Shown here: positions 1-64,000 of the stretch, piece by piece | How positions within the stretch are numbered: position 1 is the first letter of the stretch | Layout: each line of letters opens with the position of its first letter | Source: Botryotinia globosa | Lineage: Eukaryota > Ascomycota > Leotiomycetes > Helotiales > Sclerotiniaceae | Length of the DNA: 64,000 bases | Assembly (NCBI GenBank): GCA_014898425.1 | Contig: RCSZ01000013.1 | Span: forward strand, 62,001-126,000 | Reading direction: 5' to 3' | The notes under the pieces: generated by a model | What the model was told of the DNA's origin: nothing | Seen by the model: only the letters and a program-made list of their open reading frames with translations | Databases searched by the model: none | Program-made: the position numbers and the translations under genes

Positions 1-1274
1 CGACCTCCTCCAGCAATGGGAAAACCTCCATTGGCAGTAAGTCTTGCAGCAGCACTAGCTGTGTATGTTGCAACTTGATTTACACCAAAGGTGATCCAGG
101 CGAAGATTCCATCAGATACTGTGTCACCGAGCAAAACATAGTTGAAAAATGGGTCCGAGCCACCAGCGATCTAAGGGACTGGATTAGCACAATAGTTCTG
201 GTACAAGAAGCCATCAATTGGGAAAATGACAAATACCAAAGAGAGAAACATGCAAGAAAAATACATACTTCGTCAGCCACAACTCTATCGGCAACATTTA
301 TGATCAACCTTTGCATATTAGTATTATAAAACGACAAAGCTTCCACCTTGGTAATCAAACTCTAATTAAAAAATATCTATCCGATACAAGAGACCTCCTC
401 GCTAGTATATATACCATTCGATAATACGGTTCCTCCAATATATAAAACGACATACATATGAGTTATTCTACACACATAATATACAGAAAAAAGAGAAATA
501 AATTTTGCAACTCCATCAACATCCGTGAATTGAAGGCCACAAAGAAATATTTCGTTTATATTAGAAGTATTTCCGGCATTACTATTCATGGAGTTCGCTG
601 AAATGCCGCTATAAATACCAGTAGAGTCACAATTCCAAATATCCCAATAAAGATCTTGTATTAGCTCGCATGTAGTGGTATCGAGACATTGACCGTCTAT
701 AACAACAGGAACGCCAGCTTGGGTTTCCCGAAGATCGCTACGTATATGCTCCCCTGATACGTCTAGCCATTGTTAGTGTAGTGACTAATTCGCGGCCGAT
801 TCGAAAGTCACAGAATGGGCCTGCCTCTCCTTCAAGTGACAAAATACAAGAAGAGTTGCTATTAATTATCTCTTCCACGTTTGGCGTAGTAGGTGCGACA
901 TCGAGACGAGAGAGATGCGAGATGCTAACAGGATTTGTGGCTCTAGCTTTGATGGGTGCTTTCTCCGTGTGCTTGGTTAAGGTCTATCCTCGGACTTGTA
1001 ATGAACCGAGACTTACTCTGTGGAAGTCCCAAGTCAGCACGAGCTTTGGCCACAGCGACCGCATACGCTCCCTGTTTCTGTCCTCAGCACCGCGCTTCCG
1101 AAGGATATCCGCACAGTGACTGAGATCACGAGGCGTTTTCGTATCCTCAAAGAAGATATCACGCTCAACAATCTAATCTTGCAGTTCTTGAACGGTTTGG
1201 CCAGGATGAGCGGTAGATATGAGAAAGACACATGCTGCTGCAACAAGCTTGCTGAGAAGGGTGGAGTAAATCAT
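1..1274 (-). pseudogene. Intradiol ring-cleavage dioxygenase pseudogene (secreted type), truncated by window edge
   Basis: Reading leftwards from the ATG at 1274 there is a signal-peptide-like start (MIYSTLLSKLVAAACVFLIS, then AHPGQ). After it come family blocks typical of secreted fungal intradiol dioxygenases: DLSHCADILRKRG, LRETQAGVPVVIDG, LYWDIWNC, GLQFTDVDGVAKF and NYVLLGDTVSDGIFAW near the edge. The blocks lie in different frames and are interrupted by in-frame stops, for example TAG soon after the signal peptide and TAG after NYCANPVP. Metal-ligand positions look lost: the usual Tyr after GP is replaced in AGPFCD, the HxH-like block reads THMYVV, and a later His is Cys. CAT to TAT and CAA to TAA type changes fit RIP. 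Functional family members cleave catecholic rings using Fe(III). This copy should be dead. The family call rests on recognising the conserved blocks. Confidence 0.75.
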
Positions 1275-2696
1275 AGCGTATAGGTTAAGAGAGAGGAGGG
1301 CAAAGATGATAATTATTAGTACTTTGCTGAAATTTTCGGGATACCGTCAAGGCTTTTATAGAGAACATTCCGGTGTACAGAACCTTGCGGCGAAACATTT
1401 CTCTGGTACATTTTTTCGACACTTTCGAAACGATAGATTCACGACTTCATCTGCAACGCTGCAGAAAAATCCCCACTCCGACCTGCGCATCTCCACATCT
1501 CCTCACACCCTCAATATGCATGATGAAGCCCTTATATGAAGACTTTCAAGGCGCAATAAACAAGTTAGGAATGTGTCGCAGGTTTTTAAACTTTTTGAAC
1601 TTCCGCCAAGCCGGAGTTACTTTACGCCAAGAACTGGGGGGAAGGAAACTAACAACACCGACCTTGATTATTTCAATTTTTGCACCATTAATTAGATCAA
1701 AATCTCCCTGATGATTGATACGAGTAAAATTGCTAGTTTACCCAAGTATTTATGGATATCTTCGGCATATAGAAGCCTCCAAAAGGCAGTTGGATAGAAA
1801 ATGGCGCAAGCATTATGAGAGGGCTAAATTGTCCCTTGTTCCAAATCCATAGAAGGTTCTTAGTGTGTAGGAATATGACGATCAACATCAGATAGAGTAG
1901 GACAGCCACACAGCTTTGTAGGAGCCCGTCTTAGACTGCTTGAAATAAAGAGTTTGATTCGCTAATGTATCCTCCTTCAACGCATAGCACATTGACCACT
2001 GGTCTTTTCGTGACGGCAGACTTCATTGGATTACGCAACTAGGCATAGTCACCAATGCATGTGGAAATAAAGGATTTGCCTTCAGATTCATTTCGCTCCA
2101 GGAAGACTCTTGATATGTGGCAGCTTTGATGCAGCCACTATCTATCGATGGAGCGGCAACGCGTGCATATCACGCACCATGTACACACAGTGCCACTTTC
2201 GAGGCCACGATCTCTGCCTACTCAGTATATCTACATATGACGTTTAGCAAAGAATCACTGAAGCATCAATATGGATCCGAATACATACGATAACTTTACT
2301 CATCCCATTGGACATAGATTGGATATAGATACCCACTTCGAGCTTGTTGGTGTGGGTATTGAGAGACAACAAAACAGCATTTTATCGTTGTAAAGATTTT
2401 TGAAACAGAAGGAAATTTGGAGTTGGTGATGTCCACGGGTCCCTTTGATCGTGAGTCGAAGAGAATCTCGAGAATGTAAACTTAGGTAATCTTACCCCAC
2501 ATCCTATAATACGCTAGCCTTGCATTTTAGCCTTCCCTTCCCCTTCCTACCCGTGAAGTAATTACCTAATTAGTAGGTAATCACATCACACATCATTCAA
2601 GCTGTTCGCCGTTGCCATCTTATTGAATTGGGTCAAAACACACATCAAAAGCTTCACTCTCTCAAACCTGCTGTCTTCTCATTCATTCGGATCACA
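1275..2696. other. Intergenic region between dioxygenase pseudogene and peroxiredoxin
   Basis: No protein family, RNA gene or clear repeat was recognised. Base composition is ordinary. The last ~200 bases before the peroxiredoxin ATG are pyrimidine-rich (a run of CTTCCCTTCC type near 2530), as is common in fungal promoters. Confidence 0.4.
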
Positions 2697-3643
2697 ATGA
2701 CCGCCATTTTTGCTCGTGTGGTTCCAAGAACAATTCGCGCATTACCCCGCGCTTCTCCTATTCAGAACTCCTTCAAAGCTCACGTTGTTGCCAATCTTTC
2801 GCGACGATTCCTGGCCACAAACACTTTACCTGAGCAACCACGATTGAGATTGGGTTCCGAAGGTATGGTCTTGTTAATTCCCTTGACAGCTTGACTTTAT
2901 CTGTGATTCAATTGATGTTAACAACTATCCCACACACAGCACCAAACTTCCAAGCCGAAACAACTCAAGGTCCTATTGATTTCCATAAATTTATCGGCAA
3001 CAAATGGACAATCTTGTTCTCCCACCCCGCAGACTTCACTCCAGTTTGCACGACCGAACTTGGTGCTTTTGCCAAACTGAAGGACGAATTTGAGAAACGA
3101 GATGTGAACATGATTGGGTTGGTATGCTATCACTTCATGACGTTTATAGGAACTCCATTCAACATATCGTATGCTAATATCTGGGTTGCTTTGAAATAGT
3201 CCGCAGATCCTCTCCCTTCTCACAAAGAATGGATCAAAGACATCAACGAAGTTTCTGGGACCACACTGCAATTCCCCATCATCGCCGATGCGGACCGCAA
3301 AGTAGCTTATCTCTATGATATGCTTGACGCTCAAGACACGACCAATATTGATCAAAGAGGCATTGCATTCACCATTCGTTCCGTCTTTGTTATCGATCCT
3401 GCCAAAAAGATCAGGCTTACAATGATGTACCCAGCTAGCTGCGGGCGGAATACCAAGGAAGTGCTGAGAGTCATTGATAGCTTGCAAACGGCAGATAAGA
3501 AAGGTGTCACTACACCCATTGATTGGCAGGTAGGAGATGATGTTATTGTGCCACCAACAGTCAAGACGGAAGATGCGAGGAAGAAATTTGGAGAGGTTAG
3601 AGAGGTAAAGCCTTATTTGAGATTCACAAACGTTGGGCAGTAG
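2697..3643 (+). CDS. PRX1: Mitochondrial 1-Cys peroxiredoxin (Prx1/Prdx6 type)
   Basis: Three exons: 2697-2862, 2940-3121 and 3200-3643, giving 263 aa. Introns of 77 and 78 nt have GT...AG ends and keep the frame. The N-terminal ~40 residues are Arg-rich without acidic residues ([19 protein letters not shown]), as expected of a mitochondrial presequence. The thioredoxin-fold peroxidase core follows, with [14 protein letters not shown] placing the peroxidatic Cys at about residue 92. The long C-terminal extension ([14 protein letters not shown] ... VKPYLRFT) is typical of the Prdx6/Prx1 branch rather than the 2-Cys branch. The enzyme reduces hydrogen peroxide and organic hydroperoxides in the matrix, using glutathione or thioredoxin systems for recycling. 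Length matches the family (about 220-265 aa). The ATG at 2697 is chosen because it gives the presequence; an upstream non-ATG extension is open but unlikely. Confidence 0.93.
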
Positions 3644-3853
3644 AATTTTTGCTCTATTTTTGCTATCTTAATACCATTGTACGACGGTATAACTAGAAAT
3701 GCTTAGCATTACAGATGAGAGCTCATTATTTCAACGACTGAGCTCATAGCTAAAATCTCACAACTTAACCCGCTCATCACATTCATCTCTCTCAGCGACC
3801 AGAAATTCTTATCTTCAAAACGATGGCGAAATTTCTCTTGAATCCTCCCCAGA

Positions 3854-5932
3854 CTACCAGATTACGACGTCTCTGGTCTCGGGTGGCCATACAGCATCAA
3901 ACTTCTGGAAGTATGCAACACGTTTGAATGAGCCACACCCGAAATCCATCAAAATCAATCCCAGGCAGATTCTTCGCTCCATTCCATCTCTCGCCTGCCT
4001 GAACATTACCAAAGTGCGTTCTTTCGTCGAACTCCAAGATTTTATGGCGGTCTTGCGACGCTCATATCCTAATAGAAGGGCCCAGTATTTTTTCCTTGCA
4101 TCCAATTCTGCATCAGCGTAAAACGTCCCTAGTGCCAGCCCGTTGTACATTGCGACGTTCTCTCGAAATGGACTCACGAAGCAAGAAATATCGATTTTAA
4201 GAAGATGGCCTTTGACAGTGATTGATCCATTTTTCACTGGCCCATAGCGATTGGAAACGAAGTCTATGTGGGCGCCTACCAACATTGCATCCCACAAAAT
4301 ATCTGTATCCTCGGAATCTGGACAAGAGTAATAACCGAGTGGTGTATCTTCTGTTAACAGTTTGATGCTCTTGAACGCCACGGGAGCATAACTGAAGAGG
4401 GTATGACACGATGCCCATGACCATGAAGGGGCGCTATATTCAGAGTCAGCCGGCAACGTGGAGCGACGAACGCATCCAGAACTAGGTCGATGAGGCAGCC
4501 AGCACAAGGCTTGCGGGAAATCGCGCGCCCAAAGGCCTGCAAGGTACGTATCTCCTATGATTGATCCAAGCTGATACGCCAAACCAGCAACTGCCGGAAG
4601 CTTGTCTTTTCTATGCAATATTTGCTTTCCTGAATACACTTCTAGCAGTTGGTACCAGGTGTCTACTTCTCGGGGAGAATAGAATTGGTTTTGTCCTTTT
4701 TTCAGAGCTAGGTAAGGAAAGGTAGCAAGCTTACTACCAACAAAGATATCAAGATCTCCTGCATCTTTCGTTGGGTCTTCGTCAGATCTTTTGTTCTTGC
4801 GACATCGGAAGTGCATGCCAACAGGTGAGTATATCAACGTCCGAGCCGCCAAAATACTTTCTTGGAGTACCCAGGCCCTGCCAAAAAGTGGACATGGTAG
4901 AGAAATACCCATTTCACCAGTTTCGTGTCCGGTTTGAATACACGGTCGAATCCACAAAGATCTCACTATACTCTTTCTCTCTGAGCCAAGAACCTGACCA
5001 AGTTTAACACTCAATCTTTCGGGTAAGAAACCGCTATCTCCGTCAAGCGCTGCTGCAGCTGCGATGTTGAATTCGGCGTTATTGTAGACGAAGCACATTT
5101 TGGACGACTCTTCAATCCAATCTTCATCGGAGTCCTGAATAATGCAAAGCGAATCGATCCACAAATATCGCATTTGTAGTTCTCTAGTTACTCGTACAGC
5201 GTCTGCATATGTCTTGTTCAAACTCTTAACCGGGATTGCGTATTTCCTTTCATTCAAAGTGTCTTTCTTAGTTGACAAGTGCGCCGATTTACCCCAGCAG
5301 TGGCTCAAAGTGACGTACTGCCAATCCATCCCAGTTTTAACGCCAGAAGGCGAAGATCCATAAGTTTCTACAAGATGTGGTACACTGAAATCACCGCTTT
5401 GATCGGGATACCCAACGTCAATCAGCCTCGATGGGAGGCTCTTCGAATTGAATCGTACGCGACATCCATCATGATTTTCCAAACATTCTCTGAGCCATTC
5501 TCTTGCCATGTTGACGGTGTTTGATGCCAATGGATCTGGTGCTTGGTGATATTTCAAAGGCCAGATCTTGTGCTTATCCCCTTGCACGTAGAGTTGCAAG
5601 CAGAGCCCTCCATACATCACCATTCCATTTCGCCCACGAAGAAGCTTGAAGCTGAAATACAAATCATGGGAATTCTCTAGTGAGAACTTGCGCCAATGCT
5701 CCAGGTTTAAGTAATGATCGCCGTTCAGAAATTTCAACAACATGTGGCATAACCGGCAGCTCTTATCAGCGGAAACCTGGAGGCTGGCTAGATTTTTATG
5801 ATGATGCAAATGGGGTTCCCATCCATTCCATGAGATAGGCCAGCTTGACTGGTTCTGAGGCTTTGAAGCTTGGATTATCGTCTTGGAAGTGATCCAAGTG
5901 CGAAATCTTTTACACTTTGTGCATAATGGCAT
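3854..5932 (-). CDS. HET-domain (heterokaryon incompatibility-like) protein
   Basis: Single uninterrupted exon of 692 aa starting at the ATG at 5932. Two Cys pairs near the N terminus (CTKC at 4-7, CRLC at 59-62) form a putative small metal-binding lead. The HET domain starts near residue 206: YVTLSHCWG, then YADAVRVTRELQMRYLWIDSLCIIQD and the FNIAAAAA block, covering roughly residues 206-355. The remainder (to 692) has no recognised domain, which is usual for orphan HET proteins without NACHT or WD repeats. Family members trigger cell death or vegetative incompatibility when an allorecognition partner is engaged. A specific partner is not visible here. The gene lies convergent to the peroxiredoxin with about 210 bp between stop codons. 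Confidence 0.9.
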   Translation of the reverse strand: MPLCTKCKRFRTWITSKTIIQASKPQNQSSWPISWNGWEPHLHHHKNLASLQVSADKSCRLCHMLLKFLNGDHYLNLEHWRKFSLENSHDLYFSFKLLRGRNGMVMYGGLCLQLYVQGDKHKIWPLKYHQAPDPLASNTVNMAREWLRECLENHDGCRVRFNSKSLPSRLIDVGYPDQSGDFSVPHLVETYGSSPSGVKTGMDWQYVTLSHCWGKSAHLSTKKDTLNERKYAIPVKSLNKTYADAVRVTRELQMRYLWIDSLCIIQDSDEDWIEESSKMCFVYNNAEFNIAAAAALDGDSGFLPERLSVKLGQVLGSERKSIVRSLWIRPCIQTGHETGEMGISLPCPLFGRAWVLQESILAARTLIYSPVGMHFRCRKNKRSDEDPTKDAGDLDIFVGSKLATFPYLALKKGQNQFYSPREVDTWYQLLEVYSGKQILHRKDKLPAVAGLAYQLGSIIGDTYLAGLWARDFPQALCWLPHRPSSGCVRRSTLPADSEYSAPSWSWASCHTLFSYAPVAFKSIKLLTEDTPLGYYSCPDSEDTDILWDAMLVGAHIDFVSNRYGPVKNGSITVKGHLLKIDISCFVSPFRENVAMYNGLALGTFYADAELDARKKYWALLLGYERRKTAIKSWSSTKERTLVMFRQARDGMERRICLGLILMDFGCGSFKRVAYFQKFDAVWPPETRDVVIW

Positions 5933-7888
5933 GATGATTATGTGTAAAATATGACTTTATGAGAACAAATGCCATGACTTGGTGTGAATATCTGTATGTA
6001 ATGATCAAGATAACTCGAGAAACAACAGAGCTTTATGGGTTGCCGTGAAAAGGATTTCTCGGGTGTTACGATGCCAAATGATGTGCCAGAGGTAGCACGA
6101 TGTCTGTGCGATGGCAGATCGTGCAACGAAGAGTCTAAAAGATATAAGACGAATTATTAGCTTCAAAGTCTTTTCATATTGAGGATTTAATTTGATTGAT
6201 AAATCTGTGAACGGTTTGAAAAAAAAGGAATCATGAAATTGAAATGTCGGGAAACCAGTCACTGAAAGGCTGATCAGGCTCTTTTTTTCCGGGGACGCTT
6301 TGAGTAATTCCGGATAGCGAATCATTCAATCGGAATTTTACATCGGGGGATACAAGAGCCTTCCGCTGGGAAAGCGAGGTGGGTAAAGGAGAAAAAAGCA
6401 ACCAAATGCTGATCTTTGCATGGTTTTGTAACATAAATTCAGTCTTCCGATTCCTTGGTCAAGCAACAGGGCTGATGAATCTCGATCTCAGGAGATTTCT
6501 GGATGCCGGTAAGTTCTCTGATGTTCTATCAATGATAGAACTTCCTGTCGGCCAAACACTGCTTAATCTACCTCTTCTTGTTTCAAATCCCATGTCCTAT
6601 CTATTTGCGAGAATCTCATATCCGTGTCGGAAGTGCAATAGAAGTGATTTAACTGTTTCATTCCAGCCTGTCCGCACCTGAGACGTATCATGTAGCCGAG
6701 CGCTTTTCGAGAACAAGGCAGCGGCTTCCGGTGCGATTTGCTAATGTGAATGTAGGCGCACGCGTAGAAGCCCCTCGGGGCTGCATGATCGAAAATTGGG
6801 ATTTATGCATTTTCTCTACGTTCGACTGAACTACTCGTCAGGCCTTCGGTGAGCATACACAATAGTTGTCTCGGATCTTGTATTTCTCTTGAGGCCTTGG
6901 TATCTTTTCCCTTCGGTGATATTTGACTCTCTGTCCTTTTGCCAACTCCGGATCGAAATCCACTAAGCCCGCTAAAGAAGACTTTTTTAGTATTCAGATG
7001 TTCTATCGATATCTTCTCAGCCTCGAATGAGAAATCGGGGACGAATTTCAAACCCTCGTGACGTTATTAGAAATGCCGATGGGGGACAGTAGTCTGGATT
7101 AGTTCACTTAGCAACCGTTGAACTAGAAGGCTAGCGCCAGGTCGGTAGTATTAGCGTAAAGCTTGGCATCGGACAGGTAGTGGGGCTGGGGTTGAAGACA
7201 TGGAGAAGGTGAAATGTGGAATAAAGTGCATAAGTGACTGTTGAAGGAGCCTAGGAATCGGAGAAGCTTCCCGATGAACTATGCCATCGCATCTTATAGA
7301 GAGATAATTCCACGGACATGAGCTTCAAAGAGCACCCTGCCTTAGAATATAACTCGATCTTGCAAATTACCAACTCTAAATTGCGTTAGTCAACTTCCAA
7401 GGACTATCAGCGAAACATAGTGCAGTGTTTAGTACAGTTAGGAGGAAAATGGATTTCATTACAATAGACATGGTTGCCATTGGACAAGCCATACCTCTTA
7501 GGGCTCTGGAATCGATTTAATTACATATCATATGCCTATTCAAGCGAGCACCTACTTCTACTACCTTTACTTCATAATCACCATTTCCATCTTGTCAACT
7601 ACTTGGTGGATGTTAGTGTGATGTTAGCTTTATGATATGACGTTTCCGGCTCCAAAGCGAAGATAAGAACTTCTATAAGTTCTCAGTAGATTCAATTCTG
7701 TTTCCAGAAGCTACGTTTCATGTTTCTTCCATTAGAAAAGACAGATGGAATAGCAATTGCTTTAAAAGACTCATTAATCGAAGAAGCATACGTAGCCCAT
7801 AAAAGCGGTCGTTCTCAATATACTCCTAAGTAGCTCCCTTTTGTTTTCGTTCTCGAGAACAGATCGTCCATCACAGTATAATGATGGA
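5933..7888. other. Intergenic region, nothing recognised
   Basis: About 2 kb of ordinary composition between the HET gene and a small acidic-protein gene. Short open stretches (for example 6379-6681 +) show no domain, signal peptide or codon pattern that would support a gene. Part of it is probably the HET promoter. Confidence 0.4.
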
Positions 7889-8320
7889 ATGACTAACACC
7901 AAACAATCCATAACCACTGCATCTGATGTTTCAATCGAGCCCGGCCTTTCGAATCCTGCAGCCGTTGCGAAGGATACTCAAACTTCAAGTCCTGACCCTT
8001 CATCTTCGATTACCGATACAGAGAAGACCAAAGTTGAGAACAAAGACGAGGAAGATGGAAATGGTAAATATGAGAGAGTTCGCCGCCCATCGCCAAGGGA
8101 TGCCGATGTTATCTTTGGTGGGGACTCTGACGCTGATGTCGAACCTGTATCCGAATCCGAATTTGAAACAAATTCCATGATGCCAGTAGGCGACAAGGGC
8201 GAACAAGAGAGTGAAGTTTCATCCTCTCTTCAGCTCACACCTACATCTACAGCTTTCCTGATAGTTGAATCATGGCAGACACAAGGCCTTAGATATAAAT
8301 TCTATGAAACTTCTCGTTAA
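7889..8320 (+). CDS. Small acidic Ser/Thr-rich hypothetical protein
   Basis: From the ATG at 7889 the frame encodes 143 aa without recognised domain. The first half is Ser/Thr/Pro-rich (SSPDPSSSIT). The middle is charged, with EDGNGKYERVRRPSPRDAD and the acidic run GGDSDADVEPVSESEFE. No signal peptide or membrane segment is seen. Composition suggests an intrinsically disordered, possibly phosphorylated protein, or a chance open frame. It runs towards the transporter gene on the other strand, with only about 80 bp between the two stops. The frame is open further upstream but without an ATG. Treat as hypothetical. Confidence 0.35.
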   Translation: MTNTKQSITTASDVSIEPGLSNPAAVAKDTQTSSPDPSSSITDTEKTKVENKDEEDGNGKYERVRRPSPRDADVIFGGDSDADVEPVSESEFETNSMMPVGDKGEQESEVSSSLQLTPTSTAFLIVESWQTQGLRYKFYETSR

Positions 8321-8398
8321 TTTACACTGACATCTATCCAACTCCCATGTTCCGCACTTATACAATGAATCATGCGAGGTTACTTGGAAATGATTCCA

Positions 8399-10042
8399 TC
8401 ACCTCAATCTTTCAATGGGTCTTCCTTCTCTCACCCGTCCGATTAGAAACCAAGCACAACTAGCCCAACACATACCAAAACCAATCCAATTAGAAGCTGG
8501 CAGCTTGAAACCGGCCATAATTGGTAGTAAAAATGCAGCTCTTGGCACAAACAAAAAGCTTGTCGTAAGGGGACCAGTTGCTCTAGTCAATGCAATTGTG
8601 CACCAGAATACTGCCCATGATCCAGTGCCGCCACAAAGAACCATCAACCAATGAAAGAATACATCCAGGAAATAGCAATTGCGATAGACATCTGGCAATT
8701 CACCAGATAAGAGGAGAATAGGGATGAAAATGAGGATGGAGAGAAGGGAAGTATAGTGTAGTAGACGCCAGTATGCTCGGTTTTCTTCGCGGGAACCAGA
8801 GAAATCAGATGGGCCGTTACTGGAAGCGAAACCACCTATGAGGTCGCCTTGAGGGACAAGTTGAGCGACCAGCGCTTTATATGTACGTTGAATCTGAACA
8901 GGATATAACGCGACAAAAATGGACGAGAAGACTCCAGCAACTATACTTTCCCATGGAGCACGAAGACCAGCCTTCATCGTGCCTAGTAGCAGAAAGAGAG
9001 TAGCGATCAAAGCTGATGAAATAGTGGATGCAGAATGCTGTTGTTGCCCAAGGATCGCAGTGAATAGTAGAGAAAATGGAATGATTCCAATCCTAGCCAT
9101 GACATAGATAGAAAGTTCGGCGTAAGCGAAAGAGATATTGCTCAGTATGAGTTTCACCACAAAGATAATGGCGAGGGGCAAGACTTGCCGAGCGACAGCA
9201 TAGTCAAATTCGAACAGCCCACCACCAGCAATACCTCCGGAACTTGCAGATGACATCCTTCCCAGAGTCGAAAGTAATCCATGTTTCTTTCCCTCTCCTC
9301 TAAACCCAGGTAAGTTTGAATTATGTAAAGGTGTACTTGGCGCAACCGCACTCGACACCCCAGCAGTGATGCACACTGGACTTGCTAATCTTGTGAGGAA
9401 TGCCGAAAGCCATAAAAATCCGTGGGTAATCAATAATTCGATAAATGTAGTCGTTAAAGGCCAGGGAAACTTATAAACTCCGGCTAATAAGATCATAAGC
9501 TTAGTATATGAAGTGTAATTTTCTTGCAGGTACCCACTCCAAAGAACTATTCTGTTCATGACAGTCAGACCTATGCCACAGCCCCCTAACCAAAATACCA
9601 GAACTCCGACATAAAACTGCCAGCCTAATGTTGTGTTGAAGAGAAATTGACCCAGTCCTCCACTGTAGAGCGCATATCGCCAACCTGTGTATTTTGGATC
9701 TACCCCGGAAAGAATAGGTCGCCTGGATGATGTGCCCCAATCATCGTATTCTTCGTCGCTTTCTGATGTCGGGTCGGGACCCGAAGCAGCTCTTGGGCGA
9801 TAAGGGGAAGGAGTTCCAGATACATTTATGAGTGGGATGGATGGGTGAAGTTCAGATGAGGTTGTTGCATTTCGGGAAGACATCTTATCGCCGCTCTCCC
9901 CATCTGAGTCCAAACTACTAATTGAATAACTGTTTCGATGATTCGACCGAGTTCGCGGTAGATTGGAATTCGCAGTATTGATAAGGTATTGGAGCGCGGG
10001 TCGAAATGGGATTGGGGTATCGGTGTTGCGAGCTGAGAACAT
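8399..10042 (-). CDS. DMT/TPT-like multi-pass membrane transporter (putative nucleotide-sugar or phosphate-ester transporter)
   Basis: Single exon of 547 aa from the ATG at 10042. The first ~120 residues are hydrophilic and Ser-rich (SSLDSDGESGD, SESDEEYDDWG), a cytosolic tail seen in fungal triose-phosphate-translocator-like proteins. About nine or ten hydrophobic segments follow from about residue 135: VGVLVFWLGGCGIGLTV, FIELLITHGFLWLSAF, LPLAIIFVVKLILSNISFAYAEL, FSLLFTAILG and further pairs to the C terminus. The central KLILSNISFAYAELSIYVMARIGIIPF block resembles the repeat junction of the TPT family (as in GDP-mannose and UDP-sugar carriers). The substrate cannot be read from sequence. 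Likely location is Golgi or ER membrane. The tail and loops make it longer than the usual 330-420 aa. Confidence 0.75.
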   Translation of the reverse strand: MFSARNTDTPIPFRPALQYLINTANSNLPRTRSNHRNSYSISSLDSDGESGDKMSSRNATTSSELHPSIPLINVSGTPSPYRPRAASGPDPTSESDEEYDDWGTSSRRPILSGVDPKYTGWRYALYSGGLGQFLFNTTLGWQFYVGVLVFWLGGCGIGLTVMNRIVLWSGYLQENYTSYTKLMILLAGVYKFPWPLTTTFIELLITHGFLWLSAFLTRLASPVCITAGVSSAVAPSTPLHNSNLPGFRGEGKKHGLLSTLGRMSSASSGGIAGGGLFEFDYAVARQVLPLAIIFVVKLILSNISFAYAELSIYVMARIGIIPFSLLFTAILGQQQHSASTISSALIATLFLLLGTMKAGLRAPWESIVAGVFSSIFVALYPVQIQRTYKALVAQLVPQGDLIGGFASSNGPSDFSGSREENRAYWRLLHYTSLLSILIFIPILLLSGELPDVYRNCYFLDVFFHWLMVLCGGTGSWAVFWCTIALTRATGPLTTSFLFVPRAAFLLPIMAGFKLPASNWIGFGMCWASCAWFLIGRVREGRPIERLR

Positions 10043-10544
10043 AGCATTAAATTAATTAAATATTAAATGAAAGGAGAGAACGATTGTTGCATGCCTTGGG
10101 TAAAAGAATGAAGTGTCAAATATATGTGTGTAAGATCAATGAAATATTAAGATATAATTCATTGAGATTGTCCGGATTGTATGTTAGATCTGTAGCTGTA
10201 GACACGACACGACACGACACGAATTCCTCCTTTTCATTAAAACTGGAGACGTCGTCGTCGTCGCCGTCGTTGTCGTTGTGGTCGTTGTGGTCGTACTCAG
10301 AATAATCAATTCGGATTAATCGGATTCAGTTGATCTGAACCCTTGCTGTCGATCAATTGTGCTTGCTTGGTATGGTATTGAACAGTAACGGAGAAAACCG
10401 TTTCCCCAAATCCCGTGACCGTAATTTCTCTCGATGGCTGAGGTAATCCACAATGAATTCGAGATCTGGAGCGATATATTTCCAAAAACATGATGCCACC
10501 ATCTTTTCTCTCTTTTAGTTTTCTTCACCTCAATGTTTTGATCC
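10043..10544. other. Divergent promoter region with simple repeats
   Basis: This is the shared upstream region of the transporter (minus) and COX15 (plus). It holds four tandem copies of GACAC at 10201-10220 and a GTC/GTTGTG-rich imperfect tract at about 10249-10296. These are probably ordinary simple repeats. No transcription-factor site can be named with confidence. Confidence 0.6.
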
Positions 10545-12152
10545 ATGGCTTCAATATTACCAGGACTGCGAAAGGCAACTCCCAGATTATCTAGGGATTT
10601 CTTTATATGTTATCAATGTTTAAAACAACCTCGTCCTACATTGCGGCAAACAAAGTTCCCCGCCAAATCCATATCTTCCCGCTCAATACGATTCAATAGT
10701 AATATAGCTACAATCACTGAATCTGCCAATGGAGCCTCTCCATTGAGTTCGCTGGCTGAATCATTGAGCAAATCAAGTCAAGCAATAAATAAAGCATCTT
10801 CACGAAGCAGATTCCCGGAAACAAGTTCTAAATCAGTGGGTTATTGGCTGTTAGGAAGTGCTGCAAGTGTATTTGGAATCGTTGTATTTGGAGGTCTTAC
10901 ACGCTTGACAGAGTCTGGGTAAGTGTGATGTGATCAAGATTCTTTCGTTTGCCTTATTCATCCTTCTGCTTTCCAATGCAGCCATCTTGAAGCGCCTTGC
11001 TGACTCCCCTCAAGTCTTAGTATTACAGAGTGGAAACCCGTAACTGGATCTCTTCCACCTCTCTCTGCCTCAGACTGGGAGAGTGAATTCGACTTATATC
11101 GAGCCTCACCCGAATTCAAGCTTCTCAATCCACATATGACTATGTCAGAATTCAAAAAGATATACTTTATGGAATGGTTTCATCGACTATGGGGTCGGTT
11201 TATTGGACTCTCTTTTGTTATCCCGGCGGTCTACTTCGTCGCCCGTCGCAAAGTCTCAAAGCCTATGGCTCTTCGCTTATTTGGAATATCGGGACTCATT
11301 GGCTTTCAGGGAGCTATTGGTTGGTGGATGGTTAAGTCGGGATTGAAAGACGATCTTTTCGCCCCCGGCTCTCATCCCCGCGTTTCTCAATACAGGCTTA
11401 CCACACATCTTGGCACTGCTTTTATCTGTTACACTGCAATGCTCTGGAACGGTCTCTCAATTCTTCGCGACCGCAAACTTTTATTTAACTCTACACCCGC
11501 TCAGGCGCATGCTCATCTCCTTCGTTTATCATCGTCCTCACTATCAGTATTCCGTAAATCCGTTGCTGGTCTCGCTCTTCTTGTCTTCACAACAGCTATG
11601 TCCGGTGGATTAGTCGCGGGTCTTGATGCCGGTCTTATTTATAATGAATTCCCTCGAATGGGCAAGGGATTCGCGCCACCAAAGTCCGAACTCTTCTCCG
11701 AGTTTTATTCCAGACAACCGGACCGTAGTGATTTGTGGTGGCGTAATATGCTCGAGAATCCATCAACAGTGCAATTGGATCACCGTATACTAGCCTCTAC
11801 TTCATTTACTGCTATTCTCGCTCTGTGGGCATATTCACGCTTCAACCCTAGAGTTAAAGCTGCTCTCCCAAAAAGTGGAGCGAAAGGAATGCTTGGTGTA
11901 GTCCATCTTTTGATGTTGCAAGTTACTTTGGGTATTAGCACTCTGATATACTTGGTACCGACTCCACTTGCTTCTGCCCATCAAGCTGGAAGTCTTGCAT
12001 TATTGACTGGGGTCGTCGTTTTGGGTAGTCGAGTCTGGATCCCCAAAAGAACCATGGCTATTTTGAGAAGAAAGTTAGCATCGCAGAGTCCACAAGCCGC
12101 TAACGTGAAGTTCGCAAGCCGGATGTCACCGCTTGCAGCGAAAACTTCTTGA
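10545..12152 (+). CDS. COX15: Heme A synthase, mitochondrial inner membrane (Cox15)
   Basis: Two exons, 10545-10918 and 11015-12152, give 503 aa. The 96-nt intron has a GTAAGT donor, a TGCTGAC branch site and a CAAG acceptor. The first ~90 residues are Arg/Ser-rich and act as a mitochondrial presequence. The invariant FGGLTRLTESG / LSITEWKPVTG block spans the splice junction. Four conserved His heme ligands are visible: WFHRLWGR (about 181), TTHLGT (about 256), QLDHRIL (about 381) and SAHQAG (about 447), within eight hydrophobic segments arranged as an internal duplication. The enzyme oxidises the C8 methyl of heme O to a formyl group, making heme A for cytochrome c oxidase. Length matches yeast and human Cox15. 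It is a conserved housekeeping gene that marks the boundary of the RiPP locus. Confidence 0.96.
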
Positions 12153-12622
12153 TGTCGAAGTTTGCGACTGTTATTTAAAAGGGATAGATGTCAAGGTGTC
12201 TGGGGAAAAGGAGAAAGGCGTACAGTTAAGCTCATCTCATGTTTAGACTATTAGCCTCTCAACTCTGTATATCAACTTAATGAATTATGAGTATTCATCC
12301 CACGTCTATAAGTACGGTTCTTTGTCGCTCAACATCACTTAATTAACGGGCTACTTCCCCTTGGTTATTTGGCGAACAATTGTTCATCAACGAGATACAC
12401 GTGTCATTGTCGTGATTGAGTGCGATTTATTCCCACATGAAGAAGAAATAAGAATTGTCATTTGTTGAAAATAGACAAGATCCAATGCTGTATTAACATG
12501 GTCGCGTGCGTCCTTGATTCAGCCCAACACAACCACCTTGAAAATAAATCCCACGGCGATAAAAACTACTATTCCCTCGGATCTTCCACTTCTGACCGAG
12601 TAATCCATGAATTTCAGCTCCT
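12153..12622. other. Convergent 3' region between COX15 and the RiPP precursor
   Basis: About 470 bp of mildly AT-rich sequence with no recognised gene. It contains the 3' UTRs of two convergent genes. Confidence 0.6.
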
Positions 12623-13160
12623 TCACTTGTTACTATCTGTATATGTGTAATAATACCCATCATCATCAACCTCATTGCGTTTTGAAGCTTGCGCTGTTGA
12701 GTCTCCGTTGTTAAAGAATCCTCTCTTTTCCTTTGAAGCATCTGAAAGGTCGTTGTTGTTAAAGAATCCCCTCTTCTCCTTTGAAGCATCTGAAGCACCT
12801 GCATTGTTGAAAAATCCTCGTTTCACATCTGACCCTGCATCATTGTTGTTAAAGAATCCTCTCTTTTCCTTCGAGGAACCTGAAACATCGTTATTGTTGA
12901 AGAATCCCCTCTTCTCCTTTGAAGCACCTAATGCATCTGCATTGTTGAAAAATCCTCGCTTCACCTCTGATCCGACATCATTGTTATTGAAGAAACCCCG
13001 AGGAACACTAGCTTCACGTGTGGCTGTCATATCGATGTCAGTGGAATACAAATATATGATGAGCGGTACGCATACCAAGTGAGCTGGGTTCAATGATCGG
13101 TGCTGCCATAGCGGCGATGGCCAGCGTGGCTGATGCAAGACAGAAGGCTTGGAAATGCAT
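12623..13160 (-). CDS. Secreted Kex2-processed repeat precursor of a dikaritin-type RiPP (UstA-like), seven GFFNN units
   Basis: Two exons, 13160-13076 and 13023-12623, are separated by a 52-nt intron (GTATGC donor, CACTGAC branch site, GACAG acceptor). The product is 161 aa. The ATG at 13160 is chosen because it opens a textbook signal peptide (MHFQAFCLASATLAIAAMAA, residues 1-20). From residue 38 to 144 there are seven tandem units of 14-16 aa, each beginning GFFNN and ending in Lys-Arg. The cores read GFFNNND (four times), GFFNNAD, GFFNNAG and GFFNNGD, followed by variable spacers such as VGSEV or SGSSKE. The C-terminal tail (145-161) contains DGYYYTYTD. Signal peptide, identical cores and dibasic cleavage sites are the hallmarks of precursors of ustiloxin-type cyclic peptides and other Kex2-processed fungal peptides. 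The first unit follows Pro-Arg rather than Lys-Arg. Two UstYa-type genes lie upstream on the same strand. It does not resemble an alpha-factor pheromone. The product is unknown, and it could also be an unmodified secreted peptide. Confidence 0.9.
12677..12997 (-). repeat. Tandem coding repeat, seven units, with a 138-nt higher-order period
   Basis: The seven peptide units (14, 16, 16, 14, 16, 16, 15 aa) are arranged as two copies of a three-unit block: 12860-12997 and 12722-12859, each 46 codons. Within each block the order is a short unit ending EVKR or DVKR, a unit with NNA ending SKEKR, and a unit with NNND ending SKEKR. A final shorter unit (12677-12721) ends ASKR. This suggests that the three-unit block was duplicated as a whole. 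The GFFNN codons are strongly conserved and the spacers vary. Confidence 0.9.
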
Positions 13161-14288
13161 GATGGTGGCGAATTTGCGGTGTGAGGTCGTTGTGTATGGA
13201 CAGGTGCTTTTTCAAAAGGCTTCTTATTCTGATATTTTCTTGACCTGGCTGACCTTTTCGAGAGTGTTGCTGGCTGACAGTTAAGACGGGTTTATATAGC
13301 AAATGCTTGGATATATGATCCTTCCACAGTCCATCCAGTCCGGTGATAGTTCATTCCCGGTCTCGTATTCTATCCTCACGGTGTCGGAACTGGTATCAAG
13401 AGTCTCATCGGGTTGCTTGACTGCTTGAGTGAGGGGTACATTTATCACCTCGCACAATCTTCAGAGAGGTATGAAGGATATCGCAAGGTCCGATTCTCTC
13501 ATCGTCCAATGAACTGTCCTCTCGCGTGTTGTTCGCACTTTCACTTTTCTCTTGTTAACAGAGCAGTCAACTTTCGTTGCCGTTTCTCCGGTATGGTAAT
13601 GCTCAAAGTCATTCATCACATCTTGCATCTGTATTAATGAGGAAATCGGCCAGAGAAATGGTGGGATCAGGTTACTACCACTTGAATCGCCGAGTCTAGA
13701 CAAGCTGGTAATCACACGATGGTCTGGCCGAGTAAGTGATTGCGATTTTTAGAACAATGTCATGGAGCCACTTTAGCAGCGGTGAGAAAACGGCCAGACA
13801 TATTGTGGTACGCGAGACGTAGTGTAAATGCATGTTAGATGTGTATGATGTTGAACTTAGTATTGCACAACAAGTGCGATCATGATACGTTAGATCTGCT
13901 CTACAGCATCGCTTGGTTCTAAGTGAGCTTTCGGATCGTTCTCGGGGAGGCCTTTCTCGTTTCAATCTCTTTTGAACGTTTGCGGAGAGTATGTGTATCG
14001 CTTTTAGTCTCCCTATGCTCCGTGGGCAAGGGAGTGATTGCAACACATGCTGTTTTTACTTGGCATTGTATTCATAAATCGAAAATGCTTATTAAACCAC
14101 TATCCACGCGTTGCCAAAAAAAAAATGCCAAGATACTTCTCAATGATGCCATAAGAATTATTAGAGCGGATGGTTAATCATCTTCAAAGGTTTAGGTTTC
14201 TGATTAAATTCCGCAATCAAAGTATCTTGCACTCAAAGGTCATGAAAGTGCGAATAACGAGAATTGATAGAATTAGATTATTAACCAT
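13161..14288. other. Intergenic region between precursor and first UstYa gene
   Basis: About 1.1 kb, ordinary composition, no supported gene. It should contain the precursor promoter and the 3' UTR of the UstYa-like gene. Open stretches here show no domain. Confidence 0.5.
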
Positions 14289-15377
14289 CTAACTAGTTGC
14301 CTCAAAAGACTCAACGCTCAACTTCCACAGCTCTTCAGGGTCTTTGCATTGCCTTTCCATCATCCCATCAACATTTTCCTTTCCTTTTGAATCAGCTTTT
14401 GGCGGCTCGAGTGTTCCGTCAGCCGTACATAGTACTGTCTAGAATTTTGGTGTGAAGTCAGTGCGAAGTTCATTAGTTTTTTATAGAAAGACATTGAGTC
14501 CCATGGCATCCTGCTTTGTTCTATTCGCTTGCAATTATAATCCCACATGAACATCCGAGCAAGTTATCCTCTAATCAAAAGTTATGACCTCCAGATTGTT
14601 TCCAAAGCTCCCAACGAAGTCAAGAAAAATGTGAATGGAAACTGTACATACCTGTCTCAAATAATCAAAACAATGCAACCAATGTAGTGGATCCCCATGT
14701 TCCATGTGACCAAAATCATGACCATGGCCATGATTTCCACCTGCTCTCTTGTTCTTCTGTTCCCTCCTCATCTTGCTCTCCGTCTCTTCACCATCTTCCA
14801 TCTCATCACCATCTTCCATCTCATCATCTTCTTCCATATCATCATCATCTTCCATCTTTCCCATCTTCAACTTTTCAACTTCCATCTTCAACTCCTCCAT
14901 CTCCCTGAACAATTCCTGAACTCCTCCCCTCATAATTCCCAAGCAGTGGAGAGAGTGGAACATAGTTATCCCATATTTATGTTTCTTCCCCTTTTGCACC
15001 TCTCCTTTCTTTCCTTCCGCATTTTCTTTCCCATTTGACTTTGTGTCTTCGTCATAAACCCTCAAAAATCCTCCATGTTGTGGAAGTAATTGATCCCAAA
15101 GATGATCGTATTCATGAGAAAGATTTTCATATGTCGAATGTTCGGAGAATAGAACAGTTTTAGAGAAAGGTGATAGGGGGTTGAGGGATTCGGGAATGGA
15201 GGGTGTGGATGAAGATGATGGGGAGGTATGTGAATCAGATGAAGAGGGGTGAGAGACAAAGGATACAGAGGATGTTTGAAGAAAATATATAAGAGTTGTG
15301 AGGATGATTATTAGGAAGAGGAATGAGATGAGGAGGGATGAAGATTGTTTCGTAGAGGTGGAGCGGGACGTCAACAT
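14289..15377 (-). CDS. UstYa-like oxidase (DUF3328), RiPP cyclisation/oxidation enzyme 1
   Basis: Exon 1 is 15377-14652 (242 codons, ending FDYLRQ before a GTATGT donor). Exon 2 is 14438-14289, after a TTCTAG acceptor, starting TVLCTADGTLEPP and ending EATS. The total is 291 aa with a 213-nt intron. A single membrane anchor lies at about residues 15-33 (LLISFLFLIIILTTLIYFL). Both DUF3328 signature motifs are present: HSLHC at 141-145 and HWLHC at 232-236. The DG...RQCKD block near the C terminus is also present. Members of this family catalyse oxidative macrocyclisation or other oxidations of Kex2-released core peptides. Unusual features are a long Met/Asp/Glu-rich insert (about 174-200, repeats of MEDGDE type) and a His-rich patch (HGHGHDFGHMEH, about 216-227) between the two motifs. 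Those motifs are about 90 residues apart, against about 40 in its neighbour. It lies upstream of the precursor on the same strand. Confidence 0.88.
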
Positions 15378-15981
15378 TTTCTTCGACCTCTTTTGTCTTT
15401 TTTCTGTCTTATTTCATGGTGTTCGGATTTCTCTCTCGAATTTGCGATGCAGCGTAAAACTTCAATAATGATCGAAATCCAGCATTCTATTATTTGTTGA
15501 TCATGTATATCTGTGAAGAAATATGAGGGTCCGCTATCAGTACATGTCACCTTCCTATAAAACTCTAGTTCCCGAATGCCAAGCGATGAAAGTCTTGGCA
15601 TCTGCCCTTCGGGTAAATCGCTGGACTGCCTTTTTCGGGTGTGTGAGATATGCGAGTGATCCCTACTCGGTATTTGCCCGTAGGACGGTAGTTAGCTGTA
15701 CATGTCAGACACTGTAGGATCCTGGAGATGTTGTGGAGAGAACGATATGTACCCCACTATTTGCAGAGCTGGTTTCGGAATTGAGATGATTAGCGATGGA
15801 GGCGATTAAGGCGATGGATTGTTGAGGCGGAGAAAGGTTTGCTCATGAATATCATAAATTCAGATGGAATGTAAATTGTGGGTAGGTATTCATGGTGCAA
15901 GTAAAAATAAACTAAAAGATTCCTCGAACATATGGACTCCAACCTGTAGCAATGTATAGCCCATTGTCGTCTCCCAAACCC
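15378..15981. other. Intergenic region between the two UstYa-like genes
   Basis: About 600 bp with no supported gene. It includes the promoter of the 14289-15377 gene and the 3' UTR of the 15982-16959 gene. Confidence 0.5.
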
Positions 15982-16959
15982 TTACGCAATTCCCGAACTA
16001 TTCACCGGACTCCTATGCTCTCCCATCCACTTCAAAACATGTTTCCAATCTCTACACATATGAGTGATACCCCACCCATCAACTGTCAATGGAGGTTTCC
16101 CATCCGGCATCTTCATTGCCCATTCGATAGTCATATCTGCAGAACACATCATTGCTTGTCGTAAATAATCGAAGCAGTGGGATGTATGTTCTTTTTCCGA
16201 TTCTTGAGCCGCTGAGTCTGAGAGATTTTCATCGCCGTGGATGTGCGGGCGAACTCCCATGAGTACCGAGTTGTAGGATTCGCGGATCATGCCCTGTGGG
16301 TGTTAGATGATGATATAGGTGGACTTTGGAGCAAAGAGGGAAAAAGATATTACCAGACAATGGAGTTGGTGGAATACGGAAACTGAATATCGATCTGGTC
16401 CATTTACTGATGGCAATCCAGGGCGAAGACCATATTTTTCAGGCTCCTCGACAAGAATGAAACCTCGTCCAGCTGGTGATGTTTGATTAGCTTTTGTTGG
16501 AGATATCTTGACCGGTAAGCTTCTGGGGGTGTAATTTACCTGGCATTAAATTATCCCATGCTGAATCTGTTTCTGGACTAGAAGAAACAGCATATCTTTC
16601 GTCTTCTTCAAACATAACTGGATGTGATGGAACTGCTCAATATGAGTACGTGATATCTAAAGTGACCATAATCTATCTTTCCACGAGGATTTTTTTATCC
16701 CGAACCTACAATCTGGAGGAAATGTCTGTGGTACACTCCTATTAGAAATGTATAGAAACGTGGCATAGATAACCAGAATTATAGATAATCCGCTGAGAAG
16801 CCCCACAGCTACTCCATATAGAAACTTTCGCCGCAAAGCAGCCGCATCGCCATCTCGTAGGTATAGTCCTTCATCATTCTCTATTTTCGGATTCAAAAGT
16901 GAATGGTATGGTAGAGAAGTTCTGCTATTGCTAGACTCGTATGAGCGAACTTCAGGCAT
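15982..16959 (-). CDS. UstYa-like oxidase (DUF3328), RiPP cyclisation/oxidation enzyme 2
   Basis: Four exons: 16959-16710, 16632-16540, 16472-16354 and 16293-15982, giving 257 aa. Introns are 77, 67 and 60 nt with GTAGGT, GTAAAT and GTAATA donors. All junctions keep the frame. A basic/polar cytosolic N terminus (1-45) precedes one transmembrane segment (about 47-70, FLYGVAVGLLSGLSIILVIY). Then come SPETDSAWDNLMPAGRGF, the first copper/iron-binding-type motif FHQLHCLGMIR (HQLHC 149-153), the second HTSHCFDYLRQ (190-194), MCSADMTIEWA and the C-terminal DGWGITHMCRDW block. This is a textbook DUF3328 protein of normal length. Known family members work in pairs with their precursor in cyclopeptide pathways, which matches the presence of two here. 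Confidence 0.93.
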
Positions 16960-17601
16960 GACAAAACTTGTTGGGTTGATGTACTTCTTTGAGAATGAAG
17001 GAATGAAGGTCTCGGTCTTGACAAAGTTGAGGTAAACTACTTGGGTGTTTAATGAATAAGAAAGAAGCTTTTCCAGCCTTTCTTCACCTTCAAGATCAAT
17101 ATCTCCGCTTCGGATGTCTAAACACTATGATTCTCGTCGCACTGCAGTGAGGATAGAAAGAAGTATGCACAAGAATGCCTAGGCTCCTCATTTATGTAAT
17201 GTGGTGTCTCTAGGATACACATCTTCACGCCTGGAGACCACTAAATCTCTAGTTGCATGTAGTGTATGACACGTATAACAACAGAATTTCCTAAAGCCTA
17301 TATCACTCGACATAAAAGTAGCATGGCCGAGTAGTTCTCGAATTCAAATCGGAATTCAAGAAGAGTAGGAAAACATTCGTTCCCATGATACAATTAGAGA
17401 GTGTTGAAGAGAAACGTAAACACAACGTGTCTGTCAAGATGCAAGAAAGACTAGCGGAAAGATATGTATCACGTGATGTTGGCATGCCAAAATCCGGGGT
17501 ATTAATTCGGCGCCACTTTTTCTTCACGAGAATCATGTCATGAAAGTCACAACAGAAAGACCCGTGACACAAAGTCAAAGAGAAAGGCAAATCCAAGGAT
17601 C
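16960..17601. other. Intergenic region upstream of UstYa-like gene 2
   Basis: About 640 bp, ordinary composition. It likely holds the divergent promoters of the minus-strand UstYa-like gene and the plus-strand NYN locus. No further RiPP gene is seen here. Confidence 0.5.
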
Positions 17602-19284
17602 ATGAGATTAGCAATGATTCCTCAATTGAGTCGTAGAAACTCAATCCACACTTCTTTGCTTCCCAACACCAAATCAATCCTCTGTTCGTTGTACCCGAGG
17701 TTCAATTGTCCTGGTGATACCAACAACAACACATTGTCGAAATGCCGTCTGGACCTAGCATTCTTCACGTCACTTGCAACGGATATTTCCTCAAATTCAA
17801 TTCTACATAGCGGATCACCACCTCAGAGAAGGTTCCATCCATCCGCCCTTTTGAGAAGATGGGAACTTGTTAGGAAAAAACGATGTTTTCAATGCCTTCT
17901 TCCGAATTGATTTTAACAAATTCTTTGGAGCCAATAAATCCATACGAGGCTTTGTATCCCCCATCTCTTACTGAAAGTGAACCAAGCTCCCCGAATTCGA
18001 AGTTGGATTCAGACGTGGACTCATCATCTCACATTGACATATGCAGACGTCGAGTGGATTGTCCAGAGCCGAAGGTCAAGACGATAGATTCTGAGCCAGA
18101 GACTGTGTGCCCTAAATCTGATCCAACTTTAAGGCTAGATAGGAGTGAGAAGGACACCTCCGTGCCGAATCAAGGAAAAGGTTTGATTGACAACAAGAGT
18201 TATAAAGCTCAGTTCTGCAAGCCACCACATCAAAGGACACTGAAGTCGAAATCCAAACTGGATCAAATCTCTGCATTGGCCGGCACGGAAGCTACATCTA
18301 AGGATCAAGAAAATACCTTTATATCAAGGCAAAATTCAGTCGTAGTTCTATGGGGTGTCGATAATAAAAGATATTCTTCTTCTTATGGCGACGTGGTGAC
18401 TTCTTTGAAGAAGTTCGCTGGGCATTTTGGAGAGCTTATTAATATATCGGCTTTTGGTAATCATCTCACAGTCTCTGAAATTGGGCCAAAATTGCTAGAG
18501 GCTGGCGTGCACATTGAAGGTGTGGGTACAGTACCCCAAGAAGCAGATGCAGCTCTACGACGCGCGTGTGGAAGATGATGCAGTTAGAGAAGGAATCTAG
18601 TTCTTTTCTTTGGTTGATCTTGGTCTCGGATGATGCAGGGTTTCGGTATATGTTGAGGTCACGCAAGAGAAGTGGATTCGGAGTTGTGATTGTGAACGAA
18701 TTTTTCACTAAATTGTCGTTGGAAGGTGATTTGCGCATGCCTTGGCCACAACTCAAAGCTGGGAACTATAGTTTGGACGGCTTAGCCGACCATATCGTTG
18801 GAATATCAACCATGGGTCGAAGATGGACAAGGGAGAATATGAATACAACTGATTCCGGAGATGAAGTTCCCATTGACAAAGTCATTCTAAAGCTTAAATT
18901 CAACTGAATGCAAAAAACACCATGAAACGGGAATTGTTGTTAAGAAAAATGCAAAAACGGTCGATATTGGAACAGCCACTGAAGAATACGAGTGAGAAAG
19001 ATTTGCAATCCTTGGAGATTCTAGAAAAAGGACTACGGAAATTGGAAGATCCATCTAAACATAAAAGCATGTGGGGAATCGATGGAAGTATCTTGAGATT
19101 GGAAACTGAATTGAATGCAAGGATCGAAGCGAAGAAGACAAATCGTTCAACTCACGAAGTGACGCCTTGGGGGGATATGTCTGATGAAGATTTGCTGAAA
19201 AATCTAAGTCGTACAGATTTCGTGGAGGGATTGATGAGATTGGCGAAAAGCTCGAGTTCACCAAAGATAGACTCAAGTTCGTAG
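17602..19284 (+). pseudogene. NYN-domain (PIN-like RNase) protein locus with apparent frameshifts
   Basis: Four open stretches on one strand appear to belong together. 17602-17910 encodes a Ser/Arg-rich, presequence-like N terminus. 17883-18578 encodes a polar linker and then VVVLWGVDNKRYSSSYGD ... ISAFGNHLTV ... GVGTVPQEADAALRRA. 18580-18907 continues with LILVSDDAGFRYMLRSRKRSGFGVVIV. 18922-19284 is a charged tail. The order LWxxDNK, (A)D...ALRRA, VSDDxxF, GFxVV is the NYN ribonuclease-like fold, with Asp residues expected to bind metal. The NYN core is split by a frame change near 18560-18580 that no plausible intron explains. It is a decaying gene or contains assembly indels. An origin as a mitochondrial RNA-processing protein is only a guess. 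The 17883 ATG could be a shorter start. Confidence 0.5.
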
Positions 19285-20033
19285 AAAAGTCATCGGTTAC
19301 TTCGATTCACAGTCCGCAATGTAAACAAAGACTCGGCACCTGAACAATGCCATGCTGGTGCTGATGTTGAGCATCCGAAACCATCACACGGGGAAGAAAA
19401 ATGCAACGATCACTACCTGCGAACTGCGTACAGAATGATGATCACAGAGCATGTTTCCACACACAGATAATGTCGCGAATTCTTCTTTCTCATTTCATAG
19501 AGGAACAGAAGCGCAAGATTGAGGACAGGCCGACGTCAAATATAATGGTCAGCAATAATCCTGCGTACTGACCGCCACCGCAGACCACGTCCAAGCTTGT
19601 CAACGAGGACCTCCAGTCTTACGGCTGTTCTAGAAGAAGTTGGAGTTGATAGACTATCACCAATTTCTTTCTATATTAATTCCTGTTCAAGAATATTCGA
19701 TCATAACATAGCGAATACATCAGAGGTTGAATCCATGCCCTGTGGATCTGTTTGTGTGCAGGTGATTTTCACAATCTATACTGTCCAGTAGAGAAATACT
19801 AACATGGACAAGATCCATGTAACCAAGATTTGGGATTTACAGAAAGAGAGAAATTTTGAGAAAGAGCAAAGGAAAAACAAGGAGTGGGCTTTACATGTTT
19901 CAACATTATGATGCTTCTGAGCAGCATTCTCAACACACTTCAGAAAGTATTTCTCATAATGGTTATTCAGTTCTGAAATGGTATCTATATGATGAGCATC
20001 ACCGCTTATTCATCTAACAAATACAACTTGACG
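19285..20033. other. Intergenic region upstream of tRNA-Ser
   Basis: About 750 bp, no supported gene or repeat. Confidence 0.4.
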
Positions 20034-20114
20034 GGCGTCGTGACGGAGTGGTTAACGTGATTGACTAGAAATCAATTCCTTTCGGGGGCGCATGTTCGAA
20101 TCATGCCGACGTCG
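20034..20114 (+). tRNA. tRNA-Ser (anticodon AGA)
   Basis: The gene is 81 nt. The acceptor stem GGCGTCG pairs with CGACGTC (one G-U), followed by discriminator G. The anticodon stem-loop is ATTGA-CTAGAAA-TCAAT with anticodon AGA. A variable arm (CCTTTCGGGGG) is present, as in serine tRNAs. The T arm is GCATG-TTCGAAT-CATGC. No intron is seen. A T-run lies a few bases downstream as the Pol III terminator. Confidence 0.95.
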
Positions 20115-20293
20115 ATTTGTTTTGTCGCTCTTTTGAACAAATTTATATTTTTTAGTACATGGTGGAGTTTTATAGTTTATATTTTTGGGGATGAATTGAA
20201 GTCAGAGGATCGTTAGGCATAGGAAAAGGTGGAGTGGTCTCCATTATTGTGGAGAGAATATCCATATTATAAATAAACGAGAATGAAGGGGTA

Positions 20294-21552
20294 AGTCGAA
20301 TACTCTACTTTCGGGCCACCCCTCTTTTGGGCCACCCTTTTATATTAAAACTCATTTTTTTGGTTTATTAATATTTCTATTAATATTAAATATAATTTAA
20401 TAAAAATTGATATTTATATAATTCAAACTATTCTAAAATTACATTAAAATTTTAGATTTATAATATTTTTGTGGATCGATTTTTAAAGCTTCAAAATATC
20501 GATTTTCAATTTATATAAAAATTTTATACAAATTTAAAATTTTATAATAACTTTTTGTTATAAATTTATAAGATGTTTATTTCGAAAGATTTTGAAAAAA
20601 ATAAAAAATTGTTTATAAATGAATATTTAAAAAGATGTTCTCAAAATTGTAAGGATTATCTATATTATTTTAAATTTATTGTAAGAGTTCTAGCTTCTCC
20701 TCACCGCATATGTAACGCTTTTCCAGCTAAAATATGGGATTATTCAATTTTTTATACCCTAGTTTATTTCTTATTATAAAAGATAAAATTAGATTTTTTT
20801 AAAAAAAATGTTATTTAATTAATCAAATTTTATAAAAAAATAAATAGAATATTTTTTTTATTTTTTGAAATAGAATTTGAAAGAGTTAAAGTTGAAAATT
20901 CTAAATTTTGATGAAAATTCGCTTATTTTGTATAAGGAAAACGTTACATGTTAGAATTTTTGAAAAAATTCGATTTCAATATTATATAATTATTCAACAA
21001 AAATAATAAAAAATATTTCGAATAATTTTTTATATTTTGATTTCAATTATTTATTATTTTCGATTTTTTAAAAAAGAAAATATAAAGATTTGATTGAAAT
21101 ATTCAATATAATAATTTGTATAGGAAAACCTCATTTTTGTAGGGATTTTGTTACATTTGTTACAGAGGTGCGGTGAGCAAGTGCCAGAATTCTTATATTA
21201 TATTTCTATATTTATTTATTCGAAAAGAAAATTGAATTTCTATATAAATTCAAATTTGAATTTTTTCAAAAGGATGTGTAGTTTTCTTTTAATAATTATT
21301 AATTATATAAAAGTTTTAAATTTATATGTAATTTCTATATAAATTCAAAAATCGATATTTTAAAGCTTTAGATTTTAATTTAAAAAGATTCTCAAATTCT
21401 AATATAAGTTTAGAATAGTTTGAATTATATATATTAAAATTTTTATAAAATTATATTCAATATTGATAGAAATATTAATAGATTAAAAAAGTGATTTTTG
21501 ATGTAAAATGATGGCTCAAAAAAGGGGTGGCTCGAAAATAGAGTAGTCGACT
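20294..21552. mobile_element. TA-flanked TIR element copy 1 (outer, ~750 bp) interrupted by a 510-bp element
   Basis: The left end AGTCGAATACTCTACTTTCG and the right end (reverse complement AGTCGACTACTCTATTTTCG) are inverted repeats that extend inward for about 200 bp (CCACCCCT, then TATTAATATTTCTAT blocks). TA dinucleotides flank both ends (20292-20293 and 21553-21554), fitting Tc1/mariner/pogo-type target duplication. The interior is very AT-rich and has no transposase, so it is non-autonomous or destroyed by RIP. Without the nested element it would be 749 bp. Confidence 0.85.
20684..21193 (+). mobile_element. Nested TA-flanked TIR element, copy 1 (510 bp)
   Basis: The ends AGAGTTCTAGCTTCTCCTCA and, inverted, AGAATTCTGGCACTTGCTCA both lead into CCGCA. 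TA lies on both sides (20682-20683, 21194-21195). A near-identical 511-bp copy lies at 25229-25739 in opposite orientation. No coding capacity is seen, so it is MITE-like. Confidence 0.88.
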
Positions 21553-22308
21553 TAGTCTGATGTCGGAGTGATTCTTTTTAATCGACCGGGAGTATTATCA
21601 TCTCGAATTCAAGGGTAATAGGAAAAGGTAGTGGACTCCTGATTTGCAATAGATCAATTATTCTTATTTATCTATACATAATCGATCCTTCTGCTGAGAG
21701 TTCAATGCAATCACTGAATATACACAAAATGTTGGAAATTAAATCCAAAGGACTGAGAACGTAGAGCACGATGAGTTTACAACAGCGCCGAGTCAATAGA
21801 TTTAGAAGAGCGGGTAAAGAAAAAGAGGATACACATTAATCTTTTGGGAGATCTAAGCTTGATTCCCGTTTCCCTTCCCTAGCTCTCAATCACATCAATA
21901 TCTACTGTATCTGGACGAAATAGTATGATCCTAAATAATTGCAAATCCACTGTAATATTCTTGTTTATACACTTCTTCGAAGAATTTTCGTGTTCATCAG
22001 ATGTGAAAACTATATACGAGGTAAATCTCATAAGAGAGATTGTGTCTTTTTTCTAACTAATTACAATTCTTGGAAACTTACAACCCAGCTTTTCAGGATC
22101 TTGGGGAGTGGATGATGATAACGAATTCCATTCGCTATTGTTGATATTTCTTCAGTATCCCCTCCTTCTCAACACATCATATTCATAGTATTGCCGCAAA
22201 AAGAACAAACCAAGTCCTAGGATATCGGTTGCAATAATGAAATCAAACACCAAGACAGACGCCATTGCCCGAAAATTGTAAAACAAAACCAAGCAATATT
22301 GAAAATCC
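21553..22308. other. Intergenic region
   Basis: About 750 bp, mildly AT-rich, between the first TIR element and the 3' end of the HET pseudogene. Nothing recognised. Confidence 0.4.
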
Positions 22309-24199
22309 TCACTCGAAAACTCCATTCTGCATATCATCCATCAATTCCCCTGCCATTACACCATGAACATAGCACGGCCCGATTAACTCGTAAGTTCCAT
22401 CTTGACTCTGTCGCAAAACCACTAGTCCGTCCATGCCATACAGTATACATGTCGCATCTCCACATTGGGTATCATTTGGCACATGGCCAATGTATCCGGA
22501 CGCCGTCACGAGGAGCCTTCGATCTATGACAGTATTTCAAAGTGACCCTTTAATGTCCTAAATTCTTCGTTGGGATTATCTACATAAGCGTCAATATTTG
22601 GCTCACAGACATCCATTGCAATAGTTACCCAGTCACTGAAGGATTTTCCGCCAAATTTTAGCATTGCATTCTTGGCGTGAAAAGACTTGACTTCGTCAAA
22701 TTGATCCCATTTCCAGATATTTTTGAAAGGCCATTCTTCCCTTGATATCACCACTGACGTGAACATGAAATACACGGCTTCGCTCACAGAAGTCGCTTTG
22801 GTATGAACGTCTGTTCGAGACGATACTAGCGTATTCCAAATAGCATGTAAGAGGTCATTCTTACTGGGGTAACGCGAGTTATCTGTAGTTGATTGCTGTA
22901 GAATTTTATGGCTGGCCAGAGGAGGAAGAGTCGAGTTGTCTAGAGGATGCGATTTAGCCCCAAAGATAGCTGAGCCCAGGCCGTCAACAACGTCTAATAT
23001 TATTCCTCTAGCCGAGAGAACATTAGCTTCTACCTTTACTCCAGAAGGCTGCATTGTTCCGGATGCCATGAATACATGATATGTATCTAGATCTTCCCAT
23101 GGAAAATTCATCAATTCATACATATCTGAATTTGAAGTGAAGTCAGGAGCCCAGGACGGCAGACCATTCATTCGACAATACTCCGATAACATGCAGATCA
23201 CATTCAGGCATCTTCGTTTTTCTATAAGACCTTGAACTACGTCTTGGAGAACCGACTGAATGGGGTTAGTATAATCAGGGCTCACGATATCGCGATCTTC
23301 TGCAAGGCCTAATAGATACGGTCTCGGGGATCGGAACAAAGAGAATATCTATCCCAAATCAATAGCTGAGCCAGTTGAACTTTGAGATCAAATTCTCTTC
23401 TTTTTCTAATGAGGGAGATCACACCAATTCTTTCCATGGCGGTAAGAGTTCTGAGGGTTAACGTGCCAGGTGGAACTATCCAATTTGTTCCAAGAAAATA
23501 AGAGTGACACCTTATTTTTCTAATCAAGTCCCATATGACAGAAATAGTGCCATGATGTAGAGAGATATACTTCGCAAGTACAATCTCTTGCAAAACCCAA
23601 GACCTCTCCCACCATTCTTTTGAGTAGAACTCATTCATCGCCCGCGAAGAATTGTCATCCGACCATAGCGCCCATTTTGAGTCGAGCAATATGATATCAC
23701 TATTGTATCTATTCCGATCTAATCTGCTTAGGATGCCACGCAATTTGAGTGCATCGCTTTCAATCCTGGGTGCCCCAATCCACACAATGACTGTTTCAGC
23801 AGAGGAATAAATCATACCCATACGCTTGACTTCAATCGCTTGCTCTATTAAATCATTTTGGTCGATACGAATTGCATCCACCCACAGGAAAGCTGGTTGT
23901 TGTGATTCAGCCTTCATGTTGCTTGTCAACTGCCTCAAGCATTCTGCAAGATTGGCATGAACCATCACTTCGACATCATTCACAACAATTGGTGATAATC
24001 GAGCTGAAGTTCCCCAGGCATATGAGAGGGCATTGTATCTTCTCTCCTGCTGGAATAGAATTCTTGACTGTAGTACTGAGTCCGATTGTTGGTCTTGTGA
24101 ATCTGATTGTGTTTGGAAAAGTGTGCATGATGCTAAATCTGATAAATGATGTCGTGGATATAGTCTTAGTAAACCAATTTCATCCAGATCTCGATTCAA
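22309..24199 (-). pseudogene. HET-domain protein pseudogene with two frameshifts and no start codon
   Basis: The HET domain is clear: RRYNALSYAWG, LWVDAIRIDQND, EVKRMGMIYSSAETVIVWIG and WWERSWVLQEIVLA, in 24199-23309. The conserved SDPRDRIY...LLGLAED junction is broken by an indel near 23300-23320, where the frame changes. A second break occurs at about 22511-22525, before the C-terminal GDATCILYGMDGLVVLRQ block that ends at 22309. The frame has a TAA directly upstream and no ATG before the HET domain. All blocks are in the right order, so the gene was intact recently. Sequencing indels remain possible, but three separate defects favour a pseudogene. It lies between the two TIR-element insertions. 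Confidence 0.78.
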
Positions 24200-24657
24200 A
24201 GGTCGATACAGCGATTAAGGCACTCCCCTTGATCGATTATGCTTTTGTGATGTGCTGAATGATTTTGTTGAATCGGGTCGAATAGTGGTTCTATAGCGAG
24301 ATAATAAAATATGTATGGATTGTAATAAAAGTACTAATAATATTGGATTTCGCAATGTATTAAATAACGATCGAAGGTTGCGCAGAATGATGTTCTTCTT
24401 TCGAAAGAATGAAGAGAATAATAAATATAGTGAAGTAGGTGCTAGGGTTTTGATATCATGTGCTGCGTACAACAGTTCTTGAGGATGCGGACGGGTAACA
24501 TTGTTCTTTCGGAAGAAGGAAAGAAATGAAGAATACGATGACGGAGATATTGGCATATTTGGATTTCGTGATATTTTTAAATGATTCTTGAGTGACGTTT
24601 ATCTTCCCAAGTATGAGAGAATGTACTGCATCCAAGATATTGCTGGCAGAGATTATA
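24200..24657. other. Upstream region of HET pseudogene
   Basis: About 460 bp of AT-leaning sequence up to the second TIR element. It contains a loose repeated TTCTTTCGAAAGAA-like motif at 24392-24407 and a related one near 24506. No gene is supported. Confidence 0.4.
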
Positions 24658-25962
24658 AATCGATTACTCTATTTTCGAGCCACCCCTTTTTCGAGCTACT
24701 CTTTTATACCAAAAATTACTTTTTTAGTTTATTAATATTTCTATTAATATTGAATCTGATTTGATAAAAATATATATATATATATTTCCAAACTATTTTA
24801 AGCTTATATTAGAATTTTTAGATTTTTAGGATTTTCTAGATTGAGATTTTTAAATTCATGTAAAAATCATATACAAATTTCAAACTTTTATATAATCTTT
24901 AATAATTTTTTTAATAATGATTATTAAAAGAAAATTATATATCTTTTTGAGAATTTCAAATCTAAATCTGTTTAGAAAAAAAATCCAAATAAATAATTAA
25001 ATATAAAGATATAATATATTATAAGTTCAGAGCATGTAATAATCCCTACAATTTTGAGGGTGTTTCTTCAAATATATATTTATAAACAATTTTTTATTTT
25101 TTCAACATTTTTCGAAACAAATATCTTATAAATTTATAACAAAATTTTATAATTTATTTTTAGCTATTTTTACTTAAAAGTTATTATAGATTTTATAAAA
25201 TTTAATTTTTTTATGTGATTTATATATAAGAGTTCTAATCCTTGCTCACCGCACCCCTGTAACAAACGTGATAAAATCCCCGCAAAAATGAGGTTTTCCT
25301 ATACAAACTATTGTATTAAATATCTCATTCAAATCTTTATATTTTCTTTTCAAAATTCGAAAATGATAAATAATTATAATTGAAATATGTGAAAAAATTA
25401 TTCGAAATATTTTTCACAATTTTTATTGAATAATTATCTAATATTAAAACAAAATTCTTCCGAAAATTCTAGCATATAATATTTTTCCCATATAAAATAA
25501 GCGAATTTTCATAAAAATTTATAATTTTGAACTTTAACTTCTTCAAATCCTATTTAAAAAATTAGAAAAAAATATTCTATCAATCTTTTTATAAGATTTC
25601 ATTAATTAAATATAACTTTTTAAAAGAGTTTCTAATTAATCTTTTATTATAGTAAATAAACTAGGGTATAAAAAGTTGAATAATCTCATATTTTAGTCAG
25701 AAAAGCGTTACATGTGCGGTGAGCAGGAGCTAGAACTCTTAAATTGAAAATCGATATTTTGAAGCCTCAGAAATCGATCTACAAAAATCCTAAAACTCTA
25801 AAAAATTAATATAAACTTAGAATAGCTTAAATTATATAAACATAAACTTTTATTAAACTATATTCAATATTGATAGAGATATTAATAGACTAAAAAGTGA
25901 TTTTTGGTGTAAAAGGGTGGCCCAAAAGAGGGGTGGTCCGAAAGTGGGGTGGGTATTCAACT
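24658..25962. mobile_element. TA-flanked TIR element copy 2 (outer, ~794 bp), inverted relative to copy 1, interrupted by a 511-bp element
   Basis: The left end AATCGATTACTCTATTTTCG matches the right end of copy 1. The right end (reverse complement AGTTGAATACCCACCCCACT, then TTTCGGACCACCCCT) matches the left end of copy 1. TA dinucleotides flank it (24656-24657, 25963-25964). Very AT-rich, no transposase. The nested element sits about 223 bp from the right end, a different place from copy 1. Confidence 0.85.
25229..25739 (-). mobile_element. Nested TA-flanked TIR element, copy 2 (511 bp)
   Basis: It begins AGAGTTCTAATCCTTGCTCA and ends GAGCAGGAGCTAGAACTCT, with TA at 25227-25228 and 25740-25741. 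It shares the internal GTAACGC and TAGGGTATAAAAA blocks with the copy at 20684-21193, in reverse orientation. Confidence 0.88.
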
Positions 25963-26113
25963 TATAGTTCGCCTCATTGGAAAGAAGATATTCGGCAAAG
26001 TAATATATAACGGTGTTAAGGTATCTAGTATACGGTGTTATCTATAAGAGTAGCGACAACACTAAATAATCCCAACTAAAACATTATGCCGTTCCATGGC
26101 TAAAACTATAGGT

Positions 26114-27852
26114 TCAGAAATCGGTGTCTTTCAACCTAGTCATATCTAATGACAGCTTCCAAATTTTACCCTCTCTTTCCTTATCATAAGCATGAGGAGC
26201 TCAACCAGGTAGTGCAAACAGTTGATCTGGAGTCCATGGGCCCGCAATCTGCACGTCATCCAGATACTTTCCACCATCTCCTTCCAAGCACTTGACCATT
26301 GCCCCCCCATACTGTTGTTGCAGCACCCTGCTCGGGTGATTAAAGACTTCCATCAAAGCCCCCCTGACTTCTTAGATCCGCAATGTCTTCAGCGTTCATG
26401 GAATCCCAAAAGGGCGTAACAATACCGCCTAGGTGCAATGAAAAGGCATGCAGATGCTTTGAACCTTATCGACGTTCAATTTCATTGACCATCCACATGT
26501 TGCATGGTTTGCTGCTTCCATATGCTCTCCACTTATTGTAGCACCCAGTGAGGTTTATATTATCAAGATCTGGCTCCCCACGACGGTGTCCAAAGAGGAG
26601 AGGTTGATAACACGCGAAGCGAATTCGGGAGTTGCCGAAGCGAGGAGTGTAGGTTTGAGAAGATAGAAGAGGAGAAAGTGGGACAGATGGTTAGTCTAGT
26701 CTGGAATTGTGATTCAAAGCCATCCTCTGTCACAGTCTCAGGTACAGCCATGATGCCAGCGTTGTTGATCACGATGTTCAACGTTCGACTCCGCTCGAGG
26801 AAACTTGTAGTATCCCTGTGATAGCAAAGCTGTCACTTGCAATGAAAAGAAATTCAATATAAATCTCTATACAAATTTTGGAATATATATATTATAATAT
26901 TAATAATATAACTATTAGTAATAATGTATTTTATTTATTAATAATAAATTGAATCGACACTTTTTATAACCCATTTATTCTTGAATTTTAATAGAAAAAA
27001 ATAAAATAAAAACTCTAAAAAAAACCTTTAGGATTCTTAGATCTCTGATCGAGCTGTAAGAGAAATGAATAGAGGTATTAAGTATAAAAAAAATTAAAAA
27101 AATATAGATTTAAAATTAAATAAAAGGAAAAAAAGATAAGTGGAGAATTTAAAGAGTAAATGGAAGGTATTAGTCAAAAACTTAAAGAGAAAGGGATTTC
27201 TATTTCTTGTTATTTTCAATTTATTTTTTAATCAAAAGCTTTATTATTATACTATATGATATAGAATATACTATATAAATAAGAGAATCAAGCAATTCTA
27301 AAATATATATACACATATATTTTATTGATTATTAATCTAATTCAACAAATAAACTTTCAATTTTCAAAATCCAAGAAATTTTATTAAACCCCTTCAAAAC
27401 AAAATTCTTTTGTTTAATACCAAAAAAAATTGATTTTATTAATATTTTAAAACCGATTTTCTTAATATATAAATAAACATGTAAGATTTTATAATGACGG
27501 ATGAATCAATAAGTTCATTAACCACGGAATCTGTTACTAAAGGGCATGCACGCACACTTTTGAGCGAAGTCTGATCCATCTCTAAGAGGTGTACATATGG
27601 TGATTCAGCAACCTCACCGAGGGTTGCTCTTGCTTAGGTCAAATTCCGAGCTGTGAGAAAGAGAGTAGCACCTGTTGCAAGCATTGCGCGCGCAGTCTCT
27701 ATACCCAAACCTGCAGAGCACCCAGTAATAATCACAACTTTATCCTTGAGCTTTCCCTCGAGCTCCTCATCTTTGACAACTTGCAATGCTGTTGGGCGCT
27801 GATCTCCCGGGCCGAGGAGTTTCTCGTGAGCTTCGGCGTATCTGCTTGATAT
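26114..27852 (-). pseudogene. Short-chain dehydrogenase/reductase pseudogene interrupted by AT-rich DNA
   Basis: The N-terminal part (27852 to about 27540) encodes RYAEAHEKLLGPGD, then the Rossmann motif KVVIITGCSAGLGIETA and MDQTSLKSVRAC. The C-terminal part (about 26815-26114) encodes TLNIVINNAGIMAVPETVTE, RVINLSSLDTVV, the YGSSK catalytic block and the tail KLSLDMTRLKDTDF. About 700 bp of AT-rich DNA separates the halves. Further damage: the likely start codon reads ATA (27852-27850) instead of ATG, a 5-bp tandem duplication AGTCT AGTCT at about 26692-26701 shifts the frame, and an in-frame TAA follows NEIERR. Family members are NAD(P)-dependent oxidoreductases of the retinol-dehydrogenase-like type. 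The substrate is unknown. Confidence 0.82.
26815..27535. other. AT-rich insertion inside the SDR pseudogene
   Basis: About 700 bp at visibly higher AT than the flanking exon sequence, with no open frame. No clear terminal repeats or target duplication were found by eye, so the exact ends are approximate. Probably a degraded transposon fragment. Confidence 0.5.
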
Positions 27853-28548
27853 TTTGAATGCGATGACTTCGAAGTGAAAGAAGGGAAACTTGAATACTTG
27901 CTACAGAGGTAGACAGGAGGAAAAACGGTGTTGGTCGATACAGATCACCTTGAATTTAAGCAAGTCACATTGGGTTAACTTATGGTCAAGATATTGTACC
28001 CTGGCCAGTGAAACTTTTCTCTGCCCGGACATATTGGCGGAGATACTTAAGGAAGCCATGAAACCTTTCAGACGAAGAAGTGAGACCTATTTTTATGCTT
28101 TGCGGGGCTAGAAAAAGTGGTAAAGTGTTTAAGACATTCTATTAAGGTTTTTTAGATCATCTATTTTGGAGTTATGGATCCACTCGTGTAGTTAGGACTC
28201 AGAGAATTTAGGGCCGAGCTACTGATGCACGATGCTTACGACCAAATTTCCTAATTGAGCAACTTCTCTTCGGAAGGTATATCTCTTGAATCATTTGATT
28301 TTTTCAGTCCTGGACAGAAAAATCATAATGTATGGCGATCTCACCCTGTGTTCAGCAGCTATAGTAGATATGGTAAAGTGTAAAAAGTGACTGACAATAT
28401 CGGAAGTTGTACTCTAACTCATCGCCTCTCAATATATAAAGCATAAATAATGCACAAGATGCACACAATCAAAATCAAACTTTTTGATTCATCGCGCTTC
28501 CGTTGATCATAACATTATCTTCTTCCTGCCACTCCAGTAGTATTAATC

Positions 28549-29708
28549 ATGTCTATCAAAATGCAACATATGAGGTACGCTCAAGCTCATTACACACCGA
28601 ACCAATGCCCAGACAGAACCTAACGTTTCTCATAGAGTTGGAAGCTCCGGACTCAAAGTCTCCAATATCATAATTGGCTATATGACCTACGGCGACAAAA
28701 ACTGGTAACCCTGGGTCCTGGCACAAGAAGAGGCATTCCCAATTCTCAAGCATGCATATGATTCTGGTATCAACACATTCGATGTCGCCGATGTGTATTC
28801 CAATGGACGATCAGAGGAGATCCTTGGCGCCTTCTTGAAATAGTATAATATTCCGCGGAACAAAGTTGTCATCATGACCAAAGTATTCGATTTTGTTGAT
28901 CCTGCGAGAGGAGCTGTTGATGCCGCTGGTCAAGGAATAAACGATGGCGATCAGGTGAATGAAGTCGGACTATCAAGAAAGCACATCTTTGACGCTGTAG
29001 ATGCCAGCATTGCCCGCCTCGGTACTTATATTGACGTTCTCCAAACACACCGTCTTGATCGCGAAGTATCCCTCGATGAAACTATGAAAGCCTTAAATGG
29101 CATCGTCGAGAGTGAGAAAGCTAGACATATAGGTGGTAGCTCTGTAAGTCTTCTGCAGTCCATGGATTAATACAACAAATCTTGCTAATATTGTTGTTGT
29201 AGATGGCGGCCTGGGAGTTCCAAATGGCGCAAAACATAGCCGAAAAACACAACTGGCATAAGTTCATCTCAATGCAAGGCTTCTACAATCTGCTCTATCG
29301 CGAAGAAGAGCGCGAGATGAGATGAACGCATATTGCAGAGAAACCAATATTGGCCTCTTGCCTTGGTCGCCACTCGCCGCTGGTGTGCTCGCCCACTGTT
29401 GGGAAGATCGCACCGATGAACGTGAAAAGAGTGATGCTTTCTTGAAGTTACTCTTCCGTAGCAAGCATCTTGAATTTGATCGAGAAATTGTGCGAAGGGT
29501 AGAAGAATTGGCTGCTAAAAGGGGTTCTAGCATGGCCATCATTGCAATTGCTTGGATTATATCAAAGGGAGGAATGGCGCCTATTTGTGGATTATACAAC
29601 AAACAGCAGGTGGATGATAGCGTGAAAGCTTTAAATGCTCAACTCACCGAACAGGAAAGCAAATATTTGGAGGAGGCTTATGTTCCAAAATCTGTCATGG
29701 GCTATTGA
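28549..29708 (+). pseudogene. Aldo/keto reductase pseudogene
   Basis: From the ATG at 28549 (MSIKMQHMR) a short intron (about 28575-28636) leads to VGSSGLKVSNIIIGYMTYGD. Then come NTFDVADVYSNGRSEEILG, VIMTKVFDF, DVLQTHRLD, a second intron (29144-29202), GFYNLLYREEERE and GLLPWSPLAAGVLA, ending at the TGA at 29708. Asp, Tyr, Lys and His of the catalytic tetrad are all still visible. Three defects kill it: TAA after GDKNW, TAG after GAFLK (both at expected Gln codons, CAA/CAG to TAA/TAG, RIP-type), and a 5-bp tandem duplication GATGA GATGA at 29316-29325 that shifts the frame. The intact family reduces aldehydes and ketones with NADPH. The block pattern is closest to the fungal versiconal-hemiacetal-reductase-like branch. 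Confidence 0.85.
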
Positions 29709-29766
29709 GTGGATGCATAGACTGTGTGCATCTCAGGTGTCTATCAACAATTGCAATACAACCTAA

Positions 29767-30122
29767 GGGCCTGTTCGGATTGTTTTTTTAATTTGTTAGC
29801 AAAATAATATATTGACTAACAATTTAGACTAAATTTGTAAATATAAGGTTGAAATTTGTAATCTACAAAATGTAGAGTGATAGTATGTTGATAAATGTTA
29901 ATCAAAATTATATTAGAGATTTGATAAGATTGTTATACAAATTTTCAAATTTGTTGATTAACATTTTGTAATTCTTTATAGCTTAATATTAGTGTTCGAT
30001 TTATTGCTTTTTTTATTAATATAAATTGTTGAATAATATTTGCATTCAGTAAATGCTTATTTAGACCTATATTGTCAACAAATATAGCCCAATATCGCCT
30101 AAAAATCGATCCGAATGAGCCC
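29767..30122. mobile_element. PIF/Harbinger-like (Tourist-type) MITE, 356 bp
   Basis: The ends are GGGCCTGTTCGGATTG and, inverted, GGGCTCATTCGGATCG, flanked on both sides by TAA (29764-29766 and 30123-30125), the 3-bp target duplication typical of this superfamily. The interior is AT-rich and partly palindromic and has no coding capacity. It lies about 60 bp downstream of the aldo/keto reductase pseudogene. Confidence 0.85.
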
Positions 30123-30810
30123 TAAGGTTAATTGTTATATAAAATTTATTAAAAGTTGAAGTACCTTAGGGGTTCGAATCCCCCCCCCAAATAGTTATGC
30201 AATTGCAGAAAAAAGTGATTTTAGAACCCAGGTCTGAGAAAGTTCATTCTTCGACCTGATCAAGTTAGATGATATTCTGGAAATAACCTAACCAATCAGG
30301 CATTCTGAGCTCACGTAGCTGGAGTCTTTCGTTGTCTACGTACGCTCCGTCGTTTGTTCTCAATAGAATCATTCCCGCGACGACCCTGAGAACGATAGCC
30401 TCCCACAATGCTCTTCCTCTCAGAGAAGAATGAATCCAGACAATATCACAGGCTAGGGACATATGAAGAAACATTTGTCAGACCCAGAATAAGGATCGAA
30501 ATACACATCAGTTCTCAATCAGAAAAGAGATTTCAGGAGAAAACAATTATCAAAATTAATCTAATCATATTTATCTATGTCAATTCTCACCATAATCATA
30601 ACACACAATTCCCGCCATTTCATACCCGACAATACCAGATTAAGATTAAAACAAATAAAGCGTTGTAAGATAAAAATAAAGAAAGAGACGACTTCGAAGC
30701 AGTACACTAGCTCAAACCCGAGTCCGAACAATGCTTCGTTCTCTCTCTGCACGCCTCCTAGTGTCTTTATCTCGTTGTTTGGCTCACTCTTTGTTCGATA
30801 GACTTTGGGT
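30123..30810. other. Intergenic region with a tRNA T-arm-like fragment
   Basis: About 690 bp without a supported gene. At about 30167-30188 the sequence AGGGGTTCGAATCCCCC has the form of a tRNA T stem-loop, but no other tRNA arms could be fitted around it. Confidence 0.35.
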
Positions 30811-32469
30811 CTACCACAATGCGATTCCGGAGGAAGATGATGATGTGGTAGTGCTCTGTGCAGAAGAAGAGGAAGCAATCAACGTCGATAGAACGATAGA
30901 TGACGAGAGGAAAACAGTGACAGAACGGGCAGAAGAAAGCGCTGCCGTGGAGGCCGTACCATTTGAAGGACTGGGAGGACCAGGGATATGAGCCGTTGGT
31001 GGTGAGACTGGAATAATACTCGTCGTTGTAAGGATTTGGATGAATGTAGTAGTTGTAGTTATTGTGGAGAGAATCAGACCAGTTGAACAAATTCCGTTCG
31101 ATGGGGTTATAGAGGGTTGGGGAATAGTGAGAACCTCTGTACAGTGTTTGCATGCAGGCTTTGAGGAGGGCGTAGGTGTAAACGATGGGTCGAAAATGGT
31201 CGAGGCAGTTGTAATGGTGACAGGGATGGGAGTCACAGTTGGAGTATATTGGCCGACTAGACATGAGCAAGCGGATGAGAGAGCACTTGGTGCAGTGTCA
31301 CATTCAGAGACGTAGACTGGGAGAGAAATTGGAATCGTGTGAACACTTGCTGTATAGGTAGCGCAGAATGAAGTAACGGCTGAGGATTCTAGCATTTGTT
31401 TGAGGCATGGATCGTATTGACATATTGACGGGTAAGGGGTTGTAGTTGCTGGAATAGGCGCGATGGTTGAAGTTATGACAGATTCGGGAATTGTGGTAAC
31501 GAAGGTAGAACCTGGAACATTGGTTTGAACAATTTCACCAGTCTTAGTTATCGTTAGCATGCTTTCCGAAATAGTTTTCGTGATCGTTGTAGCTGTTACA
31601 ACAGTGGTGTAGATATTTGATGTATATGTCACATATAGGGTTGATGGTGGATACGTGGAAGTTAAAATGTGTCCAGATTCTGTGAAGGTGATTGTAGAGA
31701 CAGGATGAGTCGTTTTGACCACTGTTTCTGACTGAGTTATCGTGAGGGTCGAATCGCAAGGAATGACAGTGGTTTCAGTAGTTGGTGGGATAGTCTTCGT
31801 GATAACAATGACTGATCCAGGAATACTTGAAGTGATGATCGTGCCAGGTATAGTGGTTATGATGGTAGATCCAGGTACTAGAATTGGGTTGGTTAGATCT
31901 TAGGCTTAAATGGGTGTGAAGGATCAAGGAAAATAAATACCAGTCGTAATTATTGGAGTTCCAACTACTGACGTGACAGTCTGGGCAGCAGGCTGAGTAG
32001 GCGTGATGGTGGTGGTTATGACAATGACAGTTCCTGAAGTTGTGATAGTTTGAGTGATAGTCTCGCAAGGTATAGTACTCTGTGGTGGAGCTTGACTTGG
32101 CGTGATAGTACTGGTGACAATTATTTCAGAGCCAGATATTGTAGTCGTCTTGACGGTGGTTTCGGGTGGGACAGTAGTGGAAGGGGTATAAATGACAATC
32201 GATGAAGATGGTACCCCTGGTGGACCCGTGCTTGGATTGGGAGTTGTGTTTGCTGAAGGGGTTACTTCATGACTGATAGTTTTTGTGATAGTGACAGTTT
32301 GAACAGGAGTAGTCGTGATGGTGGTGTAGGAGGTGACAACCGGTGGGCAATCGGAAGGTGGACAGATACAAGTCTCACCAACCCATGATCCGCCTGCAAC
32401 CGGCTTACTTAGAGACGATCCGGATAGTGCGAGCACTGCTAAAGCAGCCAGGTTTCGACTTCGAAACAT
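30811..32469 (-). CDS. Ser/Thr-rich secreted cell-surface protein, probable GPI-anchored adhesin-like
   Basis: Two exons, 32469-31941 and 31877-30811, with a 63-nt intron (GTATTT donor, TTCTAG acceptor), give 531 aa. A signal peptide is present (RNLAALAVLALSGSSLSKP, about residues 4-22). A short CICPPSDCPP segment precedes about 250 residues dominated by Thr/Ser/Ile/Val in degenerate units such as TITTSGTVIVITTTITPT and GSTIITTIPG. A six-to-seven-Cys region follows: ICQYDPCLKQ ... SFCATY ... SECDTAPSALSSACSCL. Another Thr-rich stretch and a Ser-rich hydrophobic C terminus (SVTVFLSSSIVLSTLIA) complete it, compatible with a GPI signal. Expected to be heavily O-mannosylated and placed in the cell wall. 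The precise role is unknown. Confidence 0.75.
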
Positions 32470-34083
32470 GTTAACAACGTTAAATATTATAAGATAGTGT
32501 TGGTACGTAAAAGATATCGTTGTAAAGAAATGAGCACAACGGACGAAGGAATAAAGACCGTCTTAACCGGAGAGATCAGGTAAATGAATGAATGTGATGA
32601 TGAGAGGACTTTACTGATTAAAATATTCACAGAAAGAGAAAGTACTCTCTTATAAAATATCACATAAAACCAAGGGTGATATGTTGGGATATTGGAGACA
32701 GAGAGAAGTCATTGTCGATCAATATATTGTATCGCCTTGCAGGTACTCGAAAAATTGAAAATAAGGGAGAATATTATTGTACAACTGGAAAGATACAAAT
32801 GTCTGGTACATTCAGGTAAGGTCTATACGTTCATGAAGGGGGCTTTGCCAGGTGAGTCTTTCACCAAGCAAGGGATGAGATTCCTTCTAGTAACAAACGC
32901 ATCAGAGCTATCAGAGAACAGCAGAAGCAGCGCAAGGACATTTCCAAGAATTTCCTTTTTCCCTCACTGTTTTTGCAGCAATAGATGATTAAAGGGGTTC
33001 TATTAAAATCCTCAGAACATGCTGGATTTGTTGTGTGAATAAATTTTGCTTACAAGCAGCAATCAAATTGTAGATCAGCGGATATACAGAGCTGTTAGAT
33101 TTTAACGAGGCGATACAATATTCAAGAAACCAAAGCATACTTTGAGAGGTTCCGATACTGTTGAGAGCATACATAATTCCATGTTCCCAGTGAAAGGAAG
33201 GGGAGTTATTCCCACGGAGAGGGGAAGAGGGAGAAATTCTATGATGGAAGGACATTCAACCAGTCTGATAAAGGGATGATTAATCGAATACCTGTAAATT
33301 GACATGACATGTAGAACGGGGAAAGGAAAGGGAAGTTGGGCCAGGGAAGAAGGATTGGTAACACTCCGCTGGATCACCACCATGGAGGTGTTTTCGCTTC
33401 GCTTATGTTAGGCTTGCTAAAGAAACGAAGGGGGCACCATTTAACTTTACTATGTAAATAATCTTACATGGAGCTAACTGGTGAAGTTAGAAAGAATTGC
33501 TGTCCCAGAGCGAAGCGATAAAGGCTTCACGGTAGTGGCCTAGCCGAGCGTCATTATTGAACTCCGAACATCCATGGCCGCATATGTCATATCGGTAGTT
33601 GGAATGAGAAAGGGGGGACGTTGGAAGTGAGGTTAACAATATGTCCCGGTGAGGCTTGTTTGCAGTGACAATGAAGGGAGTGACGATTAGATATTCTTGG
33701 TTGCTCAGTCAGCTTACTTACTAGTTAGTACCTTGAAGGCTACCCAATCACTAAAAATGTCTAACCGTAATTTAGCCGGGAAGTTGGATCTCCATCATAA
33801 TCAACTTTCTTATCGAAACATCCTTCTCCCTCCAAAAAGTCAAGAAATGCTTTCTTTGAATAATTCTATCAACATCACCTTGCTTTCGCAAATACAATCC
33901 CAATCCAGTACATTTGTCGCGTAACTGGATATTAGCGATCTTCCAGAGTTTTGATCCCTAAAATTGGTCTGTCGATGGTTGATTGTAGGTAGTACAGTTG
34001 GTGTTGCGTGTGGGATCAATTTATTCCTGAGTCGTTGGAAGATAGACAGGACTGAAAATAGGAAAATAGAGAGGGCAGGAACA
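32470..34083. other. Intergenic region between surface protein and LAMTOR1-like gene
   Basis: About 1.6 kb. No supported gene or repeat. Contains the promoters of both flanking, divergent genes. Confidence 0.4.
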
Positions 34084-34762
34084 ATGGGCAATTGTTCTTC
34101 TTGTCTTGGGTTGGAACGTAATCGGGATTCTTCGGACGAGGTTTGATTACCCCTATTATACACAAAATAAAGCCGTCGCTGACGACTTTGCAAATAGGGT
34201 GAAGACCAAAGGCTATTATTCGAAAACGATGCACATCCTCATCATTACGGCAGTTTCGGGAACCAAGATTCAAATGCCATTCAAGCAGATCCACAAGAAG
34301 TGCAAAGGGAGACAGAGGCCTTGCAAAGGGTCGTAGCGCAAACGTCCAAGTACGTATGCTCCAAGCATTTCTTCCACATCGATACCCCTCAATCCATAAA
34401 CTGCACATCGTGGAACCAACTATTCGATCGCATTGATGAATTTTCTAACTAAAGTTTGTGCCAGTCATCTCGTCGATATCTTCGCCATGGTCCCCCAGAA
34501 TGTCCCTCGAGCACCCGTTACCATGTATAATGGTCAAGACGCAAGACTATTGCGGTATCAGGAAGTTCTAGCCAAGATGCCATCACAGGACGGATCGAGC
34601 AATACAAAACAAACCCCCGTAGAAAGTACCCACCCAATTTCCGATGGTTGGGCATCGGACGATGAAGATGTGGAGGAAATGAAGAAGTACAAGCCGGTCA
34701 AATCAGAAGACGTAGGACCATTATTAGGAGGGTTTGCAGATGCAGAGTCGGCCATGGAGTAG
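34084..34762 (+). CDS. LAMTOR1/Meh1-like lysosomal (vacuolar) adaptor of the Ragulator/EGO complex
   Basis: Three exons: 34084-34140, 34198-34349 and 34465-34762, giving 168 aa. Introns are 57 and 115 nt with clear branch sites (GCTGACG, TTCTAAC). The start MGNCSSCLG is a classic N-myristoylation site (Gly2) with palmitoylatable Cys4 and Cys7. After a short polar stretch (HPHHYGSFG) comes a conserved helix block QADPQEVQRETEALQRVV and NHLVDIFAMVPQ, as in fungal LAMTOR1 proteins. The C terminus is acidic (ASDDEDVEEM). In the family this lipid-anchored protein tethers Rag/Gtr GTPases to the vacuole for TORC1 amino-acid signalling. Small size and exon layout fit. The gene name in this species is not certain. 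Confidence 0.82.
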
Positions 34763-35985
34763 AACATGGATTCGAACTTATACGGGCATCTTTGTGTTCC
34801 ACGGCGTATTGGAGTTGGGAAGGTCGTTACAATATCCTCATACCACGGCCCATCATGCTGCCGCAATTTCCCAGGAGGAGTATCGGGAATCGACTTCTGA
34901 CTGGACCAGCTAAGCGTAATTTGACTATGCGTTGTATCATTCAAGCATTTCCTTTGTCAAAAGCGCCTGCCTACTGGTTACTTGATCATGAATCAGAGCC
35001 TATCACGTCTCTCTCTCATGCTCTGCAGTCAGGCTGCACAGATATCCATTGAGGATTAGCCACGTTACAATTTACTACTACACTCAAGTTCGTTCAGTCT
35101 GAAATTCATAAAGGGAAGGGAGGATCCTGTTGAAGATTTTTTCTTTTGGAAAGCGTTTCTCGACTACTTTCCTTTCTTCTTACCATATATATATTTGTTA
35201 TCCGTATCTTTATTTCAACCTCTTCATGAAGAAAACTGTTCAGTGATGATAAATTTGCCGATCAGGTGTGTATGGTTGGGAATGCACATTAGGCTAATTG
35301 CAATAGGAAAAGTTTTACACAGCATCACAGCACATACCTACTACAGAACGAGACTTCGCTACGTACATATATAGATCGCGACCCACAAGAAGGAACATTC
35401 AAGTGGGATTTCTTCATTATCGTAAGGATATTGATCATCATCGACAGCCAAATTCTCCGACAAGACTTTTGATATGATCGCCTCTTATGATTTCGGATGG
35501 TGCCTCAATTTCCCGAAAGTTCAAGGAAGCTTGCATTTAGTTCGCATGCACTAATTTCCCGAGCCGCCCAATTTCTTCATCTAAGCGCCCGGTCAACATC
35601 AAATGGCCCCCTCAACATTTGACCAGATTGTCGGTTCGATTGACAGAACAAAGCCATATCCACAAGTCATTGGCAATTTATTGGCAAATTCAAGGAACTT
35701 GTTCAAATGATCGTTTCATCGTTAAGTCGTGAGACTATCTAATTCCAAAACAATTCCTTCATCTGTCTCCAGAAACCAATCATTTCCAATACATCCTTAA
35801 ATGAAAGACCACTCTTCCGTTCCATCATTTCACTCCATCAAAAGAAAGACAACCCTATGAAAAAAGTTCGAAACGCGACAAAATAGTTCGCTAGTTCAGT
35901 ACCACCGTGTTGTGTGGAAAGTTTCACTGAGAAAGGAATCAGCATCAGACATTGTCACTCAGACAAGCGATTGGTCTCTTACCTT
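34763..35985. other. Intergenic region, nothing recognised
   Basis: About 1.2 kb of ordinary composition between the 3' ends of two convergent genes. No gene or repeat supported. Confidence 0.4.
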
Positions 35986-36321
35986 TCACAAAGCTAAAGC
36001 ATTCTGCGAGCGTTGCCATTCGAGACTATTGACCTCTTGTTGCAGGTCCCGGATCTTCTCCTCTGACGCCTCGATTGAGTGTTGGCGACTCTTTCCGTTT
36101 TCCCTCCTCCATCGAAGTACACGCTCTTGCTCCTTCTGGATACGGCCCCATTTTGTTTCGATCTTCGTGCAAATCTTGCACTTCTCATGACTCTGGTATG
36201 TGGTCATGACCAATTTCATGCCGCAGGTCTCGCCTGTGCGGTATTCTTTGGCGCAATGTTGTCGAAAGTGGCCCCACTTGTAGTCACCACAGACGAATTG
36301 GCACTGATCGAAAAAACACAT
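35986..36321 (-). CDS. Small Cys-rich protein with C-terminal coiled coil, unknown function
   Basis: A 111-aa protein from the ATG at 36321. Seven Cys lie in the first half (MCFFDQCQFVC, HFRQHC, GETCGMK, CKIC), suggesting a small zinc-binding fold. The second half is charged and heptad-like (KWGRIQKEQERVLRWRRE ... EEKIRDLQQEVNSLEW), probably a coiled coil. I recognise this as a type of short protein that is widespread in filamentous ascomycetes, but no function is known to me. A GT...AG pair (CCAGTAAGTT near 36414, ACATAG just before the ATG) suggests a 5' UTR intron. The product has no signal peptide. Confidence 0.7.
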   Translation of the reverse strand: MCFFDQCQFVCGDYKWGHFRQHCAKEYRTGETCGMKLVMTTYQSHEKCKICTKIETKWGRIQKEQERVLRWRRENGKSRQHSIEASEEKIRDLQQEVNSLEWQRSQNALAL

Positions 36322-39300
36322 TTTGATGGGAGCTATGTGTAACCATTCATATTAGTCTTGCGTCTCTACAACACTCCATATGAAACGCGACAATGCTTCA
36401 TGGCTCAAACTTACTGGTCGAGGTACGGATATCTTATCGATGAAATGTTTGAGATCAGAGACGACGTCTGATGATGTCTCGAGTGAGGTTATTATACTGG
36501 ATGGCGATGATACTTTGATATCAAGAGAGAGTTGAGAGAGAGTTTGTTGAGATGCTTTGAAGGATATTGATGATGATGGTGGTTATTCTACGTTTGGGGA
36601 AATCAAGGGGAGTATTTATACACGATTTGGACAGCATTGTTTATGGTCCGAACAACCACGCCGTCACAATCCTCCCAGCCTTGCAGCGTGTTTGTCTACT
36701 AGCCCCCTCGAGCTTTCCACGCTTCCATTCGAGCCAACAAACGAAGTGCATATCTTTGTGCCTTTCTCACCAAGACATACATGCAACTAATCACATCCTT
36801 GGCTCAATCGCCAGAAGAACTGGCACCTATCGTATTCTTCCTCTATGCCGATGTTTGGTTCAAGTTCCCTCGCATTCACTTACCTCTCTAGTCTCGACAG
36901 GGTGGACACTTCATCATGTTAGAATTGCTGCATCGGTAATCACAGTCCGTTGCAACATCGTGTACCCCCCTGCTGAGTGTAGAAGTTTACGCCATGGGAA
37001 TCACGTTATGAATTTCCTATCCCGTCATTTCCTTGGTTTTACTGATTGCCACAAATCCTCTTCCTGATTACTGGATCATCCGTTCTCTGCTTGCAACGAT
37101 AGACCCGCTAGACCCAAGGACGGACCGTGACAACCTTCTTTGTGGAGAGATATCGACCCAAACCTATCACACAATTGCCGGTCACTTCTTATTTCAAACC
37201 AACCGGAGTCTAATCACAAATGATGGTCGGTCGATCATCATCATTCTCATGAACTGGCTGTGGTAGCAAACTACTATTGGCTATTATATTTTCCTTCTCT
37301 TTCTTTCTCTAATCTATATCCTTGATGTCGAGACGTTTGATCTAGCATATCTCGCTATGAGATATTGTCACATGTTGATAACTCCCTGCTTTCTGGCCGG
37401 ATTCGCATCGAGCCATATCTGCCTGAAAGGGGTGTTTGATAACAGGACATATCTTTACAGTCTGGTGATTGCAAGCCACCTGGAATGCTTGCTCTATTTT
37501 CTGCAACATTTACATGGCCGCAGATTGTGCAAAAGACGGCCTCGATATGCATACTGACTTGAGAGTACGTTCCGTCTTGCCGAGATCAAGGTGGTCAGAA
37601 ATCAATGTGTTGTCAGATACGGACGAAGCCTTGAAGCAAAAGATCATCCATACAATGCGTTTGCAAACCAGCATACCCCGATTTGCTTAGCTAGAGGATG
37701 TCACAAATTCTCGCCACTCACGGCGCATCTCACGCCTACAATATTTTCGCTAAGCTGTTGGTTAACACGATGCACTACGCACCTAGCTTGGAGAGAAATG
37801 GTCCCAATGAAGGGCTTCGGATGGTCACTGACGTGGCGACCTAGGTTTGGCCGAGCAAGTCGCAACTAGATTACAATATCGACGTTCTCAGACCACGGCT
37901 TTGTCGGGCTGCAATCAGCATTTTCTCAAGGTTACACACCACCTTCTTTGTTTTCTCTCGCATTTTTCCACCGGACAACATTTCTGTCATATTCTAGCTG
38001 GAATATGCGGCCTCACTTTTTAATCGCTTCCGGCCTTCAAACTTATTTTGTCCCCTCCCAAGGGAGGTGGTGATTCGCCGGAAATCCTCCAGATTGCCCC
38101 TGAATGGTCATTCGAGGAAAGACCCGATCATGCAGATGATAATCATCTTTCTTGCTTTCTTTACTTTTTGATGGACCATATCAGTATGGTCAGCATTCAA
38201 ATTGTGAAGGACGATATTATGGGGCGTCAAGGGCAAGGCAATTCAGCGCAGTTGTTCGTTGTATCGGTGGCAAATACTAATGCAATGAAGTCATCACACC
38301 AACGTTATGTGATTTCAATATCGGATGTGCATCTTGGGGGGCGAAAGATATCTAGTACTTCTGTCGTGTTTGCATGGCAGGTGTCAGCCAGGCAATAGTT
38401 AAGCCAGATACACAAACATCACAAACATAGGATGAAAGCTAAGTGGCCGTTTTTTCAGTTTGCCTTACTTTACGTTGTACTTGCGTGGGTCAGGGATTCT
38501 GTATCTCGAGGTTCATATGGTGTTTTGCCAATTTTATGTGTCATTGTCATATGATATTAGGAAGTGTTCTATTGATGAGCAATTTCATCCCTCTATATGG
38601 GGACGGTAAGAGGGAAAGGCATTCCAGTGAGGCAGATTCTATTTGAGGATTGTTATGTTTGAATGTATGTTATCCATTCCTGGCACACCGATCAGATGAA
38701 AACGAGGGGTTGGGAGTCAAAAGCCAGCTGAACTCGTCTAAAGTGATGAATTCAAGCAGATTCTAGGATCATTGAAAGCGCGCTCAGTGTAATTATGCAT
38801 AATGAGATGATCCAAAGTATGAGTTGTATTGCTGATGGCGGAAGAATTGGCTTGTATTGTTGTTTACGTCTATTGAAAGCTTCTCCTTTTTGGCCCCCTT
38901 TCCTCACGGACGATAAAGTTAACAATAACAACGGCCCCTCAATGGGCCCACAAGCGAGAAATTTAGAGTTCTGCGCCCCCAAGAAAACAATAAACATCAA
39001 TAAAACGGGAATCAGCACCGACGACATTCTAGTTCCAACATCATAAATTAAAGCTCTCTAACTCTTCCAAGGTCACAAGATTTGGCGCGCGACGAAAAAA
39101 GCGCAAACACTACTGACCTTACTTTCGGGACTGAAATGAATCATGTGTTGAATCGGTGATGCGGATTTACAGTAAGGGACGAATCAAACCGACCAATTGG
39201 CTGACTTATGAGAGCTCCAATGAAGTCAATTGGTACTTCATACCGGGAAAAGCTGGGCATGAGGCGAATTGAAGAATTTGATTGGATGGAGCTTCGCGGG

Positions 39301-40517
39301 AGAGGCGGTTCCTGAGTTATTGGCTATGAGGGGTTCTGTATGGAAGACTCTAGAAAAAAAGATTTTATAGGTTAATTAACAAGCTAGTTGATTAAGCAGC
39401 GAATGTAGGATGTGTGATAGTGCTTACTTGATTGCAAGTAGTGTTTTTTTGAAGGTGGTCAGATAACTTGCAACTTGCAAATGGATGCTTGCTTGCTTCT
39501 CGAATCAATAGTTGAGTTAGCCTCTTACGCGACCTGTATATCTGTCATGACATGGTGGACCAAGTTTACGAGCTGAGATTCAGAATGAAGAATGTGTAGA
39601 GGTGTGTATGTGAGATCAGAAATAGATAATAGCAAGGAAATAACATGAGAAAGGGTGTCATTCATTCAACGTGTGCAGCAAGCTACACTGCATATGTTGG
39701 TCACCTTTGGGGTCGCTACATGTCGGGTCAAGTCTGCCTTCTTTTGATCTTCACATTTGATGTACGAAGTAAATGAAAGCTAGAACCACGACATCGTAAC
39801 GGACGGGCATTCTATGCATGCACTACCACACCACATCACCTTTTGATAACTGTAATATATTCAACACACGTAGAATGTAGGTGTGCGGATCTTGGACGTT
39901 CGGGCATGGTGTCTTTGACCGATGGATGGACCAATTGATCAAGTAGCCTATGGATAGATAGGTGAGTAAATTATGGACACCGTACATTTGCCAAAATGGA
40001 GTTACAGTGCGTTTGCATCGGCGTGATTTGCTTGGTCAACGATTTCTGTATGACCGACTCGCACAAAATGGTAAGATTCAGATAGAGAGGTGGGTAGATA
40101 GATACTAGATAGATGCACATGTATTCCTGCGTCTTCGTATACAAGACCTCGGATCGAGTTGTTACGATGAAAAGTATATCAAACATGTATGTAAATGCGG
40201 GACAGTTTTGGGTCTACGAAACGGTCTAGGAGAGATAAACATGAGGCGTGAAACGTTTAGTAAGGAGTCAGCAAGCACCGCTTGATCTTAGGGAATGGAT
40301 AGCTTTGCAAACATAAGCTACTAAACTCGGGCCGGTACGGAGCCGGTGGCAAGTATGTGGGCTATGGAGATTTTGGTTGGGTGAGGAAGTGGTGGTACCG
40401 TGATGGATGGGGTCGAGACCAGACCTTGTGGTCCGGCCTTGGGAAGTTTAAAAGATCTTGACTTGTCGCCTTGTAATGATTGATTGATTGATGTTGTGTA
40501 GATGTATTGGCCGGAGA

Positions 40518-40568
<51 letters not shown>

Positions 40569-42138
40569 CGATTGCATGAATAGTGAGGTGAGAGGTAGCT
40601 TCCGAAGTGTTGGGCAATTTTGGGATGACGGGGAAGTTGTTGGGAAGGTTCGGATTGAAATTTTGAGGTAGGTGGGTTAGGACAAAAATCGCAAACAAGA
40701 TCGATGATTACATGACCGATTGATTGAGCGATTGAAAATTGATTGTACTGTATTGTACTCGGGTCACTGTCATCACAAGAACGCCTTGTTCACTGATCGA
40801 TCTATTGATCATTGTACTATGGATACTAGATTTCATTGAAGTTCGCGATGACCTCAAACGACACAAAGGATTTTGGCTTAGATAAGTGGATTGCCTTGTC
40901 ATTTGAGATGCATGCCCCATAATGACACGAGTATGATGTACTGTACCTACGTATAGTAGCTTGACAGCATGTGCATGCCTCCACCTTACATGAACAGTAT
41001 GTATGGGGATATGATATACACGTTTTATACTAGAACATGGTACCTACTTTGTACCTAACAACCCATGATTTGCACGCACGGGGCACGATAGATGGTCGGA
41101 GATAGATTTGTTTTGGGGATAGTCCATGAATCGTGTAAGCAGGGCTGATGAAGAGGAGCTGGTTGGTTGTGGTTTGCTGGCGTTGAAGGTGTGTTGGCGG
41201 GTCGGCAGGTCGGTCTACTGTAGTTTGTAGGGTTGTTAGTTACCGATAAGTTGCGCCTTACCTGATATTGCTAATTGTGGGGATAGAAGGTGGAAGGAAA
41301 ATGATTGCGGCTCTAAGAGCGAGGAAGGTCGGTTTGTGGGACGCGAAGGGGAGTTATCATGTGGTTGATTTTTGCTTTTTGGTGTTGCTAGAGGTGTTAA
41401 ATTTTGGTAGATGAGAGGCTGAGGGACGTGTAGTGTGAGAATAGAAGGTCGCGTTGGGGTCTCAGGAATGAATTTGCGTGTTGAACATGGGTGTGATAGG
41501 CGATGACAAGTGGTGGGGATGATCGTTTGCTGTCGCTCTCGAGTAAAGGTTGACATCAATAGCAATTCGGGAAAAGAGGAAGGGTAGCATGATTCAAGGA
41601 GGGTTTACAGAGATGGTCATCTTTACATACCTACGATATGTATCGTGTTATTAATGTATGAAGGGGGCAGAGAATGACAATATATTTTGACCTCAAAATA
41701 GAATTTAGCTACCTACTTTTTCCATCAATTAGTTTTCACGACACGCAGATGTGCTTAAGCGGAGGCAAATGAAGGGGCTTGAGCAAGAAAGCTCGAAAAC
41801 TCGAGCAAAGTCGACTTGGTAAGAAATTGACGATGTGAAGATTTCAAAGAAATGGATATCTCATCGTTTCTTTTAACTTCCAAGTGGTTTTAAAAGCAAA
41901 AAAGTAACTTGTCGTCAAAAGAGTGAAATTGCGCTTGTTTGTTTATCAGAAACGTTCATTCTTCGTCTCGGAATGTCTCAGATGCCGCCGAACCGTGACT
42001 GCATCTGCAGCAGTTTGATGAACCCCCGCTATTTCCTGACGACGACGGAATCCCACTACAATCGACATCCATTCAATTCATTCTCTTATCATTTAATCAC
42101 AAATTAGCAGCTGGATATATTGCTTCATTGATAATACC
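36322..42138. other. 5.8-kb gene-poor region of normal base composition
   Basis: No open frame with a recognisable domain or a convincing spliced gene model on either strand. Base composition is like the genic DNA, so this is not a RIPped transposon. It contains a (GA)n microsatellite, many short runs such as GATAGATAG and TGATTGATTG, and pyrimidine-rich tracts. It may be an extended promoter or long 5' leader of the F-box gene, or a non-coding RNA region. Confidence 0.45.
40520..40565 (+). repeat. (GA)n microsatellite
   Basis: About 23 uninterrupted GA units. On the minus strand it reads as a CT tract that gives an artificial Leu/Ser-rich translation. Confidence 0.97.
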
Positions 42139-43032
42139 ATGGATTTAGCTTCGCAGAATGATGAAAGAGCTACCGCAATAGAAAATGCGCTACGATACGA
42201 GATCAAAAGCGATAACGATATCGGGAAGCTCAGCTTATCGCAGTTTCCCGACGAGTTAATCCTCGAAATCTTATCCTATCTAGACGTCAATGACTTGTTA
42301 ATTGCTTCACGAGTAAGTTAATGATGTTTATCCAATTATTCCATCCCTCTCCGAACTATCATTCCTCATGACGTCGTGAACGAGAATTGATAAGTGTGTC
42401 CCCAGCTATCTCATCACCTCCGAACCCTTTGCCTCGATCCCCTTCTCCACGCACAGCGTCTTCATGATGCATCACACGCCCTGTCTCGCCGTCTTTCCCA
42501 TCGAGCTCCTCTTACGGATCTCATGAGTCAACGAATATACATTACCCGGACTTCACTCGCTGCCCGAAGTTTGGGGAGGAATCTTATCAAGATAAAACTG
42601 AACAGGCAGCTTGGGCAAAGACCTTCTATCGAGACGTTAGTGGAGAAAAACGTATTGCCGAAAGAATGTTATGGATACGGGAAAGGGAAAGTAGCACCGG
42701 GGCTCGTGGGGATCAAGAGAAAGGTGGAGAGGGAAAGGGTTAAAGATGGACTGAGGGCGTGGGTGGAGGGATGGAGGGGGAGGGTGGGAGAAAGAGAGAG
42801 AGAGATTGAAGGAACGAGGGAAGGGAAGGTGGAAGTAAGGTGGTTGGTTAGAAGGTTTGCTGGGAGGGATGTAGATAGGGGTGAGGGCGCTGCAGGGAGA
42901 GGGACGTGGGGTAAGAAGGTTGAGCGGAGGGAAATTCCAGCCAGGGCGAAGGTTCTGGGGCTGAGGAGGTTTTGGGAGAAGGTTGGGAGAGAAGGTCTGG
43001 AGATCACTGGGAATGGTTTGGGTAATAATTAA
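42139..43032 (+). CDS. F-box protein with RPEL-like motifs
   Basis: Two exons, 42139-42312 and 42406-43032, with a 93-nt intron (GTAAGT donor, CCCAG acceptor), give 266 aa. The F-box lies at about residues 31-60 (LSLSQFPDELILEILSYLDVNDLL). Two RPEL-like actin-binding-type motifs follow: RRLSHRAPLTDLMSQRIY and RPSIETLVEKNVLP. The last ~110 residues are rich in Arg, Glu and Gly (GWRGRVGEREREIEGTREG) and look disordered or helical. F-box proteins bring substrates to SCF ubiquitin ligases through Skp1. The RPEL combination is known in fungi, but the substrate is not. The 5' leader region upstream is unusually long. Confidence 0.8.
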
Positions 43033-43968
43033 GGACCTATCTTCCAGTATGTGGACTACTCATTTCAAATGTTTGTATATTATGAATTATAAAGGGCTTT
43101 TATCTCGAAGGCTTTTCTTTGATACATTTAATGGTTATCTGATACCTAAAATCGCGAGCTCGACGCTGATTCCTAACAAAAGTTCTGGGTGAGATGACTT
43201 CAATGCCTGTTGAACTCCCTCGGACATATGATATTTCACGTGGGATATATCAACGATGACTGAGCTTCTCAAAGAACCGTTTTGTAAGCCAGGAAACATA
43301 AATCTTGCAGTACCTTTAATTCCCAAGGGTGATGAATAGGCAATTCATGATGTGAAAAATGCTCACTCCCCCTCGAGAGCCACGTGTCGAAAAGAAAGAG
43401 GCGAAAATGACAGAACGGTTACTTCGAACACTTACCTTTGAGGTAAATGAATGATTATTTAAAGTTGAAGGTTCGATATAGGCCTCAAACTGCTACAAAA
43501 CCCTATGAACTGTTCACTTCGCTAGGTAAGTATACCCTCCAACTCATTGCTAATATTGTACTCTAATTCCAAAGGCTTACTATCTCTATTCACATGCTTC
43601 ACATCGTATCAGAAGGGAATTTTGCAGTACGGTCTCCGGCATGTACCTAGGTAGTCAATCGAATCAAGATGCGGCTTGGCCAATGTAGTTGGAAAAACTA
43701 TTGTGGCCAAAGCCACTGCAGTAAAGTGGAATTGGAGTAGAAGATCGAGAGGGGTTGGAGAATTGATGAAATACTCGACGGACGAGCTAGTATAGTTCTG
43801 CTGTACTCATATGTATCTAGGGAAGCCTCCTAGTTGAATACGGGAGAAAAGACTCAACATAGAAGGAGATATCGTTGGGCAATGAACAGATTACTTTGGA
43901 AACGCGTGTAATGTTGCTATTGCCCTGATCCTAACCGCCCTGCTCAGAATTGATTGCATGAGCCTTTC
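43033..43968. other. Intergenic region, nothing recognised
   Basis: About 940 bp between the F-box gene and the 3' end of the amidase pseudogene. No gene or repeat supported. Confidence 0.4.
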
Positions 43969-45457
43969 CTAGAATCTTCTCTGACTGACATGCATCCCAA
44001 CCATATCTCGAAGATCGGTTCTCGGCTTGATATACGGATGTACCGTTATTCTATTCATTGTTCTTTGCTCAAAGGCATATGCTAACCCAATGAGTTTTGC
44101 ATCTGTAAATTTTGCTCCCAAGAAACTAAAGCCGAACCTAGATCTGTCGTCAATAATCAGTTGCGAGCCAGTAATAAAACAACTTACGGAATATTAGGTC
44201 CCGCAGATACTAATTCATCAGCACCGGATATAGGGCTCGTTGGTAAGCACGCCAAAATTCATAACCGGTATTATTCCAGTTTTGTAGTGCTGTGTCCCAA
44301 ACGTCCGTAGGTTCATTTGGATAATTAGTCCATTCGCGTAGATCGAGTAAGTATTATATTGTGCGGATTGTACACTAGCAAATCTAGATATTTCCCCACA
44401 GCCACAACAAAATCTGCTGTTATCTGACATAAGTGAAATTACATTTCGAGGTACGCCTAATCGAGTAGCTTTGAGAGCCGAGATATTACACGCATTGACA
44501 AAGTTCGAATCAGTTCCATACGGAATCGCAGAGGTATAGTTATCCAAATGATCAACATCTGCGATGCTGTGAAGAACATAAGCGGCATCTTTGACAGTCT
44601 TCGTCATCGGCCCTATAGTATCCATGTGCTCGCTGACTGGAACTACAAGATGACGTGATGTCAATCCCACAGCTGTGACATTTTAGTAAACAGTCAACAT
44701 CATAATCAGAATTGCACATACTTGGCTTCACACCAACAATATTGTTAAAATGAGAAGGCTATGATTGAGCCACTAGTTTCCGCGCCCAAGCAAACCGTTG
44801 CTAATCCCGGTCTTGAAAGATCAGCTCTTTCTTGTTACTTGAAGTATCACTTGCGTCGCTGCCACCGCGCTACCACTCAGACTGCCAGAGGGATCTTGCC
44901 GGGGAAAATATGGTCCATAAGTTTGTCCACCATGAACTGACCAGCCATTACTGATATTGAATAATCCGAAGTGGCCCCATTGACTGGGATTTGTCTTTCC
45001 TAAGATAATGGCACCAGCTTCTCGAAGTTTCCTCGCAATGTAGAATCTGCAGGCACTTTGGCCCCGATTAGTGCATGGGAGCCAGCAGCATTGTTCATGT
45101 TGTCGTTTGTAGCGATCTGTGGAAAGTATTTCTGTTGGCCCAAACAGTGTAGAAGTCACACGATGAAAAGCGGAGAACGGATTTGAAGAAGTTTGGTGCG
45201 TTTGAGATGAAGAAAGGGCTTATTTTGCAAGGTCCTTTGGACTGAGAAAGAGAACATACTACATCTTTGGTCGGAATAAGAATTCCATGCAAAGGACTGG
45301 AATACCAGCGTAAAGATGCCGCATTTATTCATTCTCAGAACTCACCCGCAAAGGGTACCCATCGATCGCTCATCGTCGAGGATAGAGGCAACGAAGATGG
45401 TTTCCGGATTGATTTAGACCACTGCATTCAAAACATCATTAAAGTCACTGATCCGGG
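43969..45457 (-). pseudogene. Amidase-signature family pseudogene, 3' part (exon 2 onward)
   Basis: Downstream of intron 1 the sequence encodes ISDFNDVLNAVV, a stop, INPETIFVASILDDERSMG, LHG-type block MHGILIPTKDVV, KLREAGAIILGKTNPSQWGH, DPSGSLSGSAVAAT, then (44218-44670) VSEHMDTIGPMTKTVKDAA and VPRNVISLMSDNS. A C-terminal block LIGLAYAFEQRTMNRITVHP ends at TAG, 43969. These are in order the amidase-signature blocks, including the catalytic Lys (TKD). The expected GSSSGS serine motif reads GSLSGS. Several frame changes and a CAA to TAA-type stop show it is dead. Amidases of this type hydrolyse carboxamides and are often secreted in fungi. Confidence 0.85.
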
Positions 45458-45497
45458 CTATGTAGGCTTATTGAAATGAGTTAGGGTCGGTTCTAAG

Positions 45498-45502
45498 CTT
45501 GT
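45498..45502 (+). repeat. 5-bp target site duplication (left), CTTGT
   Basis: Identical to 61953-61957 on the far side of the outer LTR element. Confidence 0.9.
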
Positions 45503-45672
45503 TGTTGGTATCAATTTGGTTGATATAAGTGTAAGTACTTAGTTCTATATGGTTGTATTTGTTCTTAATTATTATTAATTATAGAAAGCTAGGTATTAAA
45601 TATATAGGAAAGTATTAGCACAACACTAATTAATATAATGCCCTTTTTGATTATATAATCGATATTCCAATA
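45503..45672. repeat. Left LTR of outer retrotransposon (170 bp)
   Basis: It starts TGTTGGTATC and ends CCAATA, aligned without gaps in length to the right LTR. Differences are transitions. Confidence 0.88.
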
Positions 45673-48600
45673 CTAACAACTTTTTAAAGATAAATGTGAT
45701 TATATATTTTAATTTATAATCTATTTTAAATATAATATTTTTTTAACTCTATCTAGCTTCTATATCACTACCTTTTTTCTACCCAATACATCATTTTAAT
45801 AACTATTTTATTAATATCAATTAAATCTTTTAATACTTAATATATATTGTTTTTGATTATAATATCCACAAAATTCGATTTCTTATTAATCCACTTAATT
45901 TTTATAATCTCTCTATTTTCATAATATTATTTTAAAATTATAATATCGATTAGAAGCCGTTTTTCTGTGCTTATACTAAGTTTAATTAATAAATTATATA
46001 ATAATTTTAAATTTATACAGAGTATAAATGGTATTAGTTTTTTAGGCTTGAGAATAGTATTGATAATACTTTTAATAGTAATTCCAATATTAAAACTTAG
46101 AATCAATATATATAATTCAAAAGCTAATATACTTTTAATAATTCTTTTATATTTAATTGATATCTAATATATAATATTAATATTATTATATTTATTCATT
46201 AAATAGATTATATAATCAATTTGTAATAATAAATCAGTATTATTAATAAATGATATATTAGTGAAAATAATTAATTTAATAGAATTTATATTTAAAGGTA
46301 TAAATATAAGTTTTTTTTTTAGATTATTTATTTATTATTTAATAACTTTATTGAGTTTGTTTATATTTTTTTTTCAGATCTATTATTTAAATAATAATAA
46401 AAAAATAATAAGATATTTTTGATTGATATATAATTACAATATATATTCCTCTTATATATTGAATGATATATTGATCCTTTGAAATAATATTTTTCCAAAC
46501 TTTTCTTTTTGTTTTGTATATATCGATATTTTTAATTGTAATTATTTTAATATTATTATATTGTTTTTTTTAATTGAAATAGATTTTATTATTTTTGAGA
46601 ATAATCAAGCAATTATTAAATCTAAATAAATAATTTTTTATAAATTATTTTTTATCTTTGATTATAAAATTGGTTTTATTTAATTACTTTTGTTTTAAAT
46701 ATACAAATCTTTTGTTTGCAATTATAAAAATATTATCGATTTGAAATTTTATAATATTGATACTATTAATTGAATAAAATAAATAAGGATTATATATAAA
46801 TTATATTATATTTAGCTTGTTCTTATAATAATTATAATAGATTTTAAATTAATGATTTTCTATTTCAGAAATATTATATAAAGATTTTATAATATATAAA
46901 ATATATTCATCCTCAAATCCAACTTTTTTTGATATTTCTATATAAATAGATTTATTTCAAATTATAATTAATTGTATATATATTTGTATAATATTCTATA
47001 AATAAATTTGAATATATTTATTTAATATTTATAAAATAATAATAAATATAAAAATAATATATTAACTAATATATTAAATAATAAATAACTATATTAAAAT
47101 AATAATTTTACCTTTATCTTGATATATTTAAATTATTAATTATAATTTTATATATATCCTATCAATACCTTCTTTTTTTATTTTATTAATAAAATATAAT
47201 TTGAAAAATCTCATTCCAAATAGAATATTATCTTTTGAAATAATTTTAAAGATTCTATTTTTTATTAATCTATTAATTTCCTTATATTACAATTCTATAT
47301 ATCTTATAGATATATCATTTTATAAGAATATAATCAATTATAATAATTTTGTAATATATTTTTTATTAATATTTATTATATTGATTATTTTAATCAAATT
47401 GTTTTTTATATAATAATATAATTATACATTTAATTATATTACTAATAATAATATTTAAAATTGTAATATCTCTATATATAATATATCAACAATTATAATA
47501 TTATTATTGCTATTATTTATATAATCGTTTTTTGATTTTATTCCTTTAAATTCTATATAAAAAGATTATATAGATATAGATTGAAATTTAATTAATTTAT
47601 TGGAAAATTTTATTTTATATATCTCCCCATCTATTTTAATTAGAATATATAATTTAATCTATTTATTCAATATATTATTATCTTTTCCTTTTTTTTATAT
47701 TAAAACTTTTAAATTCAATAATAAAATAAAAATAGATATTATAAACAATCTATTTTTTAATTTCAATATCTCTATAATTTGTTTTTTAATTTGAATATAA
47801 TATACTTTTATTATAATTTTTTTTGTAGTTTTTGTATATTAAATAATTATTATAATTAATAGATTAATATCATTTAATTTAGAATATATTCTATAAACTA
47901 ATAATATAAGAATAAATCTATTTAGCTTTATTATATTATTTACAACTTTTATTATTATTTGAAAAATTATTATTTTAATTAGATTATTGTTTTTAAATTT
48001 TTTTATTAAAATTTTATATACACAATATAATAAATAATAATATCTTTTAATAATATCTACAGAATTATATATTTCGATAAATATATTTTTAATAATAATT
48101 AATATAGATTTTGTATTTTAAATAAACTTTTTACTTACAAAATTCTTTCTGATATTATAAATAATATAATTTAATAATCCAATATATATATCAATCTAGT
48201 ATTCCCTGAGATTATTAAATATATACTTAGTAGAAATATTTTTAAGAAATCGAATTATTTAATAATATATTACTTTATCAATAATATATAAAACCAAATT
48301 ATTTTTAATATATATAATATTAATATAAATAGTATAATTGAATTCAATATCTTCCAATAAAATAAATCTAAAACATCCTAATAATTTATTATATATTTAA
48401 TAATACTTATAATACTTAATAAAATACTTAATAATATTATTACTTTTATTATAACCCATTTATTACAATATATTATAAAAATGTTATATCAATAAATAAT
48501 TAAATTATTAATATAAACATTATAACTCTATAATTGTTAAATAACAATTATTCTAATAAATCGATTCTTAAATAAATTAATTTATATTCACTTTTTATAT

Positions 48601-50059
48601 TAAAAATATATGCCCATATTTTTTAATAATAGAATATTCATCCTTTAAAGTAATAAACTAGTTAATAATATTATTATAAAACATTTTAAAATAATTCATA
48701 TCTTCAAAACTCAATAGAAATAGAATATCAGTATCTACAATATGGAAATCGATATCTCTAAATAATATAATAACTCGAAATAATCCTATCAATATTGCAA
48801 TTCCCTTTCCGAAATATATATTCACAGCTCCTACTATCAATAAATTATATTTAATTAAACAAATCCACTTCCATATATAATATTATCTAATCCCAATTAT
48901 AAACTTTCTTACACATATTATATCAATACATATATTAAAGAATTCTTTATTTATATAACTTATATAAAAAACGTTTATTACATTTTCTACAAATAAAACA
49001 ATTTTAATAAAGTTTCTAATTATTATATATAATATTGTATTGAATAACAATTGATTAAATACTTTTTAATCATTAATAGATTTAGAATTCACAAAAAATA
49101 TCTCATTTATATTGTCTTTAATATCGAGGTTCACAAAAAATAGATTTATTTTAATCTTTAAATCAAACTTTATATTAATAACCTCTCCCTTATATTCGAT
49201 TATTTATTAATTATAATATTTATTAAACATATTATTATTACCATCTTTAATCTTCTCCCTATACTTATATCTATTCTTATCTTATTCTTTTTTAAAATGT
49301 TTTATTAATCAATACCCTTTTTTTTTATATATCTAATAATAATTATATTAATTAAAAGAATCTAAATATTATTATTTATTATACAAATTATTTCTAAAAT
49401 TATTATTATTCCTAAAATCCCTGAAATCACTCTAATTATTATTATAATTATTATTATTATAGAATTTCCTATCAATAAATAATACTACATTCTCTTTATT
49501 TTTATATAATCTTTTCTATATATTAATAAATTATTATAATTAATTAATTAAATCAAATACCTTTTTTTTAAAATTAAAATAAGTTAGATTATATACCTTT
49601 ATATCTTTACAAATAAGTATAAATTTATTATAAAGATAGGATATCTGCTGTATAATAAAATCGAATCAATATTATAATACATATAATTGTTTAATTATAA
49701 TTATAAAATATTTATTAAATAGTTTGTTTTTATACTTTTTTCTAATCAATTTTAGAATAATATTATTCCATTTTGATAGTATATTTTATTAATATTTATT
49801 TTCTTTGAAATTGTTTTATATATAAATATAAAACTCTTTGAATATTAATAATAAAAAGCTATAATTAATATAAAGAATTGAAATATATTCTCTTTAAATA
49901 TAATCAGAAAAATCTTATAATATATATCTATAGATACCTTTATATATTGTAAGATTTTATAAAAAATCAAAAGTTTGAAATCGAAATTATTATTATTTTT
50001 ATTATATTTCTTATTATTAATATAAAATTTCGATAAATTAATAAGAAATTATATATTAA

Positions 50060-50299
50060 TGTGAGCGAATCTTTGTGCTGGTCACGTGGTCCACTTCTGT
50101 AACTAGTATTTATAACCCTTTTCCTTGTAGCTTAGAAAAAGCAGTTAGTTCCCATCCATCAAACTTTTAGTATATTTTGTGAAGTGTTATATAAAGCCTT
50201 CTCTTTCTTTTCTTTATCTAAAACGATATATTATAATGACTTTTCTATAATATATACAAAGGATTATTTTATAACCCTATTATCTTTTATTCTTTTATA
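50060..50299 (+). repeat. 5' LTR of inner gypsy element (240 bp)
   Basis: Its first half keeps G/C (GTGCTGGTCACGTGGTCCAC) while its second half is AT-converted. The 3' LTR shows the opposite. Confidence 0.9.
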
Positions 50300-53200
50300 T
50301 TAATGATTTATATAAAGAAGAATATTGAAAAGTTAGAAAACTATATACGAATCTGAACTTTTGAATTACTTCAAAAAATAAAAAATCATTAATTTGGAAA
50401 AGTCGATAGAAAATAAAGGAATAAGAAACTATTCAGTATTGTAATAAAATTAAAATAATAATGATTTAATAATAGAAAGAAAGAGGGGAAAAACAAATAT
50501 TTTATTTTCAAAATTAATCTATAGTTTTGTACAAATTTAAATTGAAGGTGAGATTACTTTTAATTAAACTATTCTTATTTTTTTTGAAAGATTATAAAAA
50601 CAAATCATAGGAGTTTTATTATTTATAGAATTTATAGAAATTTGGATAAAGATTTGATTTTAAGGAAAAAAGTTTTTTTTTATAAAATGAATCTAAGATT
50701 TATTGATTAGTATTTACTTTTACATTTAAGGTTTAATAAATATTGAATTTACTTAGAATTTTCAAAATTATTTTAATTATATCTATATCTAGATAGGATT
50801 TGATTAATTTAAGAAACTCAAAAACAATTTATATCAAAATCAGAAATATTATACTATTCAATTTAATTGAAAGGATTATTTATAAAAATAGTTTTTTTGT
50901 TTTTAAAAACAAATTTCTAGATATATTTTTAAAAGAAATTCAAAATTCGAATTTTTTAGGATAAATTGTTAATTTATATTTTTGAATTTTTATAAACAAA
51001 CTTATAATTATATAAATTTAAAAAAAAAAAAATTTTTTACCAAAATTTAATAAAATTATTAAAAGAAGAATGAATAGAATAGCAATTAAATCTCTATTTA
51101 TATTATACTAAAGATTCTTTAAATCTTTATATAATTATTCAATTATTGAAATCATTTATTAATAAAAACGAAATTATTTAATATAATAATAAAATCTGTA
51201 TTATATCAGCCTCCGATTTTAATAATAAATCCAAGATTTAGAATAATTATTCAATTATAGATTCGGAATCTTCAAGCTTATCAATTAGCTTTAATACTTT
51301 TAATATAAACAATCTTGAAAAGAATATTTCCAAATCAAATATCTCTTTTTTATTCAATTGAAAAATAAATAAGGGTAAGAAATTTAATAAGAATTTCAAT
51401 TCAAAACTTTTAAAAGGGAATCTCAATACCCAGCAATTCACTATTTTCTTAAAATATTTTTTAAGAATTCTTATATTTTCAATACTATTTCCTAAAATTA
51501 TTGATATGTTATAATTTAAGAATTCCAATATTATTGAGTAGTATAAAGGTATAAAATAATTTTAATAAAATTATTATATTTTGGATAAAGATTTCCAAAT
51601 ATAAATCTTTTTATAAATAAATTATACATTTCGAAAAAAGATTAAAACTATAAAGGAATGGTAATCTAAAGAATGGAATTAAAAAAAATATTTCAAATCT
51701 ACTTTTCTTAAGGAATACTTTAATAATAATATTCTTTAGAAAATGTATTCTTATAAATATTTACAAAAATTTGTTAAAAAGTATAAATAGAAAGGAGATA
51801 TTGGGTATAATAATCTTGATCGTTTTATTAGATAATATAATCAAATTGTATAGTAATTAATTAAAAATAAAGTTTCAATAAAAAGTGAAATTATTGAATT
51901 ATTCCTTAAAAATATATTTTTTAAAACTTTTTAAAGATGTATTATTCAAATTAGATATAATATAAAATGATTAAGTATAGTAAATTAGAATAAAGTATTT
52001 AATTAAATAATTTAATATATTAAAAGTAAATTCTAATATATTCTTTTTAATATAAGTAATAATAAGAATTTTAATTTCAATAAATTATTAAAATTTGCTA
52101 TTTTGTTTATAAAAATTTGGGATAAAATAAAAGTCCTAATAATTCAAAGAAATAATAAAATAGAGAAAATAATAAAAGCTTTTGAGAATTTTATATTTAT
52201 TATAAAAAAATAAATATAATCAGATTTCAAGTCTAAAGAAAAAATTGAAATCTATTAAATCCTTTTTAATTCAAAAATAATAAAAATACCTTAGATCTTA
52301 ATTTATAAACCTATATAAATTACAATATCTACTGCTATCAATATTATCATTAATTTAAAGATAATAAAAGTTATATATACAATTTATAAAAAAAATATAT
52401 TATAATTATAATAATAAATAGTCTAATAATAAAGATTATATTTTAAAAAAAGATTACTCAATTTTTAGAAAATATTTTGATAAAGGATTTATATATTATA
52501 ATAAACTAGAATAGCTAATATAAAGGCTAATAAATAACTCAAATAATCTTGCTCTAATTATATATAATAATAGAACTAGCTCTAATTTAATAAAAATAAT
52601 TAGATTGTAAACTCTCCAAAACAATTAACTAAAACTCTTTAAGAATAAAGAAATATTATATTTTATTAATATTAAAAAAAAACCTATCAATATTATATCA
52701 AAAGAAAAAATATATATTATTCAAAAATATATCAATACTATAAAAGAGATACAAAGGAAATATAGAAAACTATTTTACAACAATTTGAATAAAATAATTA
52801 AATTATATTCGAATACCTTTATAAAACTTATATTTTCATTTACAAACAAAATCCTTAAATTTGATTAATAATTTATAATCAAAATATTCTTTTAAAAGTT
52901 TATACAGATTGAACTAATAAAAATCCATATTTATAATTCTAAAAACTCTATAATAAAAATTATAATCAAAAAAATATTAAATAAAACTAAAAAATTTAAA
53001 AAACAAATAATTCTCTAAGTAATAAATAATAATTATAAAACAATAAAAAAAATCAATTGAAATATTCTATTAATTACAATTCCTATTATCATAGATTTTA
53101 TTATTAAAGAATACTCCAATATATAAAAAAGATAAATTATAAAAATAGATAATTCAATAAAACTATTAATCCTTAACAACTATATAATAAGCTTGATTAA

Positions 53201-54469
53201 TAAACTTCCCATTTTGTTTAAATCTTTAAAATAAATTGGAGTTATAAAAGCTTTTTATTCAAATGCAATTTATAGTTCTATTTATATTTCTATAAAAAAT
53301 AATAGAAAAGATTTTCTTTATATTAAAATATTTTTTAACAGTTAAGGTTTTATTAAAACAATTTTAGATTTTGATTTAATTATCAATTTAATCGATATTA
53401 ATCTAATTATAAAATTCAATCTATTAATTAGTTTGGTTTAGATTATTATTATTAGAATTAGTTCTTTCAAAATTAATATTAGGGATCTTTATAAAGATGT
53501 ATATATATCTTTTAAAAGAATATTAAATATTATTAATTTATTTGTAATAAAAAATATATATAACAATTTATTATTTAAAATATTATAACTTATTATAAAT
53601 AAAATCATATTTATATATAAAAATGGATTGTAATATATTATAATAATAAATAATGATTAAAAAAATTAAATAAATATTTAATATATTAAATAAAAAATGA
53701 TTATATCTTTTCAAGCTTCAAATCTAGGAAATTAGAGTTTAATATACTTAGGGGATAATATATCAAAACAAATTTATACTCCTTATTAGAAAATAACTTT
53801 ATTAAATTCTAATAAAATTATTTTTTATTTTATATAAATATCTTATATAAGAATAAAGCAAATAAAATACTTTCTTTAAATCAATCTGAGAATCTTATAA
53901 ATAAAGAATAAAAAAAAAAAATTGATTAAAAAGATATAAAAAAAAAACCTTTATTTACAATCTTTAGAAAAATGAAAAGATTATTTGATTCTATAATTTA
54001 ATAAGAAATCTAAAGATTATTGTTTAATTATAAATAAATATAAAGAAATAGATTTTAAAAAAATACTTTTTATTTATAAATAAAAACTATTGTTTGTTTG
54101 TTTATTAAATTGAAAAGAAATGTTTGCTTTTGATTAAATATATATTAAATAAATATAAGAAGAAATAGTTTCTTTATAGAAAATACAAATTATTTTATAT
54201 AAAGCTTAGCAAATATTTGGATTTTTTATTCTAAAAGTTTTAATTGAAATTATATTCAAAATACTTTGAGAAAAAATAAATCAAGAAATTCTTGAATATA
54301 TAGATAGTCTTTATAGAAATCTATAATTTTTAATAAAAAAAAAGATTTCTAATATCTATAAATTTATAAATACAATTGTTGAATTTAATAGATATTCAAT
54401 TAGAAATGCAAATCTATCTTCAAATATTAATATTTTTATAGAAAACTTTATAGAATATCAAATCATTTT

Positions 54470-54800
54470 CTTAATCGATTTCTTTTCAAATTATAATCAG
54501 ATTCCTTTAATTATAAAAAGTTACAATATAATTGCTTTTCAAATATTATTTGAATTATTATACTATATAATATTATCACAAAATGCTATTAACTCTATTA
54601 CTCAATTTTATAGAATTATTATAAAAATTCTAGGCAATTTAATTTCTAAAACAATTATATTATTTTTAAATAATATAGGAATAAAAGAATTTAAAACTAA
54701 TTTTAGTAATAAGGAAATTATATCTGAAATATAGAAATTTATTTTTATATATATTCAAAAGATTAACAAAATCTTAGAATATATAAAAAAAGTAGGGTAT
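54470..54800 (+). pseudogene. Reverse-transcriptase remnant of the inner gypsy element
   Basis: The block LIDFFSNYNQIPL is followed about 60 codons later by ILFLNNIG, where the catalytic Asp pair (xxDD) of the polymerase is expected. Both Asp read Asn (AAT AAT), each explained by a G to A transition as made by RIP on the opposite strand. Confidence 0.75.
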
Positions 54801-57800
54801 TCAATTGAAACGAAATCTAAATAATATTTTGATAATATAGAAATTGTAGGGTATATTATAGAATCTAAAAAACAAACTTTACAATAATCAAAAATCGCTT
54901 GGATTATAAACTGATCTGAATCTAGGGATGTTATAGAAATTTATATATTTTTAGATATATATGTATATTATTACATCTAAATTAAACAATTTATTCAAAA
55001 AACCAAATTATTATATTATCTATTGAAAAAAAACTAGGAATTTATATAAATAAAAGAATAGAAAAATGTTATGAATTTATTAAAGATTAAATTAACTAAA
55101 TCTTTTGCTTTAATATTATTAAATTATAAAAATATTCTAATAATTGAAATAATTATTTTAGATATAAATACTAATTTCAATAATTAGAATATAATATTAG
55201 ATCAAGAATTTAATAGTAAATATATAATAACTAAATTTAAAAATAGATTATAAAACAATATAAAAAAGAATTATAATATTATAAAAAAAGAATATAAAGG
55301 AATACTTAAGGTTTTTTGGAAATATAAATACAATTTGTATAAAATATATTTCATCCTTAAGATTGATATTAAAATTCTTATTACTCATCTGAATAGAGCA
55401 GTAATAAATCTCCCAAAAGCTTTAATAATAAGATGAATTATATGGATCAGACTTTTTGATTTCGAAATTTAATATATGAAAAGAATAATATATATTATAA
55501 TAAATAGATTTTTTTATAAATCAAATACTTTTATAAAACTTTAATAAAAAAAAACTTAAAAAGATAATATTAATAAATAGATTATTAATAAGCTTAATAA
55601 TATTCAAAATATTCTTATCTTATATAACTTTATCAAATTTGAGCAAAGTTATATATTAAATTTAATATATAATAAAAAAAGTTAAAAAATAACTAGATAT
55701 TTAGTTTTATTATAAAAATCTAAAGATATAATAAAAAAGGTTTTTAGAAATTTAAAAAAAAAGCTCTCGGATTTTATATTTATAACAATTATCTCTTTAA
55801 AATCGGTATAAAATATTCATCTCCTAGAAAAATGATTAATAATAAAATGAAACGGATTGCTTTTATTAGTAACCTATATAAAATCTATAATTATAAAAAA
55901 ATGGAAAATATTTTTAATAAAATATTACAATTATATTATTAAATAGGGATATACAATACTATTAAGAAATTCATTAATTTTTATTCAAATTATTAATTAT
56001 AATAATCAAACCTTTAGAAAAAACCTTTATACCTAATATAAATAAATATATATTAATAAAAATATAGGTTAGATATTATATATATATTTTTAAATAATAA
56101 TTACAAATATCTAATATTCCTTAGGAATAATTTATTAAAATAAATAAAAGGAAAAGCTTTTCAAAATACAATTTTATAAGTAATAGCTATTTTTATATGG
56201 TTTATTATTTATTGTTATTTCATTTTTGATAAAATTTTAGTAAATAATAGTTTAAAGAATAAAGTATATATAATATATTTTTTAAAGAAATATAATATTT
56301 AATAAATGAAAATCTCTACATATAACTTTAAAGCAAATGGCCAAATTGAATGAAATCATAGATCTATTACTAATAAATTGTTTAAAGTAATAAATAAAAA
56401 AGGAGAATGACTGAAATACCTTGATATAATATTATTTACTAATAAAATTATAATATATTAATTGATTAATTTCATTCTATTTTATATAATTTATAACCAT
56501 TATTTGATATTATCTATCAAGATAAGATTTTATATCTAAAGAATTTTTAATTGGAAATCAATAATAATCTAAGCAAATTTATTAGTATTATACTTTTAAT
56601 AATTAGAAACATATGATGTTGATATAAAAGAAATTATATTTTATAAAAAATACTACCATTTAAATAAAAAAAAATATTTTGATAGGGATAATAATATAAT
56701 AAATAAAAATATCAATTTAAAAGATATTATACTTCAATACAATTCATAATTAAAAATTGATATATTGTATAAAAGGAAGCTTATATATCAATGGTTTGAA
56801 CTATATTAAATAATAACTGTAGATTCTAATAAGAGTATTTATATCTTAAAAGAAATGAATGGAATTTTAATTAATAGAATCTATTCAGAATCTCGCCTTA
56901 AGAAATTTGTAAAAAAAAAAAGGAAATACTTATTAATTTCAAATAATAATATTAAAGAAAATAATGATTAATCAAATTATAAGAATTTATTAAAAATATT
57001 ATTAAAATTACAAAGATCTAATTATATAAATCAATATTTTGATAACTTGAAAATAATGATTGATTATATATAAATAAATAATATATTAGGATTTCTGAAT
57101 ATAATTTCAAAAAATACTAATTATATATTTATAGAAATCCTAATTATTAATTCAATAATAAAAATAATATTTTTCTTTATATAACAAAAAGAATAACTAT
57201 CTATAAAATTTCTTTAATAAAAAAAAATATTTACCTGCTTTTATTTAGAAAAATAATTTTTCTTTTTTTTTCTTCTTTTTTCGAGAATTATTTTTTATAA
57301 TATCTCTTTCCTCAATATTATAAAATAAAGAAAACTATTTATAAAATAAAAATACTTTCCTTTTCTTTCTTAATATTTCTATTAATTTATAATCTTTTTA
57401 TTCTCTTTATTACCTTTTTTTCCAATTATTTTAATATTTTAATTTCTTGTTATTATATATAAAGCGATTCCCTTTTATATTTCCTTAAATAATTTATATA
57501 ATTTTACTAAATTTTAATAAAATTATTTTTCTTAAAAAACCCTTTTAAAATATTTAAACAATCTAATAACAAACTAAATTATGCTATATAATATTCAGAT
57601 ATTCAATTATAATATATATATTATAATATAATAATAATGATTAGTAATACTCAATTCTCTAATATACTAGAAGCCTTTAAGGTTATACAAAGACTTTTAA
57701 AAAAATAATAATATACAAAGTTTACTGAGTTTAATATGTAAATAGAAAAATAAAAAGCTAAAGTAAATATATTAATAAAAATGATTATAATTCTAATTCT

Positions 57801-60525
57801 ACGGGATAATCTTTATATCAAAGCTTATATAACAATAAAACAAATGAAAATCGATAATAAAACTATTTTTTTAGAATAGAAAAATCCTATAAACTATAGT
57901 AAAAGGCTATCAATAAAATTTGTATATATTAAAGTTATTCGTGGAAAGGTATAATATTCATTATAATTTTTATTATATTTTATAATATAAAATTTTATAA
58001 TAAGTTTTTTAAATTAATTAGAATCGTTATTTCAAAAATCATATTAAAACTGGTTAATGGGGAATTTATATATAAACTTTTTAGAAATCTGAAATTTAGA
58101 ATTCAAGTTAATTAATATTTGATATTCTTTAAATTCAAAATTATTTTTAGAATTTTAAATAAAAAGTTTCCCAATAAACTTTTTGAATAGAATAATGAAT
58201 AAAGAAAAAAACTTGATTTTTAATATAATATAATTGAAATGTTTGGAGAAACTAATGTAGATTATTCTAAAGATATTCTTTTTATTGAAGATTTAGTTAT
58301 CGAGTTTTTATAAATTCCTTTTCTTCTATCCTCAGAAAATATCTTTATAAATCTTTAAAAATGATTAAGATTTAGCTTAATAATAATAAATAAAAATATT
58401 AAATTATTCAATGAATATTTGATAAATAAAATTATATCTTAATAAAATGTTCTATTAGAAAATGAAAATAAGAAAAATAAGCATAATAATATTAATTAAC
58501 TCAAAATATACAAATATAGAGAAAATATTCTACAATTACAAAATTGATTTTATTTATTAAAAAAAAAGTATATTACAAAACAAATAGGTTGAAGAGTAAT
58601 AATAATATTAGTAGATAAAATGCCTAATAACCTTTATAACTACCACTTATATTAATTTATTAGTATTCTTGGATTCAAAGTTATATATATAAATCAAAAG
58701 GATTTATTAAAATGTTTTCAATTTCTATACAAACATTAAAACCAAATTGATAATATTTGTATCAACAATAAATATTTTTATTAATTCAAAGAAAGTATAA
58801 TAATTAATAAGGAAAAAAAAATAAAGCTTTTTGATATATTAAAATTCAAATTTATTAAATATAATACTATTACACCTATAATTATTCAAACCCCTACTAC
58901 TAATCTGACCACAATCTATAAACTTGAAATATATAAATCTATAGAATTTAATAAATATCTTTATTTTATTAAAAAAGTTTACACTCCTTTGATTCAAGAA
59001 TTTATAAAAATATATTATTATTATAATCGCTATAAAAATATGGGATTTGGATTTGTTTATTATTACTATTACTTTTTAATATAATAAATTTTTAGATAAA
59101 ATTTAAAAATCTGATAAATCATTGTATTATAGTGTATAAATCAGGAATTTCGTTTTATTTTTATTTCTTTTTTAATTATTATTATTTAATTTAATAAAAC
59201 TTTCGATTATATATTTGTATATAGAAATATAAAAGAACTTTATACTAAATATTGATTTAGATATATAAACAACCTCATTATATATATTATTTATTTTCAA
59301 TTTAAAAAATCAAAATATAGAATAGAGTATAACAAAATAAAATTAGAATTAAAATATAAGATAATATAATAGAATTTCATTACATTTATTTTAGAAATAT
59401 TTAATAAACTTTTCAAAAAAGATTATTTTTAGAATATTATTTCAAAGAAAGGTTATACGGAATATATTTATTTGATTATCTCAATATAATTCATTAGAAA
59501 AGCTAATTGTAATTAAATATTTATAGTTATAAGGAATCCTATAATATTCAGAATTAAATTTAATAATAAAAATATTATTTCTTTTATAATATTAATTATA
59601 TTATATATCATAACAAAAAAACTTCCAGAAAGCGATTTAAACCTTATATTAAAAAATGTATTGAAATATTAGGATATTAGAAATATATATTATAATTTGA
59701 AACCTATCTTCAACAAATATATCACTAATAACAATTAATATAAAATTCTTGAATTTCTAATTGAATATTATTTAATTATTTAAAATTCTATTAAATAAGT
59801 TTTTATTGATAAATTTCTTTAAAATAATTTATTTGTATTTAAAAAAGTTATTAGATTTTTTTCTATAAATGATAATGAATTCAATATTTAATATTAATAT
59901 TATACAAAAGATATTAAAAACTTTCTCTTATACACTTTTGAAAATATTAAGTCTATTGAGAGATACTATAAGAATAAATTATATTTTGTAATCTTAAAGT
60001 AAAATCTGAAGAATAAATATAATAATAGATATTTTGAATCTAATAAAAAAGAATAGAATAAATCAATTCTATTAAGCAATAATGATAATGAAAATAACCC
60101 TAACTTTAAGTAGAATAATAGAGAACTTTTTAATACTCTAAGGAATAAAAGATTAAAAAGAATAATAATTTTTTTAAAGAATAAAAACTAAAAAAGAGGA
60201 AATATAAGAATCCAATTCTCCCCATCAATCCCTAAGGATTTTAAAGAGTTTATAAAAATCTAAAAGAATTTTGAACCCTTTGATTTTCTTCTAAAGAAAT
60301 AAAAAAATTTGTTATTAAACTTCTATTAATACTTGATTTTAGGATTCTATTAAAAAGCTATTTAATTTTATTAAATTTTAATAAAGTTATCTTTTTTCTA
60401 TAATACTTATTGAATTGATTATATTGAATAAGAGTAATATTTTTTTTTTTTTTAACTATCTTCCTTTATATTTTTATATCTAGATTTATTAATTAAAGCG
60501 ATTAATATTTTTATATAGGGAAGAA

Positions 60526-60765
60526 TATGAGTGAATCTTTGTACTGATTATATAGTCTATTTCTATAGCTAGTATTTATAGCTTTTTTCCTTATAACTTA
60601 AAAAGAGCAATTAATTCCCATTTATCAAATTTCTAGTATATTTTGTGAAGTGCTATGTAGAGTCTCCCCCTTCTCTTCTTTATTTGAGGCGATACATTAC
60701 AATGACTTTCCTATGGTATATGCGAAGGATTACTCTATGACCCTACCACCTTCTACTCTTTTACA
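60526..60765 (+). repeat. 3' LTR of inner gypsy element (240 bp)
   Basis: It pairs with 50060-50299 over the full length. The distal half keeps G/C-rich words (GTCTCCCCCTTCTC, GAGGCGATACATTAC). Confidence 0.9.
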
Positions 60766-61782
60766 TTAAAATGTAGTACTAACATTTTATTTTTTCAGGA
60801 TTTATAACCTTTATTGCCTCTATCACTATCGCCATCCTTATTGTTAGGGTTTTCTATATCTTTATTCTTATTATACTTATTTTTATCATTTTTATCTATA
60901 TATTTGAAATTGTTTTTAATAAATTTATAAATAGTTTTGGATTTAAACTTGGATTTTTTAATATTAATGTTTTTCAAAACTTCTTAAATTTGTACTTTTA
61001 TTTATTTATTAATAATAGTCTTACAAGATTATTTGAATAAAATTACAAATATTTCAATAACTGTTTTTAATAGATATACTTCTTGAATATATAATATCAT
61101 ATATAACTTTCATATATAAATTTAATAGATTTTTATAAATTATATAATTATAAATATTCTAAAATTATAATAAAAGATTTCTATTAGATTATTATTATTG
61201 ATATTTTTATAATTATACTATTTATATTTGAATTTGATATATTTGATAAGCTTTTTATTATCAATAATAATAGCTCTTTTATCGTTTAACATTGTTTTTA
61301 ATAAGTTGAGCTATTTCTTATACTTTTCCTTTTTTTTCTCTGTATATATATTCTTATCGATAATATCTTTAATTAAAATAGTGTTGCTTTCCAATATGAT
61401 TATATATATAAATAAAGATATTTCGAGAATTGTTATAAATATATATATATTTATATATATATAAAAGTTTTTTATAGATATAAAGAATAAATAAAAATCT
61501 TTGTTTTTATCTAATACAATATATAATACAAAAATAAATACATAATAAATACAAAATCGATTTATTACATTTAATAAAATCGAACTTCTTAAATATATCT
61601 TTCTAATACAATTATCCGGAATACATTCTTTAACATTATAAAAAGAGATAATGTATTATATCTGATACAATGATATCTTCTCTATAATCTTTTCAGAATT
61701 TCTATTAATTCTGAATATTATATAAAAATATTTAATACTTTTAGTAAAATTTAAGATTCTAATTTGTAATATTATTAATTAA

Positions 61783-61952
61783 TATTGATATCAATTTGAT
61801 TGATATAAATATAAGTATTTAATCCTATATAATTATATTCATTTTTGATTATTATTAATTATAAGAAGCTAGGTACTAAATATATAGGGAAGCGTTAGCG
61901 CGATGCTAGTTAATACAGTGCCCTCTTTGATCACATGATCGATGTCCCGACA
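61783..61952. repeat. Right LTR of outer retrotransposon (170 bp)
   Basis: It starts TATTGATATC and ends CCCGACA. The last ~90 bp keep G/C (GGGAAGCGTTAGCGCGATGC) whereas the same part of the left LTR is AT-converted. Confidence 0.88.
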
Positions 61953-61957
61953 CTTGT
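61953..61957 (+). repeat. 5-bp target site duplication (right), CTTGT
   Basis: Matches 45498-45502. Confidence 0.9.
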
Positions 61958-61976
61958 ACATGGGCGCTAAGATTAC

Positions 61977-62151
61977 TTGCGTTAATCAAGTCGACACTGG
62001 TGAAATATTTATACTCGAGACTTTCTGCAAGATCTTCAATACCAGCTTCGTTTAAACTTGGGAGTTTAGTCCTAGGGGGTCTGGTGTCGGTGGTCAAGCT
62101 CGAATTGACACCACCAATGACCAAAGTGCATAACAGGATCCCAAGAATCAT
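61977..62151 (-). pseudogene. Amidase-signature family pseudogene, exon 1
   Basis: The ATG at 62151 opens a signal peptide (MILGILLCTLVIGGVNSS), then TKLPSLNEAGIEDLAESLE and YFTSVDLINA, the usual N-terminal helix before the amidase core. The exon ends in phase 1 at 61977 before a GTAATC donor. The matching acceptor (CATAG) is at 45460-45458, beyond the retrotransposon nest. With the element and one target duplication taken out, the intron would be 64 nt and the reading frame continues. Confidence 0.82.
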
Positions 62152-62956
62152 ATTAATTGAATAATCGCGATACTCAGTCATGAAGCATTTAGTGGTTATT
62201 CTTCCCATATTGTTATGTTATCTCACGCAAAAGATGACATACATCAACACCAAAGTTTGTCCAACGTCATACAACAAGGCAATCGAAATCTAAGTGATTT
62301 AATTGGAAGATACAACCCGGTTACTTCCTTCCAATTCCAAATACCTCAAATGAATGTCATGTAATAGAGTTCCTTCTTCGTCTGTCTAATAAAAACTTTT
62401 CAAAATCCCATTTGATCAACTTGAATCAAAGCAAAAGAGGAAGAAGGGGTTGTATCTACACATAATAGACTAAGATCACGCAGAATCTGTTTTTCTTACT
62501 GTTACTCTGAAATCAAAATTTAATTGAAACTTTGAAAGTGGATGTAAGCCTTGATTTTCTGATTGTGGCAAGGGTGCCTAGGTGGTATAAGCATTTCATA
62601 TGTAGTATAAGTGGCACAAGTGGCTTCACAATCACTATCATACACTGTACATGCAATATGTAACAACTTACTTCAAAAGGTATGCCAATGGTCAAACGCA
62701 TTAGAAATAGCTTCCAGGCATCGTTCGGATATTCCAGGTTCCCCTGCTTGTTGTATCTTTTAGAAAGCTGGATATCCGCACAGCCAAGAGAATATCAAGC
62801 CGAAGGTAGAAAGGAGAAATATGTTAATTATTATTCAGTGAGTGGGTTACAAACAAATGGCAGCTCCAATGCATGGTGCCTTTCCCCGGCTGTAGACTTA
62901 GCCGTTGTGACAAACAGATGCAAGGCATATGTGTGAAAGCGGCAATACGATATACA
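62152..62956. other. Intergenic region upstream of amidase exon 1
   Basis: About 800 bp, ordinary composition, nothing recognised. Confidence 0.4.
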
Positions 62957-63994
62957 TCAAGTAAGCCGCTTGACTTTCATATGTTCATAATGCGGCATGG
63001 CATCTTTTACCCAAGTCTCCAACTCCCCCGCAATCTCATTTCCAAACTCCTCCTTCCACTTCTCCGCCTCTTCTTCAACAACTAGACCAGCCGAAGTTTT
63101 TCCTTCCAAAACCCCAGAAGAAGATCGCAGTGTAGAACTCATTCTTTTCCAAGCAGCCGTTGATTCTCCCCAGTCTGGCTCGTCCGACTTCACCTCCCAC
63201 GAAAACCTCAATCTCGTAGGATCTGCTCCTATCATTTTTGCATATTTAACCATGATGGCGCGGTTCGTCATGATATCATCAGCATCCAGAACGATTGGCT
63301 CCTCTGTACCTTGAGAGCAGTACCAATCATACAAATCTCTCGACCATTTCATCGTCGTTTGTAATTTCCGAGATTTCCACTCCTTTCTTGAATACTCCAA
63401 TCCTTCCACATCATGACGAGCTCTGAGGAATGAAGGGATCACCAACGCAGGATGACGAATTAAAAACGTTGGCATCCATTCCTTTAAAAATTCATCTGGT
63501 AGGAGTGTATCATTGCCGATAGAACGTGTTTGGCTGTCAAAAGCTTTCACAGTCCATCCTTCTTCCCCAACTTCTTCATTGTAAATTAATTTTGTTAGCG
63601 CAACAGGATTCATGAGCCAAGCCGCATGTTCTTTGACATAAGCGAATTTTCCTTCTGATTCCGCAGCAATAGCATGGTCGCGCAAACTTTCGAAGCAGGA
63701 TTGATGAGCTGCTAGAGATTTCTTCCTATCCTCTTGCGTCCAGTCTTTCATATGGGGTGAATCAGCAGCGAAGAGATACTTCCGGGTTTGGAAACTATCA
63801 AAGAAGAAATAGCCGTGTTTAGATCTTTTGGTTGTATAAATGTCTGGTTGATTTTCTAGATCGAGGATTGTAACCAAGAGATTGGAGGCTGTGCGGGGAC
63901 TGCTCAAGAGGAGGTGATTGCAGCGTTGATTACCCATGGTTGAAAATTTGATGGTTTGTTTCGCATTGGAATTTGAGAACTGGGATGGCTTCAT
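62957..63994 (-). CDS. P-loop sulfotransferase-like protein
   Basis: 345 aa from the ATG at 63994, or 326 aa from the in-frame ATG at 63937 (MGNQRCNHLLLSSPRTASNL), which better matches where the domain begins. The N-terminal HLLLSSPRTASNLLV is the PAPS 5'-phosphosulfate-binding P-loop of fungal sulfotransferase-like proteins (SxRTAS). FLIRHPALVIPSFLRA at about 193-208 is the 3'-phosphate-binding motif (RHP, then S). A KEHAAWLMNP segment lies between them. The C terminus is an amphipathic helix rich in Glu and Lys. The family transfers sulfate from PAPS, but many fungal members are uncharacterised and no substrate can be named. It is intact despite lying 1 kb from RIPped DNA. Confidence 0.8.
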   Translation of the reverse strand: MKPSQFSNSNAKQTIKFSTMGNQRCNHLLLSSPRTASNLLVTILDLENQPDIYTTKRSKHGYFFFDSFQTRKYLFAADSPHMKDWTQEDRKKSLAAHQSCFESLRDHAIAAESEGKFAYVKEHAAWLMNPVALTKLIYNEEVGEEGWTVKAFDSQTRSIGNDTLLPDEFLKEWMPTFLIRHPALVIPSFLRARHDVEGLEYSRKEWKSRKLQTTMKWSRDLYDWYCSQGTEEPIVLDADDIMTNRAIMVKYAKMIGADPTRLRFSWEVKSDEPDWGESTAAWKRMSSTLRSSSGVLEGKTSAGLVVEEEAEKWKEEFGNEIAGELETWVKDAMPHYEHMKVKRLT

Positions 63995-64000
63995 GGGAGT

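Follow-up and report, generated by a model that had tools for sequence, protein, structure and literature searches.

Do three neighboring genes of Botryotinia globosa encode a small pathway for a modified secreted peptide, and which part of the precursor would its enzymes act on? The genes lie in a stretch of 64,000 nucleotides that was analyzed as a whole (the window), and the repeated motif of the putative precursor, GFFNN, is devoid of the tyrosine at which ustiloxin, asperipin-2a and phomopsin are closed.

Gene models and anatomy of the precursor

Between positions 12623 and 16959, on the minus strand, the predicted models comprise three intact spliced genes, one for a repeat precursor and two for UstYa (DUF3328) proteins, U1 and U2 (Table 1). 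All introns in the models, which were built from sequence, are of the GT-AG type and all reading frames are open, in agreement with the initial annotation, which had reported three adjacent genes on one strand. It had also named two flanking genes, of which COX15 was recovered, but the supposed NYN locus on the other side, for which a frame of 234 aa was run, had no Pfam match (E 0.001).

Table 1. Features of the GFFNN locus, in window positions.
Feature	Position	Strand	Details or basis
Gene for the precursor, a Kex2-processed repeat protein of 161 aa	12623..13160	-	exons 13160-13076, 13023-12623; 52-bp GT..AG intron
Precursor exon 1: signal-peptide-like segment MHFQAFCLASATLAIAAMAA, then PIIEPSSL	13076..13160	-	sequence and hydropathy
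Seven GFFNN-led units of the precursor	12677..12997	-	coordinates derived from exon positions
Precursor C-terminal tail NEVDDDGYYYTYTDSNK with its stop codon, following the final Lys-Arg	12623..12676	-	alignment
U1, UstYa/DUF3328, 291 aa	14289..15377	-	exons 15377-14652, 14438-14289
U2, UstYa/DUF3328, 257 aa	15982..16959	-	exons 16959-16710, 16632-16540, 16472-16354, 16293-15982
COX15, long last frame (flanking gene, outside the system)	11004..12152	+	PF02628, 321 bits

The N-terminus of the precursor is hydrophobic, with 19-residue windows starting at residues 4-6 reaching a maximum mean Kyte-Doolittle value of 2.08, and small residues precede the likely cut. Judged by hydropathy alone, this bears out the signal peptide proposed earlier. 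By definition, Kex2-processed repeat proteins (KEPs) carry a signal peptide and no fewer than three repeats, each 8 aa or longer and lying between dibasic sites (PMC7329392); the precursor fits this description, with seven GFFNN units of 14, 16, 16, 14, 16, 16 and 15 aa, dibasic site counted in. The separation of these units by Lys-Arg, as first described, holds for six of them, which are preceded by KR, but not for the first, which follows Pro-Arg. A proprotein-convertase domain is encoded elsewhere in the genome (C3:1231346-1231656).

In the 45.7-Mb genome the precursor is single-copy, a protein search having matched its own two exons only. The codon pattern for KR-GFFNN has six matches in the whole genome, all in the precursor gene, and the reversed pattern has none, for which reason a chance repeat was rejected. 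Comparison of the seven GFFNN copies (21 pairs) gave 46 differences, all of them synonymous (pS 0.94, pN 0). When only the four 16-aa units are considered, the ratio is 10 to 0 for GFFNN and 22 to 30 for the other 11 codons, dibasic site included. Going by these codon differences, GFFNN is under purifying selection and strongly constrained. Eight relatives of the precursor, with 3-7 repeats, were found, six of them from named Botrytis or Botryotinia species, and the closest matches of the precursor, U1 and U2 are all Botrytis proteins. Across the nine precursors (48 units), glycine opens 45 units and asparagine holds position 4 in 47, while the search pattern itself required F at positions 2 and 3 and N at position 5, which all 48 units accordingly have. 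A split of the nine precursors made without that pattern gave non-motif starts only for HEAKEER (P0003), the lead-in GEEKEAR (P0008) and the tails. This conservation in relatives, together with the purifying selection on GFFNN, supports the view that the predicted protein is a real precursor.

The same data bear on whether the locus is decaying or accidental, with genes that are remnants and from which nothing is made. Many AT-rich tandem repeats in the window, roughly between 45 and 62 kb, mean that the neighborhood may be partly repeat-rich, which speaks weakly for decay. Against this stand the open frames, clean introns and intact motifs, as well as the apparent selection on GFFNN and the relatives in other Botrytis, and a dead locus is thus highly improbable.

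None of the seven repeat units in the window has tyrosine or tryptophan, and a relative (P0001) has a single tyrosine, located in one spacer. Three other repeat-precursor frames beside UstYa genes in the same genome do have tyrosine or tryptophan, unlike the GFFNN repeats. In the C-terminal tail, DDGYYYTYTDS is invariant in all eight aligned precursors that reach the C-terminus, the one in the window included, and the codon pattern for GYYYTYT occurs once in the genome. The initial annotation had mentioned neither the repeats free of tyrosine and tryptophan nor the invariant tail. The tail is perhaps a recognition element or a second core.

A reading in which the UstYa pair oxidizes DDGYYYTYTDS, with another role for the GFFNN repeats, draws on this invariance and on the closure of the rings of ustiloxin, asperipin-2a and phomopsin by cross-links at tyrosine (PMC7329392). 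The tail tyrosines also seem to resemble the asperipin-2a core FYYTGY (PMC6514808), although the likeness is short. Nonetheless, GFFNN is also strongly constrained and is the part that is multiplied, and in Botrytis paeoniae (P0006) the Lys-Arg ahead of the tail is replaced (SKS) while the tail is retained, so that separate release is not needed there. The tail as the substrate is, on balance, quite improbable.

The UstYa proteins and their linkage to the precursor

U1 and U2 match the Pfam family UstYa (PF11807) at 105.5 and 113.6 bits, well past the cut-off of 25, and each has one hydrophobic stretch near the N-terminus. Two HxxHC motifs, a suggested marker of UstYa proteins (PMC12048977), had been ascribed to each protein and are indeed present: HSLHC (141) and HWLHC (232) in U1, with an acidic low-complexity insert in between, and HQLHC (149) and HTSHC (190) in U2. 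The histidines and cysteine of both motifs are invariant or at least 90% conserved in four alignments (14, 39, 27 and 48 sequences), for which the relatives were selections from the matches, 13 of 17 for U1 in the alignment of 14 sequences and 38 of 68 for U2 in that of 39. Against a dikaritin-type role, members of the DUF3328 family also take part in the biosynthesis of polyketides and nonribosomal peptides (PMC12048977).

The genome has 37 UstYa matches, and a 6-kb stretch for each would total 0.5% of its length, which makes the adjacency of precursor and UstYa genes unlikely by chance. Consecutive locus tags are found for the precursor and U1 in B. sinoallii (EAF02_001157 and EAF02_001158), and for U2 and U1 in Sclerotinia nivalis (OCU04_007991 and OCU04_007992). 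These tags lend support to the proposed cooperation of the three genes but do not prove it. In a survey of 7,878 Kex2-repeat precursors, DUF3328 genes lie within 15 genes of 1,758 (22%), with a count that peaks at the immediately adjacent gene (PMC7329392).

The other 6,120 precursors of that survey have no nearby DUF3328 gene (PMC7329392), and the GFFNN protein could likewise be an ordinary Kex2 repeat protein giving linear secreted peptides (signal, hormone-like or surface-active), with UstYa genes that have another substrate. The lack of tyrosine and tryptophan in the repeats would agree with this, as would the fact that no 8-mer is common to the three 500-bp upstream regions of the precursor, U1 and U2. 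Relatives of U1 and U2 are present in Sclerotinia and Monilinia, and one of U1 in B. cinerea, taxa from which the precursor search returned no named match; the ease with which small intron-bearing precursor genes are missed in annotation could account for this. What makes linear peptides unlikely is that the precursor directly adjoins a UstYa gene, that precursor and U1 have consecutive tags in B. sinoallii, and that DUF3328 genes are concentrated next to repeat precursors in the survey. An alpha-pheromone precursor was rejected: the alpha-pheromones reported for Leotiomycetes have two conserved cysteines in the repeated peptide (PMC6339444), and the window repeats have none.

Comparison with characterized systems

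Dikaritins are defined as RiPPs derived from Kex2-processed repeat proteins that are cyclized by UstYa homologs (PMC10512285). The gene content of the locus fits this definition, and the earlier interpretation as a minimal dikaritin-type set, predicted from sequence, is to that extent sustained; taken as a whole it is only partly supported. The asperipin-2a cluster of Aspergillus flavus is similar in being very small, with a Kex2-repeat precursor, UstYa chemistry and four listed genes that, as at the GFFNN locus, include no tyrosinase (PMC6514808). It differs in its tyrosine-rich core and in having one UstYa protein, a transporter and a reductase, whereas two UstYa genes and no other recognized genes are found here (PMC6514808). 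Ustiloxin B and phomopsin share the signal peptide and Lys-Arg-cut repeats, and the DUF3328 proteins number two in ustiloxin, five in phomopsin and two at the GFFNN locus; both clusters are described with a tyrosinase, a methyltransferase and others, and with tyrosine-based cores (PMC7329392, PMC6514808).

A full ustiloxin-type cluster was rejected given that neither tyrosinase nor S41 peptidase matches were found near the locus. The sole tyrosinase match (PF00264) on the same contig, among 13 in the genome, is at C13:670605, about 595 kb away. No methyltransferase was found among the ten window frames run against Pfam.

Victorin of Cochliobolus victoriae has a multi-core precursor that is probably cut by Kex2, and its ring uses a phenylalanine side chain, which provides a precedent for closure at phenylalanine; it differs in that the ring is made to leucine and in its extensive further modification, including chlorination, and cluster-encoded peptidases (PMC9233826).

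The locus is a further example of a known arrangement that is common in print, with a core free of tyrosine and a product that is predicted only. Tyrosine is found in 65.6% of the repeat sequences near DUF3328 genes (PMC7329392). The string GFFNN is absent from the main texts of Umemura 2020 and Le Marquer 2019, whose supplementary tables may list it. KEP type #24 of Umemura (G-5/P-1), a possible assignment for the precursor, includes Botrytis and lists DUF3976, to which the precursor has a sub-threshold match only (E 0.31, 12 bits versus a cut-off of 25); its repeats have tyrosine, in contrast to those of GFFNN.

Proposed biosynthesis and significance

Taken together, the locus is probably a minimal dikaritin-type peptide locus that makes a small modified peptide derived from GFFNN. 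We infer cleavage, cooperation of the genes, modification and export along the following lines. The precursor would enter the secretory pathway by way of its signal peptide, and Kex2 would cut after the Lys-Arg sites, perhaps also after the first Pro-Arg, releasing about seven peptides of 12-14 residues that each start with GFFNN. The membrane-anchored U1 and U2, through their paired HxxHC motifs, would then oxidize the conserved GFFNN part, probably by cross-linking, dehydrogenation or hydroxylation at phenylalanine and/or asparagine. The variable spacer would be trimmed by general peptidases, and the small modified peptide would be exported. Computed [M+H]+ values of linear peptides are 598.262 for GFFNN, 1298.565 for GFFNNNDVGSEV, 1256.518 for GFFNNNDAGSDV and 1440.675 for GFFNNADALGASKE, with a computed shift of -2.016 for the loss of 2 H.

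A more specific proposal is offered tentatively, as a possibility somewhat on the unlikely side: a tyrosinase-free UstYa pair, acting on a core in which only phenylalanine and asparagine are likely to be reactive, would give a peptide cross-linked or dehydrogenated at these residues, of an undescribed type, and would be guided by the tyrosine-rich invariant tail, either as a recognition element or as a second, single-copy core.

According to a 2022 review, only five dikaritins had been reported, and at least 838 precursor types are cited there (PMC10512285). With three genes and a precursor present in several Botrytis species, the locus is a tractable test of UstYa action on a core without tyrosine, and it also lends itself to asking whether UstYa proteins are guided by the conserved tail. 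The pathway, for now a well-supported prediction of a common kind, would connect a defined, secreted peptide with a plant-pathogenic genus.

The precursor locus and its surroundings

The window lies at C13:62001-126000 in a genome of 45.7 Mb on 27 contigs. The initial annotation had described a repeat precursor next to two UstYa (DUF3328, PF11807) oxidases, here U1 and U2, and this three-gene observation is confirmed, with open frames and GT-AG introns in all three genes. The best database matches of precursor, U1 and U2 are Botrytis proteins, which makes a Botrytis species the most likely source. Of the window's 30 stop-to-stop frames of at least 130 aa, ten were compared with Pfam, which returned peroxiredoxin, HET (twice), COX15, aldo-keto reductase and amidase, with no match for four; none of the ten gave a tyrosinase, S41 peptidase, methyltransferase or P450. 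The COX15 proposed for one flank is borne out by the match of the flanking frame. On the other flank lies the gene labelled NYN in the initial annotation; its label lacks Pfam support, the 234-aa frame tested (17874-18578, plus strand) having no match at E 0.001. Frames with the HET (heterokaryon incompatibility) domain occur on both sides of the locus, at 3854-5956 and 23309-24214, both on the minus strand.

Features of the window locus and of the other repeat precursors near UstYa genes
Feature	Position	Strand	Description
Precursor	window 12623-13160	minus	161 aa, GT-AG intron(s), open frame
U1	window 14289-15377	minus	291 aa, GT-AG intron(s), open frame
U2	window 15982-16959	minus	257 aa, GT-AG intron(s), open frame
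C14 precursor	L022:3971-4381, C14 about 964.5 kb	plus	signal-peptide-like start, ten MEDATPY units with KR or KEKR between them
C4 repeats	L026:7300-8300, C4 about 438-439 kb	plus	NSKREPELSYV repeats, about 3 kb from UstYa match
C1 precursor	L019:3945-4260, C1 about 1.443 Mb	minus	small, three DG[KT]LIAEGW repeats, signal-peptide-like start

Conservation of the repeats and of the C-terminal tail

The precursor opens with a signal-peptide-like segment, followed by a short lead whose last residues are VPR, then seven GFFNN units, a last Lys-Arg and a C-terminal tail: NEVDDDGYYYTYTDSNK. The units had been described as separated by Lys-Arg, which holds for six of the seven; the first is preceded by Pro-Arg, a small correction. 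A database search at E up to 1 yielded eight relatives, two without a name and six from named species (Botrytis hyacinthi, deweyae, byssoidea, sinoallii and paeoniae, and Botryotinia calthae). The seven that reach the C-terminus have 3 to 6 repeats, against 7 in the window; P0008 has 7 and stops short of the tail.

Across the seven window copies of GFFNN (21 pairs), 46 synonymous and 0 nonsynonymous differences were counted (pS 0.94, pN 0). Within the four 16-aa units only, GFFNN shows 10 and 0, and the 11 codons outside it, counting the dibasic site, 22 and 30 (pS 0.49, pN 0.20); the corresponding codons of the two 14-aa units show 3 and 2. These counts, like those over the 21 pairs, are small and given without a significance test. 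The pentapeptide is held constant while the copies diverged at silent sites, and the spacers change more than GFFNN, yet are not free of constraint. Of the 48 units in all nine precursors, 45 retain the glycine and 47 the asparagine at position 4, positions 2, 3 and 5 being preset by the search pattern. For this reason, the segments were also inspected without the pattern, and the motif is absent at the start only in HEAKEER (P0003), in the GEEKEAR lead-in of P0008 and in the tails.

The stretch DDGYYYTYTDS of the tail is identical in all eight aligned precursors, window included, and the codon pattern for GYYYTYT occurs once in the genome. P0006, from B. paeoniae, has SKS in place of the Lys-Arg ahead of the tail and keeps the tail itself; this single sequence speaks against the idea that the tail has to be released to play its part. 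The tail may serve as a recognition element or form a second core; in its tyrosines it is reminiscent of the asperipin-2a core FYYTGY (PMC6514808), a short and untested likeness.

UstYa proteins in related fungi and elsewhere in the genome

U1 and U2 are 26% identical over 229 aligned positions, and each is a strong UstYa member. Both HxxHC motifs are conserved in the alignments of U1 (14 sequences) and U2 (39), window included. An 18-bp tandem repeat at window 14764-14868 encodes the acidic low-complexity insert of U1 between these motifs; the insert varies in length, the window copy being the longest of the 14.

At E 0.001, U1 has 17 relatives: eight named Botrytis, Botryotinia, Sclerotinia or Monilinia, five unnamed, and four from Rutstroemia, Clarireedia, Neopestalotiopsis and Pestalotiopsis. 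The 68 relatives of U2 are spread across many named ascomycete genera. Consecutive locus tags place the precursor beside U1 in B. sinoallii and U1 beside U2 in Sclerotinia nivalis, the two species in which adjacency was read, the others being listed as cluster representatives only. Four pairs of neighbouring DUF3328 genes, one of which may correspond to U1/U2, are reported in Sclerotinia sclerotiorum (PMC6941272). The precursor search (E up to 1) returned no named precursor from Sclerotinia or Monilinia, which have U1/U2 relatives, or from B. cinerea, which has a U1 relative. This suggests that the coupling is not strict, although the point is weakened because such genes easily escape annotation.

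The whole genome has 37 PF11807 matches at 22 loci, namely the window and 21 examined together with flanks of about 1 to 4.5 kb. A repeat reading frame with dibasic sites was found at four of the 22: GFFNN (window), GMEDATPY (C14), EPELSYV (C4) and DGTLIAEGW (C1). The scan required three or more units with a common four-residue word within a single open frame, and may therefore miss precursors that are interrupted, diverged or farther away. Among the four, only GFFNN is without both Tyr and Trp; the other three carry one or the other. The C14 precursor sits between two UstYa genes, with a tyrosinase match about 12 kb off (C14:952010-952474), and this is a fuller dikaritin-like locus than that of the window. 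The C1 precursor, with a tryptophan core and a probable intron, is located between UstYa matches. Short stretches that resemble one another and have GT..AG-like ends break up the C4 repeats, a pattern suggestive of exons duplicated along with their introns.

Predicted maturation and relation to known loci

In the most likely course, as read from the sequence, the precursor would be secreted and then cut by Kex2, U1 and U2 would oxidise the GFFNN part, and general peptidases would do the trimming. For the Kex2 step, the genome has a proprotein-convertase domain at C3:1231346-1231656. Roles reported for UstYa/DUF3328 proteins include ether bond formation, hydroxylation, chlorination and a part in transacylation (PMC12048977), as well as residue desaturation (PMC10512285); a 2025 paper reportedly describes, by its title, copper-dependent macrocyclisation. 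In victorin, ring closure reportedly involves a phenylalanine (PMC9233826).

According to a survey of Kex2-processed repeat precursors, 1,758 of 7,878 have DUF3328 neighbours (PMC7329392); such arrangements are widespread and, therefore, the locus belongs to a known kind. The precursor has a sub-threshold match to DUF3976, a lead only; this domain is also listed for type #24 of the survey, which includes Botrytis (PMC7329392). No description of the locus was found in the literature searched on Botrytis RiPPs, DUF3328/UstYa and KEX2-processed proteins, and the string GFFNN is absent from the relevant literature searched; the supplementary tables of the survey, outside this search, may list it. 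The dikaritin-type interpretation of the initial annotation is reasonable, its product side being a prediction. The features worth pursuing are the tyrosine-free core and the invariant tyrosine-rich tail.
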